Shown here one piece after another: positions 1 through 64,000 of a stretch of DNA of 64,000 nt (the stretch's first letter is position 1; every line of letters starts with the position of its first letter). The stretch comes from Ascaphus truei. Lineage: Eukaryota > Chordata > Amphibia > Anura > Ascaphidae. A model generated the notes under the pieces. It was not told where the DNA came from, did no database searches, and was given only the letters and a program-made list of their open reading frames with translations. The stretch covers positions 10,508,441-10,572,440 of the forward strand of contig CM071574.1 in NCBI GenBank assembly GCA_036426205.1, given 5' to 3'. A program made the translations under genes and the position numbers.

Positions 1-65
1 GAGAGAGAGAGAGAGAGAGTGTGTGAGAGAGAGAGAGTGTGTGAGAGAGAGAGAGAGAGAGAGAG

Positions 66-105
<40 letters not shown>
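1..105. repeat. (GA)n microsatellite with GTGT interruptions
   Basis: Nearly pure GA dinucleotide repeat interrupted by short GTGTGT blocks. It runs off the left edge of the window. Confidence 0.95.
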
Positions 106-107
<2 letters not shown>

Positions 108-300
108 ACCTAAATTGATTTTCGCTGATGTAACCCCTAAAATCCGTTTTGCGGTGTCAAATCCACAAACGGATTTGTGTGGTTTCAATCCACGTGGATT
201 CATGAAAAACCACCACTGGATACAATCTGTTGGCAGATTCTATAACAATCCACCAATGGTTTGCACAATCCGTGGAGTGTATTGTTAATACAAAATCCAC
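106..300. mobile_element. Degenerate hAT-type repeat rich in ATCCGC/GGATT motifs
   Basis: The stretch has many copies of AATCCGT, GGATTTGTG and CACGTGGATT words. It resembles the sequence at 4590-4801, where near-identical phrases occur in the same order (for example AAACGGATTT, then a CACGNGGATTCAT block). Both resemble the interior of the hAT-like MITEs at 3941-4312 and 45391-45810. No termini are visible, so the boundaries are approximate. Confidence 0.5.
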
Positions 301-329
301 AATTTTTAGTTTTTTTTTTTTTAATTGTC

Positions 330-1000
330 TTCTCATAATACAGAAAGCAGTTGCATTAAGGCTGCGGTAACATTACAAGACCACCCTGCCCCTCACTCCA
401 GCAGTTCCCAAGGGCTACAGATTAAACTCTATTGGGGAATTGTCCTCAGGCAAAACCTTATAAGGGGGCGGTTACATGGGAATGGGGAAGGCATCTTACA
501 TTGTGGTCTTCCAGTGTTCACTCCTTCTGTTGTGATCCATTTGCGTAAAACACACACACACACATATTAAATATAAAAAAAACTTAAAGCAAAATGTAAG
601 TAAAAATAATAATTCATGTGTTTGTAACTTGTCACAGCTTGGCACAGTTGGGTTGCCAATTATTTGGTGAGTTGAATTGTAACAGTTGCTATACTAAGGA
701 TCATTCCTCTTCTGGGCTATGGAGTTGCTGGAATATTCCCCATTATCAATATTACATCTGCTGGCCCAGAGTCCCGGCAGCAGCAGGGGTCATGAGCTGC
801 GGCAATCCCATGGGCTCCAGATCACTGACGCGCAGTCAGGCAAGGTCATCTGGCTGTTGATATCATTTAATAAAAGTTTGGCCCGGTGGCCTTGTTTCCC
901 CAAACAATCACTGTGTGTTTGCGTATTTTATTCAAGGGGTTGATGGGTAGGGAGGGAAGGGGGGGGGGCTAGAAGGGAGGGAGAAGGGCTCTAGGGCCCG
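330..1000. other. Unclassified, possibly LTR-like sequence
   Basis: GC-moderate sequence without a convincing reading frame. It contains an AATAAAA signal near 870, then a T/G-rich tail and a G-rich run at 950-990. The TTTAATAAAAG...GGC block resembles one at 61590-61605, so both may be ends of the same dispersed repeat family. A CA run lies at 550-564. Confidence 0.25.
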
Positions 1001-1335
1001 CACAAATCATGTGCATTTTCTCTCGCCAAATATTTTTGTGGATTTTACCATTTTGTGGTATTATTTTCTTCTGACTCATGGAGCTGTAATAAGAAGTCAC
1101 TGTTTTCATTTGGAACTGCAAAACTCCTCGGTACATTTCAAGGCTAGAGCTGTATCACATGCAGAATTTATAATGAGCAAACTTACTGGTATATTGCTCC
1201 CCTAGCTCTTCTTTTCATACGTTAGACAGACTCTTGGCAGTTAGTTAAAAGAATTCACAGCAAGGAATAATGTACTTACAGACACCTTTACAATAATTTT
1301 ACAATCTATGTGTTTCAGGTTAAAAATCTTTTAAC

Positions 1336-1553
1336 CTGCTTCTCCCTTTTTCTATTAACTCCTCGGGCATATTACGATTTTGTGATACTAAAGGCCTCCC
1401 GTCAGCTCTGTGGAAGTTATTACGGATGTTCCTGTCAAATATGCTGCATAAACCTCTGGTGCTATTAAAATCAATGCTCGGTGCCCTCACTGTCAAATTC
1501 ATTCCCCAGTCACTCACATCAGTTTGAACAAATGCTCCTGAAGAGAACATGAA
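1336..1553 (-). CDS. VWDE: Exon of a VWDE-like gene (end of the VWD domain)
   Basis: Minus-strand exon of 218 bp. It has a strong acceptor (long pyrimidine tract then CAG, 1554-1556) and a candidate donor, AGCAG followed by GTTAAA, at 1334-1335. The peptide begins [19 protein letters not shown] and contains GLCSIFDRN followed by NNFHRADG. This matches the end of a von Willebrand factor D domain, where GLCGxFDGNxxNDF is the family pattern. The SSGAF and [10 protein letters not shown] phrasing fits VWDE, a secreted VWD/EGF protein, better than mucins or VWF; that part is from memory. The usual G after the Cys is S and the D-G pair is D-R. The donor is weak, so the 3' edge is less certain than the 5' edge. 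Confidence 0.65.
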
Positions 1554-1599
1554 CTGAAAAAAAAAAAACAGAAACATTTGCAGTGAACTGTACTTATTT

Positions 1600-3930
1600 C
1601 AGATTTTTTTTTAACATCATTAGCTCTATTCCAGCTATAAATGCATCAAGTAAACCAAATTTTCGATGGCACGAGTTAAAATTACTGAATATTGCACTAA
1701 TATGCCATTCCCCTTGTTTTATTTTCTATCTCTGTTTAAATGCTGAGATTCTGTATTTGAATTTCAATCGTATCTTTGCAACAATGGTTTGCAGAAAATT
1801 CTATGAAGATTCCTCTTACACCAAGTACTGGGCTGACCTTTTTATTTCTGACATTTGTAAAGTATACTCAATTGAGTAATACATTACCTATTATTACCAG
1901 TCATTACAGTGTCTAGCTGAACTGAACAATGGTACTAAATAAAGTGACCAAAATACAAATATACATTCAACTCTGTTTTCGTTGTAAAGCAGGTGAGTGT
2001 TTGTTAGATGGCAGAAAGCAGCTTGTCAGTATTAAAATGTAAGGCTATATTGCATTACAACCTTTTCAAGTGTGTGGTAAACACGAAAGGGGCTAATTTA
2101 ATATACTCCTAGGTGACCGATTGCAGGGGGTCTGGCTTAAAACGGCCCAAACATTCTCTTTGGGGTACTGTATATTGAATAAACCCCAAAGCAGTTGCAT
2201 TATTAAATTCATTTGAATGCTAAAGGTGCTTCACACAGAAATATAAGCAAACAGCTGTAAATATTTGGGCCAAGAGCATGGAAATGATGTGAATTTACTG
2301 CATCTCTGGATGCCGTATTGAAAACACAAAGAACTGTAAATACTGAATTTAAGGACAGATGCTGAGCACTTAGAATAGATGAAACAGAGCCAGTGCAAAG
2401 GTAACACTTTGTACTGATGTGAGGAAAACGTTTACAGTACAGTAATATAATTATGTTAATAATCTGTCCACACTTTAACATAATACTGCATGGCTGTAAA
2501 AATGTCACTAATTGCAATTACTGTCACTGATTGAATAATTGCATCAAATGTATTGTTACATTCAGTAACACATATATCATGCTTTAATAAAAGGGTTTGT
2601 ACAGCCACAACAGCACAGTGTTAATCAGTTTCAGACCTTTTCAATATGTATATATGATATAGCAAAAACAAACATGATCCTTTTCATCTTACATGCATTG
2701 CTCATGTCTAGCATGGAGATGGCTGGAAACATAAACACTATTACAACTGTATATTGTTTGCCTTTGAAATTACAGTTCTAAGAAATGTAGGATTCAGAGA
2801 ACATTTGCTCTGTTCTCTGAAGTCCTTTTACAAGTTTATATTTCAGCTATACATTAAACATGGGAAAGATGGGTCATGCTTTCATAGCAGTTTCTCACTG
2901 ATATAAGAAAAGTGTCCTATTTATCTGTGAAAATGTCCATTTTGTTTATAGGTGGAGTCAAAAAAGAGCAAAGGAAATTATTAGCTGAACATTTATTTCA
3001 GTCGCTAAACAAAAATTACTACGAAAGAAAATTGCAGCCACTGCATGCTGTACTATAAAACCTAATAAATATACATAGGTATCTGCTGAGGGTTACAGCG
3101 TATAAAGATAGTCATAAACAGGCCTGTTAAAGGGGAAATGAACTTGCTTTTCAATTTTGTAAAAGAGATCGCACCTTCAAATGCATAAATGTCAGTTCAA
3201 AATTGTGCAGTAAAATAAGAATATGACTTTGGCAGATACACAGACAATACAAAGTATGATTTCAGCATGTATATCTATTCATTAGGGGTAAATATTGATT
3301 CTAATAACCCTCTTTCATATAAAACAATAAGAAAGAACCAAAAAAATGTGAGAAAACAATACACATGATGTAATGAATATGAAAAAACAATTAAAAAATT
3401 ATATATAAAACAATTATATTTACTATCAATGTAGACAACAATATTGAACATTTCCAGCAAAAACTATAACATTTGGGATATTTGTTCTTTCTATAAATGT
3501 TTTAATGTTCATTACTTCTAAAACATCACCGCACAACTCTACAGTAGGAGTTCTAAAACAGAAGCTCACATTGGAGGTCTCCCAAGACTTGAGTGGTGGT
3601 TCACAAAACTGTTTATAATTGTATTCCGGCAGATTTCTTCAGCAGTCCCCTTGCCTCTTCTATCATTGTCAGAACCAGTGTATACTGTAGCTGTCAGCAT
3701 ACTGATGAACAAAGCTAAGTAGCTATGGTGGCCCTCCACACAATTATTTTCGCTGAGACTGCTTTCACTCTATCTTTTTTCTTCCCCCAACCTCTTCTTC
3801 CCTTTCTCTCTCTCTCAGCTAACAGGGAAATAATGCCAGCCTTGGTCGTACACGTTCAGTGTATATATGTTTTTAAGAGTTCGGTTATTGGATGAGTTTG
3901 GAATAGCGATACATAGCTATTTGCATACAT
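1600..3930. other. AT-rich intronic sequence, nothing recognised
   Basis: Low-GC sequence with no long reading frame, RNA gene or clear repeat boundary. A 45-codon minus-strand frame near 3545-3695 lies between AG and GTGAGC signals. It does not join the VWD exon and is not called. Confidence 0.6.
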
Positions 3931-3940
3931 ACATCATTTG

Positions 3941-4312
3941 TAGAGATGGGGGCAAACTGGTCCATATCCCTTTACTGGATTTATCCCTCTCACCAAAATT
4001 TGCCTGCGGATTGGGTAGAAAAAAATCAATGGATTCATAATTATTTGCCATTGGATTCAATTTAGGTGGATTTTATAAGAATACGCATTCAGATTCCATA
4101 TTGAACCTCAAATACGCATGGTGGAATAATAATCCTCTCTCTCACTCGGATTTAATTCACCTGTGGATTATTAATTTGCCACGTGGATTGTCAGTGCTAG
4201 AGAAAAAGGTGGATTTGACTGGTCGAGACTGATCCGCAGAAATCCATGGCTCAAAGGAAGCAGCCAGTCCACCTCGAATTGAAATCCGCAAAAGAAAGTG
4301 TGCTCGTCTCTA
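3941..4312. mobile_element. hAT-type MITE with 8-bp target duplication
   Basis: Termini are TAGAGATGGGGGC on the left and, reverse-complemented, TAGAGACGAGCAC on the right. They are flanked by ATCATTTG (3933-3940) and ATTATTTG (4313-4320), an 8-bp target duplication with one mismatch as expected for hAT elements. The 372-bp interior is non-coding and rich in GGATT/AATCC words. It shares termini with 45391-45810 and with the element end at 58433. Confidence 0.8.
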
Positions 4313-4589
4313 ATTATTTGTATGTTAATTTAAATGCTAATTCATAAATGAAAAAAAGATTGATGAGCAAGTCAAGTAATAAAGCCCTGTTATTCTAGGC
4401 TTTTACTAAATACAGATATGCTGTAAACGATCCATGTTCACGGATATTGGATATTGATTCAAGAACCGAAAGAAGACAACATATAGGTAAAGACTCCTAT
4501 TGTACTTTTATATTGCGGATCATACACTTATTTTAGCTACTTTAAACAAAGCACGTTCATGGGTTTGAGGTATATCACTATAAACTGTA

Positions 4590-4801
4590 AAAGGATTGGG
4601 TGAATCCACACAAATCCGTTTCCTGGATTTTCAAACCGAAATCCGTTTCGAGGTGTAAAATCCGCAAACGGATTTAGCCGATTTTAATCCACGCGGATTC
4701 ATCAAAAACCGCCATTAGATACAACCTGTGGATTATACAAATCCGTCCACGGGTTGAGAAATCCGCGCCGTATATTTAAAATGATAAAAAAATCCGCAAA
4801 A
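4590..4801. mobile_element. Left part of a hAT-like repeat split by the L1 insertion
   Basis: AATCCGT/ATCCGC-rich sequence beginning ATTGGGTGAATCC. It stops where the L1 begins and resumes at 12307-12405, ending in AATTCACCCAT, the inverted counterpart of its left end. The two halves together make about 310 bp. Confidence 0.6.
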
Positions 4802-4818
4802 CGCAAATCACCCTTTTT
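4802..4818. repeat. Target-site duplication of the L1 (left copy)
   Basis: CGCAAATCACCCTTTTT is identical at 12290-12306. The T-rich part merges with the L1 poly(A) tail, here read as T, so the last few bases are ambiguous. Confidence 0.85.
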
Positions 4819-5111
4819 TTTTGTAACAATTTTTTTATTGGACACGTTCACATATAAAAGTACATACAGAAATGTCATGAGCCCGCAACATTTCAACTCA
4901 ATACAATCAGGTGGTGACCAATAACATTTTCACGTTTTCCATAGGGGGAAAAGAGAGAGAGGGGGGGTGGAAGGAGGGGAGAGAGAGAGGGTAACAAACA
5001 AGTGGGGGGGAGGGGAATGGGTGAATTAAAGGTACGTCCAGAGGCTTCCTTAATTCTCTCTCCTGCTGTCTGGAAGGGACTAAAGGTCTAGGTGGTTGGC
5101 CTTTTTGGGCT

Positions 5112-5520
5112 TTATCTATCTAACCAGGGGTCCCATGTGTTCCGAAATTGAGGCATCTTCTTTTGGAGCATAGCTGTCAGCTTCTCCATAGTCATGACCT
5201 CATTGATTCTTCTGACTACTGTAGTTCTCGAGGGGGGCTTAACCTGTTTCCAGGCGGCCGCTATGGAACATCTAGCCGCTGTCAGCATTGCTTGATCAGC
5301 CTTGACATCGGCGGAGGGACATCTTCGATGGGTTTGCTTAGCACCAGAGTCAGAGGCTCCAGGGGAAGGGGGAGCCCCGTGGTCTCGTAAATGAGCATCT
5401 GGATCATGGTCCAGTACCTCTGAATCTCCGGACATGACCACCAAATGTGGGTCATGTCCCCCTTTTGACCACATCCCCTCCAGCACAGATCCTGTGTGCC
5501 GGGGAAGACCTGGCTCAGCC
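5112..5520 (-). pseudogene. L1 ORF2 C-terminal zinc-knuckle region, frameshifted
   Basis: Two overlapping minus-strand frames together carry the L1 ORF2 tail. One frame reads GDMTHIWWSCPEIQRYW, the typical H-x-WW-x-C part of the C-terminal Cys/His motif. The other runs to the terminus NTWDPWLDR. A frameshift separates them. Confidence 0.7.
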
Positions 5521-5662
5521 TAGCCGGGGTCAGGTACCACTGAAATATAATTTTATAGATGTTTTCTTTTATTGTTGTGCAGATTGATGTTTTAGCGGCT
5601 TGCTCCCAAATTTCCTCCCAGTCTTCAAGGTCTATTTGGAGGCCCAGATCCTCCGACCATTT

Positions 5663-6433
5663 TTACATGTATCGGTGATTCGGGGGGCTGGATGTTGGCT
5701 CTATTCCCTTATATATCTTGGAGATCAGGCCTCTTTGGTAGGTATTTTTAATGCATATGGATTCAAATCTGGTCAGCGGGGGGAACTTGGAGGTTGGGGA
5801 TAAAGATAGTAGGAAGTGACGAACATGTAAATACTTCAACAGGTGTGGGCCCTGGATCTGGAATTTGTCCTTCAGCGCCTGATAGGTTAATATCTCCTCC
5901 TCCTGCAGCAGATCGGCAACCATCCTAATATTATGACTCTGGAATTGGTCAAATTGTCTTGGGGAACACCCTGGTGGGAAATTGGGGTTCCCAAAGATTG
6001 GAGTGAGCTGGGAGGGGGAAGCTAGCAGACCATATTTCCCTTTGCTTTTAAGCCATGCGTCCCACGTACATCTCATTGCTCCTAGGTCGAACCTCTGTGG
6101 ACCAGCCCCGCCACCACTTGTGGTCCATAAAGCCGCTTGGAGGGAGTGGGGACGCGCGTAATGAGACTCTATTGCGAGCCAACAGGCTGAGGCCGGGTCG
6201 CAATTCCAAACTACGGCCTGCTTCAGTTGTGCTGCGAGATAATACCTGACGATATCGGGGACCCCCATACCTCCTCTAGCTCTTAATGAGAGCAGCACTG
6301 ATCTTGGGACTCTTGGCCTTTTATCGTTCCAAATGAATTGGAGCAGTAGTGATTGGATGTTCTTGAGGGCCGCTTGTGGCACCGTAATTGGGAGGGTTTG
6401 GAAATTATACAATAGCCTTGGGAGAACATTCAT
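5663..6433 (-). pseudogene. L1 ORF2 thumb / post-RT region
   Basis: A 256-codon open frame. It contains MNVLPRLLYNFQTLPI, LLQFIWNDKRPRV and GGMGVPDIVRYYLAAQL, the conserved thumb and post-RT signature of vertebrate L1/Tx1 ORF2. The fold-back MITE separates it from the RT core at 6996. Confidence 0.85.
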
Positions 6434-6679
6434 TTTAACGGAAACTATTCTCCCAAACCAGGAAATGTGATGTTTTTTTCCAAATTTCCAGGTCTTTTTT
6501 AATCTGATCGAAAAGGGGGGGGGGTAATTATATTGGAAGAGGGTATTGTAGGAATTTCAGATTTTAACCCCAAGATATTTAATACAGGTGGAACTCCACT
6601 TGTATTTATAGTTAGCTTGGATGAGTTTCCACGTCTGGGCTGGGAGGGATATATTTACAGTAGAGGCAAAGTTTATTCT

Positions 6680-6960
6680 AACATTTGCCGTAAACTAGCC
6701 GGGTTACATTCTGGGTATGTGCTGGGTATGTTCTGGGCTAGTTTGAGGCATGTTTAAGGCATTTCTGCATTGACTAACGACCCATAGGATTAACACAGCA
6801 GGGATCCCTGGCAGTCCAATTCAGTTTGAATGGGACTGCCAGGGACCCCCGCTGTTAATCTGATAGGCCATTAATCAATGCAGAAATGCTGGGGCTAGTT
6901 TAAGGAAAGTTTAAGGCATGTATTCAGAATGTACCTGGGTGTACCTGGGTCTTTTGGGGA
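6680..6960. mobile_element. Fold-back MITE inserted in L1 ORF2
   Basis: A palindrome centred near 6818. The arms 6759-6816 and 6832-6889 read GCATTTCTGCATTGACTAA... inverted against ...TTAATCAATGCAGAAATGC, with GATTAACACAGC against GCTGTTAATC inside. Outer arms have CTGGGTA and GGCTAGTTT words. The same palindrome is at 26621-26753. It lies exactly where the L1 frame is lost between the RT and the C-terminal region. Confidence 0.75.
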
Positions 6961-6995
6961 ATTGCCACTGGTTTTTGTTAGAATAAGAGTTGCCT

Positions 6996-7743
6996 CTACT
7001 GTAGGGCTTCTGACTTGTCCATGTTAACTTTATAGTCAGATACTGACCCAAATTGGTTCAGTAGCCTTTGTAGGTTGGGGAGGGAGGTATGGGGGTCTGC
7101 GAGGGTCAAAATCACATCGTCAGCAAATAGAGACATTTTGTATTCTCTTTCTGCAATTTGGATCCCCTTAATACTTTTTTCTTCTCTGATTTTGGCCGCT
7201 AAAAGCTCAATGGTTAGGGCGAATAGCAAGGGGGAGAGCGGGCAACCTTGTCTGGTCCCGTTCCTAATTTTTATTGGGTCAGAGAAGCCGCCTGATAATT
7301 TAACATACGCCGTTGGGTTTTGGTAGAGGGCTCTCACCCCCTCCAAAAAAGGGTCACAGAAGCCAAACCTCAGGATTGTTTGGTCTAAAAAAGTCCACTT
7401 GATTCTGTCTAACGCCTTTTCAGCGTCAAGGCTCAGAATCAATTATATCCACAATTTTGCGGGTATTGTCGGAGGCCTGTCTTCCAGACACAAAGCCTAC
7501 TTGATCTACATGTATGAGTCTAGGGAGAATTGCGTTTAGCCTGTTTGCCAAGATCTTACTGTAGATTTTGAGATCAGGATTTAATAGGGAGATGGGCCTG
7601 TAGTTGCTGCATAGTAGCGGGTCTCTACCCTCCTTGTGAATTATAGCTAAATTTGCTGCTGTAATTGTGGCGGGAATCGGCTCCCCTTGAAAGAAGGAAT
7701 TGTACATATCTAATAGGTAGGGGGAGAGGGTCGGCATGAACAT
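6996..7743 (-). pseudogene. L1 ORF2 reverse transcriptase core
   Basis: Two frames, 7743-7426 and 7442-6996, joined by a frameshift near 7430. In order they carry NYRPISLLN (RT block 2), SLDAEKALDRIKW (block 3), NGTRQGCPLSPLLF (block 4) and SLFADDVILTL (block 5, catalytic FADD). This is the L1/Tx1-type RT palm. Confidence 0.88.
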
Positions 7744-7749
7744 TTTGTA

Positions 7750-8478
7750 TTAGGAGTTTGGAAAACCGTCTGGGCCCGGAGTTTTGGCTAACTTGAGTGA
7801 GCTAATAGCTTGAGATAGTTCCTCTTGGGATATGTTGTTGTTCAGACTCTCTACCTCCTCAGGGGATAGGGATGGGAGGTTACATTGCTCTAGATATTGT
7901 GTAATTGTGTTGCGCCTGATCGGGTCTTGGTCTGGGGGGTGGATGTTGTATAAGTCAGAGTAAAAATCTGCAAATTCCTGGGCTATCTCTTTTTCTATGT
8001 ATGAGATCTGCCCTTTTCGTGTCTGAATGCGGGCTATCTGAGATTTAACTCTGGCGCCCCTGAGCTTTGAGGCCAAGAGTCTATCTGCTTTATTGCCTTT
8101 GTCAAAATATTTTTGGTTTGACCACCTCAATGCTTTCTCCAACTCTTCGAGTTGGGTCTGTTTCAGGGCAGATCTAGCTAGATTTAATTGTTTTAGCACT
8201 TTTTTAGAAGCCGTGATTTTATGTTGCTGTTCCAGTTGGGTGATCTTATCTGTGAGGTCCTTTTGTAGCTTAAGTTTAGTTTTCTTTTTATAAGAGGCGA
8301 TTGAGATCAGGTCTCCTCTGATAGAGGCTTTATGAGCCTCCCAGAGCATAGCCGGGGCTGAGACGGAGCCTGCATTAATTTGGAAAAACATTGCTAGTTT
8401 TTGGCGTATTATTATTTCCGTGTCGGGACAGTTCAGCATAGATTCGTTTAACTTCCATTTATATTGGGTGTTTTTCAC
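7750..8478 (-). pseudogene. L1 ORF2 linker and RT entry region
   Basis: A 242-codon frame that is charged and helical (linker between endonuclease and RT). It ends in LSQAISSLKLAKTPGPDGF, RT block 1 of L1-type elements. A frameshift near 7745 leads into the RT core. Confidence 0.85.
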
Positions 8479-8544
8479 AAAGGGAAGGGATAGGTTGAGG
8501 TCGATTGGTGCGTGGTTGGACCAGGTGATTGATCCTATGCCTGA

Positions 8545-8960
8545 CTAGGAGGACGCCCGGAAGACATTACTCGTACCCAGAAAATAATCGATCCTCGAGT
8601 AGGACTGATGAGGGGAGGAGAAAAAGGTATAATCCCTTTGACCCTGGTGCTGAGCCCTCCAGATGTTCACTAGTGAGTATTCCTCAATGATGTCTCTGAA
8701 GTTCTTAGCTTTCTTTTGGGACTGAGTGGCGTATGGAGAGGGAGTAGATGATAGGAGGGTGGGAGCGGGATTTGATTTGTCTTGTGAGTGAGAGGCCACC
8801 ATATTTGGACACAGTAGGGAAGGAGAAAACAGACGGACCCTTGCGGGGCACAAGAGAAATAACCTTAGACACGAGAGTGAACAAGGTAGTGGGGTCAAAC
8901 ACCCCTGGAGAACCTTCCAGGACAAAAAGCCTGGTGTGGGGCAGGGTACAGGGCCCTAGA
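8545..8960 (-). pseudogene. L1 ORF2 endonuclease C-terminal part
   Basis: The frame holds NFRDIIEEYSLVNIWRAQH and RDYTFFSSPHQSYSRIDYFL. The SRIDYFL motif closes the L1 apurinic-type endonuclease. The rest of the endonuclease (catalytic N, E and D boxes) is not readable; G-rich repeats occupy that position. Confidence 0.75.
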
Positions 8961-9224
8961 CCCTCCCTGCAATAGAACTTAAACCACTTGTAACAGTTTG
9001 GAGGTTGGGGAACTTTCCCTGATCTTAACTATGTTGTGGGGCCTGCACTTGCTTTGTTCGAGTACTTTGAGGGTGGGGGGTGATTCACATCTGTATGTTC
9101 ATGTTCTTTTAACACTTTTTGGGCATATTCGGGTTTGGCATATTCGTATTGACCTCTGTATGACATTTTCACCCTGGGCTTAGTGCACCTAATCATGGGT
9201 TCCAACCTTTATAGTGTTTTGTGG

Positions 9225-9600
9225 GGGTGGAGGGGGAGAGGGGGGGAGGGGGAACGGGGGGAAGGGAAGGAGGGGGGGGGGGGAACAAGGAGGGGGGAGG
9301 GAAGGGGGGTGAGTGGGGGGGGGAGGAAGGGGAGGGGGGGGGGGGGGGAGCGGGGAGGGAGGGAGGGGGGTAGGAGGAGGAAGGAGGGGAGGGGGGAGGA
9401 AGGGGGAGGAAGGAGTGGGGGAGGAAAGAGGGGGGGAGGGGGGAGGGGGGGGGGAGGAGGGGGAGGAGGAAAGGGGGGGGGGGGAGAGGGGGGAGGAGGT
9501 GGAGCAGGAAAGGGGGGGAGGAGGAGGGGGAGAGGAGGGGGAGGATGGCGGGGGAGAGGGAGGGGGAGAGGGAGGGAAGGGACGGCAGGGGCCGGGGGGC
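9225..9600 (+). repeat. G-rich (GGGGAGG)n low-complexity block
   Basis: Almost only G and A with many runs of four or more G on the plus strand, a strong G-quadruplex-type pattern. It sits inside the L1 endonuclease region. Confidence 0.9.
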
Positions 9601-9765
9601 TGTCTTGGCCTGTCTTCTGCAAGGTGGGCGTAGTACCAGGGAGCAGAGAGAGTGAGGGGAGATTCATACCTTTGTGACATTTTCCTTTTAATACTTTTTG
9701 AGCATGCTCAGTTTTGGGGTATGCATATTTCCAGTTTTTCAACATTATAACACAGTAGGGAGTTG

Positions 9766-9945
9766 GCAGGGGGCGGGGGTGAGAGGGGCGCAGGGGGGGA
9801 GGCAGAGGGGGGCGAGAGGGGGGAGGGGAGAGGGAGGGGGGGAGAGGGAGGGGGGAGAGGGGGGGGAGAAGAGGGGGCGAGAGGGGAGGGGGGGAGGGGT
9901 TAGGGGGAGGGGGGAAGAGGGGGGGAGGGGGGGGGAAGGGGGGCC
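9766..9945 (+). repeat. Second G-rich (GGGGAGA)n block
   Basis: Same composition as 9225-9600, and it follows a related anchor sequence. Confidence 0.9.
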
Positions 9946-10684
9946 CCGATTGTGAAAAACATCCCAGGGCAGGGTTTCTGGGAACTTTTAGGCACCTCAG
10001 CCGTGTTAACATTTTGCAAGCATAAAGTACTAGACCATACATGAAAACTTGATATCGCCGCCCCCCCCCGCAAGAACCTTCATCCAGATCCCAACATTAT
10101 CTGTCTGTGTAGGGAGTCCCGTTCTCCTCTAACACGATGTAAATCAACAGGGTGTGGGTGGGTATGGGGGCAAGGACCGGGGCGACCACCTGGGAGAAAC
10201 AGCAGGCCCCCAAGGTTCTTGTTCCATAGGTTATGAGCCCTCAAGGAGAAGATGGTAGCTGGGATCGATACCGGAGTCTTCACCGCCGGTTGTGTGACGT
10301 CCTCCCCTCCATGGGGCTTCAGGGATGCGTCGTCTCCTCTGCTCGCAGGGGTGGCTAAAGGGACAGCCCCCTCGGCGGCGGTATTCAGTGCCTCTCCTCC
10401 CCTGAACCCCCCCAACTGGGGACAGGGTTAAGATCCCCAGTAGGGGTGTTCCCACCCCCCGGAGGCACCCCACAGCTGGCGCTCACGCTGATGGCGTCAT
10501 CTCCCCGGATCCCCTCCCTAGGCTCGGGGAGAGGACCGGGGCTTCGCTGGGTGAGGCAGTGAGGGGCCTCGAGGGGCAGGGAGGGCACGGGGAGATCCCG
10601 AGGTCCAGGGGCGATCGCAAGGGCCGGGGGCGAGAGAGCACACCGGAGCCGAACCCGCTGGGAGGGGGAGGGGGGGCAGCAGCA

Positions 10685-10860
10685 GAGGGGAAGCAGCTGT
10701 AGAAGGGAAGGAGCGATAGAGGGGAAGCAGCGGTAGAAGGGAAGGAGCGGTAGAGGGGAAGCAGCGGTATAGGGGAAGCAGCGGTAGAGGGGAAGCAGCG
10801 GTAAGGGGAGAGGGGGGCAGCGGTAGAGGGAGAGGGGGCAGTGGTAGAGGTAGCTCGCGA
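10685..10860 (+). repeat. Minisatellite, about 17-18-bp unit
   Basis: Tandem units of the form GAGGGGAAGCAGCGGTA, about nine imperfect copies. Confidence 0.85.
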
Positions 10861-11263
10861 CACTAAGGGCTAGTTGGGGGTGGCATCAATGGGAGGCGCC
10901 TCTCCTCTCCGGCCGGAGGGGAGACGAGGAACCAATCAGGAGGGCAGCTCTAGTGAGACTTTCAGGGCCAGCTGGCCCTGGGTTGTGGAGGAGGTGACAG
11001 TGCTTCCTACGGCTTCGATCCTTCACGGGACACCGGGAGCCGCCCAGGGCAGGCCAGGAGGGGCAGCTGGGGGGCGCCGGTGTTCAATCAGTGGAGCTCA
11101 GAAATTCTTGCTTCCATCTCTGGGAGCTGCTACGGGTCTGCAGCTCTGGGCACTCTCTGGGAGGCGTTTCTCTCCGATGCTCTGTGCTGGGGCGCTGTAT
11201 GGCGGGAGCTCAGCTCCTCCTCTACCCCTCTCTGATTCTCTAGCCCTGGAAGGCCTAGAGATT

Positions 11264-12150
11264 TTAGGAATGCGGGGCGTCTTCAGGTCTGGAGATTGTT
11301 CTAAACCTGCCGTTCTTTTGGGCAATCAATTTGAATGGAAATCCCCATCTGTAGCGGATCTTTTGGGTGTTTAGGATCTTGATGAGAGGTTTCATGTTGC
11401 GTCTTCTCTCTATGGTTCTTATGGAGAGATCGTTGAAGACTTGGAGGGCTTCGTTTTGGAAGTTTATTTCTCCTCTCTCTCTGCACTCATACATCAGTTT
11501 CTCTTTTATGGAGTATGAGTGCATCCTGATGATGACGTCTCTCCTCCTTCTAGGATCCTCGGAGCGGGGACCCAGCGCTCTGTGGGCACGGTCCATCTCC
11601 AGGTCTATGGGCTCAAGGTCTGGAATCAAAAAGGTAGGTATGTTTTTAGATTTTCAATCTTTATTTCTTCAGGGATGTTGCGGATCCGGATGTTTTGGCG
11701 GCGATCTCTATTTTCCTGATCCTCAATAGCATCCTTCAGGGAGTTAACTTCATATCCTAGGTGGCATATCTCTTCTTCCACAGCTGTTTGAGAGAGGGAC
11801 ACCTCCTCTAGCTGTGTTTCCACTTTGTCTGTGCGGCCTGCTAGGTCTTTTATTTCCTTTTTGACTCCTGTGATAGCTGTGTGCAGGTCTTCTTGGAAAT
11901 TGAGCCTCATCTTTATTGAGAACTGGTCAAATAGGTGCTCAAGATATGTTTTTGTAGCTTCCACGGAGTCTCCCTTGTCCCACAGTCCCTCCTCGGCTCC
12001 ACGTGTGCTTGCCTCAGTCCCCTGAGAGCACTCCTCGGCGCCATCTTGAGGAGTCAGGGTTTCAGCTCCTCTGCTTGCCGATTTGTGAATTGACTCACAG
12101 AACTTAGCAATGTCCTGATTCCCTGTTTTTTTTTTGTTTGTTTGCCATCC
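11264..12150 (-). pseudogene. L1 ORF1 (coiled-coil nucleic-acid-binding protein), frameshifted
   Basis: The frame starts near an ATG at 12150 followed by a ten-A run that breaks the frame. The reading resumes through EATKTYLEHLFDQF and a heptad-rich coiled coil (about 11964-11720) to DRRQNIRIRNIPEE, the start of the RRM-like domain. A second frameshift near 11630 leads to IDLEMDRAHRALGP and IIRMHSYSIKEKL, the L1 ORF1 C-terminal domain. The product normally chaperones L1 RNA. It is not translatable here as one protein. Confidence 0.85.
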
Positions 12151-12289
12151 TGAGGCTTTAACCTAGTCGGGTCCCCGAATAGGTGTTTGTTTTGGTGGTT
12201 TTTATTGATAATTTCAGGAGCTTTTAGGCAGGGAGTCTCGGGAGCTCTTCCCTCAAGCTACATGCTGGCTGACGTCACAGGAAGTCCTC
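12150..12289 (-). promoter_or_regulatory. L1 5' UTR with CRE-type TGACGTCA
   Basis: About 140 bp between the L1 5' boundary and ORF1. It carries TGACGTCA (about 12269-12276), a palindromic CREB/ATF-type site. A promoter role is inferred from its position at the 5' end of a LINE. Confidence 0.45.
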
Positions 12290-12306
12290 CGCAAATCACC
12301 CTTTTT

Positions 12307-12405
12307 GAGATTGATCCACTAAAATCCGCAGACAAAAGGAACAGGCCGATCTGCTGCGGATCAAAATTCGACCAAACAATTCACCCATTTTTGAGGATTC
12401 ATTAA
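12307..12405. mobile_element. Right part of the hAT-like repeat split by L1
   Basis: Continues the ATCCGC-rich repeat of 4590-4801 beyond the right target duplication. It ends in AATTCACCCATTTTTGAGG. Confidence 0.6.
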
Positions 12406-12730
12406 AGCAACAATATTTATGGATTAAAATGATGTGTCCCTCTTGCTCTAATTCTTTTGATGCTACCTGTTAAATAAGATGCTTATCTGTTGCTCTAGTT
12501 ATCTGAAAACATTTTTGATTATTGTACAAAAAGTCAACCTTTTTTTCAGGGGAATGTTGTTTATTATATTTTGTTAAGAGAGGAATAAATGCAGCAATTG
12601 CAACTCCCTCATCTAATTTAATTGTCATGCTGCGGAAGATTAAACATTGAAGCAGAACTTTGTTTACTGTTAAAAATCCTGTAATTGAAATGTTTATTTT
12701 TTTCATAATTCTAACTCATTTGACATTGTA
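12406..12730. other. Unclassified AT-rich stretch
   Basis: A 78-codon minus-strand frame (12470-12706) is present, but I see no family motif or splice context. Nothing else recognised. Confidence 0.4.
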
Positions 12731-12734
12731 TATG

Positions 12735-13345
12735 TATGTATGTATATCTTTATTTTATAGCGCCATTGATGTACATAGCGCTTTACAGCAGTAATACACA
12801 TGATAATCATATAAATAACAAATAATACAAATAACGCATAATGGGAATAAGTGCTTCAAACATAAAAGTGACATTTAGGAAAAGGAGTCCCTGCCCCGAA
12901 GAGCTTACAATCTCATTGGTAAGTCATAGGAACGAACAGAGACAGTAGGAAGGTGTTCTGGTAAGTGCGTCTGCAAGGGGCCATGGTCGATGTATGAGGT
13001 GTATAGTATCAGCCATTGAGCTACTCATATGCTTGTTTAAGGAGGTGTATTTTAAGATGTGTCTTAAAGGTGGAGAGAGAGGGTGCTAGTCGGATATTGA
13101 GGGGAAGGGAATTCCAGAGGTGTGGGGCAGTCAGTGAGAAAGGTTAAGGCTAGAGAGGGCTTTAGACACAAAAGGGATAGAGAGAAGACATCCTAGAAGA
13201 GAACGCAAGAGTCGGGATGGTGTATAGTGAGAAATTAGGGCTAAGATGTAAGGCGGCGCAAAAGAGTGTATAGCCTTAAAAGTGCAGAGGAGAATTGAGT
13301 GTGTGATACAGGAGTTGGTAGGAAGCCTGGAGAGGAACACTGCAC
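12735..13345 (-). mobile_element. CR1/Rex1-like LINE, 3' fragment
   Basis: On the minus strand, a C-terminal RT-protein remnant (CTFKAIHSFAPPYILALI) precedes a 3' UTR. The UTR ends in a GCGCTATGTACATCAATGGC block, an A/T-rich AATAAAG segment and (ATAC)n. The same 3' end is at 50806-51560 and 62880-63072. Confidence 0.75.
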
Positions 13346-13619
13346 ATATATTCTCAATTAACTGTTTTCAACTTTCATCACATTACTGATGACAGCTGCA
13401 TTTCAAGCTATATCAATATATTTTTTATAATTTCAATGTGCTTTAGCATCCTGCACTAACCACTTAAAAGGTCATTCACTATAACTCAGTTGTGTACCCA
13501 GGTTTAGTCACTTTTAGGGGAGAGAACAGGAGGAGTGGTTGATCATATTCATTACTTCGAAAAAATCACTTCTCGTACAACTTGGAAGTGGTTCATTGTT
13601 ATGTATCCAGTGCAAAATC

Positions 13620-15060
13620 ATATTTATTCTCTAGGCTGGACAAAGTCCAGGATCTGGGGCAGCCGATTAGTGACTATCTTCGGAAAAATCTTGTAAGTGA
13701 TTGGAAACTAGACTAATTGCTCTGTAGCTCTTGAGATATTTGTTGTTTCCTTTCTAGTGGATGAGGATAACTATTGTATTGCTCCAAGCAGTATGTAAAG
13801 AGTTTTGCAAGAGATTTTCTCTAATTCTTCCCCAGTTTCTTTTCAAATTTCAGTTGTAATTCCATTTTACCCGAGATCCATTCTTTATGGAATTTATTGC
13901 CTTTGCCATTTCTTTTGGAAGTAAACATGGAACACCATTTGGGGTTTCTTCTTGCTTTTCCTCTGCTGGATTATGCCCGATGTTCTGTTCATATAGTTTA
14001 ATGTAGAAGTCCCCAACTCTATTTATAATACGTTTCCAGTCTTTAATTGTAGATCCATCATCCTTTTTGAGTGCAATTATTCGCTTTTTCCCAATCATAT
14101 TGTCCTATCCTATCCTTGATACTCTTCTTCACCAAATAACAGCTCCATTTCCTTACATCTTCAGTTATCTGTTTGCAGATCATCTTGCACAGCTCTTCTA
14201 TATTACATTCTTGTTATTGCATATTGGAATTCATTTATTTCTGGTCTTCTCCTAAGTAAATGCTTTGTCTTATATAATATTTTCTTATCCTGTTTTTACT
14301 GTAGTAAAGTGATGCCACCATTTTTTTTGCGCTTTCATCTACAATCTTCATAATTGTTTGTAAAAGTGTCCCCGTGCATTTCGAGCAAGCTGAGGCAATT
14401 TTTTTTAGCTCTAATTTAAATTCTCTGTTATTCTTATGGTTCTTGATGTTGATTGTTTTTGTCTTCTTTTTAATCCGTTTTCTTGTTTCCCTCTTCCTAT
14501 TCAGATGTTATTTGCAGTTAACCAATCAGTGATCACTTCTTGTTAACTAGAATATAGTCAATTTCATTTTTATTCCATTGGGTCCACTGCATGCCCATTA
14601 TTTATTTGGATTCTTCTTGAAGAATGAATTCATGATGTAGAATCCACATTCTGCAAATTCTACAAGTCTGTCTCCATGTTCATTCCTGTTACCTTAACAA
14701 CACATACCAACTAATGCTTTGTATTTCTGCTGGGCACGAATCTTTGCAATTAAATCTTCCAATAACTAACTTGAGGTGACCATTTCCTTTGTTGTTAAGT
14801 TCATGGATTTCATGGTAGAAGTTTTCCATTTCATTGTCTATGTGACTTGATGTTGCTGTATTCACTTGGATTATACATGATGAAACCTGTGTCTCTTTGT
14901 CAATGATGCTTCAGGCTGCTCTTTCTGATGAGCTTTCAAGCTTTACTATGTTGTTTCTACATCTTTTGTTAATGATTAAGCTGACGTCACTGATTCTTCT
15001 AATTTGCGGTCATCTGCAATATAATAAATGTAATTTTTTTTAACTCAATGAAGCCTTCAT
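13620..15060 (-). pseudogene. Decayed RTE-clade LINE (endonuclease and RT start)
   Basis: In order on the minus strand there is a YAPTSSHxDNEMENFY-like segment, HLKLVIGRFN (the GDFN catalytic box, degraded), NEIDYILVNKK (the endonuclease C-terminal DYIL motif), then LKKDDGSTIKDWKRIINR and FYIKLYEQN (linker). It ends with an RT-entry part and a YRAIS-like RT block 2. This order and wording are RTE-type. Many stops and frameshifts; ancient copy. Confidence 0.75.
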
Positions 15061-15429
15061 CTTTTCTTCTTATGTCACAAAGTCAACCTCCCAGTTCTTG
15101 CAGAGGTGCTTCCCGGGATAGATTCTGGCAGCTGTAGGTAGTTAATGTAGATACTGTATGTTTGAATGATAGATTTTGTTTAACCTCTGGGGATTCTTAA
15201 CACCCTCTGCCTTCATGCCTTCTTTCTGAAGGCTGTCAAGCAAAGGGACAATCCAGCCTTCGAAGAATGAGGGCCATTGCTTTGCGGTGTGTTCCATTTT
15301 TGGGGATTTAGGCCTTATTTGCCATGCCTTATTTGCATGTTGGCAACTACCTATCTAACTTTAGCCAAGAATATTGTTCAAGCTTTCATAGTATGGTTGA
15401 ACCTACCAGCACAGGTGCCACTTGGACAC

Positions 15430-15543
15430 TCGTTATCCACCTCCTTGCCACTTTGAGAGAGTGAGAGTTATAGAGAGAGTGATAGTTATAGAGTGAGTGA
15501 CAGTTATAGAGAGAGTGAGAGTTATAGAGAGAGTGATTATCGA
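15430..15543 (+). repeat. About 20-bp minisatellite (GAGAGTTATAGAGAGAGT)n
   Basis: Five to six imperfect units of a GAGAGTTATAGAGAGAGT-like sequence lead directly into a (TA)n run at 15545-15571. Confidence 0.85.
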
Positions 15544-15571
15544 TTATATATATATATATATATATATATAT

Positions 15572-16720
15572 ACGTGGGGTAACCAGAGGGATCCTGATGA
15601 CCAAAGTAGACAGCACACTGCAATGATGATACAAAATAGCGTATTGTGAAACACAGGGCCGCCAACGTTTCGGTCCTCGTTCGGCCATGTTTCTACTCTG
15701 CGCATGTGCAATGGCCCAATAGTTGCGACAGCCATGTTGGTACACCAGTGCATGCGCAGAGGCTCATCAGCAGCGGCAGCCATTACGCAAAATGCTCTGA
15801 AGGGGAACTACAAGCCCTATAGTGCATAGGGGCTGTAAGTCACACGGCGCAAACCAGCTAATATGGCTGCAGCAATCCCCTGCTCCCTGAGTTTGTTACT
15901 TTTGGTGAGCTCGCAGCCACGCCAGTCAGAGCTGGGACATCAGAGGGTAAGGGTGTAGATGCAGGGTGTCAGTAGGCCCCTGTACTAGGACAGAGACCCC
16001 CTGTTAGGCCCCAGCTAGGTCCCGACTCCCCTGTTCAGTTTGTGCCTGCTACAGGGACACTGCCCCATTTAGCATTATGAGTGTCAGGGACACAGAAGGA
16101 CGCTGCGCAGTATTTGCGGCCTTTGGTCTGGGACAAGACCATCACCGCAAGGCACAGAGACTACCTTCATGGTGAAATTATCCACGCCGGAATTAACCCT
16201 ACGTGGAGGCGGACGCCATCACGGAGAATGTCGCTGGATCAGCGGATCCCTTATCTTCAGTCAGTGATACCAGGTGCTGGAGCACCTGGAAGGTATACCA
16301 ACATTCCACATGTGCACCAACAGTAACACGTGGGTGTGGGCAGCGCTGTCACACACACTTTGGGTGGGTTGACTCCGTAGACACAAGGGTGGTTGGGTGC
16401 CCAGGGGCACCTCAGCACTTTGGGGTAAACCCCTCCAGGGTGTGGACACAGTGTTGGGGACATGGCCCTGTGAGGCCTGAGTGGTTCTGTATTATCATTA
16501 TTATTACGCATTCAGTAAAACTCGTTATACTATACCAGTGTGTATTACTCACATATTGTCCTGCACAGGGTTATCCAACACTGTTAGGATCCCACGCAGG
16601 TGGAGGCGCTGTCACCAGATGATCATGTACACCCCAGGCTCCCTGCAGCGGAGGTTCAGGCCACCTGTGAGCCATCAGGTAACACACCACATACACTGTA
16701 GCCGCCATATCTCCCAGGGG
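15572..16720. other. GC-richer composite repeat, family unknown
   Basis: Contains CCAACGTTTCGGTCCTCG at 15662 (like the hammerhead-element ends, but with a disrupted core) and GCGCATGTGC near 15698. Downstream, 15950-16720 is CpG-bearing sequence with no convincing coding frame; several short ORFs overlap in all frames. A decayed retroelement LTR or Penelope-like remnant is possible. Confidence 0.3.
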
Positions 16721-17009
16721 GTGGGGGAAAGTGTGCTACATAAATATATACACATAGCAAATGGAAATATTACTGTGTGCTCATCTGCATGTCTTAGACA
16801 GATCTGCAACGCTGCCTTTCACCATAATGGCCCAGCATACAGTGCTTCCACTGCAGCAAGGGATTCTGGGAAGTGACATGCAAATGAGCACACAGTGCCA
16901 CCTTTTACTTCAAATTCATTTTGACCTCGAGCCCTATAAGTTTATGCTTACTGCATTGCACAGATTTTCACAGCACAGCCTGGGTTAAGATGCATAGCCA
17001 GTAAACCTA

Positions 17010-17053
17010 CTCACAGACAGCTGTTTCGACCTTTTGGGTCTCATCAGTGTGAG
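17010..17053 (-). ncRNA. Minimal type I hammerhead ribozyme
   Basis: Read on the minus strand: stem I strand CUCACA (17053-17048); core CUGAUGA (17047-17041); stem II GACC/GGUC closed by CAAAA (17040-17028); core GAAA (17027-17024); stem III made of the palindrome ACAGCUGU; cleavage triplet ending GUC at 17016; stem I partner UGUGAG (17015-17010). All conserved core bases are present and both stems pair perfectly. The palindromic stem III is typical of minimal hammerheads that cleave well as tandem dimers. Self-cleavage is predicted, not shown. Confidence 0.88.
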
Positions 17054-17091
17054 GCTGGTTATACTGGCTTTGCAATTTGAAGCTTATATAT

Positions 17092-17094
<3 letters not shown>

Positions 17095-17132
<38 letters not shown>
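17095..17132. repeat. (TA)n microsatellite
   Basis: Uninterrupted TA repeat after CACATATATA. Confidence 0.95.
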
Positions 17133-17135
<3 letters not shown>

Positions 17136-17139
17136 TTAA

Positions 17140-18660
17140 AAATCAATGAATAAAAAAAATCGCCAGTCTTTCGAGTTGCTCATTTTTAACTTGAACAAGT
17201 TCTATAAACAAGTCCTACATTCACAATACAATTTAATAGGTGTCTGGAAAAGTTTAATAATAATAAGTGCAATTGCTTCTGGCACAGAATTAATCATAAC
17301 GGTAAAATGTATGAAGATGTACTCTAACCTTCTCATATTCTTGGAAAGGAATGTGTTTTTGAACTGAAACCACCCCAAAATTACTTTGTTGCATTGGGAC
17401 TGTTATTATCACGTTAAATCAAAAGCAAAATAAAAGATTCACCTGTCAACAAATGTGTTAATATGAGACTCAGGTGTGGAATAGCAGTTTGCTGTTGGTA
17501 GAGCTTGAACTTTAACCTAATTAATGCAAAATGTATGATGGAAAAATACGAACATGAGACTTCCTTCCAACAACTTCTCAGTATAGTTTCAAGTGTATAT
17601 TATATTGCTTAGGGCCTACGTACCTTGCAGGATTACTGACAGGGATTTTTTCAGGTGACATTTACAGTTACATTTATTTGCTGCTTATTTGACTGTAGTT
17701 TAACTGGCAGGTTTAATAAACTGGGAAGAAACATATAATGAACTTTATATGTGAATTCAAGATACATAGTAATATGACTGGGCCAGATTCAGTTTGCAAG
17801 TTGTATGTTCATATACTGTATAATATAAGTTTCATCAGCATATGAATTGCATTACATGAAGTACAAACAAGATATGGATATCAAACTAGTCATATTTGAT
17901 TTCCTATGAAATCCCCTTCAGTGACCCAGCAGAATAAAGTATTAATATTGAGTACATTGCAGCACAATGTAAATCCTTTGCAGTGTTAATGTCAGTAACA
18001 ATTTTTTTTACTATTGACCTGAAGTTGAATTATGAGATCTCCTTCCTTTTCCAGTACCTACAGTATAAGAAGGCTCTTATATAAAAAGTTAGTACCAGGA
18101 CTGCTTAACCAGTTTTATATGAACTCTTGCTGTGTGACAGCAAATCTTAATTGTCCCACATTTGAGTTTACTCTTTTTTAACAGTTTTCCAGATTTGTAA
18201 CCATCAACAAATTGGTTTTCATTTTTAATTTTACCAATATGTGCATAGAAAGTATGCATTTTTTAGATATCAGCTCTGATCTCTCACTATGCCGCTGCTT
18301 GGCTCCTACGTTCTTCCCAAAACTGTCTCCTTTCCACCGCTTTCACCTCTACTGCCGTCTCAAGCCTTAAACCCTTTTTCCCTCACTGCCCCTTACCTGT
18401 CGAACTTCCTCACACTCAGTTTACGCCAAGCACCTTCACCCCAACTTTAAGACTATTATTAAAACTCACTAAAAATGAAGCATTTTATTAGCCTAGACTC
18501 ATGGCTTTTGTAACATCCTATTAATGGCTGCCATCTTCTGCACCCACACCTATTGTGTAAAACTTACCTTGATTCCAAAAGATTATAATTAGATAATCTC
18601 ATCATACAGCTCTAAGTCAATGTAATAAATTCATTGCCAATGTTTAAAGCCACCTGAGCA
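17140..18660. other. AT-rich intronic sequence, nothing recognised
   Basis: Low-GC sequence with only short random frames. No RNA gene, TIR or LINE motif seen. Confidence 0.6.
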
Positions 18661-18666
18661 GCTTTA

Positions 18667-18897
18667 GGCCTCGGCCATAGTGTAAGCGTGCTCGTGTGTC
18701 ACGCTCGCCTCATGCAGGAGAGAATTCTGTCCTGCAGGCAGAGGCACCGGGAGGCATGTCGCGCAGTACATTCAAGCAAGGTTGTCGCACGAAGCACCGG
18801 TCAACCCGTCGCGCTTGTGCACGCACTGCACACATGTACATTGGGGTCCTAGTGTTTTTTTTCGGCGCGAGCGATGTCCTTCACTATGGACACAGCC
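18667..18897. mobile_element. Harbinger/PIF-type MITE with TTA target duplication
   Basis: A 231-bp CpG-rich insert in AT-rich DNA. The left end GGCCTCGGCCATAGTG matches the inverted right end GGCTGTGTCCATAGTG (12 of 16). It is flanked by TTA on both sides (18664-18666 and 18898-18900), the usual 3-bp Harbinger target. Confidence 0.65.
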
Positions 18898-18904
18898 TTA
18901 GAGA

Positions 18905-20700
18905 CTAGTGTGAAAAAATGAAAAAGTAGGATACAGTGGTGATTTAAAAATGTGCTACACCTTGTTTTAAAGCACTGCATTTTTATTTTTTCCCACGTTA
19001 CAATGGGAAATAAAGTAATAAAATAGATATGTTATCTATTTTAAAATAGATTGACTATTTTTAAAAAGTCAATGTGAAAATTACACTAGTATTTTAACAC
19101 ATCATTCAGTTTTAACAATGCAAAGTTCAACAATGTGTCATAAACATACATATGTGATTCTAAAGGCATAATTTAAAGTACAAGAATTCCATAATATCAG
19201 TAGTTTTGTTTTATCAGATTTAGAATATTACCCCTTTATCATGAAAAGCAGAAATACATTTTTAAATGTGATGTTACTAATTGCAACATTGAAAACATGT
19301 ATATTTATTTTGCCATACACCATATATATTATTGTGCAATAAAGGAATGTATAACATATTTCATCAAAACAAATCTCAACTGATTTGAAACAGATTACAG
19401 ATTATCACTAGCTCATAAATCTTGGGCCTGTTTCATATTTTTGCTATCAGCCCACATTCGATTCAGCTATTCCTCCTAGCATGCCTTGGCTTTCTGCAAT
19501 ATATTTAATAGCAATGAATTTTTCTGGCTTGTCACATCCCTACTATCGCTCCCTGATGATGTTGTCTGTGGTAGAGAGAATATCAGGATCATTAAATGTT
19601 TCTTTTCACACAGAAAATCCTACTGCCCCTCTAGTGTCTGACAACATCTGAAAAATGCAGCATGAACAAAACCATTTACTTTGTGCTACTGGCTTTCTTT
19701 GTGCCACCCAACAAAAATGAAATGGCTCGAAGTGTAATGTATTTCATGGTTTTATGTATTATTCATCTGCTGGCCTACTGGTGTTCTGGCAATTATCCCA
19801 AAGTCTCTCTGAATATTAAACTCTTTGATATGTAGGCATCGGTCTGACTGTCCTGCCTACATTACTATGTTATCAATGTTTCCAAGCATGTCAGACTTTA
19901 AGAGGTAGTGGCTTTTGATTAACATATTGCAATATAATTAACATTTTCTGTCAGTGAAATATCCCCACAAGTTATTTGCTGGCATACCTTAGCCTTCGAA
20001 TACAGCTGCTGCATAGTAAAGAACATGTCTTAGTCTGAACTGCTGGAACTCACACAGTATTCATCATGCATAAAGTCTGTCACGGCTGTAGCACTCAATG
20101 AGGCTTGGGCATAGGTGTCTTACTTAGAAGGCATCAGAATCAAAAATACCAGTTAATTGTAAATTGCTCCATTCCGCCCCCCGACAGGTAGTAATAGGCT
20201 GTCTAAAATTGCACATTAGCAAATGTTTAAAAATTGTATTTTATACATTTACTTTTTCTAGTCACTTTTAAAATTAGAAAGATAGAAGAGGACTTTTTGT
20301 ATGTACAGTATGAAGAATGGAAAGGTGGCAAGTCATAGTAATCGCATAAAAGAAAATATGATACCAGGGGAAAATGCAAAAATATGAAATAAATAATTTA
20401 AGTTCTATTGTGTCTTGGAAGTAGAGCAAAGCAATCAATAATGATAGAGGTTTGAAGAACATCACTATGATGTAAGTGTACTCCACCCATGACGTGGGTA
20501 TGAGGTGCAATAAATGGAGGTGGACTTTTCCTCTCAGACAGAGGTACTCACGCTTAAGTCAGCAAGTACAGCTATTAAACCTTTCGCAAGGGGAACAGCA
20601 AACTGTGTCTGTGCAACCAAAAAGGACAACCGACCCCTAGGGGAAGGAAGAGCATGACCATTGTTGGCGTGCTAACCATACCAAAATCAAGATGAATATT
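18905..20700. other. AT-rich intronic sequence, nothing recognised
   Basis: No gene, RNA or repeat boundary identified. Confidence 0.55.
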
Positions 20701-21400
20701 ATTTTCATAGTGATAGACAAATAAATGGGCTGATTGAAAATATGAATAAAACTATTTTAACAACTTGTAAAGTGTAATAATAAAATAGTCCACTTTGTAA
20801 TCCCAATAAACAAGTCTGAACGTTAGGTCTCCGAAATGCAGGTGCTGCAGTCCTTTCAAGCCTTCCCAAGGCTTATACAGTTTACTGAACTCTTTGCAGC
20901 AAGGTTATAAAACACGCTTGGAACAAGATAAACAAAATATGTATGGTGCAGTATGCTCTGTTTTCTAATAGAAGATTAAGAGGCAAAGTGATGGACTCAC
21001 ATCCCATTTACAACATCATGATCACAGGCACAATCACTTTTCAATAGTGGATCTTGGTCCAACCTTTGGCATCTGTTCTCCATGCAATGCTGGGCTTATG
21101 AAATAGCTGTGCAGACCTGGGAATCTCACCGCCGCAGGCCAGGAACATCTTGGCTTGAGGTCGTTGCTTCTCTCAGATGCTGCCATTCCCCGCTGGTATA
21201 CTTTCTTTCGCAGTCTTTTACTCTGCTTAAGACTTTTAAATGTGTTGAAGGTAGGCTGCCAGGTTAGGATTCAATCATGAGTAGAGGAATTTAGTGAGCT
21301 TTTCGCTCATGTCCTTTCCCCAACGCATTTCACCCTTTAATGGTTTCCTCAGGGGGACTGGTATGGCACTTATCATACAGTGATTTTTGAACCCCTTGCA
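20700..21400 (-). mobile_element. Hammerhead-associated (Penelope-like/retrozyme-type) repeat
   Basis: An internally unremarkable repeat ending in a hammerhead-like motif (21313-21357). Its left edge is uncertain. A 61-codon plus-strand frame inside has no recognisable domain. Confidence 0.4.
21313..21357 (-). ncRNA. Hammerhead-like motif, slightly divergent core
   Basis: On the minus strand: UCCCC, CUGAGGA (fits CUGANGA), an extra A, ACC/GGU as stem II, GAAA, palindrome-like UGCG, U, then GGGGA pairing with UCCCC. There is one extra A between the core and stem II, a feature shared with the 27591 and 51960 copies. Confidence 0.55.
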
Positions 21401-22660
21401 TGACTAATATAGTCATTTATTAAATATTGTAAAGTGAAAATTACCCTACTGTATGATAGAAAAAAATAACAGTTTAAACCTCTGGCAACAAAACACTAAT
21501 TTTTGGTTGTAGTGTATTTATTAAAAATGCGCAAAAATAAAGAGTGCTGGGGATCACACAGCAGGCTGCAGAAGCAATGTTTTACTGAGTAAATATCCAT
21601 TTTAATTTGAATAGCACTTAGACAGAACAGTAGCCCCTTCATCAGAACTACATCCTGTATTTCTTTTCTATGTAAGCTGTATTTAAATTGAAATGGAAAT
21701 GTAAGCAGTAAATTGCTTCTGTAACTAGTTGTGTTCTCCGTGCCTCTCTTCTAGTCTATGATCCTGTAGGCGAGGGCTTGTTGCCCTATCCTGCATGGTT
21801 ACAGCATCACCCTATTCCCTGGTTAGAACTATTAGCTTTAACGTCTATTGTAGCATGCAGCCAGACTTTGAAACAAAGAATGTGCAAAAATGCAATCCGT
21901 TTTTTTGCACATTTTTTAAAATGAATATTTTTTTCAATATAATAAAGGGGGTGTATTGAGGGGGAAAGTGTCCATCAGCATATGTCACATAATGTTTTAA
22001 AACAATACACACATATATATTTTAAAACTTTTGGTAGACTGAGAAATAGCAGGGTCCTACATAAGATGTCAAGTAAAGTATACAATTTTGTGTTTCCCAG
22101 TTCTCTACTACTTCATGTGAAATGCTAATACCAACATCATCATCTGAATTACTGATGTGCTACTGGGTAATGATGTCTTGCTATACAGCCATAATTAAAT
22201 CATGTTTTAGGAGCTTCCATAATCTGTGTAATTCTGCTATATTGTATGAGCGCTAGATACCTCTCGTTGTGGAGCGCTGGATACCTCTCATCTGATCTGA
22301 GTGATGAGAATACTTTTAAATGAATAACAAAAAAACAGTCACTAATTTGTATTTTGAATTGAAGTTCTAAACACATCAATTCTAGCCTATCAAAACAATC
22401 TACAGTATGGGCTTTTTTATTTAAAAAAAAAAAAAAAAAAAAGTAAAAATAATGAACCTGCATCTCCGGTGATCATCCCTAAGGTTATTTGCCAGTGCTA
22501 ACTTTTGAAGAACAGGACATGACCAAGGAGGCAGTGAGGTAGCTCCCCTCTCCCTCCCCGCCCCGAACACACATGGAACGTACGAATAAGAAGAGACCGG
22601 ATTTGGAGGTATAAGAGGCATCAGCTATTTATTTTATAACAAATAACTGCCAGAGTGCTC
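21400..22660. other. AT-rich intronic sequence
   Basis: Contains a poly(A) run at 22422-22442 and little else. No coding or RNA signal seen. Confidence 0.5.
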
Positions 22661-22687
22661 CTTTAAAAGTAGGGGGAGGAGACGGTC

Positions 22688-22755
22688 AGCTGGACTTTGA
22701 ACCGCTGACCTTGTGCCCCCTTACGGCCGGGCCCCTGCGACTTGGCCATTGTCGC
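22688..22755 (-). repeat. tRNA-like SINE head fragment
   Basis: On the minus strand TGGCCAAGTCGCAGG resembles a pol III A box, and GGTTCAAAGTCC, about 45 bp further on, resembles a B box. No complete cloverleaf is evident, so a SINE head is more likely than a functional tRNA gene. Confidence 0.35.
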
Positions 22756-22839
22756 GAGAGGGCGCCGGAAGTCATGTCTAAATGGCCTTGCCCACTCACC
22801 ACTCTCCCCGCTAACGTAATGAAGCTGTTTTAAAATAAA

Positions 22840-23119
22840 TTTTAATACTAGTGTACGTGAGCAGGGGGTCTCCAGAGCAGAACCGCGTTGGTTTGAGGTC
22901 CGGAGACCTCTGCTTCCTGAGATACAGGCCCCGTTATGGGGTGCCGGTATCTCCTATGCATTTAATTCCCACAATCACGTGACGCGAGACATTTAAATGC
23001 ATAGGAGATACCGTCACCCCATAACGGGGCCTGTATCTCGGGAAGCAGGGGGTCCCCGGAACTGAAATCAGTGCGGTTCTGCTCTGGAGACCCCCTGCTA
23101 TAATACACTAGTATTAAAA
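22840..23119. repeat. Large palindrome (about 125-bp arms), fold-back element
   Basis: The left arm 22840-22965 and the inverted right arm 22990-23119 share, in mirrored order, TACTAGTGTA, AGCAGGGGGTCTCC, GAGATACAGGCCCCGTTATG and TATCTCCTATGCATTTAA. The spacer is about 24 bp. The right side continues to about 23390 as a repeat that also occurs once at 50265-50580. Confidence 0.85.
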
Positions 23120-23400
23120 TGTATCTAAACATATTTCGATTGCTGGCGAGATATGCGCCGGGAGAGGCTGCTCTCTCTGTGCAGCTCTCTCTGTGCAGCT
23201 CTCTCTGAAGCTGGAAGAAATCACCGGGTAAGCTCTTTCCAGAGAGGCGATCATCACGTCGCCGGCTACTCGTCCGCTTTGGGAATTTTGCTATCACAGG
23301 TAATCGACGTTTTCTAAATACTGAGATAGCAACGCTCACAAAACTGGCGGCATAAATGGCCAAGCGTTTTTTTAATAAAAATAGAATTTTTATAGAATAG
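23120..23400. repeat. Body of the palindrome-forming repeat family
   Basis: Read on the minus strand, it aligns with 50265-50580: GCGTTGCTATC, GTGATAGCAA, CGAGTAGCCGG, then a GAGAGAG/CTCTCTC stretch, then the AGCAGGGGGTCT arm. It contains three CTCTCTGTGCAG-type tandem units at 23175-23210. Confidence 0.7.
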
Positions 23401-26400
23401 GCCCCATGGACTGACTACTGGATACTTTTCCTGCTGAATCCAATGCCGTAATTAGCAAAACAACAGTGCAAACTAGTGTCCTTTCGACATTTCAGCATCC
23501 TAATTAACCGGGCTAAGAGGCCGCGGGGGGAAGAGGAGGGCTCTGCATGCATCCAAAACCTTCCACCGCCTCCTATCGCTTGAGACGGCTGGCGGGCAGC
23601 AAACAGATCGTGCTCCCGCTATCTGGGCTTTAAATAGCCCATCTTGTAGCCCCACCCCGGAGCTCCCCCACCCACCCAAGCTGGTGGGGCAGAGAGCCAA
23701 GGGAAGGGAGGGGGTGGGCTGGAGATGCGGAGCCTAGCCCCTCAGTCAGGAGGCCCTCGGCTAGGACGCCCTCGGCTAGGAGGCCGCTTTATCACAGTGC
23801 TGGTGATTGTCAAAAGTACTCTGTATCATTCTTTACAATTTTCAATGCTTCAGGATCAAACTGTTATGACGTAAAAGTCAATTAACTCTGGAAGAAATAC
23901 AATTGCATTTTACATAAGTCTGTCTAAACATGCATTAAATAATTGCACAATACATTGTAAAAATATTTGCTTTCTTGATAGTTACCTTTTATGTAAATAA
24001 TTAGAATTGGATGCAAATTGTACAGAGATTGCTCGAGGTCTTTCTAGGCGTGATGTGGCAAAAAGTGGTCCAACAAATAACTCCAAATTTATTAAAGAAA
24101 AATTGGAAGCAGCTGGAGATGTTATAGTGTAATAAGTCTGCTGTTTTCACATCAGTTTTAGAACTGGGATACTTTGGGCCAGAATTAAATACAAATGCTA
24201 AAAAATTGGGTGTCAACATTTGCTTGAAATGTTGCTTACATTTTGCATGCAATTTACTAAAGGTTTCCATATCATGTTTTAGATCCATTATTGTTTCTTA
24301 ACCCACTGCATCAGTAACTTTTTGATTGCATGCAAATCAGCAGAAGGCGATTTTATTATATGCAGCTCATTACCCAACGAGAGTAATTCATAGTAACTAT
24401 AGAGGAGCATTTTGCTGCTTGTCGAGATAGGATGTTTGGATTTGTGAAGTGAAAATAAGAACCCCATGAGGTCTGGAGAAAGCATATATGTATCAAGGTT
24501 ATATTGGTGCCATGCTGATGTGCACCAGATGTATCAATGAAAACATACTCAAAATGATGAAACAAGCACAGAAAGTAATGCTTTCTCACGTGATTGCAAC
24601 TTAAGTCTTGACATTCAATTTAAAGTGCAATATACTGTACGTGCCTAAGAATGTAGGGGATAATTTATTAAAAAATCAGCAAAACTGGGGTAAAACAACT
24701 ATACCAAACTTATCAAGAAAAAACATTTCCATTGAAACCAATATATTTTCATTCATGACACCAATATAGTTTTTCAGACTATCCCACTGGTTGGAGAACA
24801 TTTTAAAATTATTACTACCCATTAGGGGCCAAACTAGTAACTGGTGAGCCCTGGTTCAAGCAAGAAAATAAACACCCCCTGGACCCATGCAGTAGAGTAT
24901 GCAGCGTCTTATCTGGCAACAGAGAGGGCCCACCCCTGTTGCCAACTGTGGAAGTTAGACCTGATTTCTGGTGGGGCCTAGATTCTATGTAAGAACTGCC
25001 TACAGTAGGTGGGCTTTCTCCAGCTCCGGTAATGGCCCTGTACCACAGGTAGGCCCCGTGAGGATGGGGGAGAACAGAGAGTTGGGGCCTGTAGACCTGC
25101 CGGAAGGCTAAAATAGGAGCCAGCACATGGGAGGATGGACCCCTGAAAGACGTTATGTCGGCCCTGGTGCAGCCGAACTGGCTGGACCAGCGGGAGTTCC
25201 GCCACTTCCAACCATCTAGGTAAACTAATGGATATGGTAAATGTATACATGAATATATTTGATTTCTGTGTATTTTAATGGACATGTTTTTCACATTGAA
25301 AGAAGGGCTTGCATTGGGTTTCTAGTAAATATCATTACTCATGTTTCGTAGCATGTCTTCACTAAATTAATATGTTTCAGAGTCCTCCATAAAGGTCATG
25401 CAAAGGTATTTAATTAATTAGTAAATGATTGAAAATAGGCTTTGGTTACTAAAAGCAACCTTATGTAATGTGTGGGCAGCTAAGTGATTGTTAAGTGGGT
25501 TGAAAGTGGTGCTGAACTGATTTAAACATTTGTAATGGCTTTCATTGTACACTGCAAAAAGATTATTCATAATATCCAGTATTAACTTACGAAGTGCCCA
25601 CAAGTATTTTAACTGTACTAAATATTACCAACTGTGATTGGAACTTTGTGTTTAGTAAAAAAATAAAAATAATTTAGTTTGGCAGGAGCTTAATGTAATA
25701 ATTAACCTGTTATTGAAATCACATACAACTAAAAAGATTGATTGACATTACCGTATATGTACAGTATTATGAGACTATAAACTAAATACAAAATAAATTG
25801 AGTACAGAATGTGGTTGTTGAGTATGAAACTACCTTTTAATTTATGGACAGTCTTAGCACCCAGTATGTGGAAATCTTTTTTCGTGAGGCAAACTCTTCT
25901 GGAATATGTATGCATTTACATATCGTGTAGCTCAGTCTTATATTGAGCTCTTTGAGTCAGGACAGATACTGTGAAAGGCCTGGGAAGTCCCAGAAGACCA
26001 GAAGAAGTAGCAGGGGCAACATCATGTCTGAAGATAGAGAAAAAAGAAGACATCTTTAAAGAAAATAAGAAGAAATTCTCAATGGAGACTGGTGGATGGA
26101 ATAGGATACAAAAAAGACCATTGGCCTGGATTAAAAGTTAGCTCATTTTAATTTATTTTTTATGTGCTTCAATACATTTTTACAGCTTTCGTCTTTTTCT
26201 ATTTTTCACTTTGCTACCGTCCTTGAATTAATTTTCATTTTTTTTGGACCTTGAATTTTTATTGGCCATCGGCTGGGATTGTTTCCTGTTTTTTTTTTTA
26301 AATGTTGGGCATTGGTCCTTTATTACATTATTATCTTGTTGCCCCTAAGGATGAAGAGGATAACCTTCATCCCGGCTGGGATAGGTAATACATTGATTTA

Positions 26401-26540
26401 TTTAGGTGTACATTGATTGTCAATGTGGCTATCTAGGTCCCCACTATGGCTTCCAAGGGGTTAATACACAGGTCATGGTAAATTATTTGGCATGGTCCAT
26501 AGTATTCCCTGTGGCTTCCTATAAAGCTACAGACGAGCCA
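23401..26540. other. Mostly intronic sequence, nothing clearly recognised
   Basis: 23500-23790 is GC-rich with a short tandem (AGGAGGCCCTCGGCT-type) near 23750. 24820-25220 is a GC-moderate block that may be an old non-autonomous repeat. The remainder is AT-rich. The short frames show no protein family. Confidence 0.45.
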
Positions 26541-26564
26541 ACGAGTATTCTAAAACTTGCCTTA

Positions 26565-26800
26565 AACTTGCCTTAAACTCGCCAGGTACATGCTGGGTAC
26601 ATGCTGCGCACATTTCAGTGACATTTCTGCAGAGGCTAATGGCCCATCGGATTAACACAGCAGGGGTTCCAGGCAGTCCCATTCAGTTTGAATCTGACTG
26701 CCAGGGACCCCCGCTGTTAATCCGATGGGCCATTAGTCTGTCTGCAGAAATGTGTGAAATGTTGCAGCACGTACCCAGCATGCACCCAGCATGTGATAAA
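26565..26800. mobile_element. Fold-back MITE, second copy
   Basis: The palindrome arms 26621-26680 and 26695-26753 share GGCCCATCGGATTAACACAG with the inverted CTGTTAATCCGATGGGCC. It is the same family as 6680-6960, with matching centre ATTCAGTTTGAAT and CAGGGACCCCCGCTGTTAAT. Confidence 0.8.
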
Positions 26801-27553
26801 GGGAAAAAGTGATCTGCGCTCAAAAAATTGTGATATTGTGCTCTTAGTCATCTAAGTGATTAAATAAACAATGATAACCTGTTTACAAAAAAGGGAGATT
26901 ATGCTGCTGCGCTCGTGGTACCGCTCCACAACCGAACTAGTGCAAAAACAAAAAGAGAGACAGCGCAAAAAAACTCATTGTGCAATATATAAACAAAATT
27001 GTATTGGTAAACTGGTAAGTATCACACGTACATCAATATGGTAAAAATTAGGCAGGACATGTTATGGACATGTTACCACTCTCTGCTCTGGATAGGGGTC
27101 ACCCGGATCAGCTCACTTCCCGCAGGTTCCGTGGAACAATTGTAGACCGTATGGTAGATCAGCCTGGCAAGATGCAGACACAGCGATCGCCGTCACAGGG
27201 GAACTGCTGCCACAAAGGAAGAAACTACTCCGGTTCCAGCCACCGCAGTAGGGAGTCTCACAACTGGCAAATAACTCCTCAATCGCCAGCTGCAGGTACA
27301 GTGACCACCGCCACACAGGAAGAAACTGCTCCGGCTCTAACCACCGCAACGGGGGAGCCTCACAACAGGCAACTCACTCCTCGAACGCCAGACGCACACC
27401 AGTGACGTCACCAGCAGCGTCAGCGTCAGCGTAGGATCAGTGTCGCATGCGAATGAGTCATCATGTGGGGGAGATGGGAGTCCCGCAAATGTCCAGAGTT
27501 ACTGATAGACACAAATAAATGGCATAAAAACCTCCAATAGATAAAAAGTGAAT

Positions 27554-27625
27554 GCGCCCTCAATCCAACGCGTTTCGTGAATAAAACACTTCGTCAGGGA
27601 ATGGAGGATTTGTTGAAGGGGGCGC
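27554..27625 (-). ncRNA. Hammerhead-like ribozyme with extended stem I
   Basis: On the minus strand: stem I 5' side running into AUUCC, core CUGACGA (27597-27591), extra A, stem II GUG/CAC with a UUUUAUU loop, GAAA, palindrome ACGCGU, U, then GGAUUGAGG pairing back with CCUCCAUUCC (8 of 10, including one wobble). A further GCGC/GCGC pairing can extend stem I. Confidence 0.6.
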
Positions 27626-27860
27626 TTCATATATCCACAGTCCTCTTATGATTGGCTGATGACTGAAAGTCCAGCCTCTCTCGTGGGAGGTACATTTTGG
27701 ATTGCAAGTACTTAATTGATAAACATACATAAAATACACAAATTATTTATTAAATTAAAACATACTTGCGGTGTTACTAGAAGATAAAAAACATATATTA
27801 GTATTAAAATAAGAAACACATAATTAATTATCGGTAAACTGATCTAAATATGATAATGAT

Positions 27861-27900
27861 ACACGAAACGCGTTGGATTGAGGGCGCATTCACTTTTTAC
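27861..27900 (+). repeat. Inverted copy of the hammerhead 3' half
   Basis: CACGAAACGCGTTGGATTGAGG and the following GCGCATTCACTTTTTA are the exact reverse complement of 27543-27582. It lacks the CUGANGA half, so it is not a ribozyme by itself. Confidence 0.85.
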
Positions 27901-28290
27901 CTCTTACTGTCACATCCACGACCCGAAAACAAAGCTTTAATAAAGGCTTTATTTCCCTCATTAACTTTAACACTGCTGAGGATATGCATTGAGGTGGTCC
28001 CCACCACTTTTGCATATTATTAGCACAGACATCCGTTAAAGTTAACGGCAGACCATCGTTACATAAACATGGCACTTAAGACTGGATTAATAAGCTTTGT
28101 GGGTGTCCGTTAACACGTAACGATATGTTAACTGAAGTTAGCGTATCAAGTATTTAACGGCCTTCTGAGGATCTACCTCTACGATTGATGTGTTGATCCA
28201 TTAAATGTATCGAAGCACACAAAAGCTCTGTTGTTGACTTAACAAGGTGTTAACTTCAAGCTACGTCACACAGTCCTTATTGGGTCCAGA
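27901..28290. other. Intergenic sequence before the Harbinger element
   Basis: Contains inverted GTTAAAGTTAACGG-like words at 27960-28050 and 28108-28160, possibly an old DNA-transposon remnant. No termini defined. Confidence 0.3.
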
Positions 28291-28294
28291 ACTA

Positions 28295-28598
28295 GGGCTC
28301 TATGCAGTAAGCGCCGAAAAAGTGCAATCGCCAAGGGTACCTTATCGGCATGATTCTGCCGATTTTCCCTCTCCGTATGCAATAAGTGCCAAATCCCTTC
28401 CGAATCAAGCCGAAAACATTTGCTCCCACTCTGCCGATGATTTGCCGATCACACACAGGTGTATCAGCGTGCATGACAAGGTGGTGTTAGGTTCCCCAAT
28501 TAAACTTCTTGCTGAATCTGCCGAAGCAAGCATGTTTTGGATTGAGCAGCCCATTTAAAGGCAGCGTGTATTTTTATTCATTCTCTGTGTTGTTGAGA

Positions 28599-28631
<33 letters not shown>

Positions 28632-28660
28632 CTTGCCGATTTACATATTTCATATTGACT
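28295..28660. promoter_or_regulatory. Harbinger left TIR and subterminal TGCCGAT cluster
   Basis: After the TIR, TGCCGA/ATCGGCA motifs occur at about 28347, 28364, 28433, 28442, 28518 and 28635. The same motif is dense at the other end (43450-43680). In Harbinger elements subterminal repeats are bound by the transposase and the MYB-like protein; that role here is inferred. Confidence 0.65.
28594..28630 (+). repeat. (GA)n/(CA)n microsatellite
   Basis: A pure GA run followed by CACACACA, just upstream of the MYB-like gene. Confidence 0.9.
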
Positions 28661-29967
28661 GAGACAGTTGTGGTGTATTGTGAGAGGTTTGTCCTGTGTT
28701 GTTTTGTTTACATCTTTGTCTTGTTTTCACTTTGTAAGTGTTCAATGCGATTGTCTTTAAATTTCTTTTCTGTTCTTTGTGAGTGCTAGAGGTATGGCCG
28801 CAAGACGTGGGAAGAGTGATGCTGGTGTGAGTGGTACTGGTAGTCGTGTGAGTACGCATCTGAGTGAACGTAGGATTCAGGGGAGGGCTGTTGCTGCGAG
28901 TGCGAATGGTGTTGCTGGGAGTGCGAGTGGTGTTGCTGTGAGTGCGAGTGCTGCTGGTGGCTCTGTTGCTGGTGCTGCTGGGGTGTCTGGTGGTGGGGTG
29001 GTTGCTGGTGGCCTGCTTTTGGAGTCTCTTCCATTGGAAGGAGAGTCCAGTCAGCAGCAGCCAAGCTCTGGGCCTGCACGTATTCGGAAGAAACGTGTGG
29101 AGCGGCCACGTAATCCTCGGTTCAATGAAGAGGAAAACACAGTTCTTGCCACAGGGATTCTGGAGCACTATGACTGTCTGTATGGGCATATACTAGGTAA
29201 GTCTATCTTTGCATTGATTCTTTAAAGACATGTTATCCTAGGTCATGTGAGATGTCTTAATATCAAAATATTATTCTATAATATCTATCAATTAAACTTA
29301 ATTGTTACACACATATTCCTTCATGCTTTAGAACGACCATAACAATCAGTCTAAAAATGTTGCCAAAGTTCATACAATATTCATGCAAGCTTCCTTACAT
29401 TTGTATGTTTACACGAAAATGCTCATGTGGTACACATATTACACCTAAAGCAGCATGTTTGGTATCTCTTGGAACAGGTAGCAGTTTAGGAAACTGATCG
29501 TTTTTATAATAATAATTAACGTCATATATTTTGTATGTATTTCAAGGGCGGATAAGTTCAGCATCAAAAAAAGAAATGTGGGATCAAATAACCTTGGCTG
29601 TGTCTGCGTGTGGGAATCATGTCAGGGACCGGGCGAATTGTCGGAAGAGATTCGATGATATCAGGGCAAACTTAAAGAAAAAAATACAAGCACAACCGAT
29701 GCATGCTTCTGGCACTGGAGGTCGGCCGCCAGCACAATCTCTAATCTTAACACCATTGGAGGAGCAGATGCGGGAAAAATTTCTTCCTGTCGTCGTGGGG
29801 GGTTTGCCCGGGGACAGAGATATCGGAATTTATCCGGCTCCATTTCCACCAGGTGACAAATGTTACTGTACTAGGCGTGTCGTAGGTTACAGTTCTTATC
29901 TATATTTCCGCAGCTACTTATACTTTCTTCCCAATATAAGCATACCTACATATATATATCTGTATAT

Positions 29968-29974
29968 ATGTCTC

Positions 29975-30027
<53 letters not shown>
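29968..30027 (+). repeat. (CTAT)n microsatellite
   Basis: About 13 tetranucleotide units in intron 2 of the MYB-like gene. Confidence 0.95.
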
Positions 30028-30067
30028 ATTTATAGCTAGTTGTCCAACAAAAAGTAAAAATTAATAT

Positions 30068-30240
30068 ATATGGTGGCAAAAGGTGGCACTGAGTGCCCAT
30101 TTACATGTCATTTCCCAGCATCCCTTGCTGCAGTGGAAGCGCTGTATGCTGGCCGATAATGGGGAAAGACAGGGTTGCAGACCTGTCTAAGACATACAAA
30201 TGAGCATACAGCAATATTTACAGTTGCTATATATATATAT
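30068..30240 (+). mobile_element. Truncated, inverted copy of the ~400-bp hammerhead repeat
   Basis: Carries CCCAGCATCCCTTGCTGCAG, GACAGGGTTGCAGACCTGTC and CAGCAATATTTACAGTTGC, the reverse complement of the unit in 35819-36952. The hammerhead part is missing. It lies in the MYB-gene intron, between microsatellites. Confidence 0.75.
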
Positions 30241-32394
30241 ACATAAATTAGTGATAATCTATGTTACACCTATAAACAGGCCATTACTGCCTCATCAAGT
30301 CTGGCATGGAAGATAGTGCATTCAAAGGCGAACATTCATAATTTGCACAAACACATTTCGTTATGTTTAATTAAAGATTTTTTTTCGCTTCATGTAGTAT
30401 ACTGAGAGCATAAATAGGAACATGTACCATATGGCACTTAATTGTGTTCATATGTAGCTCACTTCAGATTTGTCTTTCGCTTATGTACCGGTGTGTGAAA
30501 CTAGCTACATTTATTATGTAATCACAGCATAGAGGAGAACACAGGGGTGGGGTTGGGCATCGAGCCAGATCACAGGGTCATGTTACGGTCAAGTCTTGTG
30601 GGACGCCTTACAGGTGGTAGAAACAAATAAAAGGTCAGGGTGCTGTCACGTCTTGGGGGAGGGACTACAGTTGTTAGAAGCTGACAAGGTGAACAGAAGT
30701 TCATCACATTCATTTGAAATGGTAATTCTATAAAAACTTTCACCCACCAGGCCACTATATATGAAAACGTACGTTACTCATTCGTTCACTCATATCTTCT
30801 TTTAACCTTATAGATACGCCACATTGTCATACCAGTAGCATCTCTGAGCGACACACTAAATGTGTTGATGAGTGTCAGCCACATTGAGCGCTATACCTGC
30901 TTCTCTTAAATGTTCGGACAGATCTCTAAACACATTTATACACATTTCCACAATTAGGTACTGAATTATAAGCAAAGTCAACTTTGCTGGCATGGTAGTG
31001 ATGTACATTATTATTGTTAGAGTACTACACAACATATGCAGTGTATGTCCAACAGAACACTTAATTTTACAACGCATTCCTGCATGAACATTGTATGTTG
31101 TATGCTTTTTACAATAAATGTGCCAATTAGGTTCACATGTACATTGATGTTAAGATGGATAATGTACAGCTTGGCAGAAACATATTGTCATTTCATTATG
31201 TGATGCTGATATTTAGCCATAAATACTCCCACTACACAAACTTTATGTTAATTATGTACACATGTCAATAAAATTCTTATGTTATTCTTCTATATAGTTG
31301 CTCCTGAAGCTCATGTGTCACCTGACACTGAACATGTCTCATCACCTGGCTCATCCAGCTCATCATCAAGCATGGAAGATGAGTGTATGAGGTGCAGCAC
31401 ATCTAATGTGTGCATTTCTAGATGTTAATTTGCCATGCTAAATAAATGCCTTTCACATGTAATTAATTTCACATCAGTTATTGTCACAGAATATGTAGTT
31501 TTTCATGACAACATCTATTGTGTGTGTTGTAAACTATCAGCTAGGAGTTGTGAGGTTACAACAACCTTTCATTCATTCTTCTTTCACACTGAGTCAAAAC
31601 ATAATTGTTACTTCAAGCATAAACTTTTAAATAGACACAAATTAAAAATTATGGAAACATGTTATGTGTTACACTGTGAGAACAACTCTCATTATATTGA
31701 AAAAAAAGTGAAAGTTCCATGGCAGTTCATAATGTCTTTCTTTATTTGTAGAAGCAGATGTTGCCAATCAAGGACAAATTCACTCAAGTGACCATGAAGA
31801 TGTTCCCACTCGTGGATTAACCCAGCATTCAACTCCTCCTGCTCGTGACACCTACTCAGCTATTGCAGCTTCTAAAGAAAGAATCTTGGGTGAAGAAAAT
31901 CGTCGCCATTCTGAAATGATGTCAGTGCTTGAAAGGATGATATCACCGCAGGAAAGGACAATATCACAAATGTTACAAATTGAAAGAGTCATCATCCAAG
32001 TTCCTAAAGAAATACAAAATTTAAACAGGACATTACAAGCAATAGTTGTGAATCCAAGCCAAGCAAATCAGTTGCAAATTACTGCTAGAGAACAACAATT
32101 CCACTTTACCCCACCTGAGGATGGATCTTTACATGCTGCTACTTTTTCATCAGTTCTTCATTCCCCAGTTGTGCATGATACCGGTACAGTAGATGCAAGT
32201 TCTGTGCAGGTCCCTGTCAACATCCAACCGCTTACATCTGTTCAAAATCAGGAACGGACACCTACAAATGAGACACGAAAAAGAAAGTTCGGGCAACAAT
32301 TACTACTAACCAGCTTTTGGAAAAAGATTAAAACACCAAAACAAGAAACTGCTCAAACCTCAGTCGTGCAATGTTTAGCAACTGGTTCTTAACT

Positions 32395-32690
32395 GCCACA
32401 GCCCACACCCTGTGCCCCTGAAGTGCCACAGCCCACACCCAGTGCCACTGAAGTGCAAAAGCCCACACCCAGTGCCACTGAAGTGCAACAGCCCACACCC
32501 AGTGCCACTGAAGGGCAACAGCCCACACCCAGTGCCCCTGAAGTGCAACAGCCCACACCCAGTGCCACTGAAATGCCACAGCCCACACCCAGTGCCCCTG
32601 AAGTGCAGCAGCCCACACCCAGTGCCACTGAAGTGCCACAGCCCACACCCAATGCCACAGAACTGCCACAGGCCAGTACAAGTCGTACAG
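32395..32690 (+). repeat. 30-bp coding minisatellite (decapeptide repeat)
   Basis: Ten units of 30 bp, each CAGCCCACACCCAGTGCCACTGAAGTGC-like. In the MYB-gene frame they encode PQPTPSATEV-type decapeptides. The frame stays open to TAA at 32780-32782. Units differ mostly by single substitutions without frame loss. Confidence 0.9.
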
Positions 32691-32782
32691 TTAAGGCCAA
32701 AGTACTTGGCAAATGGAAAAGGCAAACACAACAGCCAACAAGCAGGCCTGTGACTCGCTCTCAAAAGGATAAACAAAAATAA

Positions 32783-33353
32783 ATAATCACATTCACTAAA
32801 TGTGTTGGTGTCCTGGTGGTGTTTACTGCACACTATTTCATGCATAGTGTATGTATTATCATGTACAGATGCTTGCTAACATTCAAGTATGTCCTTGTAC
32901 ACATGAATGTTTAGAAATGTTCACTGACTGAATTAAGGCATATTTAAAAACATATGAATATGTATTAATCATCAGTTGATTAATGGTACAAAATTACACA
33001 CTAGCCATGTTTATAGAAGCTGACATTCACTTAGCTCTTGTTCAAGATGAGATGTATGTGGGTTTGTTTGGTAATGTAGATAGTCATTGCAAGCTAATAT
33101 TATTGACATACAACTTTAAGTAACTATCCATATAACAGCATACATTTTGATGTTGTGTTTTCTGGTGTCTTAACTCTGTAACACATTACTTACCTTAACC
33201 TTCTTTCATAGTTCATAATGTTGGCATGTGATCATGTATGATTTTTGGTTACAATAACAGATCTGTTATTGTGTATGAATATATCTGTAGTCTCTCTGTA
33301 TCTCTATGGATATATGTATACACACACAGTGTGTGAGTGTGTGTGTGTGTATA
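32783..33353. other. Harbinger interior, AT-rich non-coding
   Basis: No coding signal. It ends in GT/TA microsatellite sequence (33325-33361) in which the hAT-like element is inserted. Confidence 0.55.
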
Positions 33354-33404
33354 TATATATACAGTGTTCGACAAATCACACAAAAATCTACTTGCCCAAC
33401 CAAA

Positions 33405-33492
33405 AAATCTACTCGCCCCCTAGTCCCGCCCCCAACTCCGCCCCTAGTCCCGCCCCCAACTCCGCCCATAGTACCGCCCCCAACCCCGCTTT
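33405..33492 (+). repeat. 24-bp tandem repeat (CCCGCCCCCAACTCCGCCCCTAGT)n
   Basis: Three to four units of CGCCCCTAGTCCCGCCCCCA-type sequence. Confidence 0.85.
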
Positions 33493-33537
33493 AAAATAAA
33501 ATATATAAATAAAATACATTTAATAAATTCCTAGTCA

Positions 33538-34130
33538 GAACAACACAGGGAGAGGGGAGGGTGACACAGGGAGAGGGGAGGGTGACACAGGGAGAGGGGA
33601 GGGTGACACAGGGAGAGGGGGAGGGTGACAGGGAGAGGGTGGGTGACACAGGGAGAGGGGGTGACACAGAGAGAGAGTGGGTGACACAGGGAGAGGGTGG
33701 GTGACACAGGGAGAGGGGGACACAGGGAGCGAGGGGGAGGGGGTGGTGACACAGGGGAGAGGGGGAGGGTGACACGGAGAGGGGAGGGTGACACAGGGAG
33801 AGGGGGAGGGTGACACAGGGAGAGGGGGAGGGGGTGCACCAGGAGAGGGAGGGTGACACAGAGGGAGAGGGAGGATGGACACAGGAGGGCGAGGGTTGAC
33901 ACAGGGAGAGGGAGGGAGGTGACACGGGAGAGGGAGAGGGTGGGTACACGGGAGAGGGAGAGAGGGTGGTGACACAGGAGGAGAGGGAGGGTGACACAGG
34001 GAGGGAGGGTGACAGGGAGAGGAGAGGGGTGACACAAGGAGAGGGAGGGTGTCACAGGGAGAGGGGAGGGGTGCACAGGGAGAGGGAGGGTGACACAGGG
34101 GAGAGGGAGAGGAGGGGTGGGGGGGGGACT
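33538..34130 (+). repeat. About 20-bp minisatellite GGGTGACACAGGGAGAGGGG
   Basis: Some 25-28 degenerate units with small length changes. Both strands give long open frames because the unit lacks stops; they are not genes. Confidence 0.92.
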
Positions 34131-34329
34131 GACACACTCCCACTCACTCAGACAACACTCACTCAGACAACTCACAATCACACAATCACCAGTCTGTCAC
34201 TCACCACACACAAACACTCACCAGTAGGCAGGGGGTCGCACATGGCAGCGGGGCCTCGCACGGCAAGAGGGCTCCTGCAAGGGCCCGCCCCCTCCAGAGT
34301 GGGACGCTGATGCCGCAGTATTCACTGAT

Positions 34330-35120
34330 GATGTAGAAGGGCCGGTAGGGTATTTCCCTGCTTAGGCAGGGAGAGGCTCGGTAGGGTATTTCCCCTGCTT
34401 AGAGCAGGGAGAGGCTCCGGTAGGGGATTTCCCTGCTTAGAGCAGGGAGAGGCACCGTTAAGGGATTTCCCTGCTTAGAGCAGGGAGAGGCACCGTTAGG
34501 GGATTTCCCCTGCTTAGAGCGAGAGGCCAGAGGCACCGTTTAGGGGATTTCCCCTGCTTAGAGCAGGGAGAGGCTCCGGTAGGGATTTCCCTGCTTAGAG
34601 CAGGAGAGGCTCGGTAGGGGATTTCCCTGCTTAGAGCAGGAGAGGCTCCGGGGATTTCCTGCTTAGGCAGGGAGCTCGGTAGGTATTTCCGCTTTTAGAG
34701 CAGGGGAGGCTCCGGTAGGGGATTTCCCCTGCTTAGAGCAGGGAGAGGCTCGGTAGGGGATTTCCCCTGCTTAGAGCAGAGGAGAGGCTCCGGGTAGGGG
34801 ATTTCCCTGTTAGAGCAGGGAGAGGCCACGTTAGGGATTTCCCTGATGAGCAGGGAGAGGCTCCGTTAGGGGATTTCCCCTGCTTGAGGCGGGAGAGGCA
34901 CCGTAGGGGATTTCCTCTGCTTAGAGCGGGAGAGGTCCGGTAGGGATTCCTGCTAGAGCAGGAGAGGCACCGTAGGGTGTTCCTATTCGAGGCAGGGAGG
35001 CACCGTTAGGGGATTTCCCCTGCTTAGGCAGGGAGAGGAGTAGGGGTTAGAGGAACAGTTAGGGTTTCCCCTGCTTAGAGCAGGGAGAAGAGCCAGTTAG
35101 AGGATTCCCCTGCTAACAAC
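34330..35120 (+). repeat. About 40-bp minisatellite with two palindromes per unit
   Basis: About 20 units. Each contains GGGGATTTCCCC (a palindrome that also fits the NF-kB consensus) and CCTGCTTAGAGCAGG (a hairpin), followed by GAGAGGCTCCGGTA or GAGAGGCACCGTTA. Several units have lost bases. Confidence 0.9.
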
Positions 35121-35199
35121 TGAGCTGGCCATCAGGGGTTTCCTAACAGCTGACAGATCGGCAGACTGTCCGTAGAGGCGGCACACCGACGCCGCGTGG

Positions 35200-35450
35200 G
35201 GTGAGGGGGGGGGGTACGGAGGCGGGAGAGATGGTGTGTGAGGGGGGGGGGGGTGGCGGATGGCAGCTGCGAGGGGGGGGGAGCGATGGAGGGTGGGGGG
35301 GGGGCGGGGGGTCCGGTGCGAGGGGGGGGCGAATGGCCGGTGCGAGGGGGGGTGGGTGGGGGGGGCCCGGTGTGAGGGGGGGCCGGTGGCCCGATGGAGG
35401 GGGGGGAGGATGGCCCGATGGAGGGGTGACAGATGGCCCTGCAGGGGCCT
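35200..35450 (+). repeat. G-rich low-complexity block
   Basis: Long G runs separated by CGGTGCGA and CCGATGGA-type words. Several G-quadruplex-type tracts. Confidence 0.9.
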
Positions 35451-36065
35451 GAGGCAGACAGGCGTGGAAGGGTGGCTGCGGAGAGGAGGAGGATGTAGAA
35501 GCCGCTGAGGAGGGAGGCCACTGCTCAGAGAGCCGGAGGCGGGTAACTCCCCCAGCAACATGAACCGCCTCCGGCTTTTTTTTTTTCTCCGCGCGAGCGC
35601 GGGAAACAGCACAGCACGAGCGCGGGAAATTTAATAAAACACCAGTGTGCTGCTTGGGCCAATTTACTCGCCGGGGGTTAAATCTACCCGCCCGGGCGAG
35701 TAAATGATATATAATGTCGAACACTGTATATATATATAACTGATAAAACAGTTATATACATATATAATCTATCTATCTCTATTCTTATAATCTATACAGA
35801 TCTATATATATATATAGAAAAAATGTAATTTACTGTAGTTCATTTGCATGTCTTGAGAGAGGTCTGCAACACCTGTCTTTCCCATTGTCACCCAGCATCA
35901 GCACTTCACTGCAGCAAGGGATTCTGGGAAATGACATGCAAATGAGCACTCAGTGCCACTTTTGTCTCAAGCTCGTATTACACAAGCCAATCCTCAAGCC
36001 AAGCATGCTGTTTTAAACACAGCTTTTAACAGAGGGGGGGATGAGATGCAAAGCCATTAGACCTA

Positions 36066-36107
36066 CTCACATACATGTTTCAACCATGATGGGTATCTCA
36101 GTGTGAG
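36066..36107 (-). ncRNA. Hammerhead remnant, array unit 1
   Basis: Stem I CUCACA/UGUGAG is intact, as are the palindrome ACAUGU and GAAA. The CUGAUGA core has lost one base and reads CUGAGA. Probably inactive. Confidence 0.6.
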
Positions 36108-36463
36108 GCTGGTCTTAATGGCTCGGTTTGAGACTAGAATAGTAATCACCACTGTCATTAAGGTTATGGTGGGTAAAAAAGTGACAAAAACCCTCCACAG
36201 TAAAGCATAAAGCAACTGTAAATATTACTGTATGTTCATTTGCATGTCTTAGACAGGTCTGCAACCCTGTCTTTCCCCATTGTCACCCAGCATAAAGCAC
36301 TTCCACTGCAGCAAGGGATTCTGGGAAATGACATGCAAATGAGCACTCAGTGCACCTTTGTCTCAAGCTCGTATTACACAAGCCAATCCTCAAGCCAATG
36401 CATGCTGTTTTAAACACAGCTTTTAAACAGAGGCTGGGATGAGATGCAAAGCCATTAGACCTA

Positions 36464-36505
36464 CTCACATAATGTTTCAACCTTGATGGGTATCATCAGT
36501 GTGAG
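36464..36505 (-). ncRNA. Hammerhead, array unit 2
   Basis: CUGAUGA and GAAA cores and stem I CUCACA/UGUGAG are intact. Stem II UACC/GGUU has one mismatch and stem III (ACAUU) is degenerate. The best-preserved of the three array copies. Confidence 0.65.
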
Positions 36506-36860
36506 GCTGGTCTTAATGGCTAGCAGGTTTGAGACATAGACAGGTCATCAACCACTGTCATTAAGGTTATGGTGGGTAAAAAAGTGACAAAAACCCTCCA
36601 CAGTAAAGCATAAAGCAACTGTAAATATTACGGTATGTTCATTTGCATGTCTTGACAGGTCTGCAACCTGTCTTCCCCATTGTACCCAGGCATACAGCAC
36701 TTCCCCTGCAGCAAGGGATTCTGGGAAATGAAATGCAAATGAGCATCAGTGCCACCTTTTTCAAGCTCGTATTACACAAGCCAATCCTCAAGCCAAGCAT
36801 GCTGTTTTAAACACAGCTTTTAAACAGAGGCTGGGATGAGATGCAAAGCCATTAGACCTA

Positions 36861-36903
36861 CTCAACATACATGTTCAACCTTGATGGGTATCATCAGTGT
36901 GAG
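36861..36903 (-). ncRNA. Hammerhead remnant, array unit 3
   Basis: CUGAUGA and the ACAUGU-type palindrome are present. GAAA reads GAAC and stem I has an inserted base. Probably inactive. Confidence 0.6.
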
Positions 36904-36952
36904 GCTGGTCTTAATGGCTAGCAGGTTTGAGACTAGACTAAGTAATCACCTA

Positions 36953-37165
36953 TATATATATACACACAATATATAGTTAATTATATATAGATAAATATAT
37001 ATATATCCAAATATATATGTATATATTTATTTATATATATATATATATCTATGTATATATCAAGAGAGACTAACAGAGAGAGTCAAAGAGAGAGAGAAAA
37101 GAGAGCGAAAGAGAGATAAACAGACTGAGAGAAAACAGAAAGAGAGACAAACAGAGAGATGTGTG
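36953..37165 (+). repeat. TA-rich then GA-rich simple sequence
   Basis: (TA)n with interruptions to 37060, then AGAGAGA-rich purine sequence. Confidence 0.9.
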
Positions 37166-37508
37166 TGTATGGTTACATCTAGCTAAGTGTAACCAGAAAT
37201 CTGTTCAGCATTGCACTGTAGATGATTTCACACACATTGTTATTGTAATTCAAAGAGTCTACTTGTTTTGCACATGTTGATTGCCTAAGTCGAAAGTAAA
37301 GTTTCGATTCCTGTGAAAAGAGTATCTTACCCAAAGAATTCCAGCCAATTATTGTAACAAATTTCTTGTGGGTGAAAACCTAGGCGTATAACTGCTATGT
37401 TGTATTATAACCTTGGAAGAAACCGAGAAGATAACATGTAACTATTCACACATTCAGCAGACATCTGTATGCGTTCAACTTCATACAACGTACACTTGGA
37501 GAGAAGAA

Positions 37509-38147
37509 ATGGCAGAAGCTTCCACATTGCACAGCCATCCACGTAAATCATACAAATGTATGATTTATGAAGCAATCGGATCAACGCCAGAGAAAAGTGC
37601 AAACGTGGCCAAAATCTATGACTAGATCGAAAAAAAATATCCATACTACCAACAACCTGACATACAACGAAATTTTGAAACTTCTGTACGATTCACTTTA
37701 TCCGCAAATGAATGTTTTGAGCGTGTCCATGATCGGCTAGATAAACGATATGGATGCTGGCATGTTGCGCCATCATTTAAACTTACCATGGAACATGGAA
37801 CATATCTTCTGTTAAATAGCATATTTTTGCCTAATACCAGTGACACTGAAGCCGCACCGACTGTCGCGTCTGCTGATCTACCTGTACCCTCCATTTAGCC
37901 AGCCCAGATGCAAGATGGACATAACTACTATGATATGTATCCAAACTTATATGGGCAATATCAATGTGGATGGGAAAACAACCAAGAACTGTACATACCT
38001 CCGGATGTCTTGTATGAAGAAGCCACTGCAGATCCATATGATGCCCTCATGGAGATGTGTGTGATTCAGGATTCAACGGTTGCCTCAACCATGTATGATA
38101 CTGTTGTGCCTTCCTGCAGCGAGCAGTTGCAGCCAAATCAGTTTTGA
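37509..38147 (+). pseudogene. Forkhead-like (winged-helix) gene inside the Harbinger element
   Basis: From the ATG at 37509 one frame runs 212 codons to TGA at 38145, broken only by two TAG codons (39 and 130). Codons 13-102 fit a forkhead domain: KSYKCMIYEAI then STPEK (helix 1), AKIYD and IEKKYPYYQ (helix 2), TSVRFTLSANECF (recognition helix 3) and YGCWHVAPSF (wing region with Trp 84). The tail is acidic and Tyr-rich. The canonical helix-3 RHN is RFT, so DNA binding may be altered. It sits on the same strand as the MYB-like gene, between it and the transposase. Identity rests on motif order only. It could be a captured host gene or an accessory gene of this transposon lineage. Confidence 0.6.
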
Positions 38148-38399
38148 CTTCTACAAGAATGGTAAATACAAATTTCGTTATGCCTTTACTCAAATTATAT
38201 ATGTGTACATTAATAATATACACCATTTGTTAGCCAAATGAGTGGATACAGCTTAACATTGCAGACAGGCTTACATGTAGCGTGCACAAAGACATTATTT
38301 CCTATAACAATTAACTACATGACGAACCATTAGTACACATTGGTGACGGAGTCCTAAATCCTAGATTATTATCGCTTTTAAAGTATCATTTCAACATGT

Positions 38400-39050
38400 T
38401 ACACTAACTGTAACACACACACACACCTCATTGTTTAGCATTCAACATATAAAAACAAAGCGTCGCCCACATATGACGTGGGACCGTGGTCATGTCCCAA
38501 GGCGTCCTTAAAAAGGTTTACCGATGCAAGCCCCACCCCCAACCGACGTGCCCGTGTGAAACCGTATTGGCTGTGCCCGTAGCTTATTGTTACGGTCAGT
38601 GCAGTGGTGTCATGCGCGCGCGTCGGTGGGGCGGTGCATGCACAGCGCTGGAGGCCAATGTTAATTCAGTGGGAGGGGTGTTTGCGTGCATTTCACGGTG
38701 CCTTAACATGACGTCACACGTCTTTTGTTCGCTCATTGGCTGATCGTCCGTTTTTTCCATGGGCACACGTCCGTTTACAAAGTTTAGATATGTACGTCTG
38801 TAGAAGTGAATTTGTTTTGCTTCCATATCATTACTTCCAGCCATGATATGCGTACTGCTAGCAGCACCATGGAGGGACATGTATTGAACGCACAGCGTAC
38901 ACATCGTTTTGCGCATGCGCTAAGACTTAGTCCACACATTCGTGACGTGCGCGCGCAACAGACGTTGTGCGCGCACATTATTATGTATACAGGCACCAGA
39001 AAAATTATATCAGTAGTAATGCCAGCAACGCCATTTGAAAAATGACGCAG
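38400..39050. promoter_or_regulatory. CpG-rich segment with NRF1-like motifs in the Harbinger interior
   Basis: Contains ATGACGTGGG, GCGCGCGCG, GCGCATGCGC (about 38910) and GACGTGCGCGCGC within otherwise AT-rich DNA, downstream of the forkhead-like gene. It looks promoter-like. The function is inferred. Confidence 0.35.
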
Positions 39051-41000
39051 TTCTGTATCTGTAGTTTTATCCTTGCAGTTTAAACATATATGTTACTTAT
39101 GCGCGAATATCCACAATCATATAGAGATGTGTTAAGCGTTGTCATGCTGAGACATATATAAATGTGCCATCTTTGAACATCATGTGTTTGCTGTATTTCA
39201 CAGATGTCGCGGATGAATACATGGGACCAATGTATGATTTCAGATGAGCCAATCACTACATAATGTTATCCTATTATGCAAATATTTACTATGCACTTAA
39301 TTAACATAATGATGCTGCTAAGCACTGAAGTTAGAACTTATATATTTTTTTGGTTATTTTCTACTAACATTATATGTATTGCCATGTGATATATGCAACC
39401 AACATTATCACTCAGCAAACACATTAATCTACTATATATTATAATCTCACGTGTGACTTGTCAAATAATGTAAATGCTACATAACAACTCGTAGACATTG
39501 TATCTGAACTATACACAACAACAATAGGAGGTGATAGGAACTGTTTAGTCGTGTGCATTTTATCTTTTCACCTAAGTTGTAGTGCTAACCTAACATGCAT
39601 GAGCTAATGAATATTAGTTAAAGATCATGAAACCATGAACATGTGTGTGTAAATTTTATTCACACGACTAACTATAGATTAGTGTTATTATTAAACGTTG
39701 AACACATACATAGCTAAGTGAGGCCGATGATAAAAGCAACATTATTATGTTGGTTTAAATTATTTCACGTAGCAATACATGCATCACACAAAAACTACAA
39801 CACACACACACACTGTTGCTGAAATGTGTGCGTATGCAAATGTCCACTTCATTTATATTCATATGTTGACATTAGTTATAAAGGATCATGATCATTATGA
39901 ATAACTAACGTGAATGAAATAAAAATTATATTAACAACATTGTCATTGTGTTGAATGAATTAGGAAAAGTTGAGAATCCAAAGAACTATACTTTGGAATG
40001 GTGTTAACATTTTGACACATGTTACATGTACGTCAAATCAACACACATCTTTCACTTATACATACACATGTGACAATGTAGTAATCAACATGAAGATGAA
40101 GTGATACAACAACTAATCACATACATTGCAATGTTAATGATGTTTAAAACATTGGTGTCTTTTCATACAAACATGCATTGAGTGTTAACATCGCTCATGT
40201 GCATCAATGGATGTTCTCCTCCCATAATCAATAGCTGAGCAGGGTTTATCCCCTTCTCTCCCCCCACCCCTATATTCCATGAATGGATGTTGTTACGTTT
40301 GCTAAATTACATGTTATGTAATGTCCCTAATGATTTTAAAAGACACGGCACAATAACCACCAAGTGTAGCTAAACGCACGTACACAATACAGAAACGACA
40401 TGTTTCAATTGTCACATCTTTTTCATTACGTTCTGTTTATACATCCTGTAACTATACCAGTATCGAGGTTTGCACATCTTATGACAGATGTGAATTGAAA
40501 TACATACCATGAGCAGTCATTGAAGTGATATACCTTGACAAAGAAAACATGAATGAATATAAATCATTGTCATGACATGTTCATTATGGTAAGCAACACA
40601 CAAAATAAACCATTTTGTGTGTGATATGAAACAACATCTAGAATACGTCAAATATGATCTGAAATACACAATAGTGTACACATCATTGTGACTCACATGT
40701 CACACTGCAAAAGAAACATTGTATGTAACCATACTGCACTAGCTATTGACTATGGACATAGTAGGTTTATTGTGTATGCATAACCAAAAAGAGCATGTAC
40801 ATAAATTATAGATTTAGTACACATTATTTCTTCACGTACACACAACACCTTTTATTGGTAAGAAGTATAATACAACCTGTTGATGAATGACATACCGGTG
40901 CCACATACAATTGTCCACACAGCAGAGAAGAGAAAGGTTTGCGAACCATATTCATCTGTTTCCTAAGTGAATGGTATTTGGACAAATGTATTTATCATAA
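39051..41000. other. Harbinger interior, AT-rich non-coding
   Basis: Many ACATGT and CACATG words but no tandem period, coding frame or nested element that I can define. Confidence 0.5.
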
Positions 41001-41026
41001 CAAAGAATGAATACATCTATGTAGTA

Positions 41027-42368
41027 CTATGAACATATATGTATTTGCTTACATGAAAAATATGTGTTTATGACATTCAGACGTGTCTCAACACCACTGG
41101 CTGTTTGGTCATTGTCAGCTGGTAAATTGACGGGATGCTCCTCCTCCAAACCCTGACGTATGTCTGTTTGTACATTATTGCGGAGTGCCACATTGTGCAA
41201 AATGCAACATGCAATTATAATATCAGACACTTTAGCAGGCTTATATTAAAGTGCCCCACCAGTTCTATCGAGACACCTAAATCTTGTCTTGAGAAGCCCA
41301 AATGTCCTCTCTATGACGGATCGCGTAGATATATGGGCAACATTGTACCTCTCCTCTGCTTCACTTTGAGGGTTTGCCACAGGGGTCAACAGCCACGGCC
41401 TAATTCCATATCCTGAGTCACCTATAATCCATCGTGCACAAATATGAAACAATTAGTGTTAACATTATTACATACAACATTTCCTAGAAAACCAAGAGTT
41501 GTTTGTTAACACATCATAATATGTACTCACCCACCAGTCAACCAGGTCCAAAATAGCCTTCTTCGAAAGCATGGAAGACTGATGAGTTTCTCAGGATAGA
41601 GGAATCGTGACTGGAACCAGAGAATTTGGCTACCACATTCATAATCTTCATCGTGGCATCGCATACCACCTATACATTCAGGGAATGGTAGTGCTTACGG
41701 TTGCGGTAAGCATGCTCACTCTGACTAGGCGGGATCAAAGCAACATGGGTGCAATCTATTGCACCCATCACACATGGTATCCTGGCTATGGTATAAAAGC
41801 CATTCCTGACTTCCAGACACTCTGTGTTCTCTGTAGGAAAATGAATATAATTCCTAGCACGTCTATTGAGTGCACATAGAAACTGGGTAAAGGCCCGCGA
41901 GAATGTAGATTGCGAGACCCCGCCCACTATGCCCACGGTTGTCTGGAATGACGTGGAAGCAAGATAATGTAATGAGCACAGCATTTTAACAAGCCCAGGG
42001 ACTGCACGACCTCTGGCTGTCACAAAATCTAAATCTCCACGTATCTCTTCATAAAGAGCTAAGATTGCTGCTGAACTCAAACGATAGCGACTTATAATCT
42101 CCTCCTCACTCATCCCATTTAACAGGGTTCTCTCCCTGTACAAACGAGGACGAGGCACAACTTCTCTCCTCTCTCTTCTCCTCTCATCTCCTTGCCCTCT
42201 CCCTGTCCCTCGACCTCTCCCTCTCCTGTCCGCGTGCCTGCCCCTGTCACTGTCCCTGCCACTGTCCCTGCCTCTGTCCCTGTCCCATCCTTGGCCTGTG
42301 ACATCCTCTCCATCAGCAAGCCTCTCGTCCAATAGAATGTTCCTCCGTCTCATAAACATTTGCATCAT
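41027..42368 (-). pseudogene. Harbinger DDE transposase (HARBI1-like), two exons, three stops
   Basis: Exon 1 runs 42368-41531 and exon 2 runs 41421-41027. The GT-AG intron is 109 bp and the joined length is 411 codons. The N-terminus has an Arg/Asp/Gly-rich run, then an HTH-like part (ISRYRLSSAAILALYEEI). DDE motifs are CVMGAIDCTHVAL (first D), a GSSHDS box (second D) and RSVIERTFGLLKTRFRCLD (E); DIIIACCILHN is the conserved end. In-frame stops are TAG 41670-41672, TGA 41538-41540 and TAA 41246-41248. Harbinger transposases cut and paste the element with the MYB-like partner. This copy cannot make full-length protein. Confidence 0.88.
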
Positions 42369-42419
42369 TTTCAGGTCTGTAGCTGTGAATGCGCAGGTAA
42401 TTGCCCTCCTTTAAATACC

Positions 42420-43400
42420 TATGTGATGATGTCAGGTGACTTGCTGAAGTGCAAGGTGTTACATTTACATATCCAAGTAGTTCACTCCCAACGTCTATCC
42501 ATTAGCAATTAAAATAAGTATTTATGTGTGTTCAACAGGCAATCATGATATTTGAGAATGATGTACCGTTAAGCTTTGTCCAAGCATTTATTGTCAAGTA
42601 TTTCTGGAATGTGTCATGCATGTACCACTTCAGAACGCAACACTCAGTCATCTAATTAGGATACAACCATGACATTGACGTTGATAAACTACCTTGCAAC
42701 ATGTGTAATTTGGCATGTTATTGTCACCTGTTCACATTAAGTTATTGTTATGTGCATATGCATAATTTAATGGCATCAGGATAGTTGCTATTGATTCAGT
42801 TTCAATCGTGTAAAAATGAGTAACTATTCTAGATGTGTGTATAAGTTAGCATGAAGTGATTGTAATGCATCGTGTACAATGTAAACATGCAATGTTATTG
42901 AGTGTCCAATTGCGGACGTCATGAAAAGAGGGAGGTCAGAACGTACATGTAAACATGAAAACAAACAGCTACATTTACGTTTGATCATGTGTTACACATT
43001 ACAAGCATTGTATAATGTATAGCAACATTACTATACGCTGGATGTGTTAGATGTGTGAAATGTGTTACATCATATAATAAATTGAAGCACACTTAAGTAA
43101 CATGTTTGATATGATGTGACCTGTTCCTTTAAGAGTTGAGTATAGGATTTTCCCTTGACACATCATAACATTAAGACTAATGTGACACGCAAATCATCAT
43201 AACATATAAAAGTACAATGTTATGCAAATAATAAACGTAAGGGGTGGCACGATGAAGTGAATGACCTCGACACTGTAATGCCAAGCACATTTTTATTATG
43301 AGCAATAGAACGTAAACAGTCCTATAATGTTATAAGTCCCCGCTCCATTGACTCCATTGATGTAGAGATGAGGTTTTTTTTCTAAGTGCCGTCCCGGCAA
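42420..43400. other. Harbinger interior upstream of the transposase
   Basis: AT-rich, presumably holds the transposase promoter. No motif stands out. Confidence 0.4.
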
Positions 43401-43439
43401 CCTTGCCAATCGTTCTCCCCTCCAACTTGCCAACTTTAG

Positions 43440-43706
43440 TTGGCGGGACCAATTGCCGATGAAATCTCCATTTCTGAGTGCCGATCAGCACCGATAAGCT
43501 GATCGGGGCTACTTGAATACAGCCGATTTCAGAAAGTGCCGATAAGTGCCGATAAGTGGGTTATTGGCAGCCGCATGCCGATAAAAAATTTTCAGCAAGA
43601 AAAACTGCCGATTTTGACCACTTATCGGCGCTTACTGAATCTCAAATCCAATTTTGGTGGGAAAATGCCGATAAAAAGCCTTATTGGTGCTTACTGCATG
43701 AGGCCC
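43440..43706. promoter_or_regulatory. Harbinger right TIR and subterminal TGCCGAT cluster
   Basis: At least eight TGCCGAT/ATCGGCA motifs in 230 bp, several as GTGCCGATAAG in tandem (about 43538-43560), then the TIR ending AGGCCC at 43706. Confidence 0.7.
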
Positions 43707-45020
43707 TTATTCGTCCCGGACTGTTATTTTTCCATATGACCGGTTGCTGAAGCGCGAGGGTTCGTCAGTATCTCAGAAGAGACCGCCATTCCGAGTTCCA
43801 TATGGAAAGCTTGTTTTTATTGGCTTTTTTTGTATGTGCAATACTTACCTTTTTATATGCTAATCACATTTCAAATTACTATACTAATAGAGTTGTGCGC
43901 TTTTCTTTTGTGTTTTTGTTCTTAGATTTGTGATGCCGAGTCATTCAACCTTAAGGAGCAGCAGACCTAGAGTATTAAAACTACTATTGATCCTTTTGCA
44001 AAGGGAAGGATCCATATTCTTATCCACTTTATACATTATTCTCACCAATTGCACAGGTTTCAAGTTTTAGAGGTTAATTGACTCAACTCCCTTGTTGTTT
44101 CACTGATTCAGAATTACTGGTACTGGTTGTATTATATTGTTAACACTATCTTTACTGTCTGTATTATATTGTAAATATTATCTTTACATTTAGCACTTTA
44201 TATTTAGCACTTACTGTATACAGTATAAGTGCCTTAAACAATTTACACCTGGTGCGCTACACTGATATATATATATATATATATATATTTGTACCACCCA
44301 CAGAATATTTTCACTTCTGCTTATTGGCGACGTATTCAGGAACTTGCATTATTTTTGGACTGTTTATTTTATGCCTAGCAATTGAAGGCTTCAGCTAGAG
44401 TTTTCACTCTTATAGCCTCTGAATATTCTCTTTTCATGAATCTGGCCTCCAGCCACCTTCATGTCATTGCTTTTGGTTGTATGTTGTTGATGTGTTGCAT
44501 GTGTTTTATACCCAGGCATTTATTGAGCTCAATCACCATCTTGTCTGCTTATTGTGCATGCACACCCATATCATTAGACGCCTTTGGGCTTTTGATCTTG
44601 TGTTCTGATTTTCAGACACTATTACAGTCATAATTTTGCCTTTTAGTTCTGCTCCCTCCAGATTGTGGGTACATGTCCCCCCTCCATTTTATCTTCTTTT
44701 CTCCCCTGTTTTTATGGTACATTAATAAATGTTGTTATCTTCCTTATATACCTGTGTGCTTCTTATAGGGATCTTTGTTGTTGTTCTCATATATATATAC
44801 ATACATACATACATTGTTACCGCAATATTTCCTATGAGTGCCATTGAAAACAAGCAACGGCCGCGTCACATGAGCGGTTCAGCCAATGAGGGAGAACCAG
44901 CTTTGTGACATCACGGCCCCGCCTCCCCATTGCCTGTACCACTATGTCTAGCAATCGTTCGAGCCTGTCGCTCCTGTCACGCTGTGAGCGTCGTCACGCG
45001 CAAGTAGGTTTTAATTCATG
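43707..45020. other. Intronic sequence with a (TA)n run
   Basis: (TA)n at 44261-44287 and (CATA)n at 44791-44814. A CpG-richer part at 44840-45010 contains TGACATCACGG. No gene seen. Confidence 0.45.
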
Positions 45021-45024
45021 GGAG

Positions 45025-45264
45025 AAGAAGCGGCTCAGTGAGTAAAGACACTGACTGGCAGTGAGTTTGGAGAAGGGGAACCTGTTTCAATTCCTAGTGT
45101 TGGCTCCTTGTGACATTGGGCAAGTCACTTTATCTCCCTGGGTCTCAGGCACCAAAAACATAGATTGTAAGCTCCACGGGGCAGAGACCTGTGTCTGCAA
45201 ATATGTCTCTGTAAAGCGCTACGTAAAACTAGCAGCGCTATACAAGAACATGCTATTATTATTA
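45025..45264 (+). mobile_element. tRNA-headed CORE-SINE
   Basis: Pol III B box GTTTCAATTCC at 45083-45093. The CORE (MIR-type) block is TTGTGACATTGGGCAAGTCAC followed by CTCCCTGGGTCTCAGGCACC. A LINE-derived tail TTGTAAGCTCCACGGGGCAG and AAAGCGCTACGTAAA ends in (ATT)n. The tail class resembles 54093-54240. Confidence 0.8.
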
Positions 45265-45390
45265 TGTGGAACATATGTGAATTTTTGTATTTATTTGCAT
45301 TCATTCGCATAATTATTAATGATATTCTATATGATGATTTATATATTGACGTTGGTGTTTGCTTAATGTTTATGTAAATCAAAAGGTAAT

Positions 45391-45810
45391 TAGAGATAGG
45401 CAAAATATTCAACAGAATTCGAATCCGCCACAGATTGGCCACTTCTTCTCATCCACGGAATTCCACTGATCAGCCTCAAAAAGGCAGATTCGATTTCTTT
45501 TCCTATGAATTAAAATATGTCTGATGCACCTGCAAACGGAATCCAAATCCGTCAAACTAAACTATTATGGGAGGATGAGTATATAAATATCAATGTACTG
45601 TAACGACGTTCCATGGACACGGATTTAAGTAGAATCCATTGTGAAATTCTTTCAAATCCATGCCGACGAAACCCAATGACTGATTTTGAAGAATTGCGGG
45701 TGACCTCGCAACGAAGTAGTCCGACGGCGGATTTCAATGTGTGGATAGGATATTGCCGGGATAGCCCAGGAACACCACAGTTCGGATTCAGACAGGTTTG
45801 TCCGTCTCTA
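45391..45810. mobile_element. hAT-type MITE
   Basis: TAGAGATAGGC at the left and, inverted, TAGAGACGGACAAACC at the right. The interior has AATCCGNC words as in 3941-4312. The flanks do not give a clean 8-bp duplication (AAGGTAAT versus TTTTTAAT). Confidence 0.65.
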
Positions 45811-45829
45811 TTTTTAATATAGCTTTTTT

Positions 45830-46330
45830 ATACCTGGCACATAAGACGAAAAATCAAGTCAGATAAACGGAAAGAAGCGCATACTCGCATAGTGCGATCA
45901 AATGTTACATTTTAATACAATTGATCTCTGGGATCATAGTGCAACACGAGCACTGAGTAGTAGTAAAAGTGTGACAAAATTAAAACAAAGTATTAAATTC
46001 AGCGACAGAAGTAAATACATGTTGCCCAGATTGTATGTTGCTAGACGAAACGCATGATAGCAGTGTCTTTGAACTCATCCCCAGCAGTGTATCTCAGCTG
46101 TGTCTCCAATACAATCCTGGAGCAGCACCTTCGCCTCCTGTGTCACAGGTGGGTGGTCTTTATGTCGACTGCATAATGCATAAAAGTCCGTCCCAACGCG
46201 TTTTGTTGCCTACTTCATCAGGGATATTCGTCATCAGTATACTGTATACGGACTCCATCTGGAGCTGGCTCAGGAGGTCTGCTAATATACACCGGAATTT
46301 CCTTATCCTTTCACTTTAAAACTGCTGGTG
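45830..46330 (-). mobile_element. Hammerhead-associated repeat
   Basis: Holds a hammerhead-like segment (46186-46232, minus) and an ACGAAACGC half motif on the plus strand at 46044. The two face each other. Confidence 0.4.
46186..46232 (-). ncRNA. Degenerate hammerhead-like motif
   Basis: CUGAUGA is intact and ACGCGU with following GGGACGG is present. The GAAA core reads CAAAA-type and stem II pairs poorly. Probably inactive. Confidence 0.4.
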
Positions 46331-48840
46331 ACCCCGTACATATGCTTCTTCTTGCTCAATTTTAGGCTTCACATTGACACATCCTTTTCCGTGCTTGGAC
46401 TGTTGAAGAGAGCATTTTACAGCAGCATTGTGTTGCTCTATCTCACTTTGTAATCATTTGTTATATTTGTAACACCTGGTTAATGTTATCAATTTTATAA
46501 CACTTATTCTGCATGTAATTCATTTTGAACTTTTCAAATAGTTCATTTTCTGTGAACTTTTTCTATTTCACTGTTCATACATATTTTGGTTATACAGGTA
46601 GCGCTGATTTTTTTTCTCTTTTTGCTTGCGCAGAAAAATAAAGTCAGTTCACAAATTCCCTAACGCAAGTTAATTAATGCAAAAACTACAAGCTTCTGTG
46701 AATCTACCCCCTTGTTTGGGGAATGACAATGTCTTTAGATTTGTTTTTCAGAGTAGTTTAAGAGAAACAGTAACTTTGTCAAAACAACTGAGATGAATAA
46801 AGTAAATTACAAAGAAAGTATAGTATTGTTTCTTCGAATTTCACATGCCGGGTGTTCCTTAATAAATCCCTGTTTGTTTTGTCTATTTCTATTTAATGAT
46901 GATCACGCTGAGAAATAATGATAGTCCCAGAACAGCCTGGCATGCTTTACTGTCGTTCAAAAACATTGTGTTTATTGAAAGTATTCCCCTTTCTCTGCTT
47001 TAATCTTGGTGTTTATCTTGCCTGTTAGTGCGAGGATACTTTTTTCCTCAGCACTGCAGTGAAGTGATCTCTCAAAGCACCTACATCACAGTCAAAGATG
47101 TGAGCTATATCAGGCATTTTTAGCTTGGCTTTTGTCTTAGCAAATGCACTGTTACCTTTTCTGTTTCCGTTCTGTGATTAACCTGTGATTTAGCTTCATG
47201 TGTCTTACCTCACAAAATAAATGCTGCAAACAGAGTCATGGTTTTGCTTGTACTTTTGATTAAGGTATTTAAGGGACTCCCAATTTAGATACTTGTAAGG
47301 AATCCAGCTGGGATAATGAGACACTGCAGGGCCTGTAATCAGATATTAGATAAGTAGGAGCAGCATGGTGGTTTAATGGCTAGTTTAATCCTTTGGTGTT
47401 AACCTTTTTCCCTTGTTACATACTGTACATACAGTAAAATACAGTATTTCTCAATTGCCCATAAGTGACCTACACCAACGATTCCTGCATACCTTGACTT
47501 TAAATATAATAAAGAAGCCGGATACCCTGTTTTTGAATTAAACTTACAATAGGTCACAGCTTTATTAAACCAAAACAAATTGTCTGACCAGCCCTTAAAA
47601 TAGTGACCTGCCTCCAGGCTGAACTCAGGCCGGGTTAGGAACTCCTTGCTGGCAGGGATGTTCAGGGATTGGTTACTGAAGTGCACAGAGCAGACCAAGT
47701 GATCTGCAGGATCAACACAGTGCTAATGACATCCACCAACATAATACCACCAACATTATATGCAGTACGATACAATGAGGGTACTGATACTTGAAAATTA
47801 CATAAACATAGTTCCCTGCATATGAGAGCTCACTACCTAGAGGGAAGGAGGGACAATGTTGAAACAAGAAGGTACAGTAAAATGGCATCCACATTTTATG
47901 AAGGAGTATGCCTCAGGTTTGAGTATGGTTCAGCCTGATAGCTGATCCCATTAAGGTTTGAGGGTGGGGATGTTAGGGGGTGTTACAGTACATAGTGTGG
48001 AGATTGGAGGTTAATATACAAACTAAAGGACATTTTGTGCGTGAAAATATGTGCAACTGCATTATACGTCTGGTGAAAGATAGACAGCCAAGAGTTTTCA
48101 TAAATTGAACCTTTTCAGTGTGGCCTTGTTGTTGTAAGGGAAGTACCTCAATGTTCGGTACTGGGGCCACTGCTTTTTAAATTGGTTAGTAATGACATTG
48201 AGATCAGTACTAGAGTCCTAAAAAATTGGTGCAGGGACTCTCTTTTTTCCCATAATACATTAAACACGGCAATTTAACCAAAAATCCTTTTATTAAATGT
48301 TTTCATTTTCATTCTGCCCCACATGCTTGCCTTCTTTCCAGCTTCTACCCCACAATCTCCCCTCTTCCCCAGCTTCTCCCGCACATGCTCCACTCCTCAC
48401 CAGTTTCTCCTCCACATCTTCCCCTCCTCACTCTGTTTCTCCCTAATATATTCGCCTCCTCTCCAGATCTCCCCCTACAGCTATAGCCCGTCTGTATGTT
48501 CAGTTTTCCTTAACTGAAGTCTGGACATCAATTGTTTTGTTTTGGAGATGTAATCAATATACATCCCGTTTAGTTGTAGACCACTGGTGACAGCTCTTCG
48601 TGTTGCTATTCACACCTGAATTAAACAGGATATGCCAGACAGATTTCAGATTTGTTTGTTTCAAATTCAGCGCCTGTCTGCCAGTTGGCACAGTGAATGT
48701 GTATGTAGAGTTCTGTAAGTCTCAAGCAGCAATATACTGCAATTCATTTCAATCCCTCATTGTTTTATGGTCTTGACCATTCCAGACATTGTCAACATTT
48801 GGTTGTTTTTATATTTTGTTGCAAAATGTAAATGTTCAAT
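46331..48840. other. Intronic sequence, nothing firmly recognised
   Basis: Two minus-strand frames (47399-47698, 99 codons; 47025-47174, 49 codons) look protein-like in places but match no family I know and lack convincing splice context. 48320-48480 is a CTCC-rich tract. Confidence 0.4.
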
Positions 48841-48850
48841 GTGTTCTACT

Positions 48851-49410
48851 TATAGTTATACTTTGTGGTCACTCACTTCTGACTTTATCGTGAACGGATA
48901 AAGAGTGCAATGTCATCTATTGAGCAATCAATGATGCAGCAGAAAAAAGCCACTGTATCACAAATATATGGCTATCTCATTGCCAATTATGAATACTTCA
49001 TGGATTAAGCTGACTCTAGTAAATGGAAAAAGTCAGTGCGCTTTACTTTGTCAATTAATGATTGCTTCACTCACATCTCCCACAATCCGGATGTCAGAGG
49101 AGGTTTTGGGGTATTGGAACCATCCTTTGCGAATATGTTTGATCATGGCAACTTCAGAAGGAGAAGAAACTGGACTAACAGATTGAATCATACTTCCCAA
49201 TCTCATAAAGGGACACCATCTGAAAATCATCGTGAATAGCAGCCCCAACTTAATTATACCTTGACAGGTCCTTCTAGTAACCTGGTAATCCTACCTGATT
49301 ACTATCTACAGCAGTCGAACCTTGATTTTACCTCTAACGCTCAGTATGGATACCTATCCGAATATGATCCAGACAAATATCATCCACATCTGAAAGGTCG
49401 GCAAGGTTAG
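48851..49410 (+). pseudogene. Forkhead-like pseudogene
   Basis: One frame from about 48901 to TAG at 49408, broken by TAA (49006-49008) and TAG (49237-49239). It reads QQKKATVSQIYGYLIANYEYF (helix 2 region), KKSVRFTLSINDCF (helix 3) and GFGVLEPSFANMFDHGNF followed by an RRRR stretch (wing 2). That is the forkhead order with good spacing. TATAGTTATAC at 48851 may be the remnant of the PYSY start, displaced by an insertion. After the second stop the frame continues with a Tyr-rich acidic tail, as in 37509-38147. It shares SVRFTLSxNxCF with that gene. No intron, so it is a retrocopy or a fragment of another transposon. Confidence 0.65.
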
Positions 49411-50200
49411 CAAAATTGGCAAGAATTGTAACGATGGTAAATATAATATAAAATGTTATTAATTTTTGTGCCCTATGACACAAATAGCCCATAATACTGA
49501 TCATTGATTGATATGATAAAAATCCTGTGCCCCCCAGTTTGCACACCCAATGGTATATAGTATCTGCATACTTTAAGGTTCCTATTTTTTTTCAGAATCG
49601 ATAGCATGCTAAATCAGCATCCATAGCACACAGCCATCATATGATGAGGATGATGGCATGAGATTTCGAAAAACATATTACGGTCCCTTTTATTACTTTT
49701 CTACGCTGTTATACATTTTTTATAAATATTCAAATTCACGTTTGTTTTTCAACTCTCTACCTCTCTACCTCCCTACCTCTCACTATTAACTGCCACCCCT
49801 CAGCCCCCATCACCAATACAATATTAGCCCCCCAAAATAGACACCAAATAAATGAAAAGTTAAACAAAATAGGATATAAATTTAACACATGTTTTATTTC
49901 TCACAACAATAGGACTGAATACCAACACCACATTACAGTACCTCAACAGTAAGGTCACCATGATACTGTCCTTGCTTTGGGCAGCTTTTAACACTTTTAT
50001 GATTATATTGACACCTTTAGGGCTACAGTACAGTATCTCACATTTTTCACCAGTGCAAGCAACAATAATTACAATATTCAGTATAAGGCCTATTTTTTAA
50101 AATAATCCGATTGATAGATTGTTACTACATGCCAGTAGCCTGTCCATTATGCTGTAACACAATGGGAAAAACACTGGCAATGTTATTTATATATTTGTTG
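49411..50200. other. AT-rich intronic sequence
   Basis: Contains ATCATATGATGAGGATGATGGC and a CTACCTCYCTACCTC tandem near 49757-49780. No gene. Confidence 0.45.
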
Positions 50201-50264
50201 CATTTTTGCCTTATGCAGTAAAGTCTGATAGAAAAAATCTCCAGGGTTTTTAAATCACCATTTT

Positions 50265-50600
50265 TGACAGCGTTGCTATCATGTATGCAGAAAGCCCCGA
50301 ATACCAGTGATAGCAACATTACAACAAATGGCGAGTAGCCGGTGCCGAGATTATCTGCCCTCTGAAAATGGCTTACCTGGCGAGTTGATTCTGCTGCAAA
50401 GAGAGAGAGCCGCGTCTCTCTCTGCGCAAACCTCGGCTGAAATAAAAATATTTTAATTTAAATTTTCTTACTATGAGCAGGGGGGTCTGCGGAGCAGAAC
50501 TGCATTGATTTCAGGTCCGGGGACCCCTGCTTCCTGAGATACAGGCCCCATTATGGGGTGCTGGTATCCCCTATGCATTGAAATGTCCCGGTCACTACCC
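50265..50600. repeat. Single-arm copy of the palindrome-forming repeat
   Basis: Aligns with the reverse complement of 22990-23390: GCGTTGCTATC, GTGATAGCAAC, GCGAGTAGCCGG, GAGCAGGGGGGTCT, GAGATACAGGCCCC, CCTATGCATT. Only one arm is present here. Confidence 0.8.
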
Positions 50601-50805
50601 CATCACCTCCCTCTACCCCTCCTATTTCACCCCGCTTCTTCTCTCCCATGGCCCCATTTTCTCTTTCCACAAAACGCAGACAACAGGCAAGACAGATAAG
50701 TCATAGAAGCAGCAGATCCCTTGTGCAGACGCCATTTGGGACCACTATATAATTTAATGGGTTAATTGTGAGGGATCACTCAAGGTTCTACCCGCCCCAT
50801 AAACT

Positions 50806-51590
50806 GCATGTATGTATGTATGTCTTTATTTATATAGCACCATTAATGTACATAGCGCTTCACAGCAGTAATACACGTGATAATCATATAAATAACAAAT
50901 AAAACAAATAAGAGGTCATGGAAATAAGTGCGTCAGACATAAAAGTAACATTTCGGAAGAGGAGCCCTGCTCCAAAGAGCTTACAATCTAATTGGTAGGT
51001 AGGAAGAACGTACAGAGACAGTAGGAGGGCATTCAGCTAAGTGCGTCTGCAGGGTGCCAAGCTTAATGTATAGTATTAGCCACAGTGCTACTCATATGCT
51101 TCTTTAAGCAAGTGTGTCTTAAGGTGGGTCTTAAAGGTGGATACAGAAGGTGCTAGTCGGGTATTTAGGAGAAGGGCATTTCAGAGGTGTGGGGCAGTCA
51201 GTGAGAAAGGTTTAAGGCGGGAGAGGGCATTAGATACAAAGGCAATAGAGAGAAGACATCCTTGAGAAGAACGCAAGATGGTGCATAGCGAGGAATTAGG
51301 GCTGAGATATATGGTGGGGCAGAAGAGTGTAAAGCTTTAAAAGTAAGGAGGACAATTGAGTGCGAGATGCTGGATTTGATAGGAAGCCATGAGATGGATT
51401 TCAGCAGGGGAGATGCTGAGACAGATTTGGAAAGAGTAAAGTGATTCTGGCAGCAGCGTTTATTATAGATTGTAGGGGAGACAGGTGAGAGACAGGAAGG
51501 CTGGACAACAGGAGGTTGCAATAATCATGACGGGAGAGAATGAGGTCAAAAAAGGGGGGGTCAAAGGGTGCTCCAATTTTATGACAAATA
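50806..51590 (-). mobile_element. CR1/Rex1-like LINE, 3' half
   Basis: On the minus strand, ISWLPIKSSISHSIVLLTFK and SSAPPYISALIPRYAP are the C-terminal tail of an RT polyprotein (typical LPVKxRIxxKILLLTFKALH pattern). A 3' UTR shared with 12735-13345 follows and ends in (ATAC)n at about 50810. Confidence 0.8.
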
Positions 51591-51599
51591 AATCAGCAT

Positions 51600-52850
51600 T
51601 GAATAATCTTCATGGACCCAAAAATAGCAGTGTGGGTATATGATGGAGTGGCCTGTGAGTCACTCATAACAGTATGTAGGATGATATCCTCAGAGTAAAG
51701 ATAAAAACAGTCCAGGTTAGAGTACTCAACTATAATGGTCAAACATAAGATAAATAATCCTTACCCACTTAAGCTGTCTGTAGGGGTCCACTGTGGCGTG
51801 CCAGCCATGTAGGAAATCCAAATGTAGGTAGAACAAAAAGACAAAGGCGCACTGCCAGGGAGTCAGGTGGTTCAAAAATCGAATCCATTTATTTCAGAAC
51901 ATCTCTGATAAAAAACATAGCCCCAGGGGGGGCAACAAACAACCTCCTATGCGTTTCGGACGGGTAGGTCCTTTATCAAGGAGTGTGGAACATATTATGA
52001 ACAGGGTATCCTATATACCCCCATTAAATGAGGCTAAATCAATTCACCTGATAAAAATTACCTCAAAAAACCCCATTGCGCATGCGCGTGACGTCATGGA
52101 GGGCACCACCGTCGCAACTAAAAACATCCCCATCTCGGCACGCCCCCCGCGCCGTGCACGCACTCAGTAGCCACACGCATGCGCACCCACGAGAGGACTA
52201 TCTGATAGAGCATTTCCCAGCTGAACCGCAATACTAAACACTCCGCCCCAACCCTACCGCGCATGCGCGTGACGTCACGCTAGGCGTCACCGTCTCAAGA
52301 AGGCAACAGCCGACGGGCACGCCCCCACCCGCCACGGTCATGCGCACCCAGGGGAAGTACACAGAATGAATAGCTGCATGTACATAGGGCAACTGGGTGC
52401 TACTTTGTCTCCCAAGGTCCGCCCCTCATGACCTCCCATAGGAGAAGAGGCGCTGTCACTAGACCAATCAGCGATTGGGAAGTGCAACTGACACCCCCCC
52501 CCCACTGGACGTCGATCCTGACGGCCCTGGTAGACCTAAAAAAAGCAATAAAATGTAACTAAACAACTCATCTTAACACCTTCCAATGAAACATAATGCC
52601 CTTAGTTGTAAATACTGGGCTGTAAAATGACAAAAAACTATATCCTATCTAGACAGATAACCCCTCTCCACACAATATCATCCCACAATGAAAATATGTA
52701 AAAACAGCATTAAATGATTCTCTAGACAATAGTCAGCTATAAATAAAAAACAGATACATAAATTCTAACCAGAGTATAGTGATATCCATATAAAGCCACT
52801 AGACACTATCATAGAATTAATGAAAAAAATGACTATGGACATCCTATTGC
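51600..52850 (-). mobile_element. Hammerhead-associated element inserted into the LINE
   Basis: Sits between the 5' and 3' parts of the same LINE and replaces most of its RT. It holds a hammerhead-like motif (51942-51990) and a duplicated CpG-rich block with GCGCATGCGCGTGACGTCA at about 52079 and 52260 (181 bp apart). No RT of its own is visible. Confidence 0.5.
51942..51990 (-). ncRNA. Hammerhead-like motif, mutated core
   Basis: Stem II GGAC/GUCC and GAAAC are perfect, and stem I has CUCC/GGAG. The core reads UUGAUAA instead of CUGAUGA, two transitions, so it should be inactive. Confidence 0.55.
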
Positions 52851-52851
52851 T

Positions 52852-53750
52852 CTAGTAAGTATGCATCCTCCCTGGAGTATGCAATATTGAACCTACAATG
52901 TTTATTAAAATAACAATAGGTTTTAGGAGATGGGAGGGAATGGGGTCAAGAGGGCAAGTGGTAGAGGGAGAAAAGGAGATCAGTAGTGACACATTCTCCA
53001 CTGAGACAGCGGAAAAAGATTCAAGAAAGGCAGGAGGAGAGTTAGGAAGCGGTGTAGGATGGCAGGAGTAGACAAAGGGGATGTTTTGACGTATGGATTT
53101 CACCTTTTCCTTAAAATAGTCAGCAAATTCCTGAGATGAGACAGAGGAAGAGGCAACTGAAGGTGGTCTGAGTTGAGAGTCAAAGACAGAAGAGTCGGCA
53201 TGGGTTAGACTTCTGCTTGTTGATTAGTGAAGAAAATTAGGATTGTTTAGTCTGAGAGAGGGTAGAGTTGAAACAGGATAGCATACATTTGTAGTGAAAG
53301 AAGTCTGTGAGAGTGTGAGTTTCCTCCAGAGGCGTTCTGATGAACGAGCGCAGGAATGCTGCATGCGCTTGTGGGAATTTAGCCAGGGTCTGGGGTTAGA
53401 AGGGCGAGGACAGCAGAGAGAAAGCGGAGTATGTAGATCAAGAGAGGAAGATAAGGCAGCAGAGTTGTAGTTCCTGACCAGGTTGTCAGGGTCTGGAGCA
53501 GAATTGAGAGAGGAGAGGGAGGAACGTAAAGTGGAAACAAAGGCTGGTAGTTAATAGAGCACAGGTTTCTGCAGAAACGAGGTGTAGATAGAGGTGGAGA
53601 ATGGGAGAAGTGAGAGAGAGACAATGCGATGAGTTGATGGTCAGAGAGAGGAAAGGGGGAAATGGAGAAATCAGAAAGAGAAAAGTTTTTTTTAATGTAG
53701 AATTACTTTTCAGAAGGGATGCCACGCCTTTGTTTTGTGACCTCTGATGT
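52852..53750 (-). pseudogene. Same LINE: endonuclease end and RT entry
   Basis: The minus strand reads PLSDHQLIALSLSH (the SDH catalytic box of the LINE endonuclease, about 53615-53650). About 0.6 kb later it reads SPSTTCPLDPIPSHLLK (RT entry). Frameshifts separate them. With 50806-51590 this is one LINE broken by 51600-52850. Confidence 0.7.
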
Positions 53751-53754
53751 CACT

Positions 53755-54092
53755 ATAGGGAGATAGGAGGTTGTATATAGATCCACCCAATGTTCTAGAA
53801 ACAGGTTCTTCAGAGTTTAGACTGTAGTCTCACTGTGAGTCCTATAAATAGGTTTTTGTGTATAGATAAGTGTATTAAGAAGTGTCGTGTCACTGTTTTT
53901 TTTTTTCAGTTAAGGAACGTGTATTAAACTGTACACATATATATTCTAGTATATATTAGGTATGTATTATTTAATAAATATTACAAATTTCTATATATTA
54001 TGATTAAATTCCCATTGCACCATAATCACAATCCAGAACCAAAACCAACACCTGCAAAACTTTTAGAGGCAAAACCATAAACCATAGATCAG
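53755..54092. other. AT-rich sequence, nothing recognised
   Basis: No coding frame or repeat terminus seen. Confidence 0.5.
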
Positions 54093-54240
54093 TGAAAAAC
54101 ATTGTAAGCTCTTCGGGGCAGGGATTTCCTTTCCTATTTTTTTGATTTTGCTGCACTTATTGTATTATTATAACTCCCTGTACTGTATTCTTTGTGAAGC
54201 GCTGAGTACACTTTTGGTGCTATAGAAATAAAGACATAAA
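54093..54240 (+). mobile_element. LINE/SINE 3' tail fragment
   Basis: TTGTAAGCTCTTCGGGGCAGGG followed by TTGTGAAGCGCTGAGTACAC and AATAAAGACATAAAA, as in L2/CR1-type tails. Confidence 0.65.
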
Positions 54241-55367
54241 ATATAAACAGAATATCTCTAATAAAAGCTAAGTGCATGTTGTATTTTACTTAAACCTACC
54301 AAGCTCTTGATTTGGACATATTTAATGTGGAATAATATTGCATTGTAATCACACAGACTTTTCAAGGGTTCACTACATTTGCTATTGTCTAAATTCAGCT
54401 CAACATGCTAAAATGTAGAAAAGATTTATTTAATTATGTAGAACACTGTACACTAAATTCACCATTACCATTTAAGTATTACTGCCTACAATTCACTCAC
54501 AATAATTTGTAGATAATTATAGCTGCTCAAATGGGCCATGGAGAGTTTTAAAATGTTTTTTAGAACATCATATTATACGGAAGCTAGTTAATTTAAACAT
54601 ATGTTTTTTTTCCCAAGCTAAGGGCAAGCAAGGACTTCAAAATGGATCTTTATTAAATCAGCATTCGTGGGTTATATAAGTAACACAACTCTTATTAAAC
54701 TGCCCTTTATTACATTATATGACAGCTTTTTTTGTGATTTATATTGCTATGTGTAAGAACAGAACTAAATAACATTATGACATCCATAGTTCCAAGAGGT
54801 CATTTTTATTTAAATGCCAGAAAATAATGCCGTCTCCAGTTAATATCAACGCATGAATTTAATTGTCCTATTTTATTTTCTATAAATGTTTGCATATTTC
54901 TAAATTCTTCAACAACAACTCATTAAATCAACATCACGTTAACAAAGTTATAAAAGCAGGTTACAAATAGAGTGTAGTAATGAGAAAAACATAAATATCA
55001 GCAAGTGAATGATGTGAACTTTTGCAAAAATACATTTTAATTGCGACTAACCACTTGGCCCTGTTACACTTCAAAAAAAATGTTCTCTTAATATTGTCAG
55101 GTCGACTCCTATCATGTTTGGTTTGTTTTTTTTGAGTACTAGGTTCTGAGATTGAAATATAGGAATACACACATTTTTACACAAGGCTTTAACGTTTTGA
55201 GTTCTTAAAGACGTACCCAAAACATCCTCCAATCCTTGTGCAGATACCACATTGATTTATTTTTCTAGAAGGGACATGTAGATTTTTGTATGGTGTATTA
55301 TGAGCTTTAGAAAAGGCCCTTGGCCATGCACTGTGCATTCTTCCACAGTTCTATGCTTAGACTTGGA
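54241..55367. other. AT-rich intronic sequence, nothing recognised
   Basis: Only short random frames. Confidence 0.55.
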
Positions 55368-55385
55368 CATTGACACAAGTGGAAC

Positions 55386-55833
55386 AAAACAACAAATATG
55401 GCACCAGCACTCGTCAAGTATCTAAAGCATAGATAGGTAGGTGGGGTAAAAGGTGCATAGGGGTAAATAACCAATAGAAAATAGAAAGAAACTGGTGAGC
55501 AACAGGCCCATGAGGGGCTGGTAGACCAGTACAGTCCCCTGTATAACAGCACTCAATCCCACTATCTAGTTAAATAGTCATATATGTCTAATACAGAAAA
55601 GATCAGAGCTCAAAAAATCCAACAGTGTACTGGTATGATGAAAATAGAATAAAAACAATTTTAATCGTAATATAACAAATAAAATAATGGGATTTTTTGA
55701 GCTCTGAGCTTTTCTGTATTAGACATATATGACTATGTAACTAGATAGTGGGATTGAGTGCTGTTATACAGGGAACTGTACTGGTCTACTGGCCCCTCCT
55801 GGGCCTGTTGCTCACCAGTTTCGTTCTATTTTC
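55386..55833. mobile_element. Inverted-repeat element with perfect 18-bp target duplication
   Basis: CATTGACACAAGTGGAAC occurs at 55368-55385 and 55834-55851, exactly flanking the insert. Inside, the left arm about 55472-55622 and the right arm about 55690-55830 are inverted copies (for example AACTGGTGAGCAACAGGCCC, CTGTATAACAGCACTCAATC, CATATATGTCTAATACAGAA). The spacer is about 70 bp and AT-rich. The long duplication implies insertion by target-primed reverse transcription, not by a DNA transposase. Confidence 0.85.
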
Positions 55834-55859
55834 CATTGACACAAGTGGAACCATTAAAA

Positions 55860-56195
55860 AATGGTAGATTGCAAAACTAGTCATTCATGCCTTTTCTTTT
55901 TTCAATAGCAAAGCTAGAGTAAAATAGACAAACAAGCAATGCAAATGTATTTGGGGGAGAGGAACATAAAGAAATTGCACATATAAGTTTGTTTTGATGC
56001 ATTGCTCCATTATCTGGTTGAATTTGCATTAAATTTAAGAAAGTATTTTCCTACATTTTACACAAATTGTTAGTCTGGCCTTGTGGCTGATTTTGAGGAT
56101 TATGTTGAGATGATAAAAAAATGACAAACAGAGATCCAGAGCATGACACATTTCATGATAACTGTTATGTAACTCCCTAACTCTGCCTCAGGGCC
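55860..56195. other. AT-rich intronic sequence
   Basis: Nothing recognised. It ends in a G17 run at 56203-56219. Confidence 0.5.
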
Positions 56196-56227
56196 GCCAA
56201 CAGGGGGGGGGGGGGGGGGAAGCCGGG

Positions 56228-56705
56228 AAAAGTATCCAGGGTCCGGTAGCTGTGGGGGACCCGGCTGGCTGGTTCTGGAAGTTGGGCCCGGCCTTCTGTG
56301 TCCAGCTGATGGGTCACTAGTTGCCACCGCAGACCATGGCTCCCCCCAGTTGCTGCTTCCTCTTCCCATGCTGTCCTCTCTCTCCCATCGGTGCGCGCTG
56401 GAAGCTGGACCTGACTTACAGATGTACCCAGCTCCCAGCACGCATGGGCAGGAGAGAGGCCAGGCATGGGAAGAGGAAGCAACAGTTGGGGGGAGCCAGG
56501 AGCCGGGGCCCAGCAGCACCAACCAGAGGCCCTGGAAATTGGGCCCGGCCTTCTGTGCCCAACATCCGGGCCTCTGGTTACCACTGCCAGATCCCGGCTC
56601 TCCCCAGCTGCTGCCTTCCCACGCTGGGCCTCTCTCTCCCGCTGGTGTGCGCCAGAAGTTGGGTGCACCCGGACGACAGGCTCAGCTTCCTACGTGCACC
56701 AGGTA
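56228..56705. repeat. GC-rich composite of direct and inverted repeats
   Basis: GGGCCCGGCCTTCTGTG occurs twice in the same direction (56286, 56540). CCCCCCAGTTGCTGCTTCCT near 56343 is inverted at 56462-56500. The long open frames on both strands come from this structure; no domain recognised. Confidence 0.7.
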
Positions 56706-57010
56706 TCTTGGGGGTAATGGTAATTATATCTGGGATGGGGTAGTTGTGTTAATTGTATTTGGGGGTAGGGGTAATTGTATCTGGGAGGTTAGGAGTGGGG
56801 TATTAGAGGCAATTGTTTCTGGGGTGGGGTCATAGTGCTGTTTGTATCTGGGGGTGTTTGCATCTGGTGGGGGGGGTTGCATCTGGGTGTGTATAGTGGT
56901 GCCTGTATTTGGGGATTTATTGGGGTCTGTATTTGGAAGGATTGTATTGGGAGGGGGTATTGTGTATGTATTGAGGGGGGTTGAGTGGGAATTGTATTGG
57001 TCTTGGGGGT
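56706..57010 (+). repeat. Degenerate minisatellite GGGGTAATTGTATCTGG
   Basis: About ten diverged units of 25-35 bp built on GTNNTTGTATYTGGGGG. Confidence 0.8.
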
Positions 57011-58250
57011 GATTTGTGTGGGATTGAGGGAGCTGGATTGAGTGAGAAGTGGTAACTGAGTGATAGCGTAGGGGGGAAAGAGGATAGAGGGGGTTTAAGG
57101 GAAGGAGGGGGGAGAGTGAGGAAGAGAGGGAGCAAGTTAAGGGTAAGAGTGGGACACAGAGTTGTGGAGAAGGGCCATGCAGATAAGTGGGGGCTCACAG
57201 AGACCCCGGTGGCAGGACGCAGAACTTCCAGCATCGGCTGGCCAAGTCTGCCCCCTGGAGCTGCCAGTCCCGGCACTCTCCCCTCCAACCCCCTGTCGTG
57301 AGCACTGGACACGACGCAGGCAGTGCGCATAGGGAACAATCCCTTTCTCTCTACTGAGCATTGAGTGGGAGGAGCCTCAGTAGTGGGCAGAGCCTCAGGG
57401 AGAGCTGAGGAGAACAGAGTAGAGCGGGGGCATGAAGCAAACATGCTGAAAACAGGTTAGAAGGAAGAGCCAAATCAGTGAGAGCCAGACAGACATGAAA
57501 GGGGAAGAAGAGATATAGAAAGGAAGGAAACACAAAGACAGGATAAAATAAAGAAGTAAAGAGAGATACATAAGAGGAAAAAAAGAAAAATTTGAGTGGG
57601 GAGAAAAGAGAGAAAGTCATGAGGGGGAAAGAGTAAGATAGATAATGATAGACATAAAGGGACATCTCACTTCCTGCAGTTTGTAGAGTTGTATTTATTG
57701 TAAAATAATGTATTTCAATTCAGTATGTCTCTGGCAGATGGCACAGTGAATATTTTTGTCCCTGTTCTGTTATACCGTAGCCATTTTTGTTCATACGTGG
57801 CACCAAAATTAGTGCATATACCTATAGGAGCTCCCTCCCCCTAGCTTCCTTTAAAAGCAGACCACTTCCAATTAGTGGTTGAAAGTTGTTGAGCACACCT
57901 GAGATACCTGTGAGAAACGCTAATAGCTAGATTAGCTACATGTGTAGCAGTGAGCTCGTGACAACAATGCTCCCTATCAACTGGTTTCGCTCACACTGCT
58001 GGAGCTGTGGCCTCAAAGCAATAGTTATGGATTGTAGTCCTGTTGTGTCTGACACCGTTCCAGTGATTAGGTTGGTGCCTTCAGCTTATAATCAACTCTA
58101 TATTGTTCGCATGGAAATCCTTTTTAGGATGTGAGGGACAGGACTCATTTAAATATACTTTGCATATCGTCCAGGGTACTCCTTTTTCAGCAGAGGCATG
58201 TTTATTTGGAGGGACGCTTGAGGGGATATATATACAACTAGCAACTGCTA
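57011..58250. other. Purine-rich then mixed intronic sequence
   Basis: 57060-57660 is strongly AG-rich. The minus-strand frames there are its low-complexity translation. The rest is unremarkable. Confidence 0.5.
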
Positions 58251-58269
58251 ATAAAGTTAGAGAGGTCAC

Positions 58270-58433
58270 TCTCTCGCTCCTAAAAAAACCCATCCAGGAA
58301 TGGATTTTTCACTGCCCCTGAAAAAAAAAAATCTGCAATTGTGGATTTCACTTTTCGAGAGGGGTCCGCGGATCAAAGGAACTGCCGGATTCGAGGCAGA
58401 TCCAAATTCGCCCCAAAAATATGCCCATCTCTA
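58270..58433. mobile_element. hAT-type repeat, right end
   Basis: Ends in CCCATCTCTA, the inverse of TAGAGATGGG, preceded by ATCC/GGATT-rich sequence. The left terminus is not clear. Confidence 0.55.
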
Positions 58434-58744
58434 GTAGTGAACAATTACTCGCACTGATAAAAGGTGTGCAGAAAATATTTAACGTGCATTTTCAAGTTAA
58501 AAGAACTTCTTTAATTTGTGTACATGTCACAGATAACGATTTTTTAAATATATATAAATGACATTTAGTAAAGCTTATTTTGACAGAATCCAGTGTTATG
58601 GAAACTTTTGACAGTACATTATGAAAAAAGATGCAGGAGAAAAATGGAAAGAAAAACATAATCTAAAAACATCTATTGCAAGAACTTTGGGATTCAATTC
58701 CTCTGCAAAGTTTGACCTTCCTTCAGAGTTCAAGAAAGCATTAC

Positions 58745-58911
58745 CGTATCTCCCAATCTGAAATTAACTCCATCCATCTCCTCAAAAGAGAATGTCTGCA
58801 CAGCTGAATCGCGATAGATCTCTTCTTTCATGCTGACTGGGGAAAGGTGTGACCGTGACCACTGTATAACCCAGGGAGGGATCAGAGGAGTGGTGGTTAA
58901 TATTGCAGGAT
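58745..58911 (-). CDS. VWDE: Exon of a VWDE-like gene (N-terminal region)
   Basis: Minus-strand exon of 167 bp with a TGTCTGCAG acceptor (58912-58914) and a GTAATG donor (58743-58744), entering in phase 1 and leaving in phase 0. The peptide includes [31 protein letters not shown] and [10 protein letters not shown]. The WSRxSP-MKEE and GINFRLGD wording agrees with the region before the VWD domain of VWDE, as I recall it. Its strand and position (upstream of the VWD exon at 1336-1553) agree with one gene read right to left. Another frame here is also open for 40 codons, so identity needs an alignment. Confidence 0.6.
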
Positions 58912-58929
58912 CTGCAGACATTCACAGCT

Positions 58930-59815
58930 AATTTTAATGTGAGAAAAAGAGCTTGTGTTCACATAAGATATAGATAGAGTGTATATACTGTATTTATTAA
59001 ATTACATAGTATGCGCTTACATGGTACACATATAAGACATGCACTACAATATATGCATCAAATCGAAAGCTGTTCTAACAAGATTGCCTGTTTATGTGTA
59101 TCATTTGTTTAATCTTCATTTGGAATGTATTGAAAAAGCTGGTCATTATAAACCAACATATGTGCATGTACTAATATTTTTACTTGTATGTTTCAATAAA
59201 TCATTACAATATATCATATGTATAAAGCTGCAGGATTTTATTCATTGATGTTTGGCAAGACATTTTTCTAGCGTCAATTTGCATTAAATTTGTTAATTTT
59301 AACTCTGATCTCCTGTGTAAAAAAGGACAATGCCACCTCCGTTTGGCTGGACTGAAAGTCACAAAGGAAAAGGGGAAACACCAGGAGATAAAGATACTCA
59401 CTGTGATAGATCCCATTATAATATTTCCCCAAGCAAATCCTCACAACCTGTGCAACCACTCCCTCAATTATTCCTTAAAGCGCACAGCACTAAGAATAAG
59501 AATGTGCCCTCACTTATGGACTATAAACACTGTTACATTAAATAGACTCTGCAGCACCAGCTTCATGGGAAAGCATTCATCATATGCAGCACTTAATGTT
59601 AATCAAACACATATTTTAAGTATGATGATGGTGCTTCTATGACAGGAAAATCTTGTATAGGTAGCATTTCAGCAATCATATTTATTTTTTATATATAGAT
59701 ATGTGCAAATGTCATTAATAGTACTTTGCAAAATGTTTTGGAAACTTCTCGGCTGTTTTCCCGTTGTTTGCCAAATCTTTGCGTTGCGTGACATTGTGCC
59801 TGAATGTTGCGACTT
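58930..59815. other. AT-rich intronic sequence, nothing recognised
   Basis: Short frames only. Confidence 0.5.
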
Positions 59816-59819
59816 TTTG

Positions 59820-61079
59820 ACAAAATGTCAATATTTATTTTATTTTTTATTTATAAAATATTTTACCAGGAAGTAATACATTGAGAGTTACCTCTCGTTT
59901 TCAAGTATGTCCTGGGCACAGAGTAAAACAAATAATACATGGTTACAAGTACAGTTACTTAAATGAACAAGGTATACATTATATAAAAGACATTGCGTGC
60001 ACAGTTAAAGAAAATATATATTATGAGCGTATGAAACAGTTACAGACCAGATTAAAGTGTGAGACAGCCTTAGATTTGAAAGAACTTAAGCTGGTGGTGG
60101 ATATGAGAGTCTCTGGTAGGTTGTTCCAGTTTTGGGGTGCACGGAAGGAGAAGGAGGAACGTCCGGATACTTTGTTGAGCCTTGGGACCATGAATAGTCT
60201 TTTGGAGTCAGATCTCAGGTGATAGGTGCTGCATGTGGTAGGGGTGAGGAGCTTGTTCAGGTAGCTGGGTAGCTTGCCCAGAAAGTATTTGAGGGTGAGA
60301 CAGGAAAGGTGAACTTTGCGCCCAGACTCTAGTGATGACCAATCTAGTTCTTTGAGCATTTCGCACTGATGTGTGATGTAGTTGTATTGGAGAACAAAAC
60401 GACAAATTGAATTGTAGAGGGTGTCAAGTTTGCTAAGGTGGGTTTGAGGAGCCGACCCATATACTATGTCTCCATAGTCAATAATTGGCATTAGCATCTG
60501 CTGTTCAAAATGCTTTCTGACCAGGAGACTTAGGGAGGATTTGTTCCTGTAAAGTACCCCTAGTTTGGCATAGGTCTTGGTTGTCAGGGTATCAATGTGC
60601 ATCCCGAATGTTAAGTGGGAGTCAAACCATAAGCCCAGGTATTTAAAACTAGTGACAGGTGTTAGGGTGGTGTTAGCGTTGGTTCTAATCAGGAGCTCAG
60701 TCACTGGAAGCTTTACAAATTTAGACTTGGTCCCAAATACCATTGTTACAGTCTTGTCAGTGTTTAAAAACAGTTTGTTTTGGGAAATCCAGTTTTCGAG
60801 TCTCAAAAAGTCAGACTGAAGTATGTGTTGAAGGTCAGAGAGGCTATGGCTGTGTGCATATAGGATTGTGTCATCTGCATACATGTGTACTGAGGTTTCC
60901 TTACAAGCTGTGGGAAGATCATTAATGAACACTGAGAAGAGTAGGGGCCCCAGAACAGAGCCTTGCGGGACACCACAGGTGATATCCAGGGGGTTGGAGT
61001 TAGAGCCTGAGATGGACACATGTTGGGATCTATATAAAGGGTCGCCAAAAAAACATATTGGGTCAACTTGGATCATTTT
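59820..61079 (-). mobile_element. 5'-truncated L2/CR1-type LINE
   Basis: Minus-strand LINE copy. The coding part is 60021-61076 and the 3' UTR runs to an A/T-rich end with TTTATTT repeats at about 59825-59860. It is truncated at the 5' end within the RT, as usual for incomplete reverse transcription. Confidence 0.85.
60021..61076 (-). CDS. Non-LTR reverse transcriptase, partial (351 codons open)
   Basis: An uninterrupted frame. It contains ITCGVPQGSVLGPLLFSVF (RT block 4), VHMYADDTILYAHS (block 5, catalytic YADD), NTDKTVTMVFGTKS (block 6), FKYLGLWFD (block 7) and a C-terminal WNNLPETLISTTSLSSFKSK signature. This is the L2/CR1/Jockey-group RT. Endonuclease and RT blocks 0-3 are absent because of 5' truncation. 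No stop or frameshift in 1 kb means a fairly young insertion. The listed Met is not a natural start. Confidence 0.85.
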   Translation of the reverse strand: MIQVDPICFFGDPLYRSQHVSISGSNSNPLDITCGVPQGSVLGPLLFSVFINDLPTACKETSVHMYADDTILYAHSHSLSDLQHILQSDFLRLENWISQNKLFLNTDKTVTMVFGTKSKFVKLPVTELLIRTNANTTLTPVTSFKYLGLWFDSHLTFGMHIDTLTTKTYAKLGVLYRNKSSLSLLVRKHFEQQMLMPIIDYGDIVYGSAPQTHLSKLDTLYNSICRFVLQYNYITHQCEMLKELDWSSLESGRKVHLSCLTLKYFLGKLPSYLNKLLTPTTCSTYHLRSDSKRLFMVPRLNKVSGRSSFSFRAPQNWNNLPETLISTTSLSSFKSKAVSHFNLVCNCFIRS

Positions 61080-61985
61080 CCCAAAAAAAGGGCAGATTTA
61101 ATGAACTTTGCCAATTTCAGTGGAAACTTTGCTACTCAGATATATACCCTTATATAAAGATCAATTTCATCAAGTGCTTGTTATTTGAAGAGGTGTTAAT
61201 GCTGAATCAGGAACGTTAACCCATATGGCACTTGATGAATCTTCCCCATATATTTAAATATTTACAGACATATAATAATAGTGTTATATAAAGTAAATTG
61301 GTGCTTGTTGCCTCTGTCAGGACAGCTGGTTGGGGGGTGTGCTCGGTAGCCTTGCCAAAGGGGCTCTATGGGACGCTAATGCCTAGTGGTGGAAATTAGT
61401 GGTGAGTGGGCAGAGCCTATTGTGCTATGGGTACTTAGGACCCATTGTCGCTGGTTGTCATCTGAGTGGCCAGGGCTGTGCGATCCTTGGCTTGGGGTTG
61501 CAGCCATGGTTTCAGTACTATTGGCCTCTATCGGTTGGGGAGCATTCTGGCTGGGTTAGCGCTTACTGTTGTCTGTAATGAGATTTAATAAAAGCCGTTG
61601 GCATTTAATTTCCAGAACGTTATTCATTTACCGTTCTGTTAAAAGGTTTGTGGGGAGGGGGGGACTCACAGGATCTGAGGTCATGAAATTGCTACAGTCA
61701 TATAATAACAGTTCTGTATCAGCATGTTTTTTAAAGTAACTCTGTATCCTCGGTTCTAATTGTATTTATATAAAATAAAGTAATGTTAAGGTAAATTGAA
61801 ATCTTACATTACTACAGATGTAGCAGAAAGTATCTCACTCTCTGGTGCGTGCCAGCAGGTGAGATAACATGTTTGCCCCGCCACGTTTTTCACGTGTGGC
61901 TCAGGCAGACACATTGGATGCTGCGTAAGAAAACCAGGGAAATGAACCCCAAATGACAAGTGCCGCAGTGTTTGTAGGATGAATG
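61080..61985. other. Intronic sequence with a GC-moderate block
   Basis: 61310-61660 has TTTAATAAAAGCCGTTGGC and a G-rich tail, similar in plan to 850-990; possible LTR-type remnant. The remainder is AT-rich. Confidence 0.35.
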
Positions 61986-61987
61986 TA

Positions 61988-62384
61988 CACTGGCGACACA
62001 CTTTATTCGAGCTTGGCTAGTCCCACGAATTCGGGTATACCCGGGTGTATTGAGGTTTGTGACTGTTTTCTGCCCGAGTGCATTGAGTTATTTTCCAAGC
62101 AGGGATTGAAGCATTTTAATCCCGCTGGCTGCAATACTGCACAGTATATATATATATACTGCATTACAATTCATGAATTTATGCCATCTGGTAGACACGC
62201 GAAGCATTGCAGCCTATTAAATCCTAATCATTATCATTTAACAGATCAGCCGCCCATCAGCCAGGCATGAACCCAGGCTGGGAAGGCAAATGCAACGGGG
62301 CTTGTCAGAGGTGAGGAGTGGCGCATTCCAGGTATCTGCCAGGTACATACCGGGTATTTGCTCGAATAAAGTGTGTCGGTGCAG
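61988..62384. mobile_element. MITE with ~25-bp TIRs and TA target
   Basis: The left CGACACACTTTATTCGAGC and the inverted right CGACACACTTTATTCGAGC are identical over 19 bp, with looser outer bases. TA lies on both sides (61986-61987, 62385-62386), as for Tc1/mariner-type elements. 397 bp, non-coding. Confidence 0.75.
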
Positions 62385-62649
62385 TATATCAATCACATTT
62401 CATTGTGTGGAATTCACTTTGTTCCGGTTGCAGTGAAGCTTTTTGTGTTGTTTTTTGTTATTTGCAATACCAAGTAAGGCTACTTTGACCCCATGTGAGT
62501 GAGAGGTAGCCTGGTGGAATGTATATGAAGTGGGATGAACACTGGGTGTCTGATGACAAGCTCTGGACCCTTACCCACTATATACCATAGAATGCCACAT
62601 GTAAAGCTAAACCACCTGGGGTAAAAAATGCATAAAGGTTTGCCATAAA

Positions 62650-63225
62650 GAACTTATAGCCTCCTTGTGCAGCGTCCGGATCAGCATGCTCCCTGCCTGA
62701 ATCGTAGCCTGGAAGTGAAGTCCCGTGCGGGAGAAGTATCGGCGGGACACTGCTCTGTGAAAAAAGAATAAGGCTGGATCGCTTTGAATGTTAAAAAAAG
62801 GTTTGTTTGGCATAGGCAAAAAGATAAAAAGGAGGGTAATATAAAGCCTGACTATGGGTGTAACGCATCAGAGGTTACTTGTATTGTATTGTATGTCTTT
62901 ATTTATATAGCGCCATTAATGTACATAGCGCGTCACAGCAGCAATACACGTGACAATCATGTAAATAACAAATAATATAAATAACAGATCATGGGAATAA
63001 GTGCTTCAGGCATAAAAGTAACATTTCGGAAGTGGCGTCCCTGCTCCAAAGAGCTTACAATCTAATTGTAACTTGTGGGGTTATCCCTCCTTTTTATCTT
63101 TTTGCCTATGGCCAAATACACCTTTTTTTAACATTCAAAGCGATCCAGCCTTATTTTTTTTTCACGGAGCAGTGCACAGCCGATACAGTACTTATCCCCC
63201 ACGGGACTTCACATTGGATGCTGCC
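62650..63225. repeat. Inverted repeat enclosing a LINE 3' end
   Basis: The left arm about 62700-62838 and the inverted right arm about 63080-63210 share AATAAGGCTGGATCGCTTTG, ATGTTAAAAAAAGG and GCATAGGCAAAAAGATAAAA. The LINE tail 62880-63072 lies between them. Confidence 0.8.
62880..63072 (-). mobile_element. CR1/Rex1-like LINE 3' end, heavily 5'-truncated
   Basis: Same 3' UTR as 12735-13345 and 50806-51590 (GCGCTATGTACATTAATGGC, AATAAAGACATACAATACAA on the minus strand). Only about 190 bp. Confidence 0.8.
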
Positions 63226-64000
63226 GTGTCGCGCTATATATGTATTTTATTGTACAGTGCATCTGAATGCAACTGTGAATAAAGAGAGCGATGTTGATTC
63301 CCCAACAACAGAAACATGGATAAATAAGGCTAAATTTGAGAAAATAATAGAAATAATAAAAACAGAAATAGCAGATCATTTTCCTACCACCAGATCCCAT
63401 TTGGTCACTGGCTTTTGTCACATTTCTGAAACCCATGTTTCCATCCCAAACATTTGCATTTTTTTATTTTAGTGATTTAAAAACAAAAATGGTATATAAA
63501 ACTCTTTGGAAAATAGGGGCGTAATATGAATCTAAAATCAAAAACACAAGCTCTGTTCTACACTTCTGTAGCTATTTTTCTTGTACATAATCAGAAAGAC
63601 ATTTGGTTTCCATAACAATAAACTGCAAATAATTATAGTCCACACAGTTTTGCTCTCTCCTTGAAATGTTTTTGATGTGTATTATTATATATTGTTTGAC
63701 AGTAAAATATCATTCCTTCACCTTGGCATATGTTCTATTCTTCACGTTCCCCAGGAACACAGGCATATCAGAAAATTGAAAAAGAATTGTTACATTAAAA
63801 TATCAGTCATCGTTTTGTTAGAACAACATATTAAAGGTTAATTATTTTGCTAATCGGATGAACCTCAGCAGGGCTGCTATACTAGCACAGCAGTTGAAAC
63901 ATAAAGCATCAAGATGCAATCTTGCCAAACATTAGGATGTCTTACATCATGGGAAATGCAAACACAAATTTTAGATAAGGATTTTGGAACTATGATATTT
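63226..64000. other. AT-rich intronic sequence, nothing recognised
   Basis: The plus-strand frame to 63472 is an extension of the inverted-repeat arm and has no domain. Confidence 0.5.

What the first reader, a model, noticed from the sequence alone, without database searches (positions are those of the whole stretch)
37509..38147. A forkhead-like gene carried inside a Harbinger transposon
Between the two standard Harbinger genes lies a 212-codon frame with forkhead-domain order: KSYKCMIYEAI-STPEK, AKIYD-IEKKYPYY, TSVRFTLSANECF, GCWHVAPSF. The element's own TIRs enclose it. Harbinger/PIF elements are known for a transposase plus a MYB/SANT-like protein; I know of no forkhead accessory gene. 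It could bind the ends, steer integration or drive element transcription. Helix-3 RHN is RFT, so its DNA specificity may differ from host FOX proteins.
Basis: partly seen in the sequence, partly recalled or inferred. Interest (0 to 1): 0.88.

Follow-up and report, generated by a model that had tools for sequence, protein, structure and literature searches.

The report
Harbinger transposons carrying a forkhead gene
A jumping-gene family present in many copies in what is very likely the tailed frog's genome carries, besides the two genes usual for its kind, a third gene for a forkhead DNA-binding protein, the type animals use as gene switches, which likely helps the element control its own activity.

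Summary
It lies inside a 15.4-kb PIF/Harbinger element with inverted ends at 28295 and 43706, a MYB/SANT gene and a reverse-strand DDE transposase. It is not a one-off: the same genome lists 149 further copies of the frame, 82-94% identical (a capped list); 23 of 40 drawn at random have no stop. Of 150 forkhead hits, 31 have a separately listed transposase within 20 kb, all 31 downstream on the opposite strand; uniform placement predicts 0.3. Three divergent families carry it; their forkheads group together against 22 Fox domains, support 99/98. Not every copy has it: of 12 transposase copies drawn from those without a listed partner, 6 showed none of this family's forkhead. Function is inferred: a basic forkhead plus an acidic tail suggests an element-encoded transcription factor. 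Host: very likely Ascaphus truei.

The parts
28295..43706 (.). PIF/Harbinger element, 15.4 kb including nested sequence
   Evidence: TIR pair; MYB, forkhead, transposase inside; colinear second copy over 30042-33328 and 36953-43448, whose right end also aligns to the window's right end
28295..28312 (+). left terminal inverted repeat GGGCTCTATGCAGTAAGC; flank CTA
43689..43706 (-). right terminal inverted repeat GGGCCTCATGCAGTAAGC; flank TTA
   Evidence: aligned right end in a second copy
28342..28640 (.). left subterminal repeats (TGCCGAT, 5 copies)
43454..43673 (.). right subterminal repeats (TGCCGAT, 7 copies; TGCCGATAA, 4 copies)
   Evidence: 12 of the window's 15 TGCCGAT and 5 of its 5 TGCCGATAA lie in the two subterminal stretches
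28794..32782 (+). MYB/SANT-like gene, several exons, limits approximate; Myb_DNA-bind_5 match at about 29549-29689; one in-frame stop near 32390 in the last exon
   Evidence: E 5.8e-5, 23.4 bits against cut-off 21.7; frames and splice sites read by eye
37509..38147 (+). forkhead gene, 212 codons, broken here by TAG at 37623 and 37896
37536..37781 (+). forkhead domain (residues 10-91); helix-3 segment TSVRFTLS = residues 58-65
   Evidence: predicted fold, helped by an alignment of Fox proteins, matches forkhead structures
37782..38144 (+). C-terminal tail; its last 106 residues are acidic (16 D/E, no K/R)
38450..39000 (.). CpG-rich block in the element body, promoter-like by its motifs, role unknown
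   Evidence: also present in the second copy
41027..42368 (-). DDE transposase (DDE_Tnp_4) in two exons, two in-frame stops in the first; probable intron near 41437-41530
   Evidence: intron read by eye
33350..36950 (.). sequence upstream of the forkhead that does not align in the second copy; taken as nested repeats, not part of the family body

Best explanation
This is a PIF/Harbinger DNA transposon that carries a third gene, encoding a forkhead DNA-binding domain followed by an acidic tail, which likely serves the element as its own transcription factor. Shown by calls: the homology, the element around it, the gene order MYB (+), forkhead (+), transposase (-), the many copies, the three families, and the grouping of their forkheads apart from 22 Fox domains. 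Inferred: that a Fox gene was captured once before the three families split and then kept; that the protein enters the nucleus, binds element DNA through a winged helix whose recognition helix was altered family by family, and recruits the transcription machinery through its acidic tail, so that transposase and MYB are made in the right cells. The window's own copy looks dead (stops in all three genes).
For: Forkhead profile and predicted fold. TIRs and subterminal repeats. 149 other listed copies of the frame; 31 forkheads with a listed transposase within 20 kb (30 different transposases, the window's pair included), all in one order and orientation, 0.3 expected under uniform placement. A second copy colinear at 80-96% DNA identity with an open 212-codon frame. 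In 10 forkhead-first loci MYB lies upstream on the same strand in 9 and transposase downstream on the opposite strand in 8. Two family-A elements have both TIRs without mismatch (18 of 18), one of them 10.66 kb with TAT on both sides. Between families the domain has pS 0.66-0.74 against pN 0.40-0.49, frames open. Element forkheads one group, 99/98. Tail: 16-17 D/E and 0 K/R (W); 11 and 1 (A); 16 and 6 (B).
Against: No expression, binding or genetic data. Inside family W shared changes are not depleted in replacements (N/S 4.33 against 2.25 for private ones, p = 0.22). Canonical Fox sites (RYAAAYA) are not clearly enriched at the ends: 1 in the first and 5 in the last kb against 2.9 per kb overall in the window element, 1 and 3 against 3.1 in family-A copy c05. 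No family-W forkhead in 6 of 12 transposase-first stretches, so some copies do without it. 119 of the 150 forkhead hits have no listed transposase within 20 kb; both lists are capped, so this cannot be read either way. The 10 forkhead-first loci were chosen for long open frames; of them c08 lacks a MYB match and c07 and c09 a transposase match within the 20 kb read. Family B is one locus. The acidic tail as activation domain is an analogy.
Confidence: 0.55

Rival explanations
1. The forkhead protein is a structural partner of the transposition reaction: it would bind the family-specific subterminal repeats and help pair or present the ends, beside or in place of the MYB protein.
For: Two families were compared and each has its own subterminal repeat (W TGCCGATAA, A ATGCACTAAG), and the three families have their own recognition-helix letters (W TSVRFT, A NSIRRT, B NTVRHT). 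The gene sits beside both transposition genes.
Against: In zebrafish Harbinger3_DR the MYB-like protein recognises a subterminal motif (PMC9710019, passages). Two or three families are too few to test covariation, and MYB and transposase diverge as well. No family-W forkhead in 6 of 12 transposase-first stretches.
Confidence: 0.22
2. The forkhead protein acts on the host: it would bind chromatin like a pioneer factor, steer integration to open sites or shift host gene expression.
For: A Fox domain bound to a nucleosome is among the structural hits (8vfy, FoxA1). Family B keeps the canonical N and H of helix 3.
Against: Families W and A have changed one or both of those residues. No insertion-site analysis was made.
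Confidence: 0.15
3. The forkhead is passive cargo or a nested insertion that happens to ride in some elements.
For: The window copy is broken; 6 of 12 transposase-first stretches show no family-W forkhead; no within-family selection signal.
Against: Same order and orientation in 31 forkhead-transposase pairs, colinear body in another copy, open frames in three families with near-saturated synonymous change. No poly-A run follows the frame; the inverted-repeat pairs that bracket it in the listing (25 of 53 pairs shown) are a GT/CA simple repeat (83%) and pairs of 71-76%.
Confidence: 0.05

Closest known systems
PIF/Harbinger DNA transposons (Harbinger3_DR of zebrafish; newt Harbingers with a Myb-like gene)
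   Same: DDE_Tnp_4 transposase, MYB/SANT protein, TIRs starting GGG, subterminal repeats, short AT-rich flanks (family features from PMC9710019, PMC4482050, PMC5741667, passages only)
   Different: A third, forkhead gene; 10.66 kb for one complete family-A copy against an average of about 4.1 kb for candidate autonomous PIF/Harbinger families (PMC4482050, passage); target duplications not clearly TWA
Fox transcription factors (FoxA, FoxG and FoxC nearest by score)
   Same: Whole forkhead profile, predicted winged-helix fold
   Different: 23-35% identity to 20 Fox proteins; two residues longer before helix 3 than 19 of those 20; N and H of NSIRHN replaced by T and F; grouped apart from the Fox domains tested
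KolobokP transposons with a homing endonuclease; fungal DNA transposons with a TET/JBP enzyme (PMC9587614, PMC12730594; titles and abstract starts in a listing only)
   Same: A DNA transposon lineage with an extra protein-coding gene
   Different: Other transposon lineages, and enzymes rather than a transcription-factor fold

Membership tests
PIF/Harbinger | DDE transposase of the DDE_Tnp_4 type | tested here: met
   Pfam PF13359 E 3.1e-17 and 6.8e-14 in two frames; nearest protein is HARBI1-like of Microcaecilia, 54% over 81% of the query
PIF/Harbinger | second gene with MYB/SANT domain | tested here: met
   PF13873 E 5.8e-5, over cut-off; upstream of the forkhead in 9 of 10 other loci
PIF/Harbinger | terminal inverted repeats | tested here: met
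   15 of 18 in the window; 18 of 18 at both ends in two of 10 other loci, one end only in further loci
PIF/Harbinger | TWA 3-bp target duplication | tested here: inconclusive
   CTA/TTA in the window, TAT/TAT and ATT/CTT in two family-A copies
PIF/Harbinger | two genes only (most families) | tested here: not met
   third, forkhead gene; [quoted passage not shown]
Forkhead (PF00250) | profile score over the curated cut-off | tested here: met
   66.5 bits against 27
Forkhead (PF00250) | winged-helix fold | tested here: inconclusive
   Model with an alignment of Fox proteins: pLDDT block means 78-95 over residues 11-90, matches FoxA2 and others, but the alignment biases it; without alignment mean pLDDT 42
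Forkhead (PF00250) | helix-3 Asn and His of NSIRHN | tested here: not met
   T and F in family W; in A mostly N and R, in B N and H. Asn165 role: PMC6009666 passages; the His role is recalled
a named Fox class (A to S) | grouping with one class | tested here: inconclusive
   best hits spread over FoxA, G, C, yeast Fkh1 and FoxN3 within 6 bits; in the tree no Fox row joins the element group, but most rows were unnamed and I added no class K, M, O, P or H domains

The most novel reading that the evidence does not exclude
An old amphibian lineage of three-gene Harbingers captured a Fox gene once and turned it into a self-serving, re-targetable DNA-binding protein whose recognition helix changes family by family together with the element's subterminal repeats.
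Probability: 0.35. Interest if true: 0.9.

Novelty: new variant of a known kind. Interest (0 to 1): 0.8.

Why it matters
PIF/Harbinger elements are described with a transposase and a MYB-like partner (PMC9710019, PMC4482050, passages). A forkhead as a lasting third gene means that a classical developmental transcription-factor fold has become part of a selfish element. It offers a natural experiment on how a Fox recognition helix changes specificity (three families, three helix-3 versions) and a source of Fox-like proteins that annotation may mistake for host Fox genes.

Tried and rejected
Rejected: one-off insertion or processed Fox pseudogene. Rejected: that a MYB gene is absent; my first scan of 36.2-46.1 kb showed none, the wider scan found it. 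A first TIR search failed because it asked for an exact 3-bp duplication and five of the first six bases alike, which these ends do not have. I first took the transposase as frameshifted; on rereading it has two in-frame stops and a probable intron instead. Single-sequence structure prediction was useless. No relative of the forkhead reached E 0.01 in the protein database (31 candidates, length-limited, two X in the query); all three protein searches were then used, so other amphibians could not be searched with the open family A and B frames. Literature: in the held open library showed no title or abstract start on a forkhead gene in a Harbinger (shown: 3 of 3, 0 of 0, 25 of 397, 25 of 312, 25 of 29, 40 of 96, 6 of 6 papers); PMC9341512, which holds all the words, was not opened; Repbase and subscription papers were not searchable, and the coelacanth Harbinger paper is not held. 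Within-family test for purifying selection gave no signal (7 of 41 rows of other length dropped). In the first tree two host rows had been read wrongly; they were dropped and the tree rebuilt. Canonical Fox sites at the ends: not clearly enriched. Family B's subterminal repeat: no clear word found in the one end seen.

Full report
OBSERVATION. The frame 37509-38147 on the + strand reads as 212 codons with TAG at codons 39 and 130. Read with X at the stops it matches Pfam Forkhead at E 2.3e-18 over residues 10-91; the piece before the first stop and the piece between the stops match alone at 1.5e-4 and 7e-8. The best solved relatives are FoxA1, FoxA3 and FoxA2 domains at about 1e-9. Two stops in this length are far fewer than dinucleotide shuffles give (mean 12.6; as few in 0.2% of 500).

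THE ELEMENT. Six-frame Pfam scans at E up to 1 found only Forkhead (+) and transposase families (-, two frames) in 36.2-46.1 kb, and only a MYB/SANT domain (+) in 26.5-36.4 kb. GGGCCTCATGCAGTAAGC ends the element on the right (43706); its partner GGGCTCTATGCAGTAAGC lies at 28295, 15 of 18 alike; shuffles give 0.03 matches per window at up to 3 mismatches. The flanking triplets are CTA and TTA. The repeat TGCCGATAA occurs five times in the window, all in the two subterminal stretches, and 12 of 15 TGCCGAT lie there. The order is MYB (+), forkhead (+), transposase (-). All three genes bear in-frame stops here (two in the forkhead, two in the first transposase exon, one in the last MYB exon as read by eye). 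Other repeats sit between MYB and forkhead (33.35-36.95 kb).

HOST. The transposase is closest to amphibian HARBI1-like proteins (caecilian Microcaecilia 54%, Xenopus 49%), and a short piece is 85% identical over 34 residues to a predicted protein of Ascaphus truei whose contig is 330,573,056 bases long. Contig C1 of the window's own genome has exactly that length. The host is thus very likely the coastal tailed frog; this rests on that match.

NOT A ONE-OFF. A Forkhead search of the own genome scored 150 of 12,894 first-look candidates, all 150 over the cut-off. By score, 21 rows of 107 bits or more look like ordinary host Fox genes and the other 129 lie at 73-94 bits, many with frames near 217-225 codons (this split is by eye). 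A search with the window's frame listed the window copy and 149 others, 82-94% identical over nearly the full length (150 of 11,190 candidates scored, so a lower bound). Of 40 drawn at random from the 149, 23 have no in-frame stop. A separate search with the transposase listed 140 copies (140 of 16,801 candidates scored). Of the 150 forkhead hits (window included), 31 have a listed transposase within 20 kb (30 different transposases). All 31 are downstream on the opposite strand, 19 of them 3.35-3.81 kb away, the range being 2.1-8.2 kb; uniform placement predicts 0.3 pairs. The other 119 have no listed partner, which two capped lists cannot interpret.

SAME PLACE, SAME BODY. One such copy (C3:131431300-131443299) aligns on the same strand with the window element over 30042-33328 (80-82% identical), 36953-39254 (92%) and 39250-43448 (96%), with an open 212-codon forkhead; the window's 33.33-36.95 kb stretch is not aligned there, and its right end aligns through the right TIR. 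The left end of that copy was not fetched.

COPIES WITHOUT IT. I drew 12 transposase copies at random from the 53 on contigs C1-C30 that had no listed forkhead partner and read 3 kb at the expected place. Six hold family-W forkhead sequence, whole or in part (L033, L034, L039, L040 with an internal deletion; L032 and L035 only its end at the edge of the stretch). Three hold MYB sequence there instead (L030, L036, L038; L038 shows a deletion from about 37482 to 39488 in window terms; L030 also has a weak, 27% hit to a forkhead at its edge). Three hold neither (L029, L031, L037). So the gene is not in every copy, and the draw was from the copies least likely to show it.

THREE FAMILIES. Ten loci with 216-225-codon forkhead frames were read with about 10 kb on each side. 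Nine are one other family (A), one is a third (B), by alignment. MYB lies upstream on the same strand in 9 of 10 (not c08), transposase downstream on the opposite strand in 8 of 10 (not c07, c09), both in 7 of 10. Family-A elements end in GGGGGCTATGCACTAAGC, akin to the window's TIR; two loci have it at both ends without mismatch, one of them a 10.66-kb element with TAT on both sides. Between families the domain's synonymous sites differ at 66-74% and replacement sites at 40-49%; the tails at 79-90% and 51-56%. Frames that stayed open over such a distance speak for long-term constraint. A tree of 16 element forkheads and 22 Fox domains (six rows from this genome, two of them identical) puts all element forkheads on one side, support 99/98, with W and B together at 96/92. 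B is a long branch, and I added no Fox class K, M, O, P or H domains.

RESULTS AGAINST. Within family W, private changes have N/S 2.25 and changes shared by four or more copies 4.33 (34 rows of equal length; p = 0.22): no sign of selection between these copies, as expected if most decay after insertion, but also no support. Pairwise dN/dS inside family A ranges from about 0.3 to 1.4. The ends are not clearly rich in canonical Fox sites in the window element or in family-A copy c05.

HOW IT LIKELY WORKS (inferred). The domain is mildly basic and the last 106-108 residues are acidic in the three families (W 16-17 D/E and no K/R; A 11 and 1; B 16 and 6; four proteins counted), the layout of a transcription activator. 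The residues at the first and fifth places of Fox NSIRHN are T and F in W, mostly N and R in A, N and H in B; the Asn is the conserved adenine-contacting residue (Asn165, PMC6009666 passages). The subterminal repeats differ too: TGCCGATAA in W, ATGCACTAAG in A; none was clear for B. I therefore favour an element-specific transcription factor, with end binding as the main rival. I put the identity (a forkhead gene belonging to Harbinger elements) at about 0.95 and the mechanism at about 0.5.

NOVELTY. Papers seen in passages describe PIF/Harbinger with two genes (PMC9710019, PMC4482050) and newt Harbingers with a Myb-like gene (PMC5741667); a fish survey (PMC9179366) has no occurrence of forkhead in its text. 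Seven searches showed no forkhead Harbinger among the papers they listed. Repbase was not searchable, so a database-only description is possible.

Noticed in passing
17010-17053 (-): Type I hammerhead ribozyme (Rfam 43.6 bits) in a repeat about 78% identical to the 398-bp tandem repeats at 35830-36950 inside the element.
   Followed up: no
33350-35738: Possible nested element: 24-bp perfect inverted repeats at 33350-33373 and 35715-35738 around low-complexity GC-rich repeats.
   Followed up: no
38450-39000: CpG-rich block (observed/expected 1.18 over 38501-39000) with TGACGTCA, GCGCATGCGC and CCAAT words downstream of the forkhead; also in the second W copy and in one of two family-A copies looked at. 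Possible internal promoter of unknown direction.
   Followed up: partly
32394-32675: The MYB gene's last exon holds about nine 30-bp tandem units encoding PTPSATEV-like repeats.
   Followed up: no
P0143 (protein database): A predicted Ascaphus protein joins a transposase piece of this kind to a YIP1-type membrane protein: gene fusion, exonised transposon or annotation error.
   Followed up: no
L041-L080, forkhead residues about 30-36: Family W seems to have two sub-groups, SANVAK and RATVGQ (and variants), that differ by several replacement changes in a row before helix 2 (by eye).
   Followed up: no
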